In this document: piece after piece, positions 1 to 64,000 of the stretch
Layout: each line of letters begins with the position of its first letter
Numbering within the stretch: position 1 is the stretch's first letter
Source of the DNA: Pseudomonadota bacterium
GTDB lineage: Bacteria; Pseudomonadota; Gammaproteobacteria; Burkholderiales; Burkholderiaceae_C
Direction: 5' to 3'
Length of the DNA stretch: 64,000 nucleotides
Assembly: GCA_020161065.1 (NCBI GenBank)
Contig: JAIUPH010000011.1
Coordinates: 434,001-498,000, forward strand
Notes under the pieces: model-generated
Databases searched by the model: none
What the model saw: only the letters and a program-made list of their open reading frames with translations
What the model was told of the DNA's origin: nothing
Made by a program: the position numbers and the translations under genes

Positions 1-188
1 CCGAGCGCGTGCGCGGCGGCCGCAGCCTGCTGCTGCACTGCGCCGCCGGCATCGGCCGCACCGGCACCACTGCGGCCTGCCTGTTGAAAAGCCTGGGCGC
101 CTCGGCGCCGCTGGCGCTGCGCCGCGTGCGCGAGGCCGGATCCAACCCCGAATCGGCGCTGCAGCAGGGGCTGATCGACCGCTTCTGA
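1..188 (+). CDS. Protein-tyrosine/dual-specificity phosphatase, C-terminal part (5' end outside window)
   Basis: Only the last 61 codons are visible, read in the frame starting at base 3 and ending in TGA at 186-188. The fragment contains HCAAGIGRTG, which fits the cysteine-phosphatase P-loop signature HCxxGxxRT: the Cys is the nucleophile and the Arg binds phosphate. The remaining C-terminal helix region, which includes EAGSNPE and ends LIDRF, fits the small tyrosine or dual-specificity phosphatases. Substrate and full length cannot be judged. The gene converges on purL with only nine bases between the two stop codons, and no terminator hairpin is visible there. Confidence 0.75.
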   Translation, partial: ERVRGGRSLLLHCAAGIGRTGTTAACLLKSLGASAPLALRRVREAGSNPESALQQGLIDRF

Positions 189-197
189 ACCGGCGGC

Positions 198-3100
198 TCA
201 GCCCAGCGCCTGCCGCGCGTTGCGGAACATCCGCATCCAGGGGCTGGGCGCCGACACGTCGCCGCCGCTCCAGCTCATCTGCACGTTGCGGAACACGCGC
301 TCGGGGTGCGGCATCAGCGCGGTGAAGCGGCCGTCGGCGGTGGTCACCGCGGTCAGGCCGTCGGGGCTGCCGTTGGGGTTGAAGGGGTAGGCCTCGGTCG
401 CGCGGCCGTGGTGGTCGACGAAGCGCAGCGCGCGCTGGACGCGCGCGGCGTCGCCGCGGCGGCTGAAGTCGGCATAACCCTCGCCATGAGCGACCGCGAT
501 CGGCATGCGGCTGCCCGCCATGCCGGCGAAGAAGACGCTGGGGCTGGCCAGCACTTCCACCAGCGACAGCCGGGCCTCGAACTGCTGGCTGCGGTTGCGC
601 GTGAAGCGCGGCCAGTCCTGCGTGCCGGGGATCAGCGGCGACAGCGCGGCCATCATCTGGCAGCCGTTGCAGACGCCCAAGGCCAGCGTGTCCGGGCGGT
701 TGAAGAAGGCGGCGAACGCCTCGGCCAGCTGCGGGTTGAAGAGGATCGAGCGCGCCCAGCCTTCGCCGGCGCCCAGCGTGTCGCCGTAGCTGAAGCCGCC
801 GCAGGCCACCAGTGCCTGGAAGTCGGCCAGCCGCGCGCGGCCGGCCTGCAGGTCGGACATGTGGACGTCGTAGCTCTCGAAGCCGGCCTGTGCCATCGCA
901 TAACTCATTTCCAGGTGCGAGTTGACGCCTTGCTCGCGCAGGATGGCGACCTTGGGCCGCGCGGCGCCGACCACCGCCGGCGCCAGCCCGGCCGCCGGCG
1001 CCGCGCCGGCCGCCGGGTCGAAGCTGAGGTGCCGGTGCAGGCCGGGGTCGTCGGCGGCGCCGGCCGCGGCGTGCTCGGCATCGGCGCATTCGGGGTTGTC
1101 GCGCTGGCGCGCGATCTGCCAGCTCACGTGGTCCCAGGCCTGCTGCAGGTCTTGCAGCGGGGCGCTGAACTGCAGCTTGGTGTCGCGCCAGACCTCGACC
1201 ACGCCGCGGTCTTGCGTCTTGCCGATGACGTGCGTGTGGCGCGACAGGCCGTGTTCGCGCAAGACGCCGATCACGCGGTCGCGCTGCTCGCTGGCCACCT
1301 GCAGCACGACGCCCAGCTCTTCGTTGAACAGCGCCTGCAGCATCAGCTCGTTGCGGCGCTCGCCCACCTGCGCGGCCCAGTTCTTGGAGTCGCCGTACTC
1401 GGCGCGGCTGTCGGCGATGCCGTCGCTGTCGGTCACGAGGATGTCGACGTTCAAGCTCACGCCGCGGCGGCCGGCAAACGCCATCTCGCAGACGCAGGCC
1501 CACAGGCCGCCGTCGCTGCGGTCGTGGTAGGCGAGGATCAGGCCCTGCTCGCGCAGCGCGTTGACGGCCGCCACCAGCGTTTTCAGCTGCGCCGGCTCGT
1601 CGAGGTCGGGCACCTCGCTGCCGAACTGCCCCAGCACCTGCGCCAGCATCGAGCCGCCCATGCGCCGCCGGCCCTGGCCGAGGTCGACCAGCAGCAGCGT
1701 GGTGTCGCCGCCCGCGAGCTGCGGCGTCAGCGTGCCGCGCACGTCGGCCACGCTCGCGAAGGCGGTGACGATCAGCGAGACCGGCGCGGTGACCTGCTTG
1801 GCCTGACCGCCATCGGTCCAGCGCGTGCGCATCGACAGCGAATCCTTGCCCACCGGCACGCCGATGCCCAAGGCCGGGCACAACGCCATGCCCACCGCCT
1901 TGACGGTGTCGTACAGCGCCGCGTCTTCGCCGGGCTCGCCGCAGGCGGCCATCCAGTTGCAGCTGAGCTTGACGCGCGAGAGCTCGATCGGCGCCGCCAG
2001 CGCGTTGGTGATGGCCTCGCCCACCGCCATGCGGCCCGAGGCCGGCGCGTCCAGCGCGGCCAGCGGCGTGCGCTCGCCCATGCACATCACTTCGCCGGCA
2101 AAGCCGCGGTAGTCGGCCAGCGTCACCGCGCAATCGGCCACCGGCACCTGCCAGGGGCCGACCATCGGGTCGCGGTGCGACAGGCCACCCACCGTGCGGT
2201 CACCGATCGTCACCAGGAAGCGCTTGCTGCCGACGGTGGGGTGGCGCAGCACGTCGAGCGCCACCTGCTCCAGCTGGACGCCGGTGAGGTCCAGCGCGGC
2301 TTCGCGGCGCACCACGCGCTGCACGTCGCGCTGCATGCGCGGCGGCTTGCCGAGCAGCACCTCCATCGGCATGTCGATCACGCGCTCGCCCTGCGGGCCG
2401 TCTTCCAGCACCAGCTGCGGCGCGTCGCTGGCGACGCCCACCACGGCGAAGGGGCAGCGCTCGCGCGCGCACATCTGCTGGAAGAGCGGCAGCAGGTCGG
2501 GGTTCAGCGCCAGCACGTAGCGCTCCTGGCTTTCGTTGCACCAGATCTCGCGCGGCGCGAGGCCGCTTTCTTCCAGCGGCACGCGGCGCAAGTCGAACGT
2601 TGCCCCTTTGCCGGCGCCGTCGACCAGCTCGGGGAAGGCATTGCTGATGCCGCCGGCGCCGACGTCGTGGATGGCGAGGATCGGATTCAACGCTCCAAGC
2701 GCCCAGCAGTGGTTGATGACCTCCTGCGCGCGGCGCTGGATCTCGGGGTTGCCGCGCTGCACGCTGTCGAAGTCCAGCGCCGCGGTGTTGCTGCCGGCGG
2801 CCATGCTGCTGGCAGCGCCGCCGCCCATGCCGATGCGCATGCCGGGCCCGCCCAGCTGCACCAGCAGCGTGCCGGCGCCGAAAGGCTTCTTGTGCGTCTG
2901 GCCGGCGCTGATCGCGCCCAGCCCGCCGGCGATCATGATGGGCTTGTGATAGCCGCGCATCACGCCGGCCACCGGCTGCTCGAAGACGCGGAAATAACCG
3001 CCTAGATTGGGACGTCCGAACTCGTTGTTGAAGGCCGCGCCGCCGAGCGGCCCCTCGGTCATGATCTGCAGCGCGCCGGCGATGTGCCCGGGCTTGCCGA

Positions 3101-4205
3101 CACCGCCCTGCTCCCAGCGCTCCGGCGCGCCGGGCAGCCGCAGATGGCCGACCGAGAAGCCGGTCAGCCCGGCCTTGGGCCGCGCGCCGCGGCCGGTGGC
3201 GCCTTCGTCGCGGATCTCGCCGCCGGCGCCGGTGGCGGCGCCGGGAAAGGGGCTGATCGCCGTCGGGTGGTTGTGCGTCTCCACCTTCATCAGCACGTGC
3301 GCCGTCTCTTCGCGCGCGCCGTAGGCCGGCGCGTTGGTGAAGCCCTGCGGCCCCCAGCGCTCGACGGCGTGGCCCTCCATCACCGCGGCGTTGTCGCTGT
3401 AGGCGACGATGCTGTGCTGCGGGCTCGTCTGCTCGGTGTGGCGGATCATGCCGAACATCGACAGCGGCTGGCGCTCGCCGTCGATGGTGAAGTCGGCGTT
3501 GAAGATCTTGTGCCGGCAATGCTCGCTGTTGGCCTGCGCGAACATCATCAGCTCGACGTCGCTGGGGTTGCGGCCCAGCGCCTTGAAGGCGTCGACGAGG
3601 TAGTCGATCTCGTCCGCGGCCAGCGCCAGGCCCCACTCGGCATCGGCCTCGCGCAGCGCCGGCGCGCCGCGGCCCAGCACGTCGACATGCGCCAGCGGCG
3701 GCGCCGGGCGCGGGTCGAACAAATGCGCCGCGGCCTCGCGCTCGAAGGCGGCCGCCTCGGTCATGCGGTCGTGCAGCAGCGCGGCCAGCGCCTGGCGCTC
3801 GTCGGCCTGCAGCGGCCGGGCGGCGCCGAGCAGGCGCTTTTCCAGCGTCAGCCGGAACTCGACGACGCGCTCGACGCGGTGCAGCGCCAGCCCGCAGTTG
3901 TGCGCGATGTCGCTGGCCTTGCTGGCCCAGGGCGAGACGGTGCCCAGGCGCGGCATCACGACGATCAGCTCGCCACCGGCAACCGGGCCGGCATAGGCGT
4001 CGCCGTAGTCGAGCAGCGCCGCCAGCTTGTCGACGGCGGCGCGGTCCGGCGCCGCGTCGAAGGCCGCCCAGTGCACGAAGCGCGCGGCCACCGCGGCCAC
4101 CCGCGGGCACGCCGCCTGCAGCCGCGCCAGCAGGGCTTGCGCGCGGAAGGCCGGGAGGGCGTCGCCGCCCTCGAAGTGCATCAGATGGAGGGGCGTCGGC
4201 GACAT
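198..4205 (-). CDS. purL: Phosphoribosylformylglycinamidine synthase, long form
   Basis: Catalyses the ATP- and glutamine-dependent conversion of FGAR to FGAM, the fourth step of de novo purine synthesis, in the cytoplasm. At 1335 residues it is the single-chain form of gamma and beta proteobacteria, not the split PurS/PurL/PurQ set. The N-terminal third holds the PurS-like and linker regions ([10 protein letters not shown] near residue 230). The middle holds two AIR-synthase-like ATP domains with the glycine-rich [10 protein letters not shown]. The C-terminus is a class I glutamine amidotransferase with nucleophile Cys1179 in GVCNGCQ and the closing MPHPERVF. It starts at ATG 4205 and is divergent from map across 61 bases. 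Confidence 0.98.
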
Positions 4206-4266
4206 GAGATCCCGGCAGGGTCAAGGAAAACCCGGATTCTAGGGTTGCGATGGAATAATCCAGACC

Positions 4267-5181
4267 ATGTCTATTGCCATCAAATCCGCCGCCGACATCG
4301 AAGGCATGCGCGTCGCCGGACGGCTGGCCTCCGAGGTGCTGGACCTGCTGACGCCGCACATCCGCGCCGGCGTCACCACCAAGGAGATCGACCGCCTGGC
4401 GCACGAGCACATGGTCAAGGTGCAAGGCGGCGTGCCGGCCACGCTGGGCTACCAGCCGCCGGGCTACCCGGCGTACCCGGCGTCGCTGTGCACCTCGCTC
4501 AACGACGTGGTCTGCCACGGCATCCCCGACGAGCGGCCGCTGAAGAACGGCGACATCCTCAACGTCGACGTCACCGTCATCAAGGACGGCTGGCACGGCG
4601 ACAACAGCCGCATGTTCGTGATCGGCGAGGCCAGCATCGCCGCCAAGCGGCTGTGCCAGATCACGTTCGAGGCGATGTGGAAGGGCATCGTCAAGGTGCG
4701 CCCCGGGGCGCGGCTGGGCGACGTCGGCCACGCGATCCAGATGTTCGCCGAGCACGCCGGCTACTCGGTCGTGCGCGAGTTCTGCGGCCACGGCGTCGGC
4801 GCGCGCTTCCACGAAGAGCCGCAGGTGCTGCACTACGGCCGCCCCGGCACGCTGGAAGAGCTGGTGCCGGGGATGATCTTCACGATCGAGCCGATGATCA
4901 ACGCCGGCCGCCGCGACATCAAGGAAGACCGCAAGGGCGGCCGGCCTTACGACGGCTGGACCATCGTGACGCGCGACCGCTCGCTGTCGGCGCAGTGGGA
5001 GCACACGGTGCTGGTCACCGAAACCGGCTACGAGGTGCTGACGGTCTCGGCCGGCAGCCCGCCGCCGCCGGCCTTCGCGCCGCTGGGCTATGGCGGCCAG
5101 GCCGGGACGGCACCGGCCGCTGCGCCGGGCGCCGCCGCGGCCCCGGCGGCGGCCCCGGCGGCGACCACGGCCGCGACCTGA
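4267..5181 (+). CDS. map: Type I methionine aminopeptidase
   Basis: Removes the initiator methionine from nascent proteins. The pita-bread fold ligands are all visible: His84, Asp101 (NVDVT), Asp112 (GDNS), His175 (GHGVG), His182, Glu208 (IEP) and Glu245 (WEHT). The catalytic part ends near residue 262. It is followed by about 40 residues made almost only of Ala, Pro and Gly, which the family does not need and which look like a low-complexity extension grown in a GC-rich genome. It is followed five bases later by glnD, a common order in Burkholderiales. The start is the first ATG and matches the family N-terminus. Confidence 0.97.
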   Translation: MSIAIKSAADIEGMRVAGRLASEVLDLLTPHIRAGVTTKEIDRLAHEHMVKVQGGVPATLGYQPPGYPAYPASLCTSLNDVVCHGIPDERPLKNGDILNVDVTVIKDGWHGDNSRMFVIGEASIAAKRLCQITFEAMWKGIVKVRPGARLGDVGHAIQMFAEHAGYSVVREFCGHGVGARFHEEPQVLHYGRPGTLEELVPGMIFTIEPMINAGRRDIKEDRKGGRPYDGWTIVTRDRSLSAQWEHTVLVTETGYEVLTVSAGSPPPPAFAPLGYGGQAGTAPAAAPGAAAAPAAAPAATTAAT

Positions 5182-5185
5182 GGCG

Positions 5186-7810
5186 ATGTCCGTGTCCGCC
5201 GCCGTGCCGCAGCTGCTGGCGGCCGACACCGGCGTGGCCGCGCTGCGCACGCGCTTTCGCGAAGGCAAGGCGGCGCTGCTGCAGCGCTTCGGCGCCAGCC
5301 GCCCCAGCGCGCCGGCGGCGGCGCGGCTGGTGCGCGCGCTGGCCCGCCACGTCGACCAGACGCTGTGCGACCTGTGGGCGCTGGCCGCGATGCCGGCCGA
5401 CGCCGCGCTGGTGGCGGTGGGCGGCTACGGCCGCGGCGAGCTGTTCCCGTACTCCGACATCGACGTGCTGATCCTGCTGCCCGGCGTCGGCGGCGGCGCC
5501 GAGCCGCAGGAGCTGATCAGCGGCTTCCTCACCGCCTGCTTCGACGTCGGGCTGGAGATCGGCTGGTCGGTGCGCACGGTGGACGAATGCGTCAGCGAGG
5601 CGGCGCGCGACGTCACCATCCAGACCGCGCTGATGGAAAGCCGCCCGGTCTGCGGCCGGCGCCGGCTGTACAACGCCTTCCGCAAGGCCACCGACGCGGC
5701 GATGGACGCCAAGGCCTTCCTGCGCGCCAAGACGCTGGAGATGAGCCAGCGCCACGTCAAGTACGAAGGCACGCCGTATTCGCTGGAGCCCAACTGCAAG
5801 GAAAGCCCCGGCGGCCTGCGCGACCTGCAGGTGCTGATCTGGGTGGCGCGCGCCGCCGGGCTCGGCCGCACCTGGGGCGAGCTGGCGGCCAAGGGCCTGG
5901 TGACGCCTTTCGAGGCCCAGCAGCTGCGCAAGCACGAAGGCGTACTGCGCCTGATCCGCGCGCGGCTGCACCTGGTGGCCGGGCGCCGCGAAGACCGCCT
6001 GGTGTTCGACCTGCAGACCGCCGTGGCCGACAGCTTCGGCCTCAAGGAGACCAACGGCCAGCGCCGCAGCGAGGTGCTGATGCACCGCTACTACTGGGCG
6101 GCCAAGGCGGTGACGCAGCTCAACGAGATCCTGCTGCTCAACATCGAGGAACGCATCATGGGCAGCGAGCGCGCGCCCATGCGGCCGATCAACGCGCGCT
6201 TCCTCGACCGCGGCGGCATGCTCGAAGTGGCGCGCGACAGCCTGTACGAGGACAACCCACACGCCATCCTGGAGACCTTTCTCGTCTACCAGCAGACGCC
6301 TGGGCTACGTGGGCTGTCGGCGCGCACGCTGCGCGCGCTGTACAACGCGCGCAACCTGATGGACGCCGAGTTCCGCCGCGACGGGCTGAACCGCGAGCTG
6401 TTCATGGACATCCTGCGCCAGCCCAAGGGCCAGACGCACGCCTTCCGGCAGATGAACCGCACCAGCGTGCTGGGGCGCTACCTGTGGGTGTTCCGGCGCA
6501 TCGTCGGCCGCATGCAGCACGACCTGTTCCACGTCTACACGGTGGACCAGCACATCCTGATGGTGCTGCGCAACGTGCGCCGCTTCTTCATCCCCGAGCA
6601 CGCGCACGAGTACCCGTTCTGCAGCCAGCTGGCCAGCACCTTCGACCCGCCCTGGGTGCTGTACGTGGCGGCGCTGTTCCACGACGTGGCCAAGGGCCGC
6701 GGCGGCGACCACAGCGAGCTGGGCGCGCTGGAGGCGCGGCGCTTCTGCCGCGACCACCGCATCCCGAAGAGCGACGCGCAGCTCATCGAGTTCCTGGTGC
6801 GCCACCACCTGACGATGAGCCGCGTCGCGCAGAAGGAGGACCTGTCGGACGCCGACGTCATCTCTGGCTTCGCGCGGCTGATGGGCAGCGAGCGGCGGCT
6901 GACCGCGCTGTACCTGCTGACCGTGGCCGACGTGCGCGGCACCGGCCCCAAGGTGTGGAACGCGTGGAAGGGCAAGCTGCTGGAAGACCTGTACCGGCTG
7001 ACGCTGCGCGCCCTCGGCGGCGCACGGCCCAACCTCGACGCCGAGATCGAGGCGCGCAAGCAGGAGGCGCGGCAGAAGCTGGCGCTGCTGTCGGCGCTGC
7101 CCGGCACCGAAGAGCCGCTGTGGAAGACGCTGGACGTGAGCTACTTCGCGCGCCACGACGCCGGCGACATCGCCTGGCACGCGCGCTCGCTGTGGCGCCA
7201 CATCGAGACCCAGGTGCCCATCGTGCGGGCGCGGCCGTCGGCCGTGGGCGACGGGCTGCAGGTGCTGGTGTACTCGCCCGACCAGCCCGACCTGTTCGCT
7301 CGCATCTGCGGTTATTTCGACGCCGGCGGCTTCAGCATCCAGGACGCCAAGATCCACACCACGCGCAGCGGCTACGCGCTGGACACCTTCCAGGTCGTCA
7401 GCAACCGGCTGGAAAGCGACGACGACAGCGGCTACCGCAGCCTGATCTCGCTGGTGGAGACGCAGGCCGCGCAGGCGCTGGCCAGCGGCGGCCCACTGCC
7501 CGAGCCCAGCCGCGGCCGCGTGTCGCGGCGCGTCAAGAGCTTTCCGGTGGTGCCGCGCATCACGCTGGCGCCCGACGAGCGCGCCCAGGCCTGGCTGCTG
7601 ACCGTCACCGCCAGCGACCGCAGCGGGCTGCTCTACGCCATCGCCCGCGTGTTGGCGCGCCACCAGATCAACCTGCAGCTGGCCAAGGTCACGACGCTGG
7701 GCGAGCGGGTGGAAGACACCTTCCTCGTCAACGGCCCGGTGCTGCAGCAGCCGAAGGCGCAGTTGCGCATCGAGAGCGAGCTGCTCGATGCCGTCGCAGC
7801 CCCAGCCTGA
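5186..7810 (+). CDS. glnD: Bifunctional PII uridylyltransferase / uridylyl-removing enzyme
   Basis: Senses glutamine and adds or removes UMP on PII proteins, setting nitrogen assimilation. The 874 residues follow the family order: nucleotidyltransferase domain with GGYGRGE at 79-85 and the DxD pair Asp91/Asp93; GlnE-like linker; HD phosphohydrolase domain with FHDVAKGRGGDHSELG around residue 499; and two ACT domains starting near residues 690 and 800, which bind glutamine. The ATG at 5186 is chosen over an in-frame ATG at 5090 because the upstream 32 codons are an Arg/Pro-rich shadow of the map tail. It sits 4 bp after map and is probably co-transcribed with it. Confidence 0.97.
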   Translation: MSVSAAVPQLLAADTGVAALRTRFREGKAALLQRFGASRPSAPAAARLVRALARHVDQTLCDLWALAAMPADAALVAVGGYGRGELFPYSDIDVLILLPGVGGGAEPQELISGFLTACFDVGLEIGWSVRTVDECVSEAARDVTIQTALMESRPVCGRRRLYNAFRKATDAAMDAKAFLRAKTLEMSQRHVKYEGTPYSLEPNCKESPGGLRDLQVLIWVARAAGLGRTWGELAAKGLVTPFEAQQLRKHEGVLRLIRARLHLVAGRREDRLVFDLQTAVADSFGLKETNGQRRSEVLMHRYYWAAKAVTQLNEILLLNIEERIMGSERAPMRPINARFLDRGGMLEVARDSLYEDNPHAILETFLVYQQTPGLRGLSARTLRALYNARNLMDAEFRRDGLNRELFMDILRQPKGQTHAFRQMNRTSVLGRYLWVFRRIVGRMQHDLFHVYTVDQHILMVLRNVRRFFIPEHAHEYPFCSQLASTFDPPWVLYVAALFHDVAKGRGGDHSELGALEARRFCRDHRIPKSDAQLIEFLVRHHLTMSRVAQKEDLSDADVISGFARLMGSERRLTALYLLTVADVRGTGPKVWNAWKGKLLEDLYRLTLRALGGARPNLDAEIEARKQEARQKLALLSALPGTEEPLWKTLDVSYFARHDAGDIAWHARSLWRHIETQVPIVRARPSAVGDGLQVLVYSPDQPDLFARICGYFDAGGFSIQDAKIHTTRSGYALDTFQVVSNRLESDDDSGYRSLISLVETQAAQALASGGPLPEPSRGRVSRRVKSFPVVPRITLAPDERAQAWLLTVTASDRSGLLYAIARVLARHQINLQLAKVTTLGERVEDTFLVNGPVLQQPKAQLRIESELLDAVAAPA

Positions 7811-7811
7811 A

Positions 7812-8882
7812 ATGGCGCAAGGTCCGCAACCCATCACCGTGGCCGCCGCGCTGGCCGGCGGCTTCGACGAGCTGATCGACGTGCGCTCGCCGGCCGAGTT
7901 CGCCGAGGACCACCTGCCCGGCGCGCTGAACTGGCCGGTGCTCGACGACGACGAGCGCGCGCGCGTCGGCACGCTGTACGTGCAGACCTCGCCGCTGGCC
8001 GCGCGCAAGCTCGGCGCGGCGCTGGTGACGCGGCGCATCGCCGCGCTGCTGGAAGCCCACGTGCAGGACAAGCCGCGCGAATGGCGGCCGCTGGTCTACT
8101 GCTGGCGCGGCGGCCAGCGCTCGGGCAGCCTCGCGCTGGTGCTGTCGCAGATCGGCTTTCGCACCGGGCAGTTGCAAGGCGGCTACAAGGCTTTTCGCGC
8201 CCACGTCCGCACGGCGCTCGACACGCTGCCCGAACGCTACGACTACCGCGTGCTGTGCGGCCGCACCGGCAGCGGCAAGACGCGGCTGCTGCAGGCGCTG
8301 CGCGACGCCGGCGCGCAGGTGCTCGACCTCGAAGGCCTGGCGCGCCACCGCGGCTCGGTGCTCGGCGCGCTGCCGGGGCAGCCGCAGCCGACGCAGAAGG
8401 CCTTCGACACCGCCGTCTGGCAAGCGCTGGCCGGCGGCGACGCCGCGCGGCCGGTGTTCGTCGAAAGCGAGAGCGCGCGCATCGGCAGCCTGCGCGTGCC
8501 CGAGGCGCTGCTGGCCGCCATGCACGGCCGCGGCCGGTGCCTGCGCGTCGACACCGACGACGCGGCGCGCGTGGCGCTGCTGCTCGACGACTACCGCGAC
8601 AGCACGCTCGACCCGGCGCCGCTGTGCCGGCTGCTCGACGCGCTGGTCGAGCTGCGCGGCCGCGAGCGCGTGGCCCACTGGCAGGCACTGGCGCACGGCG
8701 GCCAGTGGCCGCAGCTGGCCGCGGCGCTGATGGCCGAGCACTACGACCCCTTGTACGAACGCTCGATGCGGCGCAGCTACCCCGGGCTGGCGGCCGCACC
8801 GTCGATCCGCCTGCAACGCGGCGACGCCGCCGAGCTGGCCGCCACCGCCGCCGCGCTGGTGCGAGACTCCACCGTGGCTTGA
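7812..8882 (+). CDS. selU: tRNA 2-selenouridine synthase (MnmH/SelU)
   Basis: Replaces sulfur by selenium at the wobble 2-thiouridine of tRNAs for Lys, Glu and Gln, through a geranylated intermediate. The N-terminal rhodanese domain has its catalytic Cys97 in YCWRGGQRS. A P-loop GRTGSGKT follows at 150-157, the fused ATPase-like domain typical of the family, which is about 360 residues long. ATG 7812 lies directly after the glnD stop and gives a normal N-terminus. An ATG at 7788 in the same frame would overlap glnD by 23 bases. The selenophosphate donor gene selD is not in this window. Confidence 0.93.
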   Translation: MAQGPQPITVAAALAGGFDELIDVRSPAEFAEDHLPGALNWPVLDDDERARVGTLYVQTSPLAARKLGAALVTRRIAALLEAHVQDKPREWRPLVYCWRGGQRSGSLALVLSQIGFRTGQLQGGYKAFRAHVRTALDTLPERYDYRVLCGRTGSGKTRLLQALRDAGAQVLDLEGLARHRGSVLGALPGQPQPTQKAFDTAVWQALAGGDAARPVFVESESARIGSLRVPEALLAAMHGRGRCLRVDTDDAARVALLLDDYRDSTLDPAPLCRLLDALVELRGRERVAHWQALAHGGQWPQLAAALMAEHYDPLYERSMRRSYPGLAAAPSIRLQRGDAAELAATAAALVRDSTVA

Positions 8883-8890
8883 CTTCGATC

Positions 8891-9736
8891 ATGAGCCGGC
8901 CGTCGATCGGCAGGCAGGATGCACCACCCATGCAATGGCCCGACAACTTGCGCAACCCTCAGGCGCTGGCCGAATCCAGAAGCTTCACCGTCAAACCCAT
9001 CCCGCTGTGGCGGCCGCTGGGCTGGCTGGCGCGCGGCTGGAAGGACTTGATGCGCTGCCCGCTGCCCGGCTTGCTGCACGGCCTGGCCGCGGCGCTGTTC
9101 GGCGCGGCCTTGATCGCCGTCGCCGGCCAGCAGTTCTGGCTGCTCACCGGCGCCTTCACCGGCTTCTTGCTGGTGGCGCCGATCGTCGCCACAGGGCTTT
9201 ACGCGGTGAGCCGTGAACTCGACCGCGGCCGCCCCGCCAGCCTGGCCACCGCCTTGCGCGTGTGGAAGCCCGACGATTCGCGGCTGGTGCTGTTCGGCTC
9301 GCTGCTGGCGCTGGCCGGCACCGGCTGGGTGCTGACCTCGGCCTCGCTGATCATCGGCTACGCCGGCGCGCCGGTGCGCAACCCGGCCGACTTCCTGCGC
9401 GTGGTGGTGCTGGCGCCGCAAGGCTGGCTGTTCGAGGCCTGGCTGATGCTGGGCGCGCTGCTGGCGGCGCCGGTGTTCGCGTCCAGCGTGGTCGCCATCC
9501 CGCTGCTGCTGGACCGCAAGGTCAGCGTGCTGGCCGCCGTCTTCACGAGCTGGCGCGTCGTGATGGCCCACCCCGCGCCGATGGCGCTGTGGGCGGCGCT
9601 GATCATGATCCTGAGCCTGCTGGGCATGGCCACCGCGCTGGTGGGGCTGGTGGTCGTCGTGCCCTGGCTGGCGCATGCCAGCTGGCACGCCTACCGCGAC
9701 CTCGTCGACACCACCGGCCTCGAAGCCCGACCCTAG
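8891..9736 (+). CDS. DUF2189-type integral membrane protein
   Basis: A 281-residue protein with a polar N-terminus (about 55 residues) followed by around six hydrophobic segments, the clearest at about 61-79, 83-105 and 240-270. The pattern and the opening FTVKPIPLWRPLGWLARGW fit the DUF2189 family, which has no established function. No catalytic motif is visible. The ATG at 8891 is nine bases after selU; a second in-frame Met at codon 14 is an alternative start. It is part of a plus-strand run of small membrane-protein genes. Confidence 0.8.
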   Translation: MSRPSIGRQDAPPMQWPDNLRNPQALAESRSFTVKPIPLWRPLGWLARGWKDLMRCPLPGLLHGLAAALFGAALIAVAGQQFWLLTGAFTGFLLVAPIVATGLYAVSRELDRGRPASLATALRVWKPDDSRLVLFGSLLALAGTGWVLTSASLIIGYAGAPVRNPADFLRVVVLAPQGWLFEAWLMLGALLAAPVFASSVVAIPLLLDRKVSVLAAVFTSWRVVMAHPAPMALWAALIMILSLLGMATALVGLVVVVPWLAHASWHAYRDLVDTTGLEARP

Positions 9737-9744
9737 ACCTCACC

Positions 9745-9960
9745 ATGTTCGGCTACACCGAAGAACAGATTGCACAGTTCGGCCTGACCTTCGGCGTCTC
9801 GGCCTTCATGCTGTACATGGTGTTCATCATCTTCCAGCTCGCGCGCGAGTCGAAAGCCGGGCGCTTCGGCACCTTCGTGCTGTTCCTCGCGCTCGGCTTC
9901 GGGCTGGTGGGCTTCGCGGCCAAGGGGCTGATCAAGTGGTTCCTGGCGGGGGTGGAGTAA
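9745..9960 (+). CDS. Small two-helix membrane protein, DUF2788 type
   Basis: A 71-residue protein consisting essentially of two hydrophobic helices (about 12-32 and 44-66) joined by the basic loop ARESKAGR. It matches in size and pattern the DUF2788 proteins common in beta- and gammaproteobacteria; no function is known. It starts at ATG 9745, eight bases after the preceding stop, and its 3' end probably overlaps the start of the next gene. The sequence alone gives no hint of a partner. Confidence 0.8.
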   Translation: MFGYTEEQIAQFGLTFGVSAFMLYMVFIIFQLARESKAGRFGTFVLFLALGFGLVGFAAKGLIKWFLAGVE

Positions 9961-10553
9961 GCCAGCGCCACAGCCTGCTGGAAGACCTGCAGGCGCTGGC
10001 CACGGGCACGCTGTTCGTCGCGCTGGCGGTGCTGCTGTTCCAGCACGTGGGCATGGTCACCGGCGGCACCGCCGGCATCGCCTTCGTGCTGCACTACGCC
10101 ACCGGCGTGCCCTTCGGCGCCGCCTTCTTCGTGCTCAACCTGCCCTTCTACTGGCTGGCCTGGCAGCGCATGGGGCGGCGCTTCACGATCAAGACCTTCT
10201 GCGCCGTGGCGCTGCTGGCGCTGCTCACCGGCTGGGTGCCGCAGTGGCTGGAACTGCAGCGCGTGGCGCCGCTGTTCGCGGCCATCGGCGGCGGGCTGCT
10301 GGCCGGCACCGGCTTCCTGATCCTGTTCCGCCACCGCGCCAGCCTGGGTGGGCTCAACGTGCTGGTGCTGTGGCTGCAGGACAAGCGCGGCTGGCGCGCC
10401 GGCAAGGTGCAGATGGCCATCGACCTGGCCATCCTGCTGGCCGCCACGCCCTGGCTGGACGCCCGCCGGCTGGGCCTGTCGGTGCTGGGCGCGCTGGCGG
10501 TGAACTTCGCGCTGGCGGTCAATCACAAGCCGGGGCGCTACGTGGCGGTGTAG
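9936..10553 (+). CDS. YitT-family membrane protein
   Basis: Five to six membrane segments and the family features: GGTAGIAFVLHY near the start, GTGFLILFRHRASLGG in the middle, a closing short tail. YitT proteins are conserved but of unresolved function. The start is a problem. The family-like text begins SQRHSLLEDLQAL at about 9960 but no ATG, GTG or TTG stands just before it. The nearest usable upstream codon is GTG at 9936, inside the end of the preceding small gene and giving 205 residues. The first ATG would cut off the first membrane helix. The body of the gene is sure; the start is tentative. Confidence 0.78.
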   Translation: MVPGGGGVSQRHSLLEDLQALATGTLFVALAVLLFQHVGMVTGGTAGIAFVLHYATGVPFGAAFFVLNLPFYWLAWQRMGRRFTIKTFCAVALLALLTGWVPQWLELQRVAPLFAAIGGGLLAGTGFLILFRHRASLGGLNVLVLWLQDKRGWRAGKVQMAIDLAILLAATPWLDARRLGLSVLGALAVNFALAVNHKPGRYVAV

Positions 10554-10626
10554 CGCGGGTGTTGCGCGGGTGTAGGGCCGGTGCAGGGCAGCCGTCGCGT
10601 CGACCCGTGGTCCAATCCCCGGTTCG

Positions 10627-11643
10627 ATGTCATCCGACCGCCCCAAGCTCAGCCTGAAGCCCCAGGCCCCGGCGCGCGACCCGCGCCGGCGGCCGCTGCG
10701 CGGCCGCGGCGTCGCGCCGCCGCCTGCGCCGTTGCCCGCATCGGCACCGGCACCGGCATCGACGCCTTCGCGCCCGCCGCGTCCGGCGCCGGCGCCCATG
10801 CCGCCGCGCGCGCCGCGGCCGGCGCCCGTGCGCAAGCCGGCGCCGGCCGCCGCGGCCACGCCCCCCACACCGCCCACAGCACCCACGCCCGCCCCGCCGC
10901 CCGAAGGCACCCGCGTCTCCAAGCTGATGACCGACCGCGGCCTCGCCTCGCGGCGCGAGGCCGACGAGTGGATCGCCGCCGGCTGGGTGCGCGTCGACGG
11001 CGGCATGGCCGTGCTCGGCCAGCGCGCGCGGCCCGATGCGGTGATCGAGGTCGATGCGCAGGCGCGGCAGCAGCAGGCGCGGCAGGTCACCATCCTGTTG
11101 CACAAGCCAATCGGTTATGTCAGCGGCCAGGCCGAGGACGGCCACGAGCCGGCCGTCGTGCTGCTGCGGCCCGAGAACCGCTGGAGCGGCGACCGCTCGC
11201 GCGCGCGCTTCAACGCCGCTCAGCTGCGCGGCCTGGCGCCGGCCGGCCGGCTGGACATCGACTCCACCGGCTTGCTGGTCTTCACGCAGGACGGCCGCGT
11301 CGCCAAGCTGCTGATCGGCGACGAGACGCGCGTCGAGAAGGAATATCTCGTGCGCGTGGCGCACCGCGGCGGCGGCCGCCTGCCCGACGAGCAGCTCGAA
11401 CGCCTGCGCCACGGCCTGGTGCTCGACGGCGTGCCGCTGCGCCCGGCACGCGTGAGCTGGCAGAACGAGGACCAGCTGCGCGTGGTGCTGCGCGAAGGCC
11501 GCAAGCGCCAGATCCGCCGCATGTGCGACCTGGTGGGCCTGGACGTGCTGGCGCTCAAGCGCGTGCGCATCGGCAGCATCGCGCTGGGCCCGTTGCCGCC
11601 CGGGCAATGGCGCTACCTGGATGAGCACGAGCGCTTCGTCTGA
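10627..11643 (+). CDS. Pseudouridine synthase, RsuA/RluB/E/F family (RluF-like), with long Pro/Ala N-terminal tail
   Basis: Isomerises a uridine in rRNA. After a 93-residue tail made mainly of Pro, Ala and Arg comes an S4 RNA-binding domain (about 94-140: RVSKLMTDRGLASRREADEW). The catalytic domain follows, with GRLDIDSTGLL at 207-217, where Asp210 is the catalytic aspartate, and the family box EGRKRQIRRMCDLVGL. The large-subunit enzyme RluF (U2604) is the best guess from the layout; RluB or RsuA specificity cannot be excluded. The disordered tail is longer than in the enterobacterial enzyme and could tether the protein to ribosomal RNA, which is inference. The 3' end overlaps the next gene by 23 bp. 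Confidence 0.9.
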   Translation: MSSDRPKLSLKPQAPARDPRRRPLRGRGVAPPPAPLPASAPAPASTPSRPPRPAPAPMPPRAPRPAPVRKPAPAAAATPPTPPTAPTPAPPPEGTRVSKLMTDRGLASRREADEWIAAGWVRVDGGMAVLGQRARPDAVIEVDAQARQQQARQVTILLHKPIGYVSGQAEDGHEPAVVLLRPENRWSGDRSRARFNAAQLRGLAPAGRLDIDSTGLLVFTQDGRVAKLLIGDETRVEKEYLVRVAHRGGGRLPDEQLERLRHGLVLDGVPLRPARVSWQNEDQLRVVLREGRKRQIRRMCDLVGLDVLALKRVRIGSIALGPLPPGQWRYLDEHERFV

Positions 11644-12844
11644 GGTGCATGCCGCGCCGCCGGCGCCCGGCCGCGCCCAGGTGGCGTGGGTGCTGGCGCT
11701 GCTGCTCGGCCTGCAGCCGCTGACCACCGACCTCTACCTGCCCGCGCTGCCGGCGCTGACGCGCTCGCTCGGCGCCTCGCTGGCCGCCGCGCAGCAGACC
11801 ATGGCAGCGGTGCTGCTGGCCTTCGGCTGCGGGCAACTGCTTTGGGGGCCGGTCGCCGACCGCGTCGGCCGCCGCCCGGTGCTGCTGTGGGGGCTGGCGC
11901 TGTACACGGCCGCCGCGCTGGGCGCGGCGCTGGCCGGCAGCATCGGCGCGTTGATCGCCTGGCGCGCGCTGCAAGGCCTGGGCATGGCGGCGGCGGTGGT
12001 CTGCTCGCGCGCCTTGCTGCGCGACCTCTACGAGCCGCGCCAGGGCGCGCAGGTGATGGCCTGGGCAATGACCGGGCTCGGGCTGATCGCCATCGCAAGC
12101 CCAGCGCTGGGCGGGCTGGCGACGGCCGCCGCCGGCTGGCGCGCCGCGCTGGCGCTGGTGGCCGCCGGCGGCGCGCTGGCGCTGGCCGTGGTGGCCTTGC
12201 GGCTGCCCGAGACGGCAATGCGCCTGCGGCCCGACGCCACCCGGCCGCGCGTGCTGCTGGCGGCCTGGCGGCGCATTGCCACGCACCGCGTCTTCGTCGC
12301 CTGGGTGCTGCTCAGCGCGGCCACCTACGGCGGCCTGTTCACGATGCTGGCCGGCTCGGCCTTCGTCTACATCGACGTGCTGGGCCTGTCGCCCACCGCC
12401 TACGGCGCGGTGCTGGGCGCCGGCTCGCTGGCCTACATCGCCGGCACCTTCGTCTGCCGGCGCTGGGCGCATGCCTACGGCCCGGTGGGCGCGGTGCAGC
12501 GCGGCGCGGCCTTCACGGTGGCCGGCGGCCTGGCGATGGCGCTGCCGGCGGCGCTGGGGCTGCAGTCGGCGTGGGCGATCGCCTTGCCGCAGTGCCTGTA
12601 CGCCATCGGCCACGGCGTGCACCAGCCCTGCAGCCAGGCCGCCGCGGTAGGGCCCTTCGCCGAGCAGGCGGGCGCGGCTTCGGCGCTGGCCGGCTTCGTC
12701 ATCGCTGCGGTGGCGGTCGGCATCGCCTGGTGGCTGGGCCAGGCGCTCGACGGCACGGTGCGGCCGCTGGTCTACGGCGTGGCGTTCTGGTCGCTGCTGA
12801 CCGGCGCCGTCGCCTGGACGCTGGTGCGCGCGCTGCCGCGATGA
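11621..12844 (+). CDS. MFS drug efflux transporter, Bcr/CflA subfamily
   Basis: A 407-residue, 12-helix major facilitator. The first helix carries [10 protein letters not shown], typical of the Bcr/CflA group (DHA1 family, 12-TM proton antiporters). It is followed by the loop 2-3 motif [17 protein letters not shown], the MFS signature GxxxDRxGRR. Members export bicyclomycin, sulfonamides or chloramphenicol, or small metabolites such as cysteine. The substrate here is not predictable. It starts at ATG 11621 inside the end of the pseudouridine synthase gene and its stop overlaps the miaA start as ATGA, so the three genes are probably translationally coupled. Confidence 0.92.
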
Positions 12845-13791
12845 GCGCGCCCCGCCGGCCGCTGGGCCTGTGCCTGGCCGGGCCCACCGCCGCCGGCAAG
12901 ACCGCGGTGGCGCTGGACCTGGCGCGCCATGCCGAGGTGGAGATCATCAGCGTCGACTCGGCCCTGGTCTACCGCGGCATGGACGTCGGCACCGCCAAGC
13001 CGAGCGCGGCCGAGCGCGCTGAAGTAGCGCACCACTTGATCGACATCCGCGACCCCGCCGAGGCCTATTCGGCCGCGCAGTTCGTCGCCGATGCCACGCG
13101 GCTGGCCGCCGAGATCCGCGCGCGCGGCCGGCTGCCGCTGCTGGTGGGCGGCACGATGCTGTACTTCAAGGCCTTGCGCGAAGGCCTGGACGCCATGCCG
13201 CCGGCCGACCCCGCGCGGCGCCGCGCGCTGGACGAGCGCGCCGCGCGCGAAGGCTGGCCGGCGCTGCACGCCGAGCTGGCGCGCGTCGACCCCGCCACCG
13301 CGGCGCGGCTGGCGCCGCACGATGCGCAGCGCATCCAGCGCGCTCTGGAGGTGCACGCGCTCAGCGGCCGCCCGCTGTCGGCCTGGCAGCAGGGCAAGCG
13401 CGCGGCCGATGCGCAGGCCTGGCCGCTGCTGGCGCTGGAGCCGCAAGCGCGCGAGTGGCTGCACCGGCGCATCGGCGAGCGCTTTGCCGCGATGCTGGCG
13501 GCCGGCCTGGTCGACGAAGTGCGCGCCTTGCGCGCGCGCGGCGACTTGAACCCTGAAATGCCCTCGATGCGCTGCGTGGGCTACCGCCAGACCTGGGCGG
13601 CCTTGGACCGCGATGAACTGCAGGCCCTGCCCGAGCGCGGCATCGCGGCGACGCGGCAGCTGGCCAAGCGCCAGCTGACCTGGCTGCGCGGCATGGCGCG
13701 CCAGGTGGTGGCCTGCGATGCGCCCGACGCGCCGGCGCAGGCGCGCGCGGCGCTGCTCGCGCTGGCGCGCGGCGAGGCGCCGGCATGCTGA
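12841..13791 (+). CDS. miaA: tRNA dimethylallyltransferase
   Basis: Transfers the dimethylallyl group to A37 of tRNAs that read codons starting with U, the first step to ms2i6A. The 316 residues show the P-loop GPTAAGKT (14-21), the [16 protein letters not shown] segment that positions tRNA and substrate, and [11 protein letters not shown]. They end with the conserved region MRCVGYRQ and [14 protein letters not shown]. The start ATG overlaps the upstream transporter stop (ATGA) and the stop lies inside the next gene. In many Burkholderiales miaA follows mutL; here an exporter gene precedes it instead. Confidence 0.97.
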
Positions 13792-14432
13792 ACATCGAAG
13801 CCTTGAGCAAGCGCTACGGCGAGGTCGCGGTGTTCCACGACGTCTGGCTGCAACTGGCGCGCGGCGAGTTCGTCGCGCTGCTCGGCGAATCGGGCGTCGG
13901 CAAGTCGACGCTGCTGAACTGCATCGCCGGGCTCGACCGCGCCGACCACGGCCGCCTGGTCGTCGCCGGCGTCGACCTGGCCACCGCCGACGACGACGCC
14001 TGCGCGCGGCTGCGGCGCGCGCAGCTCGGCTTCGTGTTCCAGGCCTTCCACGTGCTGCCGCACCTGAGCGTGGCCGAGAACGTCGGCCTGCCGCTGCTGC
14101 TGCTGGGCCGGCCCGACGCGGCGCGCGTGCAGTCGCTGCTGGCCGAGGTGGGCCTGGCCGGGCTCGGCCAGCGCCAGCCGGCCGAGCTGTCGGGCGGCCA
14201 GCTGCAGCGCGTGGCCATCGCCCGCGCGCTGGTGCACCGGCCGGCGCTGATCCTCGCCGACGAGCCCACCGGCAACCTCGACCCCGACACCGCGGCGCGG
14301 GTGCTCGACCTGCTGCTGGCCCAGGTGCGCTCGGCCGGCGCCGCCTGCCTGCTGGTCACGCACTCGGCCGCGGCCGCGGCGCGCGCCGACCGCATACTGC
14401 GCTTAACACCGGACGGTATTCGCCCGCCTTGA
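13785..14432 (+). CDS. ABC exporter ATPase, LolD/MacB type (AttE-like)
   Basis: A 215-residue ATPase with Walker [10 protein letters not shown] (34-42), signature LSGGQLQRV, Walker [11 protein letters not shown] with catalytic Glu, and the H-loop THS. Its size and the GNLD sequence after Walker B are typical of the MacB/LolD/FtsE group, which drives FtsX-type permeases that act on substrates in the periplasm rather than pumping through the membrane. The matching permease is at 15284-17836 and a secreted lipocalin-like protein follows, so this looks like the ATPase of an AttEFGH-type system. It overlaps the end of miaA by seven bases. Confidence 0.92.
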
Positions 14433-14478
14433 TTCAATTTAAGATTGCGCGCGCCTACTCGCCTTACATTCGCGCGCC

Positions 14479-15246
14479 ATGTCGATCAAGCTGTACGACC
14501 AGGGCGGTCATCGCTGCCTGATGTTCACCGACCTCGGCGACATGGGTGGCGAGGCGGTGCAATCCAACCAGTTCCTCATCGTCGATGGCGACCACGGCGC
14601 GGTCATCGACCCCGGCGGCAACCTCGCCTACGGCGAGCTGTACCTCGAAATGTCGAAGCATTTCGCGCCATCCAAGCTGGACGCGCTGATCGCCTCGCAC
14701 GCCGACCCCGACATCATCGCCTCGCTCGACCGCTGGACCACCGCGACCCAGGCCAAGATCTACATCTCGCAGTTGTGGGAGCGCTTCATCCCGCACTTCT
14801 GCAAGCCGGGCAAGACCACCGGCCGCGTCGTCGGCATCCCCGATGGCGGCATGCACATCGGCGTCGGCCGCGGCAAGCTGGTCGCGCTGCCGGCGCACTT
14901 CATGCACGCCGAGGGCAACTTCCAGTTCTTCGACCCGGCCAGCGGCATCCTGTTCTCGGGCGACCTCGGCGTCTCGCTGGTCGACGGCAAGACGGCGGCG
15001 CAGACGCTGCACAGCCTGCAGCCGCTGCCGCGCGGCATGGAGGCCTTCCACCGCCGCTACATGGTGTCCAACAAGGTGCTGCGGCTGTGGGCCGACATGG
15101 TGTCCACGCTGCCCATCCGCATGATCGTGCCGCAGCACGGCGCGCCGATGGAAGGCGCGGCGGTGTCGGAGTTCATCGCCTGGGTGCGCGAACTGGCCTG
15201 CGGCATCGACCTGATGGGGGCCGGCCACTACCAGGTGCCGGGCTGA
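14479..15246 (+). CDS. Metallo-beta-lactamase-fold di-iron protein (flavodiiron/ODP-like, no flavodoxin domain)
   Basis: A 255-residue MBL-fold protein whose metal site fits the flavodiiron class rather than zinc hydrolases. Ligand candidates are His74-x-Asp76-x-Asp78 (SHADPD), His143 (HAEGN), Asp162 (SGDLG) and His220 (PQHGA); the 18-residue spacing between 143 and 162 equals that of flavodiiron proteins. Asp76 replaces their usual Glu, and a Zn-type HxHxDH motif is absent. There is no C-terminal flavodoxin domain, so it resembles the stand-alone oxygen-binding di-iron proteins (ODP). A role in O2 or NO sensing or reduction is inferred. It sits between the ATPase and permease genes of an ABC system, an unusual place. 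Confidence 0.8.
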
Positions 15247-15283
15247 GGGCCTGCCTCCGCGGCGCGCCCACAATGGCGCTGCG

Positions 15284-17836
15284 ATGACCCGCGACCCCCC
15301 GCTGCTGCGCCTGCTGCCCCTGCTGTGGCGCGAATGGCAGCACCACCCCTGGCGCCACGGCCTGGTGCTGCTGGCGGTGGCGTTGGGCGTGGCGCTGGCG
15401 TTCTCGGTGCAATTGATCAACCAATCGGCGCTGGCCGAGTTCGGCGCCGCGGTGCGCGCCGTCAACGGCCAGCCCGACCTCAGCCTGCGCGGCCGCGCCG
15501 GCTCGGCCGCCGGCGTGCCCGACGAATGGCTCGACCGGCTGCGCCTGCAGCCCGGCGTGCGCGTCGCCAGCCCGGTGCTGGAGATCGAGACCCAGGCGGC
15601 TAACACCGATCACGAGCGTGTCGGCATCAAGCTGCTGGGCGTCGACGCGCTGGCGCTGGCGGCCATCGCGCCCGAGCTGCTGCCGCAGCCGGCGGCCGGC
15701 GAAGACCGGCTGGCCGCGCTCGACCCCGGCGCCGTCTTCGTCAACGCCGCCGCCCGCCAGCGCCTGAACCTGCACGACGGCGACACGGTGCGGCTGCAGG
15801 CCGGCGGCCAATGGCAGCGCCTGCGCGTCGCCGGCCACGTGGCCACCGGCGGGCCGCCGCTGCTGGTGATGGACGTGGCGGCGGCGCAGCGGTGGTTCGG
15901 CCACGGCGGCCGGCTTTCGCGCATCGACCTGCGGCTGGCGCCGGGGCAGCCGGCCGCGGCGCTGCTGCAGGCGCTGGCGCTGCCGGCCGACATCGGCGCC
16001 GCGCCGCCCGACGAGGCCGAGCAGCGGCTGTCGACGCTGTCGCGCGCCTACCGCGTCAACCTCACGGTGCTGGCGCTGGTGGCCTTGTTCGTCGGCGGCT
16101 TCCTGGTGTTCTCGGTGCTTTCGCTGTCGGTGGCGCAGCGCACGCAGGGGCTGGCGCTGCTCGGCGTGCTGGGGCTGCGCGCCGTCGAGCGCCGCCGCCT
16201 GGTGCTGGTCGAGTGCGCGCTGCTCGGCGCTGCCGGCAGCGTGCTGGGCCTGGCGCTCGGCGCGGCGCTGGCCTGGGCCGCGCTGCGGCTGCTCGGCGGC
16301 GACCTCGGCGGCGGCTTCTTCGCCGGCGCGCAGCCGGCGCTGCGGGTGGACGGCGGCAGCGCCGCGCTGGCCCTGGTCTGCCTCGCCCTGGGCAGCGCCA
16401 CCGCGCTGGCCGGCGGCTGGCTGCCGGCGCGCCAGGCCGAGCGGCTGGCGCCGGCGCAGGCCTTGAAGGGCTTCAGCGGCCCGCCGGCGCGGCCGCTGCC
16501 GGCCGTCGCCGGCCTGGCCTTGATGGCACTGGGCGGCCTGCTGGCGCTGCTGCCGCCGGTGGCCGGGCTGCCGCTGGCGGCCTATGCCTCGGTGGCGGCC
16601 TTGCTGTTCGGCGGCGTCGCGCTGGTGCCGGCCGCCGTGCAGGCCCTGCTGGCCGGCGCCGGCGACGAGCGCCGGCCGCTGCTGCTGCTGGCCCGCCGCC
16701 GCGCCCGCCACCAGCGCGCCACCGCCAGCGCGGCGGTGGCCGGCGTCGTCGCCAGCCTGGCCTTGAGCGTGGCGCTGACGGTGATGGTGGCGAGCTTTCG
16801 CGACAGCGTCGCGGCCTGGCTGGACGGCGTGCTGCCGGCCGACCTCTACGCCCGCAGCGCCGCCGCCAGCGCCGCCGGCGACCAGGCCTGGTTCGGCCCC
16901 GAGCTGGCGGCCGCCGCCGCCGCGCTGCCCGGCGTGCAGCGGGTGCAGGCCGGCCGCGTGCGCGCGCTGGCGCTGGCGCCGGGCCGGCCCACCGTCACGC
17001 TGCTGGCGCGCCCGCTGCCCGACCCCGAACGCCAGTTGCCGCTGCAGGGACCGACAGGCCCGCTGCCGGCGGGCGAGGTGGGCGTGTGGGTCAGCGAGGC
17101 GATGGTGGCGCTGTACGACGCGCGGCCCGGCACGCTGCTGCGGCTGCCGCTGGGCGCCGACGGCGCCGCGCCGCCGACGGCGGTGCGCGTGCGCGGCGTC
17201 TGGCGCGACTTCGCGCGCCAGTTCGGCAGCGTGGCGATGGACCACGCCGACTATCGGCGCCTGAGCGGCGGCGACCGCCGCTTGAACGAGCTGGCGCTGT
17301 GGCTGGCGCCGGGCGCCAGCGTGGCCGCGGTGCAGGACGGCATCCGCCAGCGGCTGCCCGATCCGGCCGCGCTGGAGTTCGCGGCCACCGCCGAGCTGCG
17401 CCGCGTTTCGCTGCGCATCTTCGACCGCAGCTTCGCCGTCACCTACTACCTGCAGGCGGTGGCGATCGCCATCGGCCTGGTCGGCATCGCCGCCAGCCTG
17501 TCGGCCCAGGTGCTGGCGCGGCGCAAGGAGTTCGGGCTGCTGGCCCACCTGGGGCTGACGCGGCGGCAGATCCTCGCCGTGGTGGCCGGCGAAAGCGCCG
17601 TCTGGCTGGCCGCCGGCTGCGCCATCGGGCTGCTGCTGGGGCTGGCGGTCAGCGTCGTGCTGGTGCACGTGGTCAATCCGCAAAGCTTCCACTGGAGCAT
17701 GGACTTGTCGCTGCCGGTGCTGCGCCTGCTGGCGCTGTGCGCCGCGGTGCTGGCCACCGGCGTGGCCACGGCGGCGCTGGCCGGCCGCCAGGCGGTGGCG
17801 CGCTCCGCCGTGCTGGCCGTCAAGGAGGATTGGTGA
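15284..17836 (+). CDS. Large FtsX-family ABC permease (AttFG-like)
   Basis: An 850-residue permease with a short cytoplasmic N-terminus, a first membrane helix (about 24-45), and a large periplasmic domain (about 46-255). A three-helix FtsX block (about 256-385) and further helices follow, then a second periplasmic domain and a second FtsX block near 715-835. This duplicated layout is that of the MacB/FtsX permeases of the AttEFGH and YbbP groups, which use transmembrane mechanotransmission. The likely ATPase is the 13785 gene. The stop codon overlaps the GTG start of the attH-like gene (GTGA), so the two are translationally coupled. Confidence 0.92.
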   Translation: MTRDPPLLRLLPLLWREWQHHPWRHGLVLLAVALGVALAFSVQLINQSALAEFGAAVRAVNGQPDLSLRGRAGSAAGVPDEWLDRLRLQPGVRVASPVLEIETQAANTDHERVGIKLLGVDALALAAIAPELLPQPAAGEDRLAALDPGAVFVNAAARQRLNLHDGDTVRLQAGGQWQRLRVAGHVATGGPPLLVMDVAAAQRWFGHGGRLSRIDLRLAPGQPAAALLQALALPADIGAAPPDEAEQRLSTLSRAYRVNLTVLALVALFVGGFLVFSVLSLSVAQRTQGLALLGVLGLRAVERRRLVLVECALLGAAGSVLGLALGAALAWAALRLLGGDLGGGFFAGAQPALRVDGGSAALALVCLALGSATALAGGWLPARQAERLAPAQALKGFSGPPARPLPAVAGLALMALGGLLALLPPVAGLPLAAYASVAALLFGGVALVPAAVQALLAGAGDERRPLLLLARRRARHQRATASAAVAGVVASLALSVALTVMVASFRDSVAAWLDGVLPADLYARSAAASAAGDQAWFGPELAAAAAALPGVQRVQAGRVRALALAPGRPTVTLLARPLPDPERQLPLQGPTGPLPAGEVGVWVSEAMVALYDARPGTLLRLPLGADGAAPPTAVRVRGVWRDFARQFGSVAMDHADYRRLSGGDRRLNELALWLAPGASVAAVQDGIRQRLPDPAALEFAATAELRRVSLRIFDRSFAVTYYLQAVAIAIGLVGIAASLSAQVLARRKEFGLLAHLGLTRRQILAVVAGESAVWLAAGCAIGLLLGLAVSVVLVHVVNPQSFHWSMDLSLPVLRLLALCAAVLATGVATAALAGRQAVARSAVLAVKEDW

Positions 17837-18951
17837 ACCCGGCGCGGCGCCGCTGGCTGGCCGCGCTGGCGCTGCCGCTGGTGCCGGCGCTGGTGCCGCC
17901 ACTGGTGCCCGGGGCGGCGCGGGCGGCCGAAGACAGCGATGCCGTGCGCCGCGGCCGCGCGCTGGCCTGGCCGCGCGACCACGGCGCCCACCTCGGCCAG
18001 CGCACCGAATGGTGGTACGCCACCGGCTGGCTGGGCAGCGCCGAGGCGCCCAGCCACGGCTTCCAGGTGACCTTCTTCCGCAGCCGCACGGGGCTGGCCG
18101 GCGACCTGCCCGGCCGCCTGGCGCCGCGCCAGTTGCTGTTCGCGCATGCCGCCGTCACCGACCTCGGCGCGCGGCGCCACCGCCATGCGCAGCGGCTGCT
18201 GCGCTGGAACGGGCAGTTCGACGAGACGGCCGCCGCCGGCGCCGCCACGGCCGACGCGCGGCTGTGGATCGGCCCCTGGTCGCTGCGGCGCACGGGCGGC
18301 GGCTGGCAGGCGCGCGTCGACGACGACGACTGGTCGCTGGAACTGCAGATGCAGCCGACGCAAAGGCTGCTGCTGCAAGGCGACGCCGGCTTCTCGCGCA
18401 AAGGCCCGCTGGAGACCCAGGCCAGCCACTACTACAGCGAGCCGCAGTTGGCGGCGCAGGCGCGGCTGCGCATCGACGGCCGCACGTTGGCCGCCGATGG
18501 CCGCGCCTGGCTGGACCATGAATGGAGCGACGAGCTGCTGGCCGCCGACGCCGTCGGCTGGGACTGGATCGGCCTCAACGGCTTCGACGGCAGCGCGCTC
18601 ACCGCCTTTCAGCTCCGCCGCGCCGACGGCAGCGCGCTGTGGGCCGGCGGCAGCCACCGCGCGGCCGACGGCCGCACCGCCAGCTTCACGCCCGATGCCG
18701 TGCGCTGGCAGCCCGGGCGGCGCTGGCGCAGCCCGCAAACCGGCGCCGACTACCCCGTGCAGTGGCAGGTGCAGACGCCCGCCGGCACGCTGGCCGTGCG
18801 CGCGCTGCTCGACGGCCAGGAACTCGACAGCCGCGCCGGCACCGGCACGCTGTACTGGGAAGGCCTGAGCGAATGGCTGGACGCCGGCGGCCGCCGCGTC
18901 GGCCTGGGCTACCTGGAGATGACCGGCTACGCCGGCCGGCTGCGGATGTGA
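17833..18951 (+). CDS. Secreted lipocalin-like / carotenoid 1,2-hydratase-family protein (AttH-like)
   Basis: A 372-residue protein with a signal peptide (hydrophobic core about 8-27, cut near residue 31 at GAARAA). The conserved EWWYATG at 59-65 marks the AttH/CrtC two-domain lipocalin fold. A second hallmark is the WLDHEWSDELL region in the second half. CrtC hydrates carotenoids, but no carotenoid genes are nearby, and the position directly after an FtsX permease matches AttH, the periplasmic partner of AttEFGH transporters. The GTG start at 17833 is supported by a strong AAGGAGG at 17822-17828 inside the permease gene. Its stop faces the GGDEF gene four bases away. Confidence 0.88.
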   Translation: MNPARRRWLAALALPLVPALVPPLVPGAARAAEDSDAVRRGRALAWPRDHGAHLGQRTEWWYATGWLGSAEAPSHGFQVTFFRSRTGLAGDLPGRLAPRQLLFAHAAVTDLGARRHRHAQRLLRWNGQFDETAAAGAATADARLWIGPWSLRRTGGGWQARVDDDDWSLELQMQPTQRLLLQGDAGFSRKGPLETQASHYYSEPQLAAQARLRIDGRTLAADGRAWLDHEWSDELLAADAVGWDWIGLNGFDGSALTAFQLRRADGSALWAGGSHRAADGRTASFTPDAVRWQPGRRWRSPQTGADYPVQWQVQTPAGTLAVRALLDGQELDSRAGTGTLYWEGLSEWLDAGGRRVGLGYLEMTGYAGRLRM

Positions 18952-18955
18952 ACCC

Positions 18956-19828
18956 TCAGGACCCCGCGGCCTGGTTGTCGCCGACCGAGGGCCCGCGCGG
19001 GCCGTGGGCCAGCCGCCGCGGGTCGACCGGCGCCGAGCGCACGCAGTTGCCGCCGGCGTGGCGGGCGGCGCCGAGCGCGGCCTCGGCGTCGTCGATCACC
19101 GCCTGCAGCGACAAATGCGCCGGCCGCATCAGCACCACGCCGACGCTGACGGTGGCGCGCAGGCGCTGGTCGCGCCAGGCGATTTCCAGCTGCTCCACGC
19201 GCTCGCGGATGCGCTCGGCCACGTCCAGCGCGCCCAGCGGGTCGGCATGCGCCAGGAACACCGCCAGCTGCGCATGGCCGAAGCGGGCCAGCGCATCGGC
19301 GCCGCGCAGCGTGGTCTGCGTGCTGGCGGCGATTTCGCGCAGCACCAGGTCGCTGGCCACGCCGTCGGCACCGTCGGGCCCTTCGCTCAGGCGGCGGAAG
19401 CGGTCGACGTCGACCAGCAGCAGCGCCGCGCCGATGCCGTAGCGGCGCGAACGCGCGAACTCGCGCTCGGCCAGCGCCACGAAGGGGCCGCGGGCGGAGA
19501 TGCCGGTCACCGGGTCCAACGCGCCGGCGGCCAGCGCCAGGTGGCGGCCGCGCTCCAGGTCGCGGCTGATCTTGGCCAGCAGCAGCGTCAGCGGCAGCAC
19601 GGCGGCCAGCGTGGCCAGCAGCACGGCGCCGGCGGGCGGCAGCCAGCCTTCCAGCGGCCCGGCGGTCAGCAGCCAGGCCAGGCCTGCGGCCAGCAGCGCC
19701 AGCGCGCTGCCCAGCGCCAATGCCGCGCCGGCGGCCTGCGGCCACGGGCGCCGCAACAGCAGCGGCCGCCGCGGCGGGCGGGCGGCGGCAAGCGGGGCGG
19801 CCGGCGTGGAGGGGGGCTTGCGCGACAT
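18956..19828 (-). CDS. Membrane GGDEF-domain protein with degenerate active site
   Basis: A 290-residue protein with two membrane helices (about 35-54 and 64-86) and one GGDEF domain (about 100-265) opening with DPVTGISARGPF. The active-site loop that should read GG(D/E)EF reads GHAQL, so the residues needed for diguanylate cyclase catalysis are missing. The inhibitory I-site RxxD, five residues before the loop, is kept as RGAD. This combination is known from c-di-GMP receptors derived from cyclases, so a binding rather than a synthetic role is inferred. No EAL, PAS or receiver domain is present. It is convergent with the AttH-like gene. Confidence 0.85.
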   Translation of the reverse strand: MSRKPPSTPAAPLAAARPPRRPLLLRRPWPQAAGAALALGSALALLAAGLAWLLTAGPLEGWLPPAGAVLLATLAAVLPLTLLLAKISRDLERGRHLALAAGALDPVTGISARGPFVALAEREFARSRRYGIGAALLLVDVDRFRRLSEGPDGADGVASDLVLREIAASTQTTLRGADALARFGHAQLAVFLAHADPLGALDVAERIRERVEQLEIAWRDQRLRATVSVGVVLMRPAHLSLQAVIDDAEAALGAARHAGGNCVRSAPVDPRRLAHGPRGPSVGDNQAAGS

Positions 19829-19988
19829 GGCGGACCGAAGGCGGCGAGCCGGTATTCGACCACATCCGGCCGCCGCGTGAGTAGCGCCGCGAATGCGGGA
19901 TGGCGGCGCCGGCGCGCTTATGCGGAATCAAGCCGCTTTCGGCCTTGTGGGACGATGCGATCCGTGTATCGGAACGGAGACGCAGGCG

Positions 19989-22130
<2,142 letters not shown>

Positions 22131-22184
22131 TCGCGCTTGCCGGGCCGTCGTGACGGCCGCCGTGGGAATCCAGGCAATGTAGGG

Positions 22185-22452
22185 ATGCGCTTCGAGTGGG
22201 ATCGTGCCAAGGCAACGGCCAACGTCAGGACGCACCGCGTTTCCTTCGGGGAAGCCCAGACGGTCATCTACGACGACTTCGCCGCCCAGTTACGATTTCT
22301 CGAAGATGCGGTTGCGGGAGATCCCGTACGCCTCCAAGCTGAAGAAGTCGGCGACGATGCGGCCGTCCGACGACGTCGTCGACTACTTCAAGGCGATGGC
22401 CAGCGCGGCGGCAGCGCTCACTCCCGCGGCGCGCCGCCGCGCAGCGCCTTGA
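22185..22452 (+). pseudogene. Remnant of a BrnT/BrnA-type toxin-antitoxin pair, fused by deletion
   Basis: From ATG 22185 the frame reads MRFEWDRAKATANVR and VSFGEAQTV, which is the N-terminus of a BrnT ribonuclease toxin, and loses this likeness after about codon 35 (22289). One frame over, from 22291, the text YDFSKMRLREIPYASKLKK followed by DDVVDYFKAMA resembles the CopG/BrnA antitoxins that follow brnT. Most of the toxin and the antitoxin start are missing, so a deletion has joined the two genes out of frame. The antitoxin remnant ends in TGA at 22452 and overlaps the last codons of arfB on the other strand. A functional product is unlikely. Confidence 0.7.
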
Positions 22453-22819
22453 GCGACGAGCGCAAGCCCTTGGCTTGAAGGCGGCGCTGGCGCGAGGCGG
22501 CGGTCGGCTTGGTCGGCTTGCGCCGCTTCGGCGTATGGCCCGCCGCGTCGACCAGCTTCTGCAGGCGGGCCAGCGCCTCGGCCTTGTTGGCGGCCAGCGA
22601 GCGCGCCGACTGCGCCTTGATGACGACGACGCCGGCCGACGAGATGCGCTGGTCCGCCGTCTTCAGCAGCTGGTGCTTGACGGCCTCGGGCAGCGACGAG
22701 GCCGCGATGTCGAAGCGCAGGTGCACGGCATTGGAGACCTTGTTGACGTTCTGCCCGCCCGGGCCCTGGGCGCGGATGGCCTGCCACTCGACCTCGGACG
22801 CCGCGACGACGTGCCGCAC
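22418..22819 (-). CDS. arfB: Alternative ribosome-rescue factor / peptidyl-tRNA hydrolase ArfB
   Basis: A 133-residue class I release-factor-like protein that frees ribosomes stalled without a stop codon. It has GPGGQNVNKV near residue 20, whose GGQ hydrolyses peptidyl-tRNA. It also has the basic C-terminal tail (KRRKPTKPTAASRQRRLQAKGLR region split by a few non-basic residues) that enters the empty mRNA channel. There is no codon-recognition domain, as expected for ArfB/YaeJ. It follows waaA by four bases on the minus strand and its tail overlaps the antitoxin scar on the other strand. Confidence 0.95.
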   Translation of the reverse strand: MRHVVAASEVEWQAIRAQGPGGQNVNKVSNAVHLRFDIAASSLPEAVKHQLLKTADQRISSAGVVVIKAQSARSLAANKAEALARLQKLVDAAGHTPKRRKPTKPTAASRQRRLQAKGLRSSLKALRGGAPRE

Positions 22820-22823
22820 GCCC

Positions 22824-24098
22824 TCACCCCGCGCGCCGCTCGGCCAGCAGCGCCGCCACCTCCAGCGCCATGCGCTCGGCGGCGCCGCGGTGCGCCTGGG
22901 CGAATTGCGTCGCGCGTTGGGCCATCGCGGCGCGCTCGGGGCTGGCGCTCAGCGCCACGGCGCGGGCAACGGCGGCGCCGAGGTCGGGCAGCCGCTCGGC
23001 GGCACCGGCGGCGATGGCGTCTTCGGCGGCGGCCGCGAAGTTGAAGGTGTGCGGCCCGATCAGCAGCGGGCAGCCGCAGGCCGCGGCCTCGATCAGGTTC
23101 TGCCCGCCCAGCGGTGCAAAGCTGCCGCCCAACAGTGCAAGGTCGGCCAGCGCGTAGTACAGCGGCATCTCGCCGATGCTGTCGCCGATCCACCCGTCGG
23201 CGCTGGCATCGGGTGCTTCGCCAAAGGAAGTGCGCCGCTGCACGCGCGGCAGCGCCTGCGCGGCCAGCGCCGCCACCTCGTCGAAGCGCTGCGGGTGCCG
23301 CGGCACGACCAGCAACAGCGGCCGCGGCGCCGGCAGCGCGGCCCAGGCCTGCAGCAGCGGCGCCTCTTCGCCTTCGCGCGAGCTGGCCATCATGACGACC
23401 GGCCGCGCCGCGGCGGCGCGCCAGGCGCGGCCGCGGGCCAGCAGCGCGGGGTCGGGCGCGAGGTCGAACTTCAGGTTGCCGCTGACCTGCACGCGCGCCA
23501 CGCCGGAATGGCGCAGCCGGCCGGCGTCAGCCTCGGTCTGCGCCAGCGTTCGCGTCAGGCCCGACAGCGCCGGCTGGATCAGCGGCCGCAGGCGGCGGCC
23601 CTTGGCCATGCTCTTTTCGCTGAGGCGCGCGTTGGCCAGCACCATCGGCACGCCGGCCTCGCGGGCGGCGAGCAGCAGGTTGGGCCAGATCTCGGTTTCC
23701 ATCAGCACGCCGACGGCCGGCCGCTGGCGGCGCAGGAAGCGGCGCACGGCGCCCGGCGTGTCGTACGGCAGCCAGGCCTGGGCGTCGCCGGGCTGCAGCA
23801 GCGCGCGGCCGGCCTCGCGGCCGGTGGCGGTGCCGTGCGTCAGCAGCAGGCGCAGGCCCGGCACCTGGCGGCGCAGCGCGTCGACCAGCGTCTTGGCGGC
23901 CCGCGTCTCGCCCAGCGAGACGGCGTGGATCCACACCCGGCCGGGCGCGACCTCGCCGTCGTACAGGCCCAGCCGCTCGTTCCAGGCGCTGCGGTACAGC
24001 GGCTCGCGGGCTCCGCGCCACCACAGCCGGGCGAAGTAGGCCGGCGCCAGCGCACGCAGCAGCCACGAGTAGCCGGCGCGGGCGAGCGCGGGCTTCAT
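22824..24098 (-). CDS. waaA: 3-deoxy-D-manno-octulosonic acid transferase
   Basis: Adds Kdo from CMP-Kdo to lipid A precursor at the inner membrane. The 424 residues begin with a short membrane-anchoring segment. The GT-N domain holds SLGETRAAK, where Glu64 is the family's catalytic acid, and METEIWPNLL. The C-terminal GT-B half carries MMASSREGEE, the nucleotide-binding region VPRHPQRF, and GGSFAPLGGQNLIEAAACG. It lies between a phosphohexomutase (10 bases upstream) and arfB, so envelope sugar supply and transfer appear to be co-transcribed. Confidence 0.96.
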   Translation of the reverse strand: MKPALARAGYSWLLRALAPAYFARLWWRGAREPLYRSAWNERLGLYDGEVAPGRVWIHAVSLGETRAAKTLVDALRRQVPGLRLLLTHGTATGREAGRALLQPGDAQAWLPYDTPGAVRRFLRRQRPAVGVLMETEIWPNLLLAAREAGVPMVLANARLSEKSMAKGRRLRPLIQPALSGLTRTLAQTEADAGRLRHSGVARVQVSGNLKFDLAPDPALLARGRAWRAAAARPVVMMASSREGEEAPLLQAWAALPAPRPLLLVVPRHPQRFDEVAALAAQALPRVQRRTSFGEAPDASADGWIGDSIGEMPLYYALADLALLGGSFAPLGGQNLIEAAACGCPLLIGPHTFNFAAAAEDAIAAGAAERLPDLGAAVARAVALSASPERAAMAQRATQFAQAHRGAAERMALEVAALLAERRAG

Positions 24099-24108
24099 GC
24101 GGCTAACG

Positions 24109-25512
24109 TCAGTGCTTGGCGGCCTCGATCTTGGCGTCGGGCTTGACGCTGCGCAGCACGGCCATCATCTGGTCCTGGATGCGCTGCAGCGCCTCGGGCG
24201 TGTGGCCCTCGAAGCGCAGCACCAGCACCGGCGTCGTGTTGCTGGCGCGGATGAGGCCGAAGCCGTCGTCGAAGTCGACGCGCAGGCCGTCGATGGTGCC
24301 GATCTCGCCGTCGATGAAGTTCAGCCGGCCGTCGGCCACGCGCTCCAGCAGCTCGGCGACGACGGCGTGGTGCTCGCCCTCGGCGCAGGGCACGTTCAGC
24401 TCGGGCGTGCTGAAGCTGGTCGGCAGCGCATCAAGCACGGCGCTCGGATCGGCGTGGCGCGACAGGATTTCCAGCAGCCGCGCGGCGGTGTACATCGCGT
24501 CGTCGAAGCCGTACCAGCGCTCGCCGAAGAACAAATGCCCGCTCATCTCGCCGGCAAACGGCGCGCCGGTCTCCTTGAGCTTGGCCTTGATCAGCGAGTG
24601 CCCGGTCTTCCACAGCAGCGGCACGCCGCCGGCCTCGCGCACGGCCACCGGCAGGCGCTGCGTGCACTTCACGTCGTAGATGATGGTCTCGCCGGGGTGG
24701 CGCGAGAGGATGTCGCGCGCGAACAGGATGATCTGGCGGTCGGGGAAGATGATGTTGCCGCCGCGGGTGACGACGCCCAGGCGGTCGCCGTCGCCGTCGA
24801 AAGCGAGGCCGATCTCGGCGCCGCTCTTCTTGACGGTCTTGATCAGCACGGCCAGGTTCTCGGGCTTGCTGGGGTCGGGGTGGTGGTTGGGAAAGCTGCC
24901 GTCGACCTTGGAATACAGCTCGGTCACCTCGCAGCCCAGGGCGCGCAGGATGCCGGGCGCCGTGGCGCCGGGAATGCCGTTGCCGGAATCGACCACCACC
25001 TTCATCGGCCGCGCCAGCTGGCAGTCGCTCGTGATGCGGTGGCTGTACTCGGGCACGATGTCCATCGTCGCGCTGCGGCCCTTGCCCTTGGCGTAGGTCT
25101 CGCGCTCGATGCGCTGGCGCAGGCGCTGGATCTCGGCGCCGTAGATGGCGCGCCCGCTCATCACCATCTTGAAGCCGTTGTAGTCGGTCGGGTTGTGGCT
25201 GCCGGTGACCTGGATGCCGCTGCTGCAGCCGTACTTGCCGCGCGTCGCGGCGACGTAGTAGAGCATCGGCGTCGTCACGGCGCCGAGGTCGACGACGTCG
25301 AGCCCGGTCGACTTCAGCCCGCGGATCAGCGCCGCCGCCAGCGCCGGGCCCGAGGTGCGGCCATCGCGCCCGACGACCACCGCCTTCTGGCCTTCCAGCT
25401 TGGCCTCCGAGCCGAAGGCGCGGCCCAGGTGCTCGGCGAACTCCTCGTCGATGGTCTTGCCGACCACGCCCCGGATGTCGTAGGCCTTGAAGATCGAGGG
25501 TTGAACTTTCAT
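24109..25512 (-). CDS. Phosphomannomutase/phosphoglucomutase
   Basis: A 467-residue alpha-D-phosphohexomutase interconverting 1- and 6-phosphates of mannose or glucose for envelope polysaccharides. Active-site Ser105 lies in TGSHNPTDYNG, the Mg loop is DGDGDRLG, the sugar-binding loop is GEMSGHLFF, and the phosphate-binding end is RASNTTPVLVLRFE. It is the AlgC/ManB type, not PgcA or GlmM. The ATG at 25512 (MKVQPSIFKAYDIRG) is the family start; an in-frame ATG at 25542 adds ten unrelated residues. It is the first gene of the minus run to arfB and divergent from the Bug receptor gene by 86 bases. Confidence 0.94.
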   Translation of the reverse strand: MKVQPSIFKAYDIRGVVGKTIDEEFAEHLGRAFGSEAKLEGQKAVVVGRDGRTSGPALAAALIRGLKSTGLDVVDLGAVTTPMLYYVAATRGKYGCSSGIQVTGSHNPTDYNGFKMVMSGRAIYGAEIQRLRQRIERETYAKGKGRSATMDIVPEYSHRITSDCQLARPMKVVVDSGNGIPGATAPGILRALGCEVTELYSKVDGSFPNHHPDPSKPENLAVLIKTVKKSGAEIGLAFDGDGDRLGVVTRGGNIIFPDRQIILFARDILSRHPGETIIYDVKCTQRLPVAVREAGGVPLLWKTGHSLIKAKLKETGAPFAGEMSGHLFFGERWYGFDDAMYTAARLLEILSRHADPSAVLDALPTSFSTPELNVPCAEGEHHAVVAELLERVADGRLNFIDGEIGTIDGLRVDFDDGFGLIRASNTTPVLVLRFEGHTPEALQRIQDQMMAVLRSVKPDAKIEAAKH

Positions 25513-25598
25513 GGTCAGCGTCGCAAAGAGGGTGCGGACCATTATGCGGGCAGCGCTTGGGGCAAACTCGGCGCCCTCGCCTGCCCTGCCGAAATGCC

Positions 25599-26591
25599 AT
25601 GCGCCACGCCCGAATCGCCCGCCTGCTGCCGCCCCTGCTGATCGCCATCGCCTGCACGGCGGCGTGGGCGCAAAGTGGTGGCGTCGGCGGCATCAGCGGC
25701 GGCAGCGTGCGCCTCGTGATCCCCTTCGCGCCCGGTGGCGCGCAGGACGTGATCGGCCGCTACCTGGGCGACAAGCTGGCCCAGCGCACGGGGCAGACGG
25801 TGGTCATCGACAACAAGGCCGGCGCCGGCGGCGTGCTGGCGGCCGACAGCGTGGCCAAGGCCGTGCCCGACGGCCGGACGCTGCTGCTGGCCACCGGCGG
25901 CGCGATCTCGATCGCCCCGCACCTGAACGCGCGGCTGCCGTACGACCCGAAGCGCGATTTCACGGCCGTGGCGCTGGTGGCCGACACGCCGATGACCATC
26001 GCCGTGCGGGCCGACAGCCCGTACAAGACGCTGGCCGACGTGCTGCAGGACGCCAAGGCGCACCCCGGCAAGCTGGCCTACGCCTCGACCGGCAACGCGA
26101 CCATCTCGCACCTGACGGGCGAGTTGCTGGCGCAGACGGCCGGCGTGCAATGGCTGCACGTGCCGTACAAGGGCGCGACGCCGGCGCTGGCCGACCTGCT
26201 GGGCGGCCAGGTGCCGCTGATCGTGACGAGCGCCGCCTCGATCGACCCGATGGTCGCCAGCGGCAAGGCGCGCGTGCTGGCGACCTTCTCCAAGGCGCAT
26301 CTGCCGAACCTGGCCGATCGGCCGACGGTGTCGGAAGCGGCCGGCCTGAAGGGCCTGGAAGTGCCGGTCTGGGTCGGCGTGCTGGCGCCGGCGGCGACGC
26401 CGGTGGACCGGCTGCAGGCGCTGCAGACGGAACTGCTGGCGATCTGCCGGCTGCCGGAGACGCAGGAGCGCTTTCGCGGCCTCGGCGCTGCCGTCGAATG
26501 CGGCGACCGGGCGGCGCTGGCCCGCGTGATGGACGAGGACAACGCCCGCTGGGGCCGCGTCATCCGCCAGGGCAACATCAAGACGGAGTAG
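25599..26591 (+). CDS. Tripartite tricarboxylate transporter receptor, Bug family
   Basis: A 330-residue periplasmic binding protein with a signal peptide cut near residue 23 (TAAWA/QS). Bug-family text follows: RLVIPFAPGGAQDVIGRYL, VVIDNKAGAGG, YASTGNATISHL and VPYKGATPALADLLGGQV. Such receptors bind carboxylic acids, amino acids or nicotinate for TctB/TctA permeases, but no permease genes are nearby, which is common for the greatly expanded Bug family in Burkholderiales. It is followed seven bases later by an opine-dehydrogenase-like gene, suggesting a ligand in opine or keto-acid metabolism (inference). Confidence 0.94.
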   Translation: MRHARIARLLPPLLIAIACTAAWAQSGGVGGISGGSVRLVIPFAPGGAQDVIGRYLGDKLAQRTGQTVVIDNKAGAGGVLAADSVAKAVPDGRTLLLATGGAISIAPHLNARLPYDPKRDFTAVALVADTPMTIAVRADSPYKTLADVLQDAKAHPGKLAYASTGNATISHLTGELLAQTAGVQWLHVPYKGATPALADLLGGQVPLIVTSAASIDPMVASGKARVLATFSKAHLPNLADRPTVSEAAGLKGLEVPVWVGVLAPAATPVDRLQALQTELLAICRLPETQERFRGLGAAVECGDRAALARVMDEDNARWGRVIRQGNIKTE

Positions 26592-26598
26592 CGCCGTC

Positions 26599-27660
26599 GT
26601 GCGCATCGGCATCGCCGGCTGCGGCGGCATCGGCCTCGGGCTGGCGGCGCTGCTGGCGGCGGCCGGCCACGAGCCGTGGCTGTGGGCGCCGCGCGGCGGC
26701 CAGGCGCTGGCGGCGGCGCAAGGGCGGCTGCTGTCCAACGGCGTGATCGAAGGCGACTGGCCGCTGCGGCAGGCGGCCGACGCGGCGGCGCTGTGCGACG
26801 GGGCCGAATGGCTCGTCGTCGCCGTCCCGGCGAACGGCCACCGGGCCGTCGTCGACGCGCTGCTGCCGGCGCTGCGCCGCGGGCAGCGGGTGCTCGTCAG
26901 CTCGATGGCGTCGCTCTCGGCCTTGTACCTGCACGAGGCCGCGCTGGCCCGGGGGCTCGACGTGCCGGTGATCGGCCTCGCGAGCACGGTGCTGACGGCG
27001 CGCCGCATCTGGCCCGGCCGCGTGCGGGTGCTGACGCGACGCGGCCGGCTGGGGCTTTCGGTGCTGCCGGGCGGCGCGGCGGCTGATCAAGCGCTGGCTG
27101 AATGCCAGGCGCTGTTCGGCGATGTCTTCGAGCGGCAGCCGAATGCGTTGGCGACGGTGCTGGCCAACGTCAACCCGATCAGCCACGGCCCGCTGGCGTT
27201 GTTCAACTGGACGCGCATCGAGCGTGCCGAGTCGTGGCCGCAGTACCACTACCTGACGCCGCATGTCGCGGCCGTGATCGAGCGGCTGGACGCCGAGCGC
27301 CAGGCGCTGGCGGCGGCGTTCGGTCTGGCGCTGCCGCCGCTGGCGGCGCATTTCGCCGGCAGCTTCGGAACGCGTTCGCCGGCGTTGGCCGGCATCGCGG
27401 AGGAACTGCACGCGGCCCGCGGAGGGCCGCCGGGGCCGACCGACGTGCAAACGCGCTTCCTGCACGAAGACGTGCCATACGGCTTGGTCTTCAACGAGGC
27501 GCTCGGTCGCGTGGCCGGCGTCGCGATGCCAGCGACGGCGACGGTGATCGAAGCGGCGTCGCTCGTCTGCGGCACCGACTTTCGGGGCGGGAACGACTTG
27601 TTAATCCCGCTCGGCCTGGCCGGCTCGACCGTTGGGGCGTTGCTCAAGCGGCTGGGCTGA
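26599..27660 (+). CDS. NAD(P)-dependent octopine/nopaline-dehydrogenase-family oxidoreductase
   Basis: A 353-residue protein with an N-terminal Rossmann fold opening with GIAGCGGIGLGLAALLAAAGH. The C-terminal helical domain has ANVNPISHGPLALFN, close to the conserved Asn/His region of octopine dehydrogenases and of the related ketopantoate reductases. The reaction is probably reversible oxidation of an N-substituted amino acid (opine) or of a 2-hydroxy acid. The substrate is unknown. It starts at GTG 26599, seven bases after the Bug receptor stop, so the two genes form a unit. Ketopantoate reductase is the main alternative, but the C-terminal half fits the octopine family better. Confidence 0.82.
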   Translation: MRIGIAGCGGIGLGLAALLAAAGHEPWLWAPRGGQALAAAQGRLLSNGVIEGDWPLRQAADAAALCDGAEWLVVAVPANGHRAVVDALLPALRRGQRVLVSSMASLSALYLHEAALARGLDVPVIGLASTVLTARRIWPGRVRVLTRRGRLGLSVLPGGAAADQALAECQALFGDVFERQPNALATVLANVNPISHGPLALFNWTRIERAESWPQYHYLTPHVAAVIERLDAERQALAAAFGLALPPLAAHFAGSFGTRSPALAGIAEELHAARGGPPGPTDVQTRFLHEDVPYGLVFNEALGRVAGVAMPATATVIEAASLVCGTDFRGGNDLLIPLGLAGSTVGALLKRLG

Positions 27661-27696
27661 TGGGGCGTTGCCATTGGCTTGGCCTACGGGTGCTTC

Positions 27697-27762
27697 GATC
27701 GGTCGTTCTTCGCTTGCACACGCTCACGGCCGGGGGCTTCAGCACGCGAAGAAGGGCCGATC
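27697..27762. repeat. 66-bp imperfect palindrome, short form of the 50.1-50.6 kb element
   Basis: Two 21-base arms (27697-27717 and 27742-27762) are complementary at 18 of 21 positions around a 24-base centre. Bases 27728-27755, which include CGGGGGCTTCAGCACGCG, are the exact reverse complement of 50075-50102, the left end of the large element, over 28 bases. It lies between the opine-type dehydrogenase stop and the ada-alkA start. The rest of this 162-base gap shows no firm promoter. Confidence 0.85.
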
Positions 27763-27822
27763 AAAGCCCAGCGAAAAGCACACGTCCGAAAACGGCCAGT
27801 CGTCACCATCCCGCCGCCTATC

Positions 27823-29286
27823 ATGCAGCGCATGGTCCTCGATGCCGATGCCGCCTACCTCGCCGTGAAAGCACGCGATGCCCGCTTCGACGGGCGCCTG
27901 TTCGTCGGCGTCACCAGCACCGGCGTCTACTGCCGGCCGGTGTGCCGCGTGCGGACGCCGCGGCGCGAGAACTGCCGCTTCTTCGACACCCGGGCGCAAG
28001 CCGAAGCGGCCGCCTTCAGGCCTTGCCTGAAATGCCGGCCGGAGATCGCGCCGGGGCTGTCGCAAATGGATTCGTCGCGCGAACTGGCCGACACGGCGGC
28101 GCGCATGATCGAACATGCCGTCCACGGCGGCCAGGCGCTGGCGCTGCCGGCGCTGGCGGCACGGTTGGGCGTGACCGACCGCCACCTGCGGCGCATCTTC
28201 CAGGCCGTGCATGGCGTTTCGCCGCACGACTACCTGACGACGCAGCGCCTGCTGCTCGCCAAGCAATTGCTGACCGACACCGGCCAGCCGGTGACGCAGG
28301 TGGCGCTGGCGAGCGGCTTCGCAAGCGTGCGGCGCTTCAATGCGGCTTTCGTCGAACGTTACCGGCTCAACCCGAGCGGCCTGCGCCGCGAAGGGGCGCC
28401 GGCGAAGGCGGCAGCGGCGCCGCTGCGGCTGGCATGGCGGCCGCCGTACGACGTGGACGGCGTGCTGCGCTTCTTCGCGCAGCGCCAGGTGGCCGGCGTC
28501 GAGCACGTCGAAGGCCTCGTGCTGCGGCGAACGCTTGGCTGGCCGCAGCCGGGCGGCGGCGGCCGCGCCCTCGGCTGGCTGGAAGCGCGCTTCGTCCCCG
28601 ATCGGCACGAGGTGCATCTGCAAGTGGCACCGAGCCTGGCGCCGAGCCTGGGCGCCGTGCTGCAGGCCGTTCGCCAGGGCCTGGACCTCGATGCCGACCC
28701 CGAGCGCATCGATCCCGTGCTCGACCGCGTGCCCGGCGCGACGCGGCCTGGAACGCGGCTGCCGGGCGCGCTGGACGGATTCGAGCAGGCGGTGCGCATC
28801 ATCCTCGGCCAGCAGGTCACGGTGAAGGCGGCGCGGACGCTGACGCATCGCCTCGTGCAACGCTTCGGCGTCGCCGTCGAGACGCCGTGGCCGGCGCTCG
28901 ACCGCGTCTTCCCCGATGCGCCGACGCTGGCCGCCGCGGCGCCGGAGGCGATCGGCACGCTGGGCATCGTGCGCCAGCGGGTGCGGGCGCTGCAGGCGCT
29001 GGCGGCCGCCGTCGCCGAAGGCCGCGTCGCCCTGCACCGCGGCGCCCCGCTGGCGCCGACGCTGGCGGCGCTGCGCGAACTGCCGGGCATCGGCGACTGG
29101 ACGGTGCAGCTGATCGCGATGCGCGTGCTCGCCTGGCCCGATGCCTGGCCGGCCGCCGACATCGGCCTGATGAACGCGCTCGGCACGCGCGACCCCAAGG
29201 CCGTCGCGGCGGCCGCCGAGGCCTGGCGGCCGTGGCGCGCCTACGCCGTGATGAAGCTGTGGCAACAGATGGAGAACGTGGCATGA
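27823..29286 (+). CDS. Ada-type methyl-sensor/AraC regulator fused to 3-methyladenine DNA glycosylase II
   Basis: 487 residues with three parts. First, the Ada zinc domain with Cys37, Cys41, Cys68 and Cys71 (YCRPVC, CLKC), where the first Cys takes the methyl group from methylphosphotriesters. Second, an AraC-type helix-turn-helix (about 85-180). Third, an AlkA glycosylase (about 200-487) with the helix-hairpin-helix LPGIGDWTVQLIAMR and catalytic Asp446 in PAADIGLMNALG. It therefore joins damage sensing, transcription activation and excision of alkylated bases in one chain. The Ada methyltransferase domain is absent and is supplied by the next gene, whose ATG overlaps this stop. An in-frame upstream start at 27679 would run through the repeat and is rejected. 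Confidence 0.93.
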   Translation: MQRMVLDADAAYLAVKARDARFDGRLFVGVTSTGVYCRPVCRVRTPRRENCRFFDTRAQAEAAAFRPCLKCRPEIAPGLSQMDSSRELADTAARMIEHAVHGGQALALPALAARLGVTDRHLRRIFQAVHGVSPHDYLTTQRLLLAKQLLTDTGQPVTQVALASGFASVRRFNAAFVERYRLNPSGLRREGAPAKAAAAPLRLAWRPPYDVDGVLRFFAQRQVAGVEHVEGLVLRRTLGWPQPGGGGRALGWLEARFVPDRHEVHLQVAPSLAPSLGAVLQAVRQGLDLDADPERIDPVLDRVPGATRPGTRLPGALDGFEQAVRIILGQQVTVKAARTLTHRLVQRFGVAVETPWPALDRVFPDAPTLAAAAPEAIGTLGIVRQRVRALQALAAAVAEGRVALHRGAPLAPTLAALRELPGIGDWTVQLIAMRVLAWPDAWPAADIGLMNALGTRDPKAVAAAAEAWRPWRAYAVMKLWQQMENVA

Positions 29287-29795
29287 AGAACCTGGCACTG
29301 AACGGCGTCGCGGCCGTCGCCGACATCGAGACGCCGCTGGGCACCATGACGGCGGCGGCCACGGCGCGCGGCGTCGCCGCGCTGTGGTTCGACGCCCGCG
29401 AGCGCTACGCCGCCGCCTTTGCCGGCGCGGCGGAAGACCCGGCGCACCCGCACCTGGCGGCGGCGCGGCGCTGGCTGCAGGCGTACTGGGCCGGCGACGA
29501 TGCCGACACCGTCGAGGTGCCGCTCGACTTGCAAGGCAGCTTGTTCCAACGCGCCGTCTGGCGCGAGCTGCTGCGCATCCCCAAGGGCCGCACGCGGACC
29601 TATGGCGAGGTGGCGGCCGGCGTCGGCGCCGGGGCCGTCGCGCGGGCGACCGGCAGCGCCTGCGGCGCCAACCCGGTGGCGCTGATCGTGCCGTGCCACC
29701 GCGTCGTCGGCGCCAACGGTTCGCTGACCGGCTTCGCGGCCGGGCTGCCGCGCAAGGAGCGGCTGCTGCAACACGAAGGCGTGCTGCTCGTATGA
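29283..29795 (+). CDS. ogt: Methylated-DNA-protein-cysteine methyltransferase
   Basis: A 170-residue suicide repair protein that takes methyl groups from O6-methylguanine onto Cys138 in IVPCHRVVG. The helix-turn-helix segment with RTRTYGEVA and the closing GFAAGLPRKERLLQHEG are those of the Ogt/MGMT family. It overlaps the ada-alkA stop (ATGA), so sensor, glycosylase and direct-reversal activities are made from one message. Ada-type regulators activate such genes after methylation damage, so induction by alkylating agents is likely (inference). Confidence 0.96.
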   Translation: MKNLALNGVAAVADIETPLGTMTAAATARGVAALWFDARERYAAAFAGAAEDPAHPHLAAARRWLQAYWAGDDADTVEVPLDLQGSLFQRAVWRELLRIPKGRTRTYGEVAAGVGAGAVARATGSACGANPVALIVPCHRVVGANGSLTGFAAGLPRKERLLQHEGVLLV

Positions 29796-30703
29796 GGGCG
29801 ATGACGGCGGGCGACGCGGCCGAACTGCTGCTGCTGGGCGCGCTGTGGGGCGCGTCGTTCCTGTTCATGCGCATCGGGGCGCCGGAGTTCGGGCCGCTGG
29901 CGCTGGTGTTCCTGCGCGTCGCCGGCGCCGGCCTCGTGCTGCTGCCGCTGGTGGCGGCGCGCGGCCAGTGGCCGGCCTTGCGCCGCCATGCCGTGCCGCT
30001 GCTGGTGGTCGGCATCGGCAACTCGGCCTTGCCGTTCACGCTGTTCACGGTGGCAGCGCTGGTGCTGACGGCCGGGCTGGCCGGCATCATCAACGCGACG
30101 GCGCCGCTGTGGGGCACGCTGATCGCGTGGGCCTGGCTGCACGACAAGCCCGGCCCGGCGCGGCTGATCGGCATTGCCGTCGGCTTCGCCGGCGTGCTGG
30201 TCCTGGCCTGGGACAAGGCCGGGCTGAAAGACAGCGCGCACGGCGTCAGCCCGGGCCTCGGCATCGCGTGCTGCGTGGCGGCGACGCTGTGCTACGGCTT
30301 CACGGTCAACTACACCAAGCGCCGGCTGGCCGGCGTGCCGCCGCTGGTGGTGGCCGCCGGCAGCCAGTCGGCCGCGGCGCTGGTGATGCTGCTGCCGGCG
30401 CTGTGGGCCTGGCCGGCGCAGATGCCGAGCACGCGCGCCTGGGTCGCCGTGGCGGCGCTGGCGCTGGCGTGCACGGCGCTGGCGTACCTGCTGTACTTCC
30501 GGCTGATCGCCCATGTCGGGCCGGCGCAGGCGATCGCGGTGACCTACCTGATCCCGCCGTTTGCCATCGTCTGGGGCCTGCTGGTGCTGGGCGAGCCGGT
30601 CACCGCCGGCATGCTGGCCGGCTGCGCCGTGGTGCTGCTGGGCACGGCGCTGGCGAGCGGGCTGCTGCGCGCGCGGCGGCCCGATGCCCGCGCAACACCT
30701 TGA
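29792..30703 (+). CDS. DMT-superfamily transporter with two EamA domains
   Basis: A 303-residue protein with about ten membrane helices arranged as two EamA repeats. Repeat one begins ELLLLGALWGASFLFMRIG and repeat two covers about 150-295, including AIAVTYLIPPFAIVWG. It is of the RhaT/YdcZ/PecM drug/metabolite exporter type; the substrate is unknown. Its ATG overlaps the ogt stop (ATGA), so it is co-translated with the alkylation-repair genes. A link to exporting toxic metabolites is possible but rests only on position. Confidence 0.93.
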   Translation: MRAMTAGDAAELLLLGALWGASFLFMRIGAPEFGPLALVFLRVAGAGLVLLPLVAARGQWPALRRHAVPLLVVGIGNSALPFTLFTVAALVLTAGLAGIINATAPLWGTLIAWAWLHDKPGPARLIGIAVGFAGVLVLAWDKAGLKDSAHGVSPGLGIACCVAATLCYGFTVNYTKRRLAGVPPLVVAAGSQSAAALVMLLPALWAWPAQMPSTRAWVAVAALALACTALAYLLYFRLIAHVGPAQAIAVTYLIPPFAIVWGLLVLGEPVTAGMLAGCAVVLLGTALASGLLRARRPDARATP

Positions 30704-30762
30704 ATTGCGGGCCGGACACCCCACTTCTCAGGCTCATCCGGTTTCTGCCGAAAAGCCAGGAC

Positions 30763-31086
30763 ATGAGCACCGACACCCAGATCCGCATCCCCGCCCGATT
30801 GCACGCCTTGGCGGCCACGGCCATGCTGCTGGAGCGCCTGGAGCAGGCGCCGCGCGGCGCCAGCGCCGCGCAGTACCGCAGCGTCGTGCGCCAGCTCGGC
30901 AGCCTGCTCGACGAAGCGGCCGACGAGCCAACGCTGCCGGCGCTGCTGGACAGCCTGCCCGGTCTGGCCGAGCTGCACGAGAACCGCCACTACGCCGAAG
31001 CCGGGCTGTGCCGCCATCCGCTGGAACAGGCCGTGCAGGCCGAGCAGCAGGCGCGCGAGCTGCTGGACCGGCTGCGCAAGCGCTGA
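30763..31086 (+). CDS. Hypothetical protein, 107 aa, mostly helical
   Basis: Not recognised. The sequence is soluble, rich in Ala, Leu, Glu and Arg, and predicted helical, ending in EQAVQAEQQARELLDRLRKR, which could form a coiled coil. It has no signal peptide, membrane helix or metal-binding motif; its single Cys lies in AGLCRHP. CCAGG three bases before the ATG gives a weak ribosome-binding site. It lies 60 bases after the DMT transporter and converges on the hemerythrin-like gene 22 bases away. Codon use matches its neighbours, so it is likely a real gene. Confidence 0.65.
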   Translation: MSTDTQIRIPARLHALAATAMLLERLEQAPRGASAAQYRSVVRQLGSLLDEAADEPTLPALLDSLPGLAELHENRHYAEAGLCRHPLEQAVQAEQQARELLDRLRKR

Positions 31087-31108
31087 TCGCGGCGCCGACG
31101 CGAAGTCT

Positions 31109-31567
31109 TTACGGCTTCGCGGCGACGGCCTGCGCGATGCGGCCGAGCGCCGCGTCGTCCAGCAGCCGGGCGGCCATCGGCAGCAGCTCGCGCTGTTCGC
31201 GGGCGTGCAGCGCGTCGCAGCCGTCGGCCAGCACGCGCCAGTCGGCGGCGGCCACCGGGCGGCCAGCGGCCAGCGCGCCGCGAACGGCCCGCCATTGCCG
31301 CTGCAGCGCTTGCAGCTGACCGGCCAGCGCCTCGGCCAGCTCGCGGATGCAAACCGCATCGGAGCCGGCCATCGCCTCGATCATTTCGGGCACCAGGCTT
31401 TGCTGTTGAAAGCGGCGGTGGGCGGCGAGCGCGGCGTCGAAGGTTGGCAGCAGCGCCGCCGCTGCGGTAGCGTCTGGCGACGCCTCGTCGGCCAGCGCCC
31501 GCAGCACCGCCGCCGGCAGTGCCACCTGCCGCTGCCAGCCCTGCAACTGCGCCAGCACCGCCGTCAT
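31109..31567 (-). CDS. Hemerythrin-like four-helix protein with incomplete metal site
   Basis: A 152-residue helical protein last in the nitric-oxide operon. Two segments recall hemerythrin helices B and D: AAHRRFQQQSLVPEM (His50) and DALHAREQRELLPMA (His121, Glu125). The usual HxxxE of helix B is lost because Gln replaces the acidic residues, and no helix A histidine is visible. Hemerythrin-domain proteins (RIC/YtfE type) repair nitrosylated iron sites or carry iron or oxygen, which fits an NsrR operon, but the ligand set here may be too incomplete for a normal di-iron centre. Its ATG overlaps the sirB2 stop. Confidence 0.65.
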   Translation of the reverse strand: MTAVLAQLQGWQRQVALPAAVLRALADEASPDATAAAALLPTFDAALAAHRRFQQQSLVPEMIEAMAGSDAVCIRELAEALAGQLQALQRQWRAVRGALAAGRPVAAADWRVLADGCDALHAREQRELLPMAARLLDDAALGRIAQAVAAKP

Positions 31568-31968
31568 CCGCCCTGCCCGACGAGCGGCGCGAGAAATCCC
31601 CACGCGTTCTTGCTCAGCGCGACCGAGACGATCCAGCCGACGACGGTCAGCGCCGCCAGCCCGTACAGCGCCCGCTGCGCCGGCGGCCGGCCCGGGCGCA
31701 GGGCCAGCACGCCGAGCGCGACGTAGACGACGAGGCCGATGATCTTGGCCATCAGCCAAGGCGTGGCGGTCGGCGACAGCCGCAGCATCCAGGCCAGCCA
31801 CAGCGCCGAGCCGAGCAGCACCGTGTCGACGATGTGCGGCAGCGTCTTCGCCAGGCGGCCGCGCACCCAGCCGGCGCCGGCCAGCGAGGCAGCGCCGCGC
31901 AGCGCGAAGCCGCCGATCGACAGCGTGACGGCGCCCTGGTGGACGAGCTTGACGGCGGCGTAGTCCAT
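31564..31968 (-). CDS. SirB2-family membrane protein
   Basis: A 134-residue protein with four membrane helices (about 10-30, 45-62, 72-91 and 100-119). It resembles SirB2 (an invasion-gene up-regulator homologue by name only; function unknown), with VKLVHQGAVTLSIGGFALRG at the start and TLPHIVDTVLLGSALWLAWM in the middle. The conserved histidines in helices 1 and 2 could bind heme or metal, which would suit an operon for nitric oxide, but this is inference. It lies between nnrS and the hemerythrin-like gene, with a four-base overlap to the latter. Confidence 0.8.
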   Translation of the reverse strand: MDYAAVKLVHQGAVTLSIGGFALRGAASLAGAGWVRGRLAKTLPHIVDTVLLGSALWLAWMLRLSPTATPWLMAKIIGLVVYVALGVLALRPGRPPAQRALYGLAALTVVGWIVSVALSKNAWGFLAPLVGQGG

Positions 31969-31982
31969 CGTCGGCGGCCCCT

Positions 31983-33173
31983 TCAGCCCGGCCGGCCGTC
32001 GAGCCGCGGGCGCGACAGGATGGGCCAGTAGCGCACGGCGTAGAGCCCGAAGCCGGCGCTCCACAGCGCGGCCGACAGCAGCACGGCGTGCACCAGCCCG
32101 GCCGGCGCCAGCAGCGGCCCGCCGACGCGCACCAGCGCCGCCAGCGCCACCAGCACATAACAAGTCACTTCATAGCCATCGGCGCGCAGCGGCCGCGCCG
32201 TGTGGCCGCGCGCCGTGCGCGTCATCATGCCGATGACCATGCCACCGACGGCGCCGACCGTCAGCGCGTGCACGGCCAGCGACGGCGCCGCCAGCCCCAG
32301 CACGCCGGCCACGCGCAAGGCCAGGTGCAGCGGCACCCACAAGTAGGCCAGGTGCAGCACCCAGACGAGCGGCACGCGCAGCGTCTTCCACGGCTGCCAC
32401 AGCGCCCAGCGCGCGGCGTGCGCGGCGCAGGCCAGCGCCGCCACCACGGCCAGCGGCGCGCCGTCGATGCCCAGCACATCCAGCACGATCAGCGCCAGCA
32501 CCGAGCCGAGCGCCGCCTTCTCCACCCAAGGCCGGCGCGACGCGGCGGCGCCGGGCACGCCGTTGTTGGTGAACATCGGGATCACGCGCCCGCCCATCAC
32601 CGACAGGATGAACAGCACGACGTCCAGCGCCACCTGCACGCCGCGCCCGGGCGGCAGCGCCAGCAGCCCGAGCTGCGACAAATGGATCACCGCCGACGCC
32701 AGCGCCAGCAGCGCCAGCAGCCCGATGAAGAAGTAGTTGCGCTGGTTGCGCGCCTTGACGAAGGGCACCGCCAGCGCCAGCGCCGCGGCCAGCGGAAAGG
32801 CGATGTTGGCGGCCGCGGCGGCCAGCGCGTACGGCGTCAGCACCAGCAGCCGCGCCGCCAGCCACAAGGCGGCCAGCGCCGCCAGCGGCCAGCCGGTGGG
32901 CGTGGGCTGGTTGGTCCAGTTGCGGCCAGCCGTGAACAGGAAGCCGACGATCACCGCCAGCGTGAAGCCGAACAGCATCTCGTGCGCATGCCACAGTGGC
33001 CCGGCGAGATAAGGCTCGCGCAGCCAGCCCGAGAACTGCAGCGCCCACAGCGGGATCGACAGCGCCGCGAACACGCTGGCCAGCAGGTAGAAGGGCCGGA
33101 AGCCCAGGTCGAACAAGGCGAAGCGGCGCGCCGGCGCGGGCGCCGGCTCTTCAAGACGAAGCAGTGGTTTCAT
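31983..33173 (-). CDS. nnrS: NnrS family heme/copper membrane protein
   Basis: A 396-residue, 12-helix protein of the NnrS family, which protects cells against nitric oxide and reduces formation of dinitrosyl iron complexes. Typical text: FRPFYLLASVFAALSIPLW, WHAHEMLFGFTLAVIVGFLFTAG with family-conserved histidines, GGRVIPMFTNN, and GMMTRTARGHTARPL near the end. Its start overlaps the end of the upstream 12-helix gene by 23 bases. With nsrR at the head of the run and an NsrR operator before it, induction by nitric oxide is expected. Confidence 0.95.
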   Translation of the reverse strand: MKPLLRLEEPAPAPARRFALFDLGFRPFYLLASVFAALSIPLWALQFSGWLREPYLAGPLWHAHEMLFGFTLAVIVGFLFTAGRNWTNQPTPTGWPLAALAALWLAARLLVLTPYALAAAAANIAFPLAAALALAVPFVKARNQRNYFFIGLLALLALASAVIHLSQLGLLALPPGRGVQVALDVVLFILSVMGGRVIPMFTNNGVPGAAASRRPWVEKAALGSVLALIVLDVLGIDGAPLAVVAALACAAHAARWALWQPWKTLRVPLVWVLHLAYLWVPLHLALRVAGVLGLAAPSLAVHALTVGAVGGMVIGMMTRTARGHTARPLRADGYEVTCYVLVALAALVRVGGPLLAPAGLVHAVLLSAALWSAGFGLYAVRYWPILSRPRLDGRPG

Positions 33174-34335
33174 GGGAGGAAGCAGCAGCGGCGGCCCGCG
33201 GCGGCAACGCCTCGGGCGGGTGTTTCAGGCGCCAGGCGATGGCCGAGCCGAGCACCGTCAGCGCGAACAGGCCGATGGCGGCGGCGTTGCCGGCGGCGCC
33301 GGCGGCACGCGCCGCCGCGTCGCCATGGCCCCAGGCCAGGCGCAGCACGAGCGAGCCGTGCAGCAGCGCCAGCGGCACGTACCAGGCGGCGGTGAACAGC
33401 AGCTTCACGCGCGCCAGCGCCGGCAGGATCACCGGCGCGTGGCCCAGCATCATGCTGAACACGAAGCCGAGCGCCAGCGCGTGCAAGGCCATGTCGCTGA
33501 ACGGCAGGCCCTGGGCGGCGGCCACCCAGGCGGCGCCGGCCAGCAACAGCCAGCCGTAGCCGAGCAGCAGGCAAACGGCCATGTAGCGGCTCAAGCCCTC
33601 GGTGTGGACGGTGCGGCGCGCGATGTCGAAGGCGAGCAGCCAGACGGCCAGCGCCGACAGCGCGGCGCCGTAGAGCAGCCCGCCGGCGCGCGGCCAGCCG
33701 CCCGACAGCGCCGCACCGGCCAGCAGCACGACGACGATGAGCTGCAGCGCCGGCCCGGCGGCGCGGCGGCGGCGCATCAGCCGCGTCATCTCCAGCCGTT
33801 CGGCGGCGATGGTCAGCAGCAGGAAGGCAAACCACCACGGCACGACGGTGCCGGCCGCCGCGCCGCCGGCGTGCAACGCCAGGCCCAGCGCCCAGGCGAC
33901 GGCGGCGACCAGCAGCAAGGCCGTATGCGGCGCGCGCTGCAAGGCATAGACCTTGATGTTGACGGCGACGAAGCCCAGGCCCGCGGCCAGCGCCAGCAGG
34001 CGCGCCAACCCGTCGGCACCGCCCAGCCAGGCCAGACCGGCAACGGCCGACGCCAGCGGCCCGGCGAAGGCCCAGGCCGCCTTCAAGGCGACGGCGCGCT
34101 CCAGCCCGATCACCGTGCCCATGAAGACGCAGATCATCAGGAAGGCGTGGCCGAGCATCGCCGGCGCGATCCAGCCGCCGGGCAGCGCCGGCTGCACGTC
34201 GACGCCGGCGCGCAGCAGCCCGCCGGCCACGCCGGTCAGCAGCGCCGTTAGCACCGGCAGCAAAAACACCAGGCGCAGCAGCGGCCGCCAGCGCCGGCGG
34301 CTGGCGCTTGCATCGCGCGGCGGCAGCGTCGCCAT
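33151..34335 (-). CDS. NnrS-related 12-helix membrane protein
   Basis: A 394-residue hydrophobic protein with about 12 membrane helices, a basic N-terminus and a short Ala-rich cytoplasmic tail. It shares features with NnrS: early PAMLGHAFLMICVFMGTVIGLERA and late LHALALGFVFSMMLGHAPVILPALAR, where histidines in helices could hold heme or copper. Proteins of this kind often sit next to nnrS. It may form a pair with NnrS or be a diverged duplicate. Its exact function is not established. It lies 16 bases after the DUF59 gene and overlaps nnrS. Confidence 0.75.
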   Translation of the reverse strand: MATLPPRDASASRRRWRPLLRLVFLLPVLTALLTGVAGGLLRAGVDVQPALPGGWIAPAMLGHAFLMICVFMGTVIGLERAVALKAAWAFAGPLASAVAGLAWLGGADGLARLLALAAGLGFVAVNIKVYALQRAPHTALLLVAAVAWALGLALHAGGAAAGTVVPWWFAFLLLTIAAERLEMTRLMRRRRAAGPALQLIVVVLLAGAALSGGWPRAGGLLYGAALSALAVWLLAFDIARRTVHTEGLSRYMAVCLLLGYGWLLLAGAAWVAAAQGLPFSDMALHALALGFVFSMMLGHAPVILPALARVKLLFTAAWYVPLALLHGSLVLRLAWGHGDAAARAAGAAGNAAAIGLFALTVLGSAIAWRLKHPPEALPPRAAAAASSHETTASS

Positions 34336-34351
34336 CCCGGCCTCGCAGCGG

Positions 34352-34720
34352 CTACCAGCCCATCAAGGCCCTGGCGCGCGCGCTCAGGCGATCGGGCGTC
34401 CAGGGCGGCTCCCACACCAGCTCGACGTCGACCGCCATGCCGTCGGGCAGCACGCGGGCCAGCTCGGTCTGGCAGTCGTCGACGATCACGTCGGCCACCG
34501 GGCAGGCGGCCGAGGTCATGGTCAGCAGCAGGCGCAGGCGCTGGTCTTCGACCTCGACGCCATAGACCAGGCCGACGTCGACGATGTTCATCGCCACCTC
34601 GGGGTCGGCCACGCGGCGCAGCGCGTGGTGCACGGGCTGGCGCAGGGCGTCGGGGCCGTGGTAGGGGAAGGGCAGTTCGGGCGGCGGCAAATCACCGCCG
34701 GCATCGGGTTTCGCGTCCAT
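34352..34720 (-). CDS. DUF59/MIP18-family iron-sulfur cluster assembly factor
   Basis: A 122-residue protein with the DUF59 fold: DPEVAMNIVDVGLVYGVEV, then MTSAACPVADVIVDD with the conserved Cys of the family (SufT, PaaD, MIP18), then VELVWEPPWTPDRLS, a PaaD-like ending. These proteins help mature iron-sulfur enzymes. Nitric oxide destroys such clusters, so a repair role in this NsrR operon is reasonable (inference). The start at ATG 34720 was taken over an upstream in-frame ATG inside the nsrR end. It follows nsrR by 13 bases. Confidence 0.88.
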   Translation of the reverse strand: MDAKPDAGGDLPPPELPFPYHGPDALRQPVHHALRRVADPEVAMNIVDVGLVYGVEVEDQRLRLLLTMTSAACPVADVIVDDCQTELARVLPDGMAVDVELVWEPPWTPDRLSARARALMGW

Positions 34721-34733
34721 CGCCGGGGCCTCG

Positions 34734-35192
34734 TCAGGCGGCCTGCGCCGCCGCGGCGCGCGGGCGGTGCAGGATGGCAATCAACTGGCGCGGGTTCTGG
34801 CAGATGTCGGCCAGCGTCAGCCCGTCCAGCACGGCGTAGAAGGCTTGCACGGCTTCGGCCAGCGCCGCCTGCAGGCGGCAGCAGCCCTGGATCGCACAGG
34901 TGCTGGCGCCGGGGTCGAAGCATTCGGCCGGCAGCGCCACGCCCTCGGCGTCGCGCACCACCTGGCCGACGTTGATGGCCTCGGCCGGCATCGCCAGCGT
35001 CAGGCCGCCGCCCTTGCCGCGCACCGTGGCCACCCAGCCGCACTTGCCCAGGTGGTGCACGACCTTGGTCATGTGGTTGGCCTTGACGTCGAAGGCGGCG
35101 CAGATCTGCGCGATGGTGGCGCGCTGCTCGGGCTTGGCCGCCAGGTACATCAGCACGCGCAGGCTGTAGTCGGTGAAGGCGTTGAGTTTCAT
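34734..35192 (-). CDS. nsrR: Nitric-oxide-sensing Rrf2-family repressor
   Basis: A 152-residue Rrf2 protein with an N-terminal winged helix (MKLNAFTDYSLRVLMYLAAK, then KANHMTKVVHHLGKCGWV). The cluster-binding loop has Cys91, Cys99 and Cys105 (plus Cys104). Cys91 matches the first ligand of E. coli NsrR, and the last two keep its spacing, while the first gap is three residues longer. NsrR holds a [2Fe-2S] or [4Fe-4S] cluster and leaves DNA when it is nitrosylated. It heads a six-gene minus-strand operon of nitric oxide defence and has its own operator at 35217-35239. Confidence 0.93.
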   Translation of the reverse strand: MKLNAFTDYSLRVLMYLAAKPEQRATIAQICAAFDVKANHMTKVVHHLGKCGWVATVRGKGGGLTLAMPAEAINVGQVVRDAEGVALPAECFDPGASTCAIQGCCRLQAALAEAVQAFYAVLDGLTLADICQNPRQLIAILHRPRAAAAQAA

Positions 35193-35216
35193 CGGGTGGC
35201 GCGCGACCGGGCTTTG

Positions 35217-35239
35217 AAGCTGCATTGATTATGCATCTA
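35217..35239. promoter_or_regulatory. NsrR operator upstream of nsrR
   Basis: Read on the minus strand, the site has left half AGATGCAT, a five-base A/T-rich middle, and right half ATGCAGCTT. The halves each match the known NsrR half-site AAGATGCAT and its complement in 8 of 9 positions, with the usual overall length of 23 bases. The site lies 25 bases before the nsrR ATG and contains a CATAAT that may be the -10 box, so a bound repressor would block the promoter. Autoregulation and control of the whole six-gene run are inferred. Confidence 0.75.
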
Positions 35240-35295
35240 TTCAGCCCGATTCGGCGCGCCGCCCGTGCCACCACGACGGCGGTGGCGGCCGCCGC

Positions 35296-35955
35296 TCAGC
35301 GCGGCTGGCGCGTGATGCGCAGGTAGGGCCGCGGCGCCTTCCAGCCGTCGGGGAAGAGCTTGCGCGCATCGTCGTCGCTGACCGAGCCGGCGATGATGAC
35401 GTCGTCGCCCGGCTGCCAGTTCACCGGCGTCGCCACCTTGTGCTTGGCGGTGAGCTGCATCGAATCGAGCACGCGCAGGATCTCGTCGAAGTTGCGCCCG
35501 GTCGTCATCGGGTAGGTCAGCATCAGCTTGATGCGCTTGTCGGGGCCGATCACGAACACCGAGCGCACGGTGGCGTTGGTGGCCGCGGTGCGGCCGTCGG
35601 ACGTGCCGTCGACATCGGCCGGCAGCATGTTGTAGAGCTTGGCGACGGCGAGGTCCGAGTCGCCGATCATCGGGTAGCGCGGCCGGTGGCCTTGCGTCTC
35701 TTCGATGTCGGTGGCCCAGCGCTCGTGGTCGTCGACGCGGTCGACGCTCAGCCCGATCAGCTTGGCGCCGCGGCGGGTGAACTCCGGCTCGATGCGGGCC
35801 ATGTAGCCCAGTTCCGTCGTGCACACCGGCGTGAAGTCCTTCGGATGCGAGAACAGGATCGCCCAGTCGTCGCCGATCCACTCGTGGAAGCGCAGCGGGC
35901 CCTGCGTGGTCTGGGCCGTGAAGTCGGGGGCGATGTCGTTGATGCGCAGGGACAT
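35296..35955 (-). CDS. 1-Cys peroxiredoxin (Prx6 type)
   Basis: A 219-residue thiol peroxidase that reduces hydrogen peroxide and organic hydroperoxides. The peroxidatic Cys45 is in FTPVCTTELG, and it is the only cysteine in the protein, so it cannot form the resolving disulfide of 2-Cys enzymes. Length and the C-terminal domain with NWQPGDDVIIAGSVSDDDA fit Prx6. The ATG at 35955 has a GGAG five to nine bases upstream (minus strand AGGAGAGCCC). It lies upstream of nsrR on the same strand but is separated by 103 bases with the NsrR operator, so it is probably its own unit. Confidence 0.95.
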   Translation of the reverse strand: MSLRINDIAPDFTAQTTQGPLRFHEWIGDDWAILFSHPKDFTPVCTTELGYMARIEPEFTRRGAKLIGLSVDRVDDHERWATDIEETQGHRPRYPMIGDSDLAVAKLYNMLPADVDGTSDGRTAATNATVRSVFVIGPDKRIKLMLTYPMTTGRNFDEILRVLDSMQLTAKHKVATPVNWQPGDDVIIAGSVSDDDARKLFPDGWKAPRPYLRITRQPR

Positions 35956-36158
35956 GGTGGGCTCTCCTGAAACGCGCCGGTGCCGGTGATGACGACGGGC
36001 AGCCGCGCCGGCGCGGCGGGGATGCGCGCACTGCCCGCGCCGATTGTGCCGAGGCGTAAAGACCGCCCTGGCGACCACGCTGCCGGCGCAGCGGCCACCG
36101 TTTGCGGGTAGCGTTGCAGGCGGCGGGCCGCGCCTGGGCTGCGGCCGGGAGATTGCAC

Positions 36159-36830
36159 ATGCCGCACACGCCGAACCTGCAACAGCGACGGGTGCTCATC
36201 GCCGGGGCCACCGGCCTGGTCGGCCGCGAGTTGCTGGATGGCCTGCTGGCCGACCGCAGCGTGGCCGAGGTGCACAGCCTGGGGCGGCGCCGGCCCGCCG
36301 TGCGCCACCCCAAGCTGCACGCGCAGCAGGTCGACTTCGCGGCGCTGCCGGCGCTGCCGCCGCTCGACGAGGTCTACCTCGCGCTCGGCACCACGATCGC
36401 CGCGGCGGGCAGCCAGGCGGCGTTTCGCGCGCTCGACTTCGAGGCCAACCTGGCCGTGGCGCGCGCCGCGCGGGCGGCCGGCGCGCGACGCGCCGGGCTG
36501 GTCAGCGCGATGGGGGCCGGCGCCACGTCGGCGGTGTTCTACAACCGCGTCAAGGGCGAGCTGGAAGACGCGCTGGCGGCGCAGGGTTTCGAGGGCCTGG
36601 TGATCGCCCGGCCCTCGCTGCTGGCCGGCGACCGCCCGTCGCTCGGCCAGCCCGAGCGCCGCGGCGAGCGCATCGGCCTGGCGCTGAGCCGCGCGCTCGG
36701 GCCGCTGCTCCCGCTGGCTTACCGGCCGATCGACGCGGCCCGCGTGGCGCGCGCGCTGCTGGCGCTGGTGCCGGTGGCCAGCGGGGTGAAGCGGCTGTCG
36801 TCGGCGCAGATGCAGCGGCGCGACTACTGA
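36159..36830 (+). CDS. NAD(P)-binding oxidoreductase, atypical short-chain dehydrogenase (TIP30/HTATIP2-like)
   Basis: A 223-residue Rossmann-fold protein with [20 protein letters not shown] (the TGxxGxxG type of atypical or extended short-chain dehydrogenases), LGTTI after the fourth strand, and [13 protein letters not shown]. The last holds a Tyr-x3-Lys-like pair (YNRVK) at the place of the catalytic YxxxK. The short length fits the NAD(P)H-binding/TIP30 group. Substrate unknown; it may be regulatory. The ATG at 36159 is preceded by GGGAGA; an earlier in-frame ATG at 36102 is less likely. The 203-base gap before it is GC-rich and shows no clear promoter. Confidence 0.82.
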
Positions 36831-36858
36831 TCGGCTGAAGGTCAGCCCCGGCGCCCGG

Positions 36859-36890
36859 TTGAAGTGCGGCCGGCTGGCCGCACCTATCAT
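36859..36890 (+). promoter_or_regulatory. Candidate promoter/operator of cbpA-cbpM
   Basis: A perfect hairpin, GTGCGGCC GGCT GGCCGCAC (36864-36883), lies between TTGAAG (36859-36864) and TATCAT (36885-36890), 20 bases before the cbpA ATG. The boxes are 20 bases apart, too far for an ideal sigma-70 promoter; a heat-shock sigma factor reading (TTGAAG and CACCTATC) is also possible. The palindrome could be an operator between the boxes or, without a T-run, a weak terminator of the upstream gene. Confidence 0.4.
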
Positions 36891-36909
36891 CGGTTCCGCG
36901 AGGACCTCG

Positions 36910-37896
36910 ATGAAATTCAAAGATTACTACCAGACGCTGGGCGTGGCGCGCGAGGCCTCGGCCGACGACATCAAGCACGCCTATCGCAAGCTGGCGCGCA
37001 AGTACCACCCCGACGTCAGCAAGGAGCCCGACGCCGAGGCCCGCTTCAAGGAGCTGGGCGAGGCCTACGAGGTGCTGAAAGACCCCGAGAAGCGCGCCGC
37101 CTACGACGCCATCGGTCGCCGTGCCGGCGGCGATGACTTCCAGCCGCCGCCCGGCTGGGACGCCGGCTACGAGTTCCACGGCAGCGGCCCCGGCGGCGAA
37201 GAGGTCGACCCGCGCCAGTTCAGCGACTTCTTCGAGTCGCTGTTCGGCCGCCGCGCGGCCGGTGGTGGCGGGCGCGCGGCCGGCGGCGGCGGGCGCCGCG
37301 GCGGTGGTGGCGGTGGCGCGCCGATCAACCTGCGCGGCGAGGACCACCACGCCAAGGTGCTGATCGACCTGCAAGACGCCTACACCGGCGCGCGCCGCAG
37401 CCTCACGCTGCGCATGCCGGCGTTCGACGAGCAAGGCCACGGCGTGCTGCAGGAGCGCACGCTCGACGTCAGCATCCCGCGCGGCATCCGCCAGGGCCAG
37501 AACCTGCGCCTGGCCGGCCAGGGCGGCCCGGGGCTGGGCAGCGGGCCGGCCGGCGACCTGTTCCTCGAAATCGAGTTCAACCCGCACCCGCGCTTTCGCG
37601 TCGACGGCCGCGACGTCTACGTCGACCTGCCGCTGGCGCCGTGGGAGGCCGCGCTCGGCGCCGCCGTTCCCGTGCCCATGCCCGACGGCGAGGTCGAGCT
37701 GAGCATCCCGCCCGGCTCGGCCGCCGGCCGCAAGCTGCGGCTCAAGGGCAAGGGCATTCCCGGCGATCCGGCCGGCGACCTGTACGCCGTGCTCGGCATC
37801 GTGTTGCCGCCGGCCGGCAGCGACGCCACTCGCCAGGCCTACGAAGCGCTGAAGACCGCCGCCGGCGCCGGCTTCAACCCGAGGAGAGCGGCATGA
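36910..37896 (+). CDS. cbpA: DnaJ-like co-chaperone CbpA
   Basis: A 328-residue class II J-protein that stimulates DnaK. The J-domain (1-70) has the essential His33-Pro34-Asp35 in KYHPDVSK. A Gly-rich linker with runs of Gly and Arg follows (about 110-140), then the two-part DnaJ C-terminal substrate domain (about 145-315, [18 protein letters not shown]). No zinc finger is present, which separates CbpA from DnaJ. The ATG at 36910 follows GAGGACCTCG. The stop overlaps the cbpM start as ATGA, so chaperone and modulator are made together. Confidence 0.95.
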
Positions 37897-38198
37897 ACGA
37901 GCGCATCACGTCGGTGCAGGTGCTGGACGACGGCGTCGAGCTGACCCTGGTCGAACTGTGCCGCGCCAGCCGCGCCCCCGAGGAGCAGGTGCGCCTGTGG
38001 GTGCTGGAAGGCGTGCTCACGCCGCGCGGCGCCGCGCCCGAGGAATGGCGCTTCGCCGCCACCGCGCTGCGCCGCGCGCGGCGCGCCCGCACGCTGACGC
38101 ACGACCTGGAGATCAACACCCCCGGCGTCGCGCTGGCGCTGGACCTGATGGACGAGATCGAGACGCTGCGCGCCAGCCTGCGGCGGGCGGGGCTGTGA
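37893..38198 (+). CDS. cbpM: Chaperone modulator CbpM
   Basis: A 101-residue MerR-like small protein that binds the J-domain of CbpA and blocks its action on DnaK. It has the N-terminal [28 protein letters not shown] helix-turn-helix-like segment and a C-terminal helix with [21 protein letters not shown]. Length and position directly after cbpA (ATGA overlap) are those of the family. Confidence 0.92.
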
Positions 38199-38229
38199 CG
38201 CCGGCCTTCGCGGACACGGCAACACGCGC

Positions 38230-39174
38230 ATGACCGCCCCGCTCCACCCGCACTACGACCTGCTGATCGCCGCCGCCCGCGCGCTGCCGCCGCTGCGCAT
38301 GGCGGTGGTCCACCCGACCAACGCGGTGTCGCTGCAGGCGGCGCTGGAATCGGCGCGGCTCGGGCTGATCGTGCCGCTGCTCATCGGCCCCAAGGCGAGG
38401 ATCGAGGCGGCGGCGCAGGAGGCCGGCGCCGACCTCGCCGGCATCGAGCTGGTCGAGGCGCCGCACAGCCATGCCGCGGCCGACCGCGCCGTGGCGCTGG
38501 TGCACGAAGGCCGCGCCGACGCGCTGATGAAAGGCGCGCTGCACACCGACGAGCTGATGGCCGCCGTGCTGCGCAGCGACGGCGGCCTGCGCACCGGGCG
38601 CCGCATCAGCCACTGCTTCGTGCTGGACGTGCCCGGCCGCGCGCAGCCGCTGATCATCTCTGACGCGGCGATCAACATCGCGCCCACGCTGGAAGAGAAG
38701 GTCGACATCGTGCGCAACGCCATCGACCTGGGCCAGGCGCTGCGCCTGCCGGCCGTGCGCGTGGCCGTGCTGTCGGCGATGGAGACCGTGAACCCGCGCG
38801 TGCCCTCGACGCTGGACGCCGCGGCGCTGTGCAAGATGGCCGACCGCGGCCAGATCACCGGCGCGCTGATCGACGGCCCGCTGGCCATGGACAACGCGAT
38901 CGACCCCGAGGCGGCGCACATCAAGGGCATCGTCTCGCCGGTGGCCGGGCTGGCCAACGTGCTGATCGTGCCCGACCTCGACGCCGGCAACATGCTGGCC
39001 AAGAGCTTGAGCTTCCTCGGCGGCGCCGTCGCCGCCGGCGTGGTGCTGGGCGCGCGCGTGCCCATCGTGCTGACCAGCCGGGCCGACACCACCAGCGCCC
39101 GCCTGGCCTCGTGCGCGCTGGCCACGCTGCTGTGCCAGGCGGCGCGCGAAGGCCGCATCAAGGCCGTCGGCTGA
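38230..39174 (+). CDS. Phosphate acetyl/butyryltransferase family enzyme
   Basis: A 314-residue protein of the Pta/Ptb family, moving an acyl group between CoA and phosphate. Typical text: MKGALHTDELMAAVL, SHCFVLDVPGRAQPLIISDAAINI, LDGPLAMDNAI-like LIDGPLAMDNAIDPEAA, and the closing PIVLTSRADTTSARLASCALA. It is the form that in Burkholderiales is often paired with acetate kinase or fused to an enoyl-CoA hydratase; no such partner is in the window. Preference for acetyl or butyryl groups cannot be told. It begins 31 bases after cbpM. Confidence 0.9.
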   Translation: MTAPLHPHYDLLIAAARALPPLRMAVVHPTNAVSLQAALESARLGLIVPLLIGPKARIEAAAQEAGADLAGIELVEAPHSHAAADRAVALVHEGRADALMKGALHTDELMAAVLRSDGGLRTGRRISHCFVLDVPGRAQPLIISDAAINIAPTLEEKVDIVRNAIDLGQALRLPAVRVAVLSAMETVNPRVPSTLDAAALCKMADRGQITGALIDGPLAMDNAIDPEAAHIKGIVSPVAGLANVLIVPDLDAGNMLAKSLSFLGGAVAAGVVLGARVPIVLTSRADTTSARLASCALATLLCQAAREGRIKAVG

Positions 39175-39184
39175 ACGCCCGTCG

Positions 39185-39721
39185 TCAGACCAGCAGTTCG
39201 TCCAGCTCGGCCTTGATGCGCTGGGCCGTGCGGATCTGCTCCAGCGTGCGGTCCACCGCCTGCAGCGCCTGCCAGGCGGCCTGGTAGTCGCTGCGCGCCA
39301 GGCCGGCTGCGGCGCTGTACGGGCGCTCGATGACGATGTGGCGCACCTCGCCGGGCGATTGCTGGGCCTTGCGCCGCCGCCGGCGACGCTCCGGCGTCGT
39401 CGCGGCGCCGGGCGATGGCGGCGCGGCCGCGAGATCACCGTCGGCGTCGGCATCGGCGCCGCCGGCCGATGCCACCTGGAACACCCGCGGGCCGCGCTGC
39501 GGATCAGCGGCGTCCGCCGCCCCGGTCGCGCCGGCATCGGCTGCCGGCACGGCGCGCCGCCGCCGCTTGTAGACGACGACGGCATCGGCGGCCGGCGAGG
39601 TCGCGCTGAACACCTGCTGGGCCGACAACGGCGGCTCCGGCGGCGGCGATGCGCCGTCCTCGCGCCGCGGCGCGGATGCCTTGTCGGGCTCGGAACCCGA
39701 GCGCCCCCATCGTTCGTTCAT
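39185..39721 (-). CDS. Hypothetical protein, 178 aa, disordered N-terminus and helical C-terminus
   Basis: Not recognised. The first 110 residues are rich in Ala, Pro, Asp and Arg with basic patches KRRRR and ERRRRRRK and look disordered. The last 60 (HIVIERPYSAAAGLARSDYQAA through QRIKAELDELLV) look like a compact helical pair. There is no membrane segment or Cys. It could be a nucleic-acid- or ribosome-associated protein, judged only from the basic patches. It ends ten bases from the phosphotransacetylase stop (convergent), and its start lies nine bases after the stop of the XRE-cupin gene on the same strand. Confidence 0.65.
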   Translation of the reverse strand: MNERWGRSGSEPDKASAPRREDGASPPPEPPLSAQQVFSATSPAADAVVVYKRRRRAVPAADAGATGAADAADPQRGPRVFQVASAGGADADADGDLAAAPPSPGAATTPERRRRRRKAQQSPGEVRHIVIERPYSAAAGLARSDYQAAWQALQAVDRTLEQIRTAQRIKAELDELLV

Positions 39722-39730
39722 CGCGGCCGA

Positions 39731-40417
39731 TTATCGCCGAGCGCGCCGCGCCGCCGGTTGGGCCGCGGCCCGCGCGGCGGCGCCGGCGCGGGCCGACGCC
39801 ATCTGCCCGCTTTCGGTCGAGGTCACGCCGACGATGCGGGCCAGCTGCCGGCTCACGCTGATGTAGGCGTGGCCGATGCGGCTGTCGAAGTAGATCGAAT
39901 CGCCCTTGGCCAGGCGCACGACCTGGCCGCCGTCGAAGTGCAGTTCCAGCGCGCCCGTCAGCACGTAGACGAACTCCTCGCCGTCGTGGCGCGCGTAGTC
40001 GCCGGGGCCTTCGATGCGGCGCGCGTGCACCGTGCCGACGACCGGGCTCATGCGCTTGCCCACCGCCTTGGTGCCGAGGAACTCGTAGGCGAGCGACAGC
40101 CCGCGGTAGACCACGCCGCGCCCGGCGCGCGTGACCACCGGGCCGGCCATCGGCGACGGCTGCTCGTCGGCGCCGGCGAACATGGCGTTCATGTCCATCT
40201 GCAGCGCGCGGCCGAGCGCGGCGAAGTTCTCGTAGCCCAGCGCGAGCTGGCCGCGCTCGGCGCGCGAGATGGTCGGGATCGACACGCCCGACAGCGCCGA
40301 GAGCTGCGCCAGCGTCCAGCCGAACTGCTGGCGCGCGCCGCGCAGCCGCCGGCCGAAGGTCTCGCGGTCCAGCGTGTTGGGCGCGGCGGCGGTTGGGGCG
40401 TGGGGCGGTGCCTTCAA
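39731..40417 (-). CDS. XRE-family regulator with C-terminal cupin domain
   Basis: A 228-residue regulator: helix-turn-helix (about 21-75, with LAQLSALSGVSIPTISRAERG) and a cupin barrel (about 135-205, with HDGEEFVYVLTGALELHF and GDSIYFDSRIGHAY). The cupin of such regulators binds a small ligand and decides repression. Neighbouring genes are divergent and encode an FAD amine oxidase, a peptidase and a peptide importer, so the ligand is likely an amino acid or related compound. PuuR and similar regulators of amine catabolism share this layout. The short promoter region at 40418-40525 has a palindrome expected for its operator. A disordered, basic Ala/Arg tail ends the protein. Confidence 0.9.
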   Translation of the reverse strand: MKAPPHAPTAAAPNTLDRETFGRRLRGARQQFGWTLAQLSALSGVSIPTISRAERGQLALGYENFAALGRALQMDMNAMFAGADEQPSPMAGPVVTRAGRGVVYRGLSLAYEFLGTKAVGKRMSPVVGTVHARRIEGPGDYARHDGEEFVYVLTGALELHFDGGQVVRLAKGDSIYFDSRIGHAYISVSRQLARIVGVTSTESGQMASARAGAAARAAAQPAARRARR

Positions 40418-40465
40418 GGTCGGCGGCGTGGCGGCGCGCGCATCGTACCCGCGGCCGCGGCGTGA

Positions 40466-41692
<1,227 letters not shown>

Positions 41693-41698
41693 CTTGTC

Positions 41699-43153
41699 AT
41701 GCGCGTCTTCAGCGGATCGCTCGCCACCGAGACCAACACCTTCGCGCCCATGCCCACCGGCATGGCCTCGTTCCGCGACCGCGGCTACTACCCGGCCGGC
41801 AAGCACCCCGAGGCGATGAACTTCTTCGCCGGCCCGCTGTGCGCGGCGCGGCTGCGCGGCAAGGAGAAGGGCTGGACGCTGCTGGAAGGCATGGTCGCCG
41901 GCGCCCAGCCCAGCGGCACGACCACACGCGCCGCCTACGAGGCCTTGCGCGACGAGCTGCTGGCCGACCTGCGCGCCGCGCTGCCGGTCGACATGGTGGT
42001 GCTGGGCCTGCACGGCGCGATGGTCGCCGACGGCTACGACGACTGCGAAGGCGACCTGCTGCGCCGCGTGCGCGACATCGTCGGCCCCGCCGTCGTGGTC
42101 GGCGCCGAGCTCGACCCGCACTGCCACCTGACGCCTGAAATGGTGTCACAGGCCGACCTGCTGATCTGCTTCAAGGAGTACCCGCACACCGACGTGCTGG
42201 AGCGCGCGCTGGAGCTGGTCGACCTCTGCGCCGCGATGGCGGCCAGGAAGATCCGCCCGGTGGCGGCCGTCGTCGACACCGGCATGATCGTCACCATGCA
42301 CACCTCGCGCGAGCCGGCACGCGGCTTCGTCGACCGCCTGCAGGCGCTGGAAGGCAAGGACGGCGTGCTGTCGATCTCGGTCGCCCACGGTTTTTCGTGG
42401 GGCGACGTGGCCGAGATGGGCACCAAGCTGCTGGTCTACGCCGATGGCGACGCCGCCAACGCCCAAGCGCTGGCGCGCCGGCTGGCCGACGAGCTGATCG
42501 CCCTGCGCGAGGGCTTGACCGTGCCCTACCCCGGCATCGACGCCGCGCTGGACGAAGCGCTGGCGCAGGCCGCCGGCCCGGTCGTGCTGGCCGACGGTGC
42601 CGACAACCCCGGCGGCGGCGCCGCCGGCGATTCCACCTTCGTGCTGCGGCGCCTGCTCGAGCGCGGCATCGCCAACGTCGCTCTGGGCCCGCTGTGGGAC
42701 CCGATCGCCGTGCGCATCGCCTTCGAGGCCGGCGCCGGCGCGCGGCTGCCCTTGCGCATCGGCGGCAAGATCGGCCCGCTGTCGGGCGATCCGCTGGACC
42801 TGGAGGTCACCGTCAAGGCGCTGCAGCGCGACCTCGTGATGACGGGCCTGGCCAATGCGCCGGTGGCGATGGGCGACTGCGCGCTGGTGGAGACGGCCGG
42901 CATCGAGATCGCGCTGATCACCCTGCGCAACCAGGCGATGGGCACCGACCTCTTCACCCAGCTCGGCTGCGACCTGGCGGCCAAGCGGCTGATCGTCGTG
43001 AAGTCGTCGCAGCATTTCTACGCCAGCTTCTCCAAGGTGGCCAAGCACGTGATCTACCTCGGCGCGCCGGGCTCGGTGACGCTGGACATCACGACGCTGC
43101 CTTACACCAAGGTTCGGCGGCCGAAGTGGCCGCTGGACAAGACCGTTCGCTGA
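41699..43153 (+). CDS. M81 family metallopeptidase (MlrC-like)
   Basis: A 484-residue zinc enzyme of the MlrC type. It has ETNTFAPMPTGMASF near the start, LHGAMVADGYDDCEGDLL, GAELDPHCHLTPEM and KEYPHTDVLER, which hold likely His/Asp/Glu zinc ligands, and DGADNPGGGAAGDSTFVLRRLLE in the C-terminal domain. MlrC hydrolyses linearised microcystin, but most members occur with amino-acid or peptide transporters in general amino acid catabolism. It is six bases after the oxidoreductase and followed by a peptide ABC importer, so it probably handles the imported peptide or N-substituted amino acid. Confidence 0.9.
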   Translation: MRVFSGSLATETNTFAPMPTGMASFRDRGYYPAGKHPEAMNFFAGPLCAARLRGKEKGWTLLEGMVAGAQPSGTTTRAAYEALRDELLADLRAALPVDMVVLGLHGAMVADGYDDCEGDLLRRVRDIVGPAVVVGAELDPHCHLTPEMVSQADLLICFKEYPHTDVLERALELVDLCAAMAARKIRPVAAVVDTGMIVTMHTSREPARGFVDRLQALEGKDGVLSISVAHGFSWGDVAEMGTKLLVYADGDAANAQALARRLADELIALREGLTVPYPGIDAALDEALAQAAGPVVLADGADNPGGGAAGDSTFVLRRLLERGIANVALGPLWDPIAVRIAFEAGAGARLPLRIGGKIGPLSGDPLDLEVTVKALQRDLVMTGLANAPVAMGDCALVETAGIEIALITLRNQAMGTDLFTQLGCDLAAKRLIVVKSSQHFYASFSKVAKHVIYLGAPGSVTLDITTLPYTKVRRPKWPLDKTVR

Positions 43154-43171
43154 ACCCCCAGGAGTCCGCCG

Positions 43172-44731
43172 ATGAAACGCTCGCTCGCCTGCCTGCTGAT
43201 GCTCGCCGCCGCCACCGCGGCCCCGGCGCAGACCAAGACGCTGAAGGTCGTCGCCCACGCCGACGTGAAGATCCTCGACCCGACCTTCACCACCGCCTAC
43301 ATCTCGCGCAACTTCGGCTACATGGTCTACGACACGCTGTTCGCGCAGGACGCCAACGGCACGCCCAAGCCGCAGATGGTCGACAAGTGGACCACCAGCA
43401 AGGACGGCAAGCTGTGGAACTTCACGCTGCGCCCGGGGCTGAAGTTCTCCGACGGCAGCGCGGTGACCAGCGCCGACGTCATCGCCTCGCTGCAGCGCTG
43501 GCAGTCGCGCGACAACCTGGGCAAGGCGCTGGTGGCCGCCGGCGCCGAGTGGAAGCCGGCCGGCGCGCAAGGCTTCACGCTGACGCTGGCCGAGCCCTTC
43601 GGCATGGTGCTGGACGCGCTGGGCAAGCCTTCGGGCTTTCCGCCGCTGATCCTGCCCGAGCGGCTGGCCAAGCTGCCGACCAACGCGCCGATGACCGAGG
43701 TGTTGGGCTCGGGCCCCTTCGTCTTCAAGCGCGACGAATGGGTGCCCGGCAACAAGGCCGTGTTCCTGCGCAACCCGGGCTACGTGCCGCGCAGCGATGC
43801 GCCCAGCGGCATGGCCGGCAGCAAGAAGCCGGCGTTCGACCGCGTCGAATGGCTGTACCTGCCCGACGCCAACAGCGCCATCGCGGCGCTCAAGCGCGGC
43901 GAGGTCGACCTGATCGAGCAGTTGCCGCCCGACTACATCGCGCCGCTGCGCGCCGATGCCAACGTCAAGATCGGCTCCGGTGGCTCGTACCAGGGCTTCC
44001 TGGTGATGAACCAGTCGTTCCCGCCGTTCAACAACGCCAAGGTGCGCCAGGCCGTGCTGCAGGCGGTGAGCCAGGACCGCTTCACCGCGGCGATGGGCTA
44101 CCCGCTCGACATGCGCGTCACCTACTGCGCCACCTGGTTCATCTGCGGCGGCCCCAACGAGACCGACGCCGGCGCCGAGCCGTTCCGCAAGGCCGACGTC
44201 GCCAAGGCCAAGCAGTTGCTGGCCGAGGGTGGCTACAAGGGCGAGAAGGTGGTGCTGCTGGTGCCCAGCGACATCACCTACCTCAATGCCGAGGCGCTGA
44301 TGGCGGCGCAGACCATGCGCAGCATCGGCATGAACGTCGACGCGCAGACCATGGACTGGGCGTCGATCGGCGCGCGCCGCGCGAAGAAGGATGCGCCCGA
44401 GGCCGGCGGCTGGAACATGTACGTCACGGTGGCCGGGCAGTTCGACGTCAACTCGCCCATCAACAACGCCTACCTCGGCGCGCCCTGCGGCACCAGCCTG
44501 CCCGGCTGGCCTTGCGACAAGCAGCTCGACGAACTGCGCGCCGCGTGGATCAAGGAGACCGTGCCGGCCAAACGCAAGCAACTGCTCGACGCCTTCCAGC
44601 GCCGCGCCTTCGAGGCCGTGCCCTACGTCAACGCCGGCCAGTATTCGGCGGCCTTCGCGGCGCGCGCCAACCTGAAGAACATCGACAAGCTGTGGGGCGG
44701 GCTGCCCAACGTGTGGGTGCTGGACCGTTGA
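43172..44731 (+). CDS. Peptide/substrate-binding protein of ABC importer (SBP_bac_5)
   Basis: A 519-residue periplasmic binding protein with a signal peptide cut near residue 19 (TAAPA/QT). It has the DppA/OppA fold: LKVVAHADVKILDPTFTT, WTFTLRPGLKFSDG-like WNFTLRPGLKFSDG, and VRQAVLQAVSQDRF. Ligands of the family are di- and oligopeptides, glutathione, nickel or sugars. The permease and ATPase genes follow in order. CCAGGAG precedes the ATG. Two cysteine pairs near 320-330 (TYCATWFICGG) and 435-445 (APCGTSLPGWPC) are unusual and may form disulfides. Confidence 0.94.
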   Translation: MKRSLACLLMLAAATAAPAQTKTLKVVAHADVKILDPTFTTAYISRNFGYMVYDTLFAQDANGTPKPQMVDKWTTSKDGKLWNFTLRPGLKFSDGSAVTSADVIASLQRWQSRDNLGKALVAAGAEWKPAGAQGFTLTLAEPFGMVLDALGKPSGFPPLILPERLAKLPTNAPMTEVLGSGPFVFKRDEWVPGNKAVFLRNPGYVPRSDAPSGMAGSKKPAFDRVEWLYLPDANSAIAALKRGEVDLIEQLPPDYIAPLRADANVKIGSGGSYQGFLVMNQSFPPFNNAKVRQAVLQAVSQDRFTAAMGYPLDMRVTYCATWFICGGPNETDAGAEPFRKADVAKAKQLLAEGGYKGEKVVLLVPSDITYLNAEALMAAQTMRSIGMNVDAQTMDWASIGARRAKKDAPEAGGWNMYVTVAGQFDVNSPINNAYLGAPCGTSLPGWPCDKQLDELRAAWIKETVPAKRKQLLDAFQRRAFEAVPYVNAGQYSAAFAARANLKNIDKLWGGLPNVWVLDR

Positions 44732-44760
44732 CGCTGCGCGTTCAGCTAACGGGTTAGGCG

Positions 44761-45696
44761 ATGGGCTACCTGCTGCGGCGGCTGGCCGCCACGCTGCCGG
44801 TGATGGCGGTGGTCGCGGTCGTCGTGTTCCTGCTGATCCATTTGTCGCCCGGCGACCCGGCGGCGCTGATCGCCGGCGACCTGGCCACCGCCGACGACAT
44901 CGCGCGGCTGCGCGTCGCGCTCGGGCTCGACCAGCCGCTGTGGCGGCAGTTCGGGCTGTGGCTGGGCCGGCTGGCCAGCGGCGACCTCGGCACCTCGATC
45001 TTCACGCAGGTGCCGGTGCGCGAGCTGCTGGCCCAGCGCATCGAGCCGACGCTGTCGATCGCCGTGCTGACGATGGCGCTGACGGTGGCCGTCGCCGTGC
45101 CGCTGGGCACGCTGGCCGCCTGGCGCGCCGGCAGCTGGATCGACCGCGCGGTGATGCTGTTCGCCGTGCTGGCCTTCTCGGTGCCGGTGTTCCTGGTGGG
45201 TTATCTGCTGATCTTCGCTTTCGCGGTGCACTGGCCGTGGTTTCCGGTGCAGGGCTACACGCGCATCGCCGACGATCCCGCCGCCTGGCTGCGCGGCCTG
45301 GTGCTGCCATGCATCAACCTGGCACTGGTCTACATCGCGCTGATCACGCGCATGACGCGCGCCACCGTGCTGGAGGTGCTGCACGAAGACTACATCCGCA
45401 CCGCGCGCGCCAAGGGCCTGGGCGTGCTTCCGGTGCTGGGCCACGCGCTGCGCAACGCCGCGGTGCCCATCGCCACCACGGTGGGCGTCGGCATCGCGCT
45501 GCTGATCGGCGGCGTGGTCGTCACCGAGACGGTGTTCGCGATTCCCGGCGTCGGCCGGCTGGTGGTCGAATCGGTGCAGCGCCACGACTACCCGGTGATC
45601 CAGAGCGTGCTGCTGATCTCGGCCGCCGTCTACGTGCTGATCAATTTGCTGATCGACTTGAGCTACCGCTTGTTCGATCCGCGCATCGTGTATTGA
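44761..45696 (+). CDS. Dipeptide-type ABC permease, DppB-like
   Basis: A 311-residue inner-membrane protein with six helices. The first, LLRRLAATLPVMAVVAVVVF, carries the family start, with HLSPGDPAA after it. The permease motif EDYIRTARAKGLG lies in the cytoplasmic loop, and the C-terminus is NLLIDLSYRLFDPRIVY. It forms a heterodimer with the next gene's product. It starts at ATG 44761, 29 bases after the binding-protein stop. Confidence 0.95.
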   Translation: MGYLLRRLAATLPVMAVVAVVVFLLIHLSPGDPAALIAGDLATADDIARLRVALGLDQPLWRQFGLWLGRLASGDLGTSIFTQVPVRELLAQRIEPTLSIAVLTMALTVAVAVPLGTLAAWRAGSWIDRAVMLFAVLAFSVPVFLVGYLLIFAFAVHWPWFPVQGYTRIADDPAAWLRGLVLPCINLALVYIALITRMTRATVLEVLHEDYIRTARAKGLGVLPVLGHALRNAAVPIATTVGVGIALLIGGVVVTETVFAIPGVGRLVVESVQRHDYPVIQSVLLISAAVYVLINLLIDLSYRLFDPRIVY

Positions 45697-45697
45697 C

Positions 45698-46585
45698 GTG
45701 AGCACCGTCCCCACCCCCGCCGTCGACGGCGACGACGACGACGCGCCCTTCGCCCCGCCGCGCCTGCGCTGGCTGCGCAAGCACCCCACGCTGGTGACCG
45801 GCGCGCTGCTGCTGGTGCTGATCGCGCTGGCCTCGCTGGCCGCGCCCTGGCTGGCCACGCACGACCCGCAGGACCTGGACCCGCTGGCGCGCATGCAGCC
45901 GCCGTCGGCCGAGCACTGGTTCGGCACCGACGCGCTGGGCCGCGACGTCTACAGCCGCGCCGTCTGGGGCGGCCGCATCTCGCTGGTGGTGGGGCTGTCG
46001 GTGGCGGTGCTGGCCACGCTGGTCGGCACGCTCATCGGGCTGGTGGCCGGCTTCGTGCGCGGCGCCGACGCCTGGATCATGCGCATCATGGACGGCTTGA
46101 TGGCGATCCCCGGCATCCTGCTGGCCATCGCGCTGATGGCGGTGACGCGCGCCAGCCTGACGACGGTGATCGTCGCCATCACCGTGCCCGAGGTGCCGCG
46201 CGTCGCGCGCCTCGTGCGCTCGCTGGCGCTGACGCTGCGCGAGCAGCTCTTCGTCGAGGCGGCGCACGCCGTCGGCACGCGGCTGCCCACCATCCTGCTG
46301 CGCCACGTGCTGCCCAACACGGTGGCGCCGCTGGTCGTGCAGGCCACCTTCGTCGCGGCGGCCGCCGTGCTGGCTGAAGCCGTGCTGTCGTTCCTGGGCG
46401 TCGGCGTGCCGCCGCAGGTGCCGAGCTGGGGCAACATGATGGCCGAGGGGCGCAACTTCGTCGCCGTGGCCTTCCACGTCATCCTCTACCCGGGGCTGCT
46501 GCTGGCGGCCACGGTGCTGGCGATCAACCTGCTGGGCGACGGCCTGCGCGACGCGCTGGACCCGCGCCTGGCGCGGCAACTTTGA
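45698..46585 (+). CDS. Dipeptide-type ABC permease, DppC-like
   Basis: A 295-residue permease with a first helix at about 27-47, then [24 protein letters not shown], typical of DppC. The six-helix core ends with [23 protein letters not shown]. The EAA motif is [11 protein letters not shown]. It starts at GTG 45698 directly after the DppB-like stop and is followed by the ATPase gene with only a few bases or an overlap between them. Confidence 0.95.
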
Positions 46586-46593
46586 CGAGCGCG

Positions 46594-47609
<1,016 letters not shown>

Positions 47610-47613
<4 letters not shown>

Positions 47614-48590
47614 CGGCGCCCTTGCTCGAAGTGCGCGACCTCAAGAAGCACTACGTGGCGCCGCAGCGCTGGTTCGCGCCGCGGCGGCCGCCGGTGCAGG
47701 CGGTGGACGGCGTGTCGTTCGACGTGGCGCGCGGCGAGACGCTGTCGCTGGTGGGCGAATCGGGCTGCGGCAAGACCACCACCGCGAAGACCGTGCTGCG
47801 GCTGATCGAGCCCAGCGCCGGCACCGTGCGGCTGGACGGCGAGGAGCTGACGGCGCTGACGCCGGAACAGATGCGGCTGCGCCGGCGCGATGTGCAGATC
47901 ATCTTCCAGGACCCCTATGCCTCGCTGAACCCGCGGCTGGCCGCCGGCGAGATCGTCGCCGAGCCGCTGCGCAACTTCGGCGGCGCCACGCGCGCGCAGC
48001 GGCAGGAGCGCGTGCACTGGCTGCTGCAGCGCGTGGGCCTGCGGCCCGAGGCGGCCGCGAAGTATCCGCACGAGTTCTCCGGCGGCCAGCGCCAGCGCCT
48101 GGGCATCGCGCGCGCGCTGGCGTTGAACCCCAGGCTCATCGTCTGCGACGAGCCGGTCTCGGCGCTCGACGTCTCGGTGCAGGCGCAGGTCGTCAACCTG
48201 CTGATGGACCTGCAGGCCGAGTTCGGCATCGCCTACCTCTTCGTCGCCCACGACCTCGCGGTGGTGCGCCACATCAGCCGCCGCGTGGCGGTGATGTACC
48301 TCGGCCGCATCGTCGAGATCGCCGAGCGCGACACGCTGTTCGCCGCGCCGCTGCACCCCTACACTGAGATCCTGCTGTCGGCCGCGCCGGTGCCCAACCC
48401 GCGCACGCCGCCGCGCCGGCTGCTGCTGCAGGGCGACCCGCCGAGCCCCGCCAACCCGCCGCCGGGCTGCCGCTTCCACACCCGCTGCCCGCTGGCCCAG
48501 GACATCTGCCGCAGCCAGGCGCCGGCCTTGAGCAGCCGGCCATCGTCCACCACCGCCGGCGAGCACCTCGTCGCCTGCCACTTCCGTTGA
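47610..48590 (+). CDS. Peptide ABC importer ATPase, DppF-like
   Basis: A 326-residue ATPase with Walker A GESGCGKT at 49-56, Q-loop [12 protein letters not shown], signature [10 protein letters not shown], Walker [14 protein letters not shown] and the switch His in [10 protein letters not shown]. The C-terminal domain again has a cysteine-containing [14 protein letters not shown]. It is the second ATPase of the DppBCDF set and overlaps its partner's stop (ATGA). It is followed 11 bases later by the deacylase gene. Confidence 0.95.
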
Positions 48591-48601
48591 GGTCGAACGT
48601 C

Positions 48602-50050
48602 ATGAACGCCAACCACTACGACTTGCTGATCCGCGGCGGCACCGTCATCGACGGCAGCAAGGCGCCGCGCTTCGACGCCGACCTCGGCATCCGCGACGGC
48701 CGCATCGCGGCCATCGGCGACCTCGCCGGCGCCAGCGCCGACGAGACGCTGGACGCCGCGGGCCGCATCGTCGCGCCCGGCTTCATCGACTCGCACACCC
48801 ACGACGACCAGGCGCTGCTCGGCCAGCCGGCGATGGCGTTCAAGGTCTCGCAGGGCGTGACCACGGTGATCGCCGGCAACTGCGGCATCAGCGCCGCGCC
48901 GCTGCGCGAGGGCATGGCGCTGCCGATGCCCTTGACGCTGATGGACACGCCCGACACGCCGCGCTTCACGCGCTTTGCCGACTACCTGCAGGCGCTGCGG
49001 CATCGGCCGGCGGCCGTCAACGTCGCCGCGATGGTCGGCCACTCGACGCTGCGCGCCACCGTGATGGGCGACGACCTCGACCGCGCCGCCACCGACGCCG
49101 AGATCGCCGCGATGCGCGCGCATGTCGAAGAGGCGATGCAGGCCGGCGCCATCGGCCTGTCCACCGGCACCTTCTACCCGCCGGCGGTGAAGGCGACGAC
49201 CGAGGAGATCATCGAGGTCAGCCGCCCGCTCAGCGAGCGCAAGGCGCTGTACGTGACCCACATGCGCGACGAGGCCGACCGCGTGCTGGAGGCGCTGGAC
49301 GAGACTTTCCGCATCGGCCGCGCGCTCGACGTGCCGGTGGTCGTCTCGCACCACAAGGTGATGAATCGCGCCAACCACGGCAAGTCGGCCGGCACGCTGG
49401 CCTACATCCGCGAATCGATGCGCCACCAGTGCATCGGACTCGACTGTTATCCCTACACCGCCGGCTCGACGATGATCCGCGCCGACCGCGGCATGATCGA
49501 AGAGCGCACGCTGATCGCCTCCAGCGAGCCGCACCCCGAGATGGCGGGCCGCGAGCTGGCCGACATCGCCGCCGAATGGGGCGTCGACCGCGCCGAGGCC
49601 GCGCGCCGGCTGCAGCCCGGCACCGCGATCTACTTCCTGATGGACGAAGCCGACGTGCAGCGCATCCTGGCCTTCGACGAGACCATGGTCGGCTCCGACG
49701 GCATCCCCGTCGGCGACAAGCCGCACCCGCGGCTATGGGGCACCTTCCCGCGCGTGCTGGGCCACTACTGCCGCGAGGTCGGCCTGTTTCCGCTGGAGAC
49801 GGCGGTGTGGAAGATGACCGGCCTGACCGCCCGCCACTTCGGCCTGCAAGGCCGCGGCAGCCTGCAGGTGGGCCACCACGCCGACGTGGTGATCTTCGAC
49901 GCCGCCACCATCAGCGACGCCGCCAGCTATGCCCAGCCGACGCTGCCGGCGCAAGGCATCGATGCGGTGATCGTCAACGGGCTCGTCACCTGGCGGGATG
50001 GGGCGCACACGGGGGCGCGTGGGGGGCAGGTGATCACGCGGGGGGCATGA
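48602..50050 (+). CDS. N-acyl-D-amino-acid deacylase (D-aminoacylase)
   Basis: A 482-residue amidohydrolase that frees D-amino acids from N-acyl derivatives. The zinc-binding HxH is at His65/His67 (FIDSHTHDDQ). The family Cys lies in AGNCGISAAP near 96, and HHK (VVSHHKVMNRANHGK) follows near 243, as in D-aminoacylases and D-glutamate deacylases. The last gene of an eight-gene plus-strand run, it makes the best case that the run imports and degrades N-acyl-D-amino acids or D-amino-acid peptides. The ATG at 48602 is used; the in-frame upstream GTG-type start adds five residues. The large palindromic element begins 18 bases after its stop. Confidence 0.93.
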   Translation: MNANHYDLLIRGGTVIDGSKAPRFDADLGIRDGRIAAIGDLAGASADETLDAAGRIVAPGFIDSHTHDDQALLGQPAMAFKVSQGVTTVIAGNCGISAAPLREGMALPMPLTLMDTPDTPRFTRFADYLQALRHRPAAVNVAAMVGHSTLRATVMGDDLDRAATDAEIAAMRAHVEEAMQAGAIGLSTGTFYPPAVKATTEEIIEVSRPLSERKALYVTHMRDEADRVLEALDETFRIGRALDVPVVVSHHKVMNRANHGKSAGTLAYIRESMRHQCIGLDCYPYTAGSTMIRADRGMIEERTLIASSEPHPEMAGRELADIAAEWGVDRAEAARRLQPGTAIYFLMDEADVQRILAFDETMVGSDGIPVGDKPHPRLWGTFPRVLGHYCREVGLFPLETAVWKMTGLTARHFGLQGRGSLQVGHHADVVIFDAATISDAASYAQPTLPAQGIDAVIVNGLVTWRDGAHTGARGGQVITRGA

Positions 50051-50125
50051 GCCTCTCGGGGGCTCGTGAGCGGTCCTTCTTCGCGTGCTGAAGCCCCCGG
50101 CCGGGTCTCGGCCCGGCGGCCGACT

Positions 50126-50153
50126 CCCTTTCTTTGCTGGTGCAAAGAAAGGG
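50126..50153. repeat. Perfect hairpin, 12-bp stem
   Basis: CCCTTTCTTTGC, loop TGGT, GCAAAGAAAGGG: all twelve pairs match. Part of the large element. The message of the deacylase gene would fold this 76 bases after its stop. No T-run follows, so it is not a classical terminator. Confidence 0.9.
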
Positions 50154-50238
50154 AGCAAAGAAAGCACCTTGAACGCAACACCCCCGGCTCGTTCTTCGGT
50201 GATCGGTCGCTGCGCTCCGGCCGGTGGCCGTGACAGTT

Positions 50239-50427
50239 CTCGCAAAGTCTTGCTCGACAGCGCCGACTGTTCACCAGCGGCGTGTCGCGAGCGGCGTCAC
50301 GCTGGACCACCGTCCGCTCTTCAGGCGCAGGAAGCGGTGGCATGCCGATGGCTGGTGGTCCAGCGTGACGACGTACCGTCTCGCCTGGGCGGCGAACAGT
50401 CGGCGCTGTCGAGCAAGACTTTGCGAG
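50239..50427. repeat. Exact 34-bp inverted repeat with inner 17-bp inverted repeat
   Basis: Arms 50239-50272 and 50394-50427 are exact reverse complements (the left begins CTCGCAAAGTCTTGC). Between them a second exact pair, 50295-50311 and 50354-50370 (left CGTCACGCTGGACCACC), surrounds a 42-base centre. The exactness of two separate pairs with unpaired stretches between them suggests recent origin, gene conversion between arms, or selection on structure. Confidence 0.9.
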
Positions 50428-50511
50428 AGCATCGAGTGACAGCCGCACCGAGCGCAGCGAGCAAGCCGCAGCCGACGAGCCGTGGGTGTTGCATTCGAGG
50501 TGCTTTCTTTG

Positions 50512-50543
50512 CCTACTTTCTTTGCACCAGCAAAGAAAGTAGG
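50512..50543. repeat. Perfect hairpin, 14-bp stem
   Basis: CCTACTTTCTTTGC, loop ACCA, GCAAAGAAAGTAGG: all fourteen pairs match. It mirrors the hairpin at 50126 on the other side of the element, with three changed base pairs at the base of the stem that keep pairing. Confidence 0.9.
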
Positions 50544-50597
50544 TCGGCCGCGGGGACGAAACCCCGCCGGGGGCCTGCGCACGCGAAGAAAGCCCGC

Positions 50598-50858
50598 TCA
50601 ACGCCCCGCGCGATCCGCAGGCTCAGCCACGTGCACTTCCAGCATCGCCCGGTGCTCCGTCACCGCCCGCAGCACCAGCGGCCGCAGCCCCTCGCCACCG
50701 GTCTCGACCACATGCGCCAGCAAGGCCGCACGCATGCGCGGCTCCCAGAACTTGCGCAGGTGCACGGCCGTCTCGCGGGCGCCTTCGTCGGCGTCGGGCA
50801 TCGACTCGAAGAACTCGGCGATGCGGTTGGCCATGTGCAGCAGGTTGTCGATGTCCAT
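50598..50858 (-). CDS. fdsD: Formate dehydrogenase delta subunit
   Basis: An 86-residue helical protein beginning DIDNLLHMANRIAEFFESMPD, as in FdsD of NAD-dependent formate dehydrogenases. It is a small subunit or maturation helper of the FdsABG complex and is needed for full activity in related systems. It begins four bases after fdhD and is the last gene of the operon. Its stop codon is at the edge of the palindromic element. Confidence 0.92.
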   Translation of the reverse strand: MDIDNLLHMANRIAEFFESMPDADEGARETAVHLRKFWEPRMRAALLAHVVETGGEGLRPLVLRAVTEHRAMLEVHVAEPADRAGR

Positions 50859-50862
50859 GGTC

Positions 50863-51690
50863 TCAAAGGCCGAAGCGCTCGGGGAAGGTGTAGGCGACGA
50901 AATCGTTGCCGCGCACGAAGCCGGCCAGCGCCAGGCCGCCGTCGCGCGCCGTCTGCACGGCCAGCGCGGTAGGCGCGGAGACCGCGGCCAGCGCGCCGGC
51001 GCCGGCCACCGCGGCCTTCTGCACCATCTCGAAGCTGGCGCGGCTGGTAATGCAGATGAAGCCTTGCGCGGCGTCGACGCCCGCGCGCAGCATCGCGCCG
51101 ACCAGCTTGTCCAGCGCGTTGTGGCGGCCCACGTCTTCGCGCACGATCAGCACCGCGCCGTCGACGGCGCACCAGGCGGCGGCGTGGCTGGCGCCGGTGA
51201 GCTGCTGCACGGCCTGCGCGCGGCGCAGTTCGCGCTGCGCGCGGCCCGGCGCCTGCGGCGGCAGGCGGACGACGGGCACTTTCGCCGCGCCGGGCAGCGC
51301 GCGCCGCACCTCGGCCAGGCTGTCGGTGCCGCACAGGCCGCAGCCGGTGCGGCCGGCCAGCGTGCGGCGGCGCTCCTTCAGCCGCCACTCGCAAGCCGAC
51401 GCCACTTCGAGCTGCAGTTCCAGCCCGTCCGGCACTTCGTGCACGTCCACGCCGTACAGCTCGGCGGGGCTGGCCAGCAGGCCTTCGGTCAACGCGAAGC
51501 CGAGCGCGAAGTCTTCCAGGTCGGCGGGGCTGGCCATCATCACCGCGTGCGAAATGCCGTTGAACACCAACGCCACCGGCACCTCGTCGGCCACGGTGTC
51601 GCCCTGGCGTTGCGCGCGGCCGCCGCGCCAGGCGGTGACCTCGACGGGGCGCACGCCGGCAGGCATCAGCGCCGCGTCCGCCGGCTTCAC
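50863..51690 (-). CDS. fdhD: Formate dehydrogenase accessory sulfurtransferase FdhD (FdsC)
   Basis: A 275-residue protein that passes sulfur to the molybdenum bis-MGD cofactor before insertion into the catalytic subunit. The essential Cys117 and Cys120 lie in GCGLCGTDSL. Further family text: DVGRHNALDKLVG, FICITSRASFEMVQKAA and the closing RGNDFVAYTFPERF. It overlaps fdsA by four bases and is equivalent to FdsC in the fdsGBACD operon of Cupriavidus. Confidence 0.96.
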   Translation of the reverse strand: MKPADAALMPAGVRPVEVTAWRGGRAQRQGDTVADEVPVALVFNGISHAVMMASPADLEDFALGFALTEGLLASPAELYGVDVHEVPDGLELQLEVASACEWRLKERRRTLAGRTGCGLCGTDSLAEVRRALPGAAKVPVVRLPPQAPGRAQRELRRAQAVQQLTGASHAAAWCAVDGAVLIVREDVGRHNALDKLVGAMLRAGVDAAQGFICITSRASFEMVQKAAVAGAGALAAVSAPTALAVQTARDGGLALAGFVRGNDFVAYTFPERFGL

Positions 51691-54584
51691 TTGCCCACCA
51701 CCGCGGCGCCGGCGCGCCGGCCCTGGTCCAGCAGGTCCAATTGCTGACGGTTGAAGTCAGCGTACTGGCGCTGCCACTCGGAAGGCTGCATCACCTTGTT
51801 GACCTGCACCGCCGTCACCTTGTACTCGGGGCAGTTGGTGGCCCAGTCGGAGCTGTCGGTGGTGATCACGTTGGCGCCCGACTCGGGGAAGTGGAAGGTG
51901 GTGTAGACCACGCCGGGCTGCATGCGGTCGCTGATGACGGCGCGCAGCACGGTCTGGCCGGCGCGGCTGGCCACGCCCACCCAGTCGCCATCGGCAATGC
52001 CGCGTTCTTCGGCGTCGTGGGCGTGGATCTCCAGGCGGTCTTCGTCGTGCCAGTGCACGTTGTGCGTACGCCGCGTCTGCGCGCCCACGTTGTACTGGCT
52101 GAGGATGCGGCCGGTGGTCAGCAGCAGCGGGTAGCGGGCGTTGACCTTCTCTTCGCTGGCCACGTACTGCGTGTTGAAGAAGCGGCCCTTGCCGCGCACG
52201 AAATGGCCGACGTGCATCAGCGAGGTGCCGGCTTCCGCGGTGTCGTCGTTGCAGGGCCATTGCACGCTGCCCAGCCGGTCGATCTTCTCGTAGGTGACGC
52301 CGGCGAAGCTGGGCGTCAGCGCCGCGATCTCGCGCATGATGTCCTCGGGGTGCGCGTAGTTCATCGGGTAGCCCAAGGCGTTGGACAGCAGCACCGTCGC
52401 TTCCCAGTCGCCCACGCCGGCCAGCGGCGGCATCACCTGGCGCACGCGGCTGATGCGGCGCTCGGCGTTGGTGAAGGTGCCGTCCTTCTCCAGGAAGCTG
52501 CTGCCCGGCAGCAGCACGTGGGCGTACTTGGCGGTCTCGTTGAGGAAGATGTCCTGCACCACCAGGCAGTCCAGCGCCGACAGCGCCGCCGCCACGTGCT
52601 GGGTGTTGGGGTCGGACTGCACGATGTCCTCGCCCACGCAGTACAGGCCCTTGAAGCTGCCGGAGAGCGCCGCCTCGAACATGTTGGGGATGCGCAGGCC
52701 CGGCTCGGGGTCGAGCGTCACGCCCCAGGCGGCCTCGAAGCTGCTGCGCACCGTCGTGTCGCTGATGTGGCGGTAGCCCGGCAGCTCGTGCGGGAAGCTG
52801 CCCATGTCGCAGCTGCCCTGCACGTTGTTCTGGCCGCGCAGCGGGTTCACGCCCACGCCTTCGCGCCCGACCATGCCGCAGGCCATGGCCAGGTTGCAGA
52901 TGCCGATCACCATGGTCGAGCCCTGCGCATGCTCGGTGACGCCCAGGCCGTAGTAGATGGCCGAGTTGGGGCCGGCGGCGAACAGCCGCGCCGCGCCGCG
53001 CACCTCGGCCGCCGGCACGCCGGTCTCGGCCTCGAAGGCCTCGGGCGAGTTCTCGGGCCGGGCGACGAAGGCGCGCCATTCGTTGAAGCTCTTCAGGTCG
53101 CAACGCTCATTGACGTAGGCCTCGTTCACCAGGCCTTCGGTGACGACGACGTGCGCCATCGCGGTGATCACCGCGACGTTGGTGCCGGGCTTGAGCGCCA
53201 GGTGATGCTGCGCGCTGACGTGCGGCGCGCCGACCAGCTCGATGCGCCGCGGGTCGACGACGATCAGCTTCGCACCTTGGCGCAGGCGCTTCTTCATGCG
53301 CGAGGCGAACACCGGGTGCGCGTCGGTCGGGTTGGCGCCGATCACCATGATGACGTCGGCTTGCTCCACCGACTTGAAGGTCTGCGTGCCGGCCGAGGTG
53401 CCGAAGGTCTGCCCCATGCCGTAGCCGGTGGGCGAATGGCAGACGCGGGCGCAGGTGTCGACGTTGTTGGTGTTGAAGGCCGCGCGCACCAGCTTCTGCA
53501 CGAGGTAGGCCTCTTCGTTGGTACAGCGCGACGAGGTGATGCCGCCCACCGAGTCCTTGCCGTGCTGGGCCTGGATCGCCTTGAAGCGCGTGGCCGCGAA
53601 GTCGATCGCCTCGGGCCAGCTCACCTGGCGCCAGGGGTCGGTGATCTTCTCGCGCACCATCGGCTGGGCGATGCGGTCCTTGTGCGTCGCGTAGCCCCAG
53701 GCGAAGCGGCCTTTCACGCAGGCGTGGCCTTCGTTGGCCTTGCCGTCCTTCCACGGCACCATGCGCACGACGGTATTTCCTTTCATCTCCGCTTTGAAGC
53801 CACAGCCCACGCCGCAATAGGCGCAGGTGGTGATCACGCTGTGCTCGGCCTGGCCGAGTTCGATGACGGTCTTTTCCTGCAGCGTGGCCGTCGGGCAGGC
53901 CTGCACGCAAGCGCCGCAGGACACGCATTCGCTGTCCATGAAGGGCTGGTCCTGGCCCGGCGAGACGCGGCTGTCGAAGCCGCGGCCGCTGATGGTGAGC
54001 GCAAAGGTCCCTTGCGTCTCTTCGCAGGCGCGCACGCAGCGGTTGCAGACGATGCACTTGGCCGGGTCGAACGTGAAGTAGGGGTTGGACTGGTCCTGCT
54101 TGGCGTCGCAGTGGTGGGCGCCCGCGATCCCGTCGACGGCTTGGGCGCCCACGCCGTAGCGCACCGCGCGCAGGCCGGTGACGCCGGCCATGTCCTGCAA
54201 CTCGCAGTCGCCGTTGGCGGCGCAGGTCAGGCAGTCCAGCGGGTGGTCGCTGATGTAGAGCTCCATCACGCCCTTGCGCAGGTCCTGCAGCTTGGGCGTC
54301 TGCGTGCGCACCACCATGCCGGCCTCGGCCGGCGTCGTGCAACTGGCCGGGTAGCCGCGGCGCCCTTCGATCTCCACCAGGCACAACCGGCACGAGCCGA
54401 AGGGCTCCAGGCTGTCGGTGGCGCAGAGCTTGGGCACCTGGATGCCGGCGTCGACCGCGGCGCGCATCAGCGAGGTGCCCTTGGGCACGCTGAGCGTGCA
54501 GCCGTCGATCGTCAGCGACACGGTCTCGGCGGCGCCGCTGGCCGGCGTGCCGTAGTCGACTTCGGGTGCGTGGTGGGCAAGCAT
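51687..54584 (-). CDS. fdsA: NAD-dependent formate dehydrogenase alpha subunit (molybdenum)
   Basis: A 965-residue catalytic subunit oxidising formate to CO2. In order: NuoG-like [2Fe-2S] domain with CRLC, His-Cys cluster region HPLDCLTCAANGDC, and two ferredoxin-type motifs CIVCNRCVRAC and CVSCGACVQAC. A further cluster CAYCGVGC follows, then the large bis-MGD domain in which the Cys of NVDTCARVCHSP is the likely Mo ligand (no selenocysteine, no in-frame TGA), and the C-terminal cofactor-binding barrel. ATG 54584 follows AAAGGAA by six bases and is preferred to ATG 54602. Product is cytoplasmic. Confidence 0.96.
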   Translation of the reverse strand: MLAHHAPEVDYGTPASGAAETVSLTIDGCTLSVPKGTSLMRAAVDAGIQVPKLCATDSLEPFGSCRLCLVEIEGRRGYPASCTTPAEAGMVVRTQTPKLQDLRKGVMELYISDHPLDCLTCAANGDCELQDMAGVTGLRAVRYGVGAQAVDGIAGAHHCDAKQDQSNPYFTFDPAKCIVCNRCVRACEETQGTFALTISGRGFDSRVSPGQDQPFMDSECVSCGACVQACPTATLQEKTVIELGQAEHSVITTCAYCGVGCGFKAEMKGNTVVRMVPWKDGKANEGHACVKGRFAWGYATHKDRIAQPMVREKITDPWRQVSWPEAIDFAATRFKAIQAQHGKDSVGGITSSRCTNEEAYLVQKLVRAAFNTNNVDTCARVCHSPTGYGMGQTFGTSAGTQTFKSVEQADVIMVIGANPTDAHPVFASRMKKRLRQGAKLIVVDPRRIELVGAPHVSAQHHLALKPGTNVAVITAMAHVVVTEGLVNEAYVNERCDLKSFNEWRAFVARPENSPEAFEAETGVPAAEVRGAARLFAAGPNSAIYYGLGVTEHAQGSTMVIGICNLAMACGMVGREGVGVNPLRGQNNVQGSCDMGSFPHELPGYRHISDTTVRSSFEAAWGVTLDPEPGLRIPNMFEAALSGSFKGLYCVGEDIVQSDPNTQHVAAALSALDCLVVQDIFLNETAKYAHVLLPGSSFLEKDGTFTNAERRISRVRQVMPPLAGVGDWEATVLLSNALGYPMNYAHPEDIMREIAALTPSFAGVTYEKIDRLGSVQWPCNDDTAEAGTSLMHVGHFVRGKGRFFNTQYVASEEKVNARYPLLLTTGRILSQYNVGAQTRRTHNVHWHDEDRLEIHAHDAEERGIADGDWVGVASRAGQTVLRAVISDRMQPGVVYTTFHFPESGANVITTDSSDWATNCPEYKVTAVQVNKVMQPSEWQRQYADFNRQQLDLLDQGRRAGAAVVGK

Positions 54585-54612
54585 CGGAATTCCTTTCGTC
54601 ACGCGGCGCGGG

Positions 54613-56166
54613 TCATGCCGCGCGTTGCTGCGGCGCGGCGATGCCGAAGTCTTCGGCGTAATGCTCCAGCGCCGACAGCACCGGGTACGGCGTCATGCCG
54701 CCCATCGCGCACAGGCTGCCGTGCAGCATGGTGTCGCACAGGTCGCGCAGCAGCATCACCTGCTGGGCGCGGTTGTCGCCGCGGATCACGCGGTCGATCA
54801 CCTCCACGCCGCGCGTGCTGCCGATGCGGCAAGGCGTGCACTTGCCGCAGCTTTCCAGCGCGCAGAACTCCATCGCATAGCGCGCCAGCTGGGCCATGTC
54901 GGCCGTGTCGTCGTGGACCACGATGCCGCCGTGGCCGACGACGGCGCCGAAGGCGGCGTAGGCCTCGTAGTCGAGCGGCACGTCCCACTTCGCTTCGGGC
55001 ACGTAGGTGCCCAGCGGGCCGCCGACCTGGATGGCTTTCACCGGCCGGCCGCTGCGCGTGCCGCCGCCGTAGTCGAACACCAGTTCGCGCAAGCTCACGC
55101 CGAAGGCCTTCTCGACCAGGCCGCCATGCAAGATGTTGCCGGCCAACTGGAACGGCAGCGTGCCGCGCGAGCGGCCCATGCCGTAGTCGCGATAGAACGC
55201 CGCGCCGCGCGCCAGGATGATGGGCACGCTGGCCAGGCTGATGACGTTGTTGATGACGGTGGGCTGGCCGAACAGCCCGGCCAGCGCCGGCAGCGGCGGC
55301 TTGGCGCGCACGATGCCGCGCTTGCCTTCGATGCTTTCCAGCATCGCCGTCTCTTCGCCGCAGACGTAGGCGCCGGCGGCCTTGCGCACCTCCAGGTGGA
55401 AGGCGCGGCCGCTGCCGCGCACGTGATCGCCCAGCACGCCGGCTTGCGTGGCGCGTTGGATCGCCTCGCGCATCGTCGCCACGGCGTGCGGGTACTCCGA
55501 GCGGATGTAGACATAACCCCGATCCGCACCGACCGCGAGCCCGGCGATCGCCATGCCTTCGATCAGCACGTAGGGGTCGCCTTCCATCGTCATGCGGTCG
55601 GAGAAGGTGCCCGAGTCGCCTTCGTCGGCGTTGCAGACCACGTACTTCTGTGCGGCGCTGGCGCCGGCCACGGTCTTCCACTTGATGCCGGCGGGAAACG
55701 CCGCGCCGCCGCGGCCGCGCAGGCCGGAATCGAGCACCGCCTGCACCACGGCCGCCTGTTCCATCGCCAGCGCACGGTCCAGCCCCTGCCAGCCTTCGTG
55801 CGCTTCGTAGTCGGCCAGCGAGAGCGGGTCGGTGACGCCCATGCGCGCGAAGGTCAGCCGTTCCTGCCGCGCGAGGTAGGGAATCGCTTCCGTCGCGCCC
55901 TGACACAGTGCATGCGGCCGGCCTTGCAGCATGCCGGCGGCCAGCAGTGCCGGCACGTCTTCGGGCGTCACCGGGCCGTAGGCGATGCGGCCGGCCGGCG
56001 TGACCACCTCGACCAACGGCTCCAGCCAGAACAGCCCGCGCGAGCCGTTGCGCACCAGCGTCAGCGGCAGGCCCAGCAGCGCGGCCTGCGCCTGCAGCGC
56101 GGCGGCCACCTCGTCGGCGCCGACGGCCAGCGCCGCCGAATCGCGCGGCACGTAGACGGTGGTCAT
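54613..56166 (-). CDS. fdsB: Formate dehydrogenase beta subunit (NuoF-like)
   Basis: A 517-residue NADH/FMN subunit that passes electrons to NAD. A thioredoxin-like N-terminus (1-110) precedes the NuoF part with GLRGRGGAAFPAGIKW (NAD/FMN), CNADEGDSGTFSDR, and the [4Fe-4S] site ESCGKCTPCRIG followed by LCDTMLHGSLC. The fused N-terminal domain is typical of FdsB and HoxF. It overlaps fdsG by four bases. Confidence 0.95.
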   Translation of the reverse strand: MTTVYVPRDSAALAVGADEVAAALQAQAALLGLPLTLVRNGSRGLFWLEPLVEVVTPAGRIAYGPVTPEDVPALLAAGMLQGRPHALCQGATEAIPYLARQERLTFARMGVTDPLSLADYEAHEGWQGLDRALAMEQAAVVQAVLDSGLRGRGGAAFPAGIKWKTVAGASAAQKYVVCNADEGDSGTFSDRMTMEGDPYVLIEGMAIAGLAVGADRGYVYIRSEYPHAVATMREAIQRATQAGVLGDHVRGSGRAFHLEVRKAAGAYVCGEETAMLESIEGKRGIVRAKPPLPALAGLFGQPTVINNVISLASVPIILARGAAFYRDYGMGRSRGTLPFQLAGNILHGGLVEKAFGVSLRELVFDYGGGTRSGRPVKAIQVGGPLGTYVPEAKWDVPLDYEAYAAFGAVVGHGGIVVHDDTADMAQLARYAMEFCALESCGKCTPCRIGSTRGVEVIDRVIRGDNRAQQVMLLRDLCDTMLHGSLCAMGGMTPYPVLSALEHYAEDFGIAAPQQRAA

Positions 56167-56666
56167 CGCACGGCCTCCCGGTCGGCGGCGGCCGGCACCT
56201 CGGCCAGCAAGGCCTGCAGCCGCTGCGGCGTGACGCGCGCGTGCAGCCGGTCATCGATCTGCAGCGCCGGCGACGAGGCGCACAGCCCCAGGCAGTACAC
56301 CGGCTCCAGCGTCACCGCGCCGTCGGCGCGCGTTTCGTGGCGGCCGCAGCCGAGCAACTGCTCGGCCTGCTGCAGCAAGGCTTCGGCGCCGCAGGCCTGG
56401 CACGACTCGGCGCGGCAGACCTGCACCACGGTGCGCCCGGCCGGCGCGCGGCGGAAGAAGTGGTAGTAGGTGACGACGCCATGCACCTCGGCACGCGACA
56501 GGTTCAGCGCGCGGGCGATCGGCGGCACCACATCGTCGGGCACGTGGCCCAGCGCGTCCTGCACGGCGTGCAGCAGCGGCAGCAGCGCGCCGGGCTGGCC
56601 GCGGTGCGCGGCGATCAGCTCGGCCACGCGCGCCTGGTCTTTGGCGGAAAGAGGGTTCGGCTTCAT
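56163..56666 (-). CDS. fdsG: Formate dehydrogenase gamma subunit (NuoE-like)
   Basis: A 167-residue [2Fe-2S] protein. Four ligands appear as VCRAESC and CLGLC, the Cx4C and Cx3C pairs of NuoE. The helical N-terminus has VQDALGHVPDDVVPPIARALNLS and VHGVVTYYHFF, as in NuoE. It takes electrons to or from the FMN of FdsB. First gene of the structural fdsGBA run and 33 bases after the transporter gene, so it is likely co-transcribed with it. Confidence 0.95.
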   Translation of the reverse strand: MKPNPLSAKDQARVAELIAAHRGQPGALLPLLHAVQDALGHVPDDVVPPIARALNLSRAEVHGVVTYYHFFRRAPAGRTVVQVCRAESCQACGAEALLQQAEQLLGCGRHETRADGAVTLEPVYCLGLCASSPALQIDDRLHARVTPQRLQALLAEVPAAADREAVR

Positions 56667-56699
56667 GCGAGGGCTGGCGTCGGCGGGCCGTTGCGGGTG

Positions 56700-58373
56700 T
56701 CAGTTGAAGAACTTGCCCGCGCTCAGCAGCGTGCGGTACACGCCCCAGGCCAGCGGGATGCCCACCGCCGCCCAGGCCGCGACGACCAGCGCGCTGGAGG
56801 TCTGGTGGAAGCTCATCGTCACCGGGCCGGCGGCCGTCTCGATCGCGCGTTCGTGCGCGAGGCGCTTTTCGGCGGCCAGTTCGGCATCCGACATGAAATG
56901 CTTGTCGGCCACCGGCCGCACCAGCAGGTTGCAGATGAGCCCGATCACCAGCATGCCGGCCAGGATGTACATGGTCTGGTTATAGACCTGTTCGCGCGGC
57001 AGGCCCAGGCCGAGCTGGTAGTCGCGCATGTAGTTGACGATCACGGGCCCGAGGATACCGGCCGTGGCCCAGGCGGTGAGCAGCCGGCCGTGGATCGCCC
57101 CTACCATCTGCGTGCCGAACAAATCGGCCAGGTAGGCCGGCGCGGTGGAGAAGCCGCCGCCGTACATGCTGAGGATGACGCAGAAGGCGGCCACGAACAG
57201 CAGCTTGGCGCCGGCCGCCGCGCTGCCCGGAATGCTGATGTACAGCGCCCCGCCCAGCACGAAGAAGACCACGTAGGTCAGCTTGCGGCCCAGCTTGTCC
57301 GACAGGCTCGCCCAGAAGAAGCGGCCGCCGATGTTGAACAGGCTCAGCAGCGCCGTGAAGCCGGCGGCAACGCCGGCGATGGCGGTGAGCTGCGTCTTGT
57401 CGAGCTCGCCGAACTTGCCGGCCACGCCGATCAGGCTGCCGCCGAACACCTCCTGCAGCATCGGGCTGGCCATGCCGATCACGCCGATGCCGGCCGAGAC
57501 GTTCATGCACAGCACCATCCACACCAGCCAGAACTGCGGGATGCCCCACACCTTGTTCACGTGCACGTGGCCGTGGGTGATCATCGCGTTGGCGGTCTTG
57601 GCGGCCGGCGGCGTCCAGCCCTCGGGCTTCCAGCCGGCGGCCGGCACGCGGTAGCCCAGGGCGCCGCCCATCATGAAGACGAAGTAGACCAGCGCCATCA
57701 CCACGAAGGTCTGCGTCACGCCGACGTCGGTGGCCGTCGCGAAGAGCTTCATCAGCTCGGCAGCCAGCGGCGAGCCGATCATCGCGCCGCCGCCGAAGCC
57801 CATGATGGCCATGCCGGTGGCCATGCCGCGGCGGTCGGGGAACCACTTGATCAGCGTGCTCACCGGCGAGATGTAGCCCAGCCCGAGGCCGATGCCGCCG
57901 ATCACGCCGGAGCCGATCAGCATCATCCAGAACTGGTGCAGGTGCACGCCCAAAGCGGAGATCAGCATGCCGCCGCACCAGCACAGCGCGCTGACGACGC
58001 CGGCCTTGCGCGGGCCGGCGCGTTCCAGCCAGCCGCCCCAGACGGCGGCCGAGCTGCCCAGCAGCACGAAGAACATCGTGTACATCCAGCCCAGCGTGGA
58101 GATCTTCCAGTCGCAGTTCGTCACGAACAGCTCCTGCAGGAAGCCGATGTCGGCGGCGCACTTCACCGGGTCCTTGATGCCCAGCGCCTTCGACAGCGGC
58201 AGCCAGAACACCGAGAAGCCGTAGGCCATGCCGATGCACAGGTGGATGGCCAGCGCCGCCGGCGGCACCAGCCAGCGGTTGAAGCCGGGCGCGGCGACGA
58301 TGCGTTCCTTGGACAGGAAGCCGGCATCGTGATGGTGGAGGGGCACACCCCCCGGCGTGAGGACCGATGACAT
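56700..58373 (-). CDS. Oxalate/formate antiporter-family MFS transporter
   Basis: A 557-residue major facilitator with about 12 helices, opening WLVPPAALAIHLCIGMAYGFSVFWLPL as in the OFA family. It has GGIGLGLGYISPVSTLIKWFPDRRGMATGMAIMGFGGGA (loop 4 region, seen in parts), and a long C-terminal tail with two more hydrophobic segments (about 530-550), as in a DUF-type extension. Position at the head of the fds operon indicates formate, oxalate or a related carboxylate. AGGAG precedes the ATG by six bases. Confidence 0.92.
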   Translation of the reverse strand: MSSVLTPGGVPLHHHDAGFLSKERIVAAPGFNRWLVPPAALAIHLCIGMAYGFSVFWLPLSKALGIKDPVKCAADIGFLQELFVTNCDWKISTLGWMYTMFFVLLGSSAAVWGGWLERAGPRKAGVVSALCWCGGMLISALGVHLHQFWMMLIGSGVIGGIGLGLGYISPVSTLIKWFPDRRGMATGMAIMGFGGGAMIGSPLAAELMKLFATATDVGVTQTFVVMALVYFVFMMGGALGYRVPAAGWKPEGWTPPAAKTANAMITHGHVHVNKVWGIPQFWLVWMVLCMNVSAGIGVIGMASPMLQEVFGGSLIGVAGKFGELDKTQLTAIAGVAAGFTALLSLFNIGGRFFWASLSDKLGRKLTYVVFFVLGGALYISIPGSAAAGAKLLFVAAFCVILSMYGGGFSTAPAYLADLFGTQMVGAIHGRLLTAWATAGILGPVIVNYMRDYQLGLGLPREQVYNQTMYILAGMLVIGLICNLLVRPVADKHFMSDAELAAEKRLAHERAIETAAGPVTMSFHQTSSALVVAAWAAVGIPLAWGVYRTLLSAGKFFN

Positions 58374-58484
58374 CGTGTCTCCTGCTTTTCTGTTCGACCG
58401 CGGTTGCGGTGAGAATCCGCTCGATGGATCGCGGTCTGTCTATCGTCCCGGTGAACGCCGTGCCGCGCAATATGAAGGGAAGAG

Positions 58485-58498
58485 GCCGATGCATCGGC
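58485..58498. promoter_or_regulatory. 14-bp perfect palindrome in the divergent promoter region of the formate cluster
   Basis: GCCGATGCATCGGC lies 27 bases before the ATG of the plus-strand regulator and 112 bases from the transporter start on the minus strand. It is the only clear symmetric site in the 151-base gap and so is the candidate operator for the regulator. No -35/-10 pair is convincing. Confidence 0.45.
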
Positions 58499-58524
58499 AC
58501 TTGGCTTCCTAAGCGTCAACCCTC

Positions 58525-59607
58525 ATGAAGCAGGTCTCGATCCGTCCGGTGTGGACCATCCAGGACGGCGACCAGCCGCCGCTGCCGGCGCGCCTGATCG
58601 AGCTGCTGGTGCAGGTCTCCGAATGCGGCAGCCTGCTGGTGGCGGCGCGCACGCTCAAGCTGTCGTACCGGCGCGCCTGGGACCTGGTGCGCGAGGGCGA
58701 GCAGTTCTTCGACGCGCCGCTGCTGGTGATGGCGCGCGGCCGCGGCTCCACGCTCACCGAGCTGGGCGCGCGCATCGTGTGGGCCGACAAGCGCATCCAC
58801 GCGCGGCTGCGGCCGGCGCTGGAAACGCTCTCGTCGGAGCTGGCCGAGGAGCTGCGCGGCGCGCTCAGCGAGGCGCCGTCGGCGCTGCGCATCCACGCCA
58901 GCCACGGCTTCGCGATCGAGCGGCTGATCGAACGTTTGACGAAAGGCGGCCTGAAGCTCGCCTTCCACTACGCCAGCAGCTCGGCTGCCGCGGCGGCGCT
59001 GCGCGACGGCGACTGCGATGCCGCCGGCCTGCACATTCCCTTCGGCGCGATGGAGGCCGTGGCCGTGCGCCACTACCGCACCTGGCTGCGCGAGCTGGAC
59101 CTCACGCTGGTCGACATCGCGACGCGCCGCCAGGGCCTGATGGTGCGGCCGGGCAACCCCAAGGAGCTGTTCGCGCTGGCCGACCTGGCGCGGCCCGGCG
59201 TGCGCTTCATCAACCGCCAGTCGGGCTCGGGCACGCGGCTGCTGCTGGAAGGCCTGCTGCAGGCGCAAGGCATCGCGCCGACGCGCATCGCCGGCTTCGA
59301 GCAGGGCGAGTACACGCACGCCGCGGTGGCCGCCTACGTGGCCAGCGGCATGGCCGACGCGGCCTTCGGGCTGGAGCCGCCGGCGCGCCACTTCAAGCTG
59401 GACTTCGTGCCGCTGGCCAGCGAGCGCTACTTCCTGCTGTGCCGCGACGACGTGATGGACGGCGCCGCGATGCAGGCCGTGCTGGCCGCGCTGCGCGACC
59501 CCGGCTTCAAGAGCCAGCTCGCCGCGCTGCCGGGCTACGACCCGGCGGCGGCCGGCCGCGCCACGCCGCTGGCCGAGGTGTACCCGGCGATCGACGAGGC
59601 GGCTTGA
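58525..59607 (+). CDS. ModE-like helix-turn-helix regulator with periplasmic-binding-like ligand domain (FdsR-like)
   Basis: A 360-residue regulator. The N-terminal winged helix (about 20-85: LVAARTLKLSYRRAWDLVREGEQFF) is of the ModE/LysR type. The rest (about 120-340) is a type II binding-protein fold with RQGLMVRPGNPKELFALADLARPGVRFINRQSGSGTR in consecutive parts, close to molybdate- or tungstate-binding PBP-like domains. Its place, divergent from the formate cluster, is that of FdsR of Cupriavidus. The ligand may be formate, molybdate or another oxyanion. No strong ribosome-binding site precedes the ATG. Confidence 0.85.
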   Translation: MKQVSIRPVWTIQDGDQPPLPARLIELLVQVSECGSLLVAARTLKLSYRRAWDLVREGEQFFDAPLLVMARGRGSTLTELGARIVWADKRIHARLRPALETLSSELAEELRGALSEAPSALRIHASHGFAIERLIERLTKGGLKLAFHYASSSAAAAALRDGDCDAAGLHIPFGAMEAVAVRHYRTWLRELDLTLVDIATRRQGLMVRPGNPKELFALADLARPGVRFINRQSGSGTRLLLEGLLQAQGIAPTRIAGFEQGEYTHAAVAAYVASGMADAAFGLEPPARHFKLDFVPLASERYFLLCRDDVMDGAAMQAVLAALRDPGFKSQLAALPGYDPAAAGRATPLAEVYPAIDEAA

Positions 59608-59668
59608 TGGTGGCGGTGACGGCGCCGGTCACGGCGCCGGCCGCGCCCGGATCCGTTCCGTTCGGACG

Positions 59669-64000
<4,332 letters not shown>

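Follow-up and report, generated by a model that had tools for sequence, protein, structure and literature searches.

The large interrupted palindrome at positions 50045-50622 of the window, i.e., the whole 64,000-nucleotide stretch of Pseudomonadota contig JAIUPH010000011.1 analyzed here, is best understood as one copy of a dispersed family of long, structured, MITE-like, non-autonomous mobile elements. We would give this reading, which includes a putative mover acting in trans and a putative role as a transcription barrier, a probability of roughly 70%.

A typical element of the family has two inverted, structured ends. Each comprises hairpin A, which is GC-based, hairpin B, which is rich in A/T, and a short stretch able to pair with the hairpin B loop in a pseudoknot-like manner; the mutually pairing arms allow a strand to fold either as a long rod or in a form from which both hairpins protrude. 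The copies lie directly behind genes, often between convergent genes, most pairs being short (270-955 bp) and some longer, with open reading frames (ORFs) in the loop that are partly defense or toxin-antitoxin genes. The element would be moved by an enzyme supplied in trans that recognizes the folded end modules, and the inserted hairpin may act as a two-way transcription barrier, which would make insertions tolerable or useful.

Structure of the palindrome

The window element lies between two convergent genes that end into it, encoding an amidohydrolase (deacylase) and FdsD, its right edge coinciding with the stop codon of FdsD, and this copy carries no cargo. Among the listed genomes of the genus, none besides its own has both flanking genes in one stretch. 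The features are as follows, R1 being a covariance model of the 76-nt end module built from 56 modules.

27690-27768, no strand: collapsed remnant of the element (37-bp match of 95%, E 6e-9; G000:C37:461727-461763)
48587-50050, plus: amidohydrolase (deacylase) gene, ending into the element (PF07969, E 8.2e-34; stop at 50050)
50045-50622, no strand: whole palindromic element including the outer arms (inverted-repeat alignment of 50045-50311 with 50354-50622, 77% over 270)
50060-50099, plus: left outer arm, TTCTTCGCGTGC type, pairing with the right outer arm
50100-50175, plus: left end module, 76 nt (R1, cmsearch 92.3 bits, E 1.7e-22, the score of a seed member)
50100-50117, plus: left hairpin A, GC-rich (GCCGGG-tctcgg-CCCGGC)
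50124-50155, plus: left hairpin B, CTCCCTTTCTTTGC-TGGT-GCAAAGAAAGGGAG, perfect 14-bp stem with covariation over 56 modules
50156-50168, plus: CAAAGAAAG-CACC segment; with the preceding G, its GCACC complements the hairpin B loop GGTGC (50139-50143)
50238-50275, plus: inner left arm, 38 nt, 97% complementary to 50391-50428
50292-50311, plus: innermost left arm, 20 nt, 95% complementary to 50354-50373
50312-50353, no strand: center loop, the place at which other copies (L064, L065, L145-L147) carry ORFs
50354-50373, minus: innermost right arm, partner of the innermost left arm
50391-50428, minus: inner right arm, partner of the inner left arm
50492-50567, minus: right end module, 76 nt, inverted (R1, cmsearch 93.2 bits, E 1e-22, again the score of a seed member)
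50499-50511, minus: GGTG-CTTTCTTTG, the segment on the right side that corresponds to the loop-complementary one on the left (from sequence, repeats and loop covariation)
50512-50543, minus: right hairpin B, CCTACTTTCTTTGC-ACCA-GCAAAGAAAGTAGG, perfect 14-bp hairpin
50550-50567, minus: right hairpin A (from sequence)
50568-50603, minus: right outer arm, abutting the FdsD stop codon (from sequence)
50598-50858, minus: fdsD gene, ending into the element (PF11390 FdsD, E 4.8e-25; stop at 50598-50600)

The whole forms a single interrupted palindrome with 222 paired arm positions among 262 aligned arm columns. The outer arms extend over 180 nt at 77% (50045-50224 versus 50443-50622), and the longest exact inner arms over 35 bp (50238-50272 versus 50394-50428), compared with an exact inverted repeat of at most 16 nt across 60 shuffles in two-base blocks. 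The nested inverted repeats which a first, sequence-only reading of this DNA had taken for one large palindrome were recovered as described, including its two perfect hairpins, with 14-bp stems at 50124-50155 and 50512-50543, and its exact 17-bp pair (50295-50311 with 50354-50370). The exact inner pair that it reported is also present, at a length of 35 bp and not 34, and the limits it proposed (50068-50599) do place the element in the intergenic gap, although the arms reach slightly further on both sides.

Folded as RNA, the element has a predicted energy of -420.7 kcal/mol, whereas shuffled versions average -260.3 (z -21.1, with 0 of 100 shuffles as low), and the minimum-energy form predicted for the window copy is one long rod. 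Membership in a known RNA family was rejected, given that Rfam 15 returned no match at the gathering score anywhere in the window.

Copies and distribution

In its own genome (6.29 Mb) the element has a second full copy on contig C3 (94%) and a partly deleted copy on C34 (91%) which has lost its right module; weaker matches in this genome (E above 0.005) were not counted as copies. In the remnant at 27690-27768, as judged by eye, the two outer arms are fused and the modules and the interior are gone. An arm resembling the left outer arm of the window copy is found in the C3 copy, the C34 copy and the remnant alike.

Matches were obtained in 11 of the 81 genomes of the genus, own genome included, and copies that are 66-91% alike occupy many further places in genomes of the G573 genus. 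Searches with R1 were positive in 12 of 61 relatives, in 101 of 300 genomes (56 of 140 genera) sampled from the order, and in 31 of 299 genomes sampled from the phylum, 30 of which belong to the same class and one of which lies outside it. The numbers of matches per genome in the order and phylum samples are lower bounds, because 16 candidates were scored per genome; in one 4.6-Mb genome (G642), for which 150 candidates were scored, 85 matches were recorded. The distribution is patchy across both genus and order. The search of this genome and its relatives proposed in the sequence-only reading thus returned dispersed copies at all three levels, own genome, genus and order, and the finding which that reading had named as speaking against a mobile or structured-RNA family, a single copy with no covariation among relatives, did not occur.

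Only 3 of the 299 family genomes searched contain the window type of pattern in a strict, exact form. Named carriers of an exact-pattern match (31 stretches) are metagenome-assembled genomes labelled Rubrivivax, Roseateles, Burkholderiales, Burkholderiaceae and Brevundimonas, together with Lysobacter sp. M2-1 and Piscinibacter defluvii, and such a match is also present in five plasmid records from Caballeronia and Variovorax. The plasmid records matched in three scans numbered 5, 2 and 5, most of them being replicons at least 0.4 Mb in size. Phage records gave no match, and neither did IMG/VR, which was scanned with one pattern; a phage or plasmid vehicle was rejected on account of these few plasmid matches and the lack of any in the phage records and IMG/VR.

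Conserved end module and maintenance of base pairing

Related loci share a conserved end module, which is usually present at both ends in inverted orientation. In the alignment of 56 modules it comprises the GC hairpin A (a hairpin is seen by eye at this position in most of them), followed by hairpin B, with the core CTTTCTTTGC and variants such as CTTTCATTTG, and then by the CAAAGAAAG-CACC segment. Hairpin B is paired in 99.0% of the alignment cells even as 7 of its 12 pairs have changed on both sides; four of five covariation measures lie above all 500 shuffles, and for the remaining one, further pair types, 16 of the 500 shuffles attained the observed value. RNAalifold proposed only this hairpin from the same alignment.

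The hairpin B loop could pair with the final portion of its own module, in complementary combinations such as GGTGC/GCACC, GGCCC/GGGCC, TCGCC/GGCGA and GCTGC/GCAGC. An exact loop complement of at least 4 nt occurs in 134 of 149 distinct modules, the other 15 having none, against a mean of 55 and a maximum of 74 with shuffled partners; counted by distinct loops the figure is 29 of 37 against a shuffle maximum of 22, and a first test on 48 distinct pairs was equaled by 0 of 5000 shuffles, all three comparisons being uncorrected for relatedness. This covariation is the pattern that an H-type pseudoknot would leave, and it suggests a pseudoknot-like fold that may form in RNA or in single-stranded DNA. 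A mirror-repeat (triplex) arrangement of the segment inside hairpin B was also considered and rejected, given that 107 cases with asymmetric arms were divided into 35 mirror, 51 direct and 21 tied, the arm subset in favor of a mirror repeat having been picked post hoc, after the data had been seen.

Changes in the arms are partly compensated as well. An alignment of the window copy with the C3 copy has 43 substitutions in 570 positions, and 218 of the 222 arm pairs can be compared: 202 are unchanged, seven have changed on both sides and all seven still pair, three one-sided changes keep the pairing, and six of the 16 changed pairs are broken. In addition, 11 positions that are unpaired in the window copy are paired in the C3 copy. 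By our own estimate, one or two double arm changes would be expected by chance at a divergence of about 7.5%. The covariation of hairpin B, the covariation between its loop and the downstream segment, and the compensatory arm changes bear out the earlier suggestion that base pairing is maintained.

Part of the arm compensation may nevertheless have its source in arm-to-arm homogenization. It is possible, if somewhat doubtful, that the inner arms are kept identical by gene conversion or template switching, i.e., by a mutational process and not by selection for pairing, as would fit the complementarity of 95-97% between the inner arms of the window copy and the strong differences in inner arms between elements that still pair. 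On the other hand, conversion cannot explain the loop/downstream covariation within one module, and single unrepaired mismatches in the inner arms (50260, 50293) distinguish the window and C3 copies.

Paired, single and rearranged modules

In a set of 43 loci, at least one convergent module pair is present in 31, a single full module in 11, and two identically oriented modules in one, which lies at the end of its contig; over all loci, nhmmer detected a single module in 29 of 149, several of them at contig ends. One genome (G561) accounts for eight of the 11 single modules in the 43-locus set, all eight of its fetched loci (L171-L178) being of this type, with no inverted partner module within about 2 kb. 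These loci represent half-elements that share some 240-280 bp, namely a module plus an inner hairpin. Because single modules and half-elements exist, the convergent pair is the usual but not the sole form of the family, and the idea that modules are always paired was ruled out.

Other arrangements were seen at particular loci. Two of the G561 loci (L171, L178) are next to tandem arrays with units of 260-269 bp, and a third (L172) is next to three copies with a spacing of 247 bp. In G607 (L155, L194), tandem modules about 253 bp apart are found at one or both ends, which suggests nested insertions or tandem half-units. At L126, around 1010-1230, the element has collapsed to one hairpin B between two hairpins A, with long outer arms.

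Empty sites and mobility

The most direct record of movement comes from the comparison of occupied and empty sites. At the L188 site of the G573 genus, the element lies between convergent genes in G573 (592 bp between anchors) and G671 (569 bp) and is absent from G673 and G667, in which the two stop codons are 2 bp apart (TAG GC TTA); the anchors are separated by 3 bp in G681 and by 51 bp in G686, and G675 and G676 hold stretches of 578 and 657 bp that may be other sequence. The G573 element begins directly after the left TAG and ends directly before the right stop codon, and at this clean site the insertion left both reading frames whole.

Similarly, the element-2 site of L222 is occupied in four of 15 genomes (G573, G684, G671 and G669), and the unoccupied sites measure 7 bp or fewer in eight, 49 and 98 bp in two, and 1310 bp, made up of other sequence, in one. 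The mobility of the family follows from these empty sites, which were found at two loci in close relatives. Together with the dispersed copies, they uphold the MITE-like, non-autonomous element which had been among the possibilities raised from the sequence. Inspection by eye of 29 elements from four genomes, of a set of six elements and of the compared sites revealed no clear target-site duplication, the direct repeats at the junctions being at most 1-2 nt long and ambiguous.

At a further site of G573, that of element 1, a hairpin resembling a terminator follows the stop codon in two relatives that lack the element, as judged by eye, and this hairpin is missing in G573. About 3.25 kb of other sequence takes the place of this element in G671, G680, G685, G674 and G672.

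Cargo-bearing copies

Pairs of modules span 270-955 bp in 96 of 106 cases and 1.1 kb or more in the other 10. Eleven long copies bear cargo (L064, L065, two in L145, L146, L147, L149, L189, L190, L219 and L220), a count which adds L065, beyond the 3.5-kb limit, and L149, in which nhmmer missed one module, and which omits L138. In G545 (L145-L147), for example, the ORFs lie between repeats of 125-216 bp with 94-98% identity. Passenger-carrying non-autonomous transposons of the MIC/TIME type have inverted repeats around their passenger genes, a transposase in trans and short, Tn3-type ends; the present family is like them, on their general description, in the inverted repeats around passenger genes and in a mover that would act in trans, and would differ from them in its ends.

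Defense or toxin-antitoxin families were recognized in four of the 11 cargo-bearing copies, which is not an enrichment figure, most cargo loci having been fetched for their long spacing and without a control set. They are a PDC-S11 protein with a NucS_C domain in L064 (E 1.6e-158 for PDC-S11), a MmeI-like type IIG restriction-modification protein in L065, an Mrr_cat nuclease in one of the two copies of L145, and PIN plus TIR_2 in L147. The other seven gave no recognized family at E 0.001 among the mechanically called ORFs that were searched. In L064, the candidate defense protein PDC-S11 (1921-3012) lies between two half-palindromes, with the short repeat TCGATAGTTCG on both sides (by eye).

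Pfam and PADLOC recognized no mobility gene in the cargo ORFs that were searched, L138 aside. This locus, from Piscinibacter defluvii, has an IS30-family-transposase-like ORF inside the element by eye (3340-5168), and it was rejected as cargo given that the gene, near one end, reads as a later insertion. L197 was rejected as a single element, its modules being 13.7 kb apart around ordinary genes, and L148 as a cargo-bearing copy, its CAP12-type TIR gene lying beside, not between, the nearest module pair. At L148 (2131-5559), one module precedes an ORF that by eye is nrdB-like (ribonucleotide reductase beta) and a pair lies behind the CAP12/Pycsar-type TIR gene, so that ends of the family seem to lie on either side of the nrdB-like gene.

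Nature of the element and its mover

The family resembles MITEs in its terminal inverted repeats, its many copies and the lack of a transposase of its own, with the half-elements of G561 as the exception, and insertion polymorphism was found at two loci. A conventional MITE, i.e., a deletion derivative of a DDE-type insertion sequence (IS) which has unusually long terminal repeats and is moved by the transposase of that IS, would account for the terminal inverted repeats without a recognized transposase inside, and for the many copies, some of them with passenger ORFs. We nonetheless consider it unlikely, since the loci examined did not include a parental IS that has these ends, and no autonomous IS sharing the ends occurs among the 11 cargo-bearing copies; moreover, no clear target-site duplication was seen, what is conserved is for the most part secondary structure, upheld by compensatory changes, and half-elements exist.

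In the 2007 review PMC2229807, the bacterial MITEs ERIC, RUP, Correia/NEMIS and RU-2 are about 100-200 bp long, with contiguous terminal repeats of 4-24 bp, and bacterial MITEs often have target-site duplications and TA ends. Terminal inverted repeats, predicted long stem-loop transcripts, intergenic position, multiple copies and the lack of a transposase are features that the window family has in common with the MITEs in these sections, and it differs from them in its size of mostly 270-955 bp, its repeats of 100-250 bp, its pseudoknot-like two-hairpin ends, its cargo and the lack of an observed target-site duplication.

Within the preferred reading of a structured family moved in trans, the conserved folded ends suggest, without proving it, an enzyme that reads folded single strands. 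A bolder extension, which we regard as tentative and rather improbable, is that the family belongs to a class of mobile elements whose folded single-strand ends, a hairpin pair plus a pseudoknot, would be recognized by an enzyme that inserts them at gene ends, even where only 2 bp separate two stop codons, and which would serve across the Gammaproteobacteria (as delimited in GTDB) as a portable two-way terminator and a chassis for small defense cargo.

The placement of the copies was examined in 106 unique module pairs under 3.5 kb in the fetched loci, which are best hits and not a random sample; a simple, composition-based and therefore crude gene caller allowed 94 to be typed, the other 12 having no called gene on one side. 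The typed pairs lie in 41 convergent, 48 codirectional and 5 divergent gaps, as opposed to 18, 44 and 39 control gaps of at least 100 bp in the same loci and the window (Fisher p 2e-9 for convergent versus divergent and 1e-4 for convergent versus the rest). It is on the basis of these counts that the elements can be said to sit behind genes and to be scarce in divergent gaps. For the 41 convergent pairs, the edge of a module is separated from the end of the neighboring gene by a median of 98.5 bp, and 41 of the 82 distances are within 100 bp.

A role as a putative two-way transcription barrier is plausible, as the position between the amidohydrolase gene and fdsD would fit it. No canonical intrinsic terminator (GC stem plus T run) was found in 49900-50800, for which shuffles gave a mean of 0.8; this does not exclude other modes of termination. 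That the palindrome is a two-way terminator or structured RNA which evolved locally and has been kept in place, without being mobile, is very unlikely: strong conservation of structure, placement behind genes, and the absence from one G573 site of the terminator-like hairpin seen by eye in two element-free relatives speak for it, but similar copies are dispersed within one genome, the distribution is patchy, and the clean empty sites argue against it as the sole explanation.

Slightly less probable still is that the element is a REP/BIME, i.e., two inverted REPs mobilized by a RAYT (TnpA-REP) tyrosine transposase. In its favor, many modules have a tetranucleotide GTAG(G) or GGAG next to a GC hairpin and occur as inverted pairs, and Y1_Tnp matches were obtained in four of 16 genomes of the genus and in 16 of 25 module-bearing genomes, with eight in G561 alone. 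However, a RAYT is not the general mover, because Y1_Tnp (PF01797) is missing from 12 of the 16 genomes of the genus, own genome included, and from nine of the 25 module-bearing genomes, including the one with 85 module matches (G642). In addition, the module of 76 nt and the elements of mostly 270-955 bp are far above the 20-40 bp of a REP, and a GTAG-type tetranucleotide sits within hairpin B, where it varies over the 56 modules. Membership of the RAYT/REP system was rejected on the absence of PF01797 from the element's own genome and of the defining tetranucleotide beside a 20-40 bp palindrome. In the relevant passages of the literature, REPs are smaller and RAYT-associated, the spacers of their dimers being mostly 20-100 bp (PMC2817692; for GTAG families, PMC3733652), and these passages describe what the window family shares with them, namely inverted palindrome pairs near a GTAG-type tetranucleotide in extragenic DNA; the window family is larger, lacks a consistent RAYT in its genomes and does not conserve the tetranucleotide.

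The pneumococcal SPRITE, as summarized in PMC10969869, is likewise a repeat with terminator-like sequence, in a different host, the comparison being one of descriptions only. The main text of that 2024 MITE review contains no mention of Burkholderia, Betaproteobacteria, Xanthomonas, cargo or passenger. The open-access papers searched yielded no account of this family, although subscription journals or preprints may have one; the longer motif strings are absent from these papers, and short ones occur only in papers that are apparently on other subjects. Non-autonomous inverted-repeat elements are already known as a kind, and the window family is a variant of them that is apparently undescribed in the open-access literature and may be known elsewhere.

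Significance

With carriers making up roughly one in three of the genomes sampled from the order, the family would contribute notably to the intergenic palindromes of this group, and it would account for the CTTTCTTTGC hairpins in Burkholderiales intergenic DNA on which the sequence-only reading had remarked. The element can break assemblies, several copies being located at contig ends, and its ends offer a flank marker when hunting defense genes. Its clean insertion polymorphisms provide a way to study the movement of structured elements that have no evident transposase.
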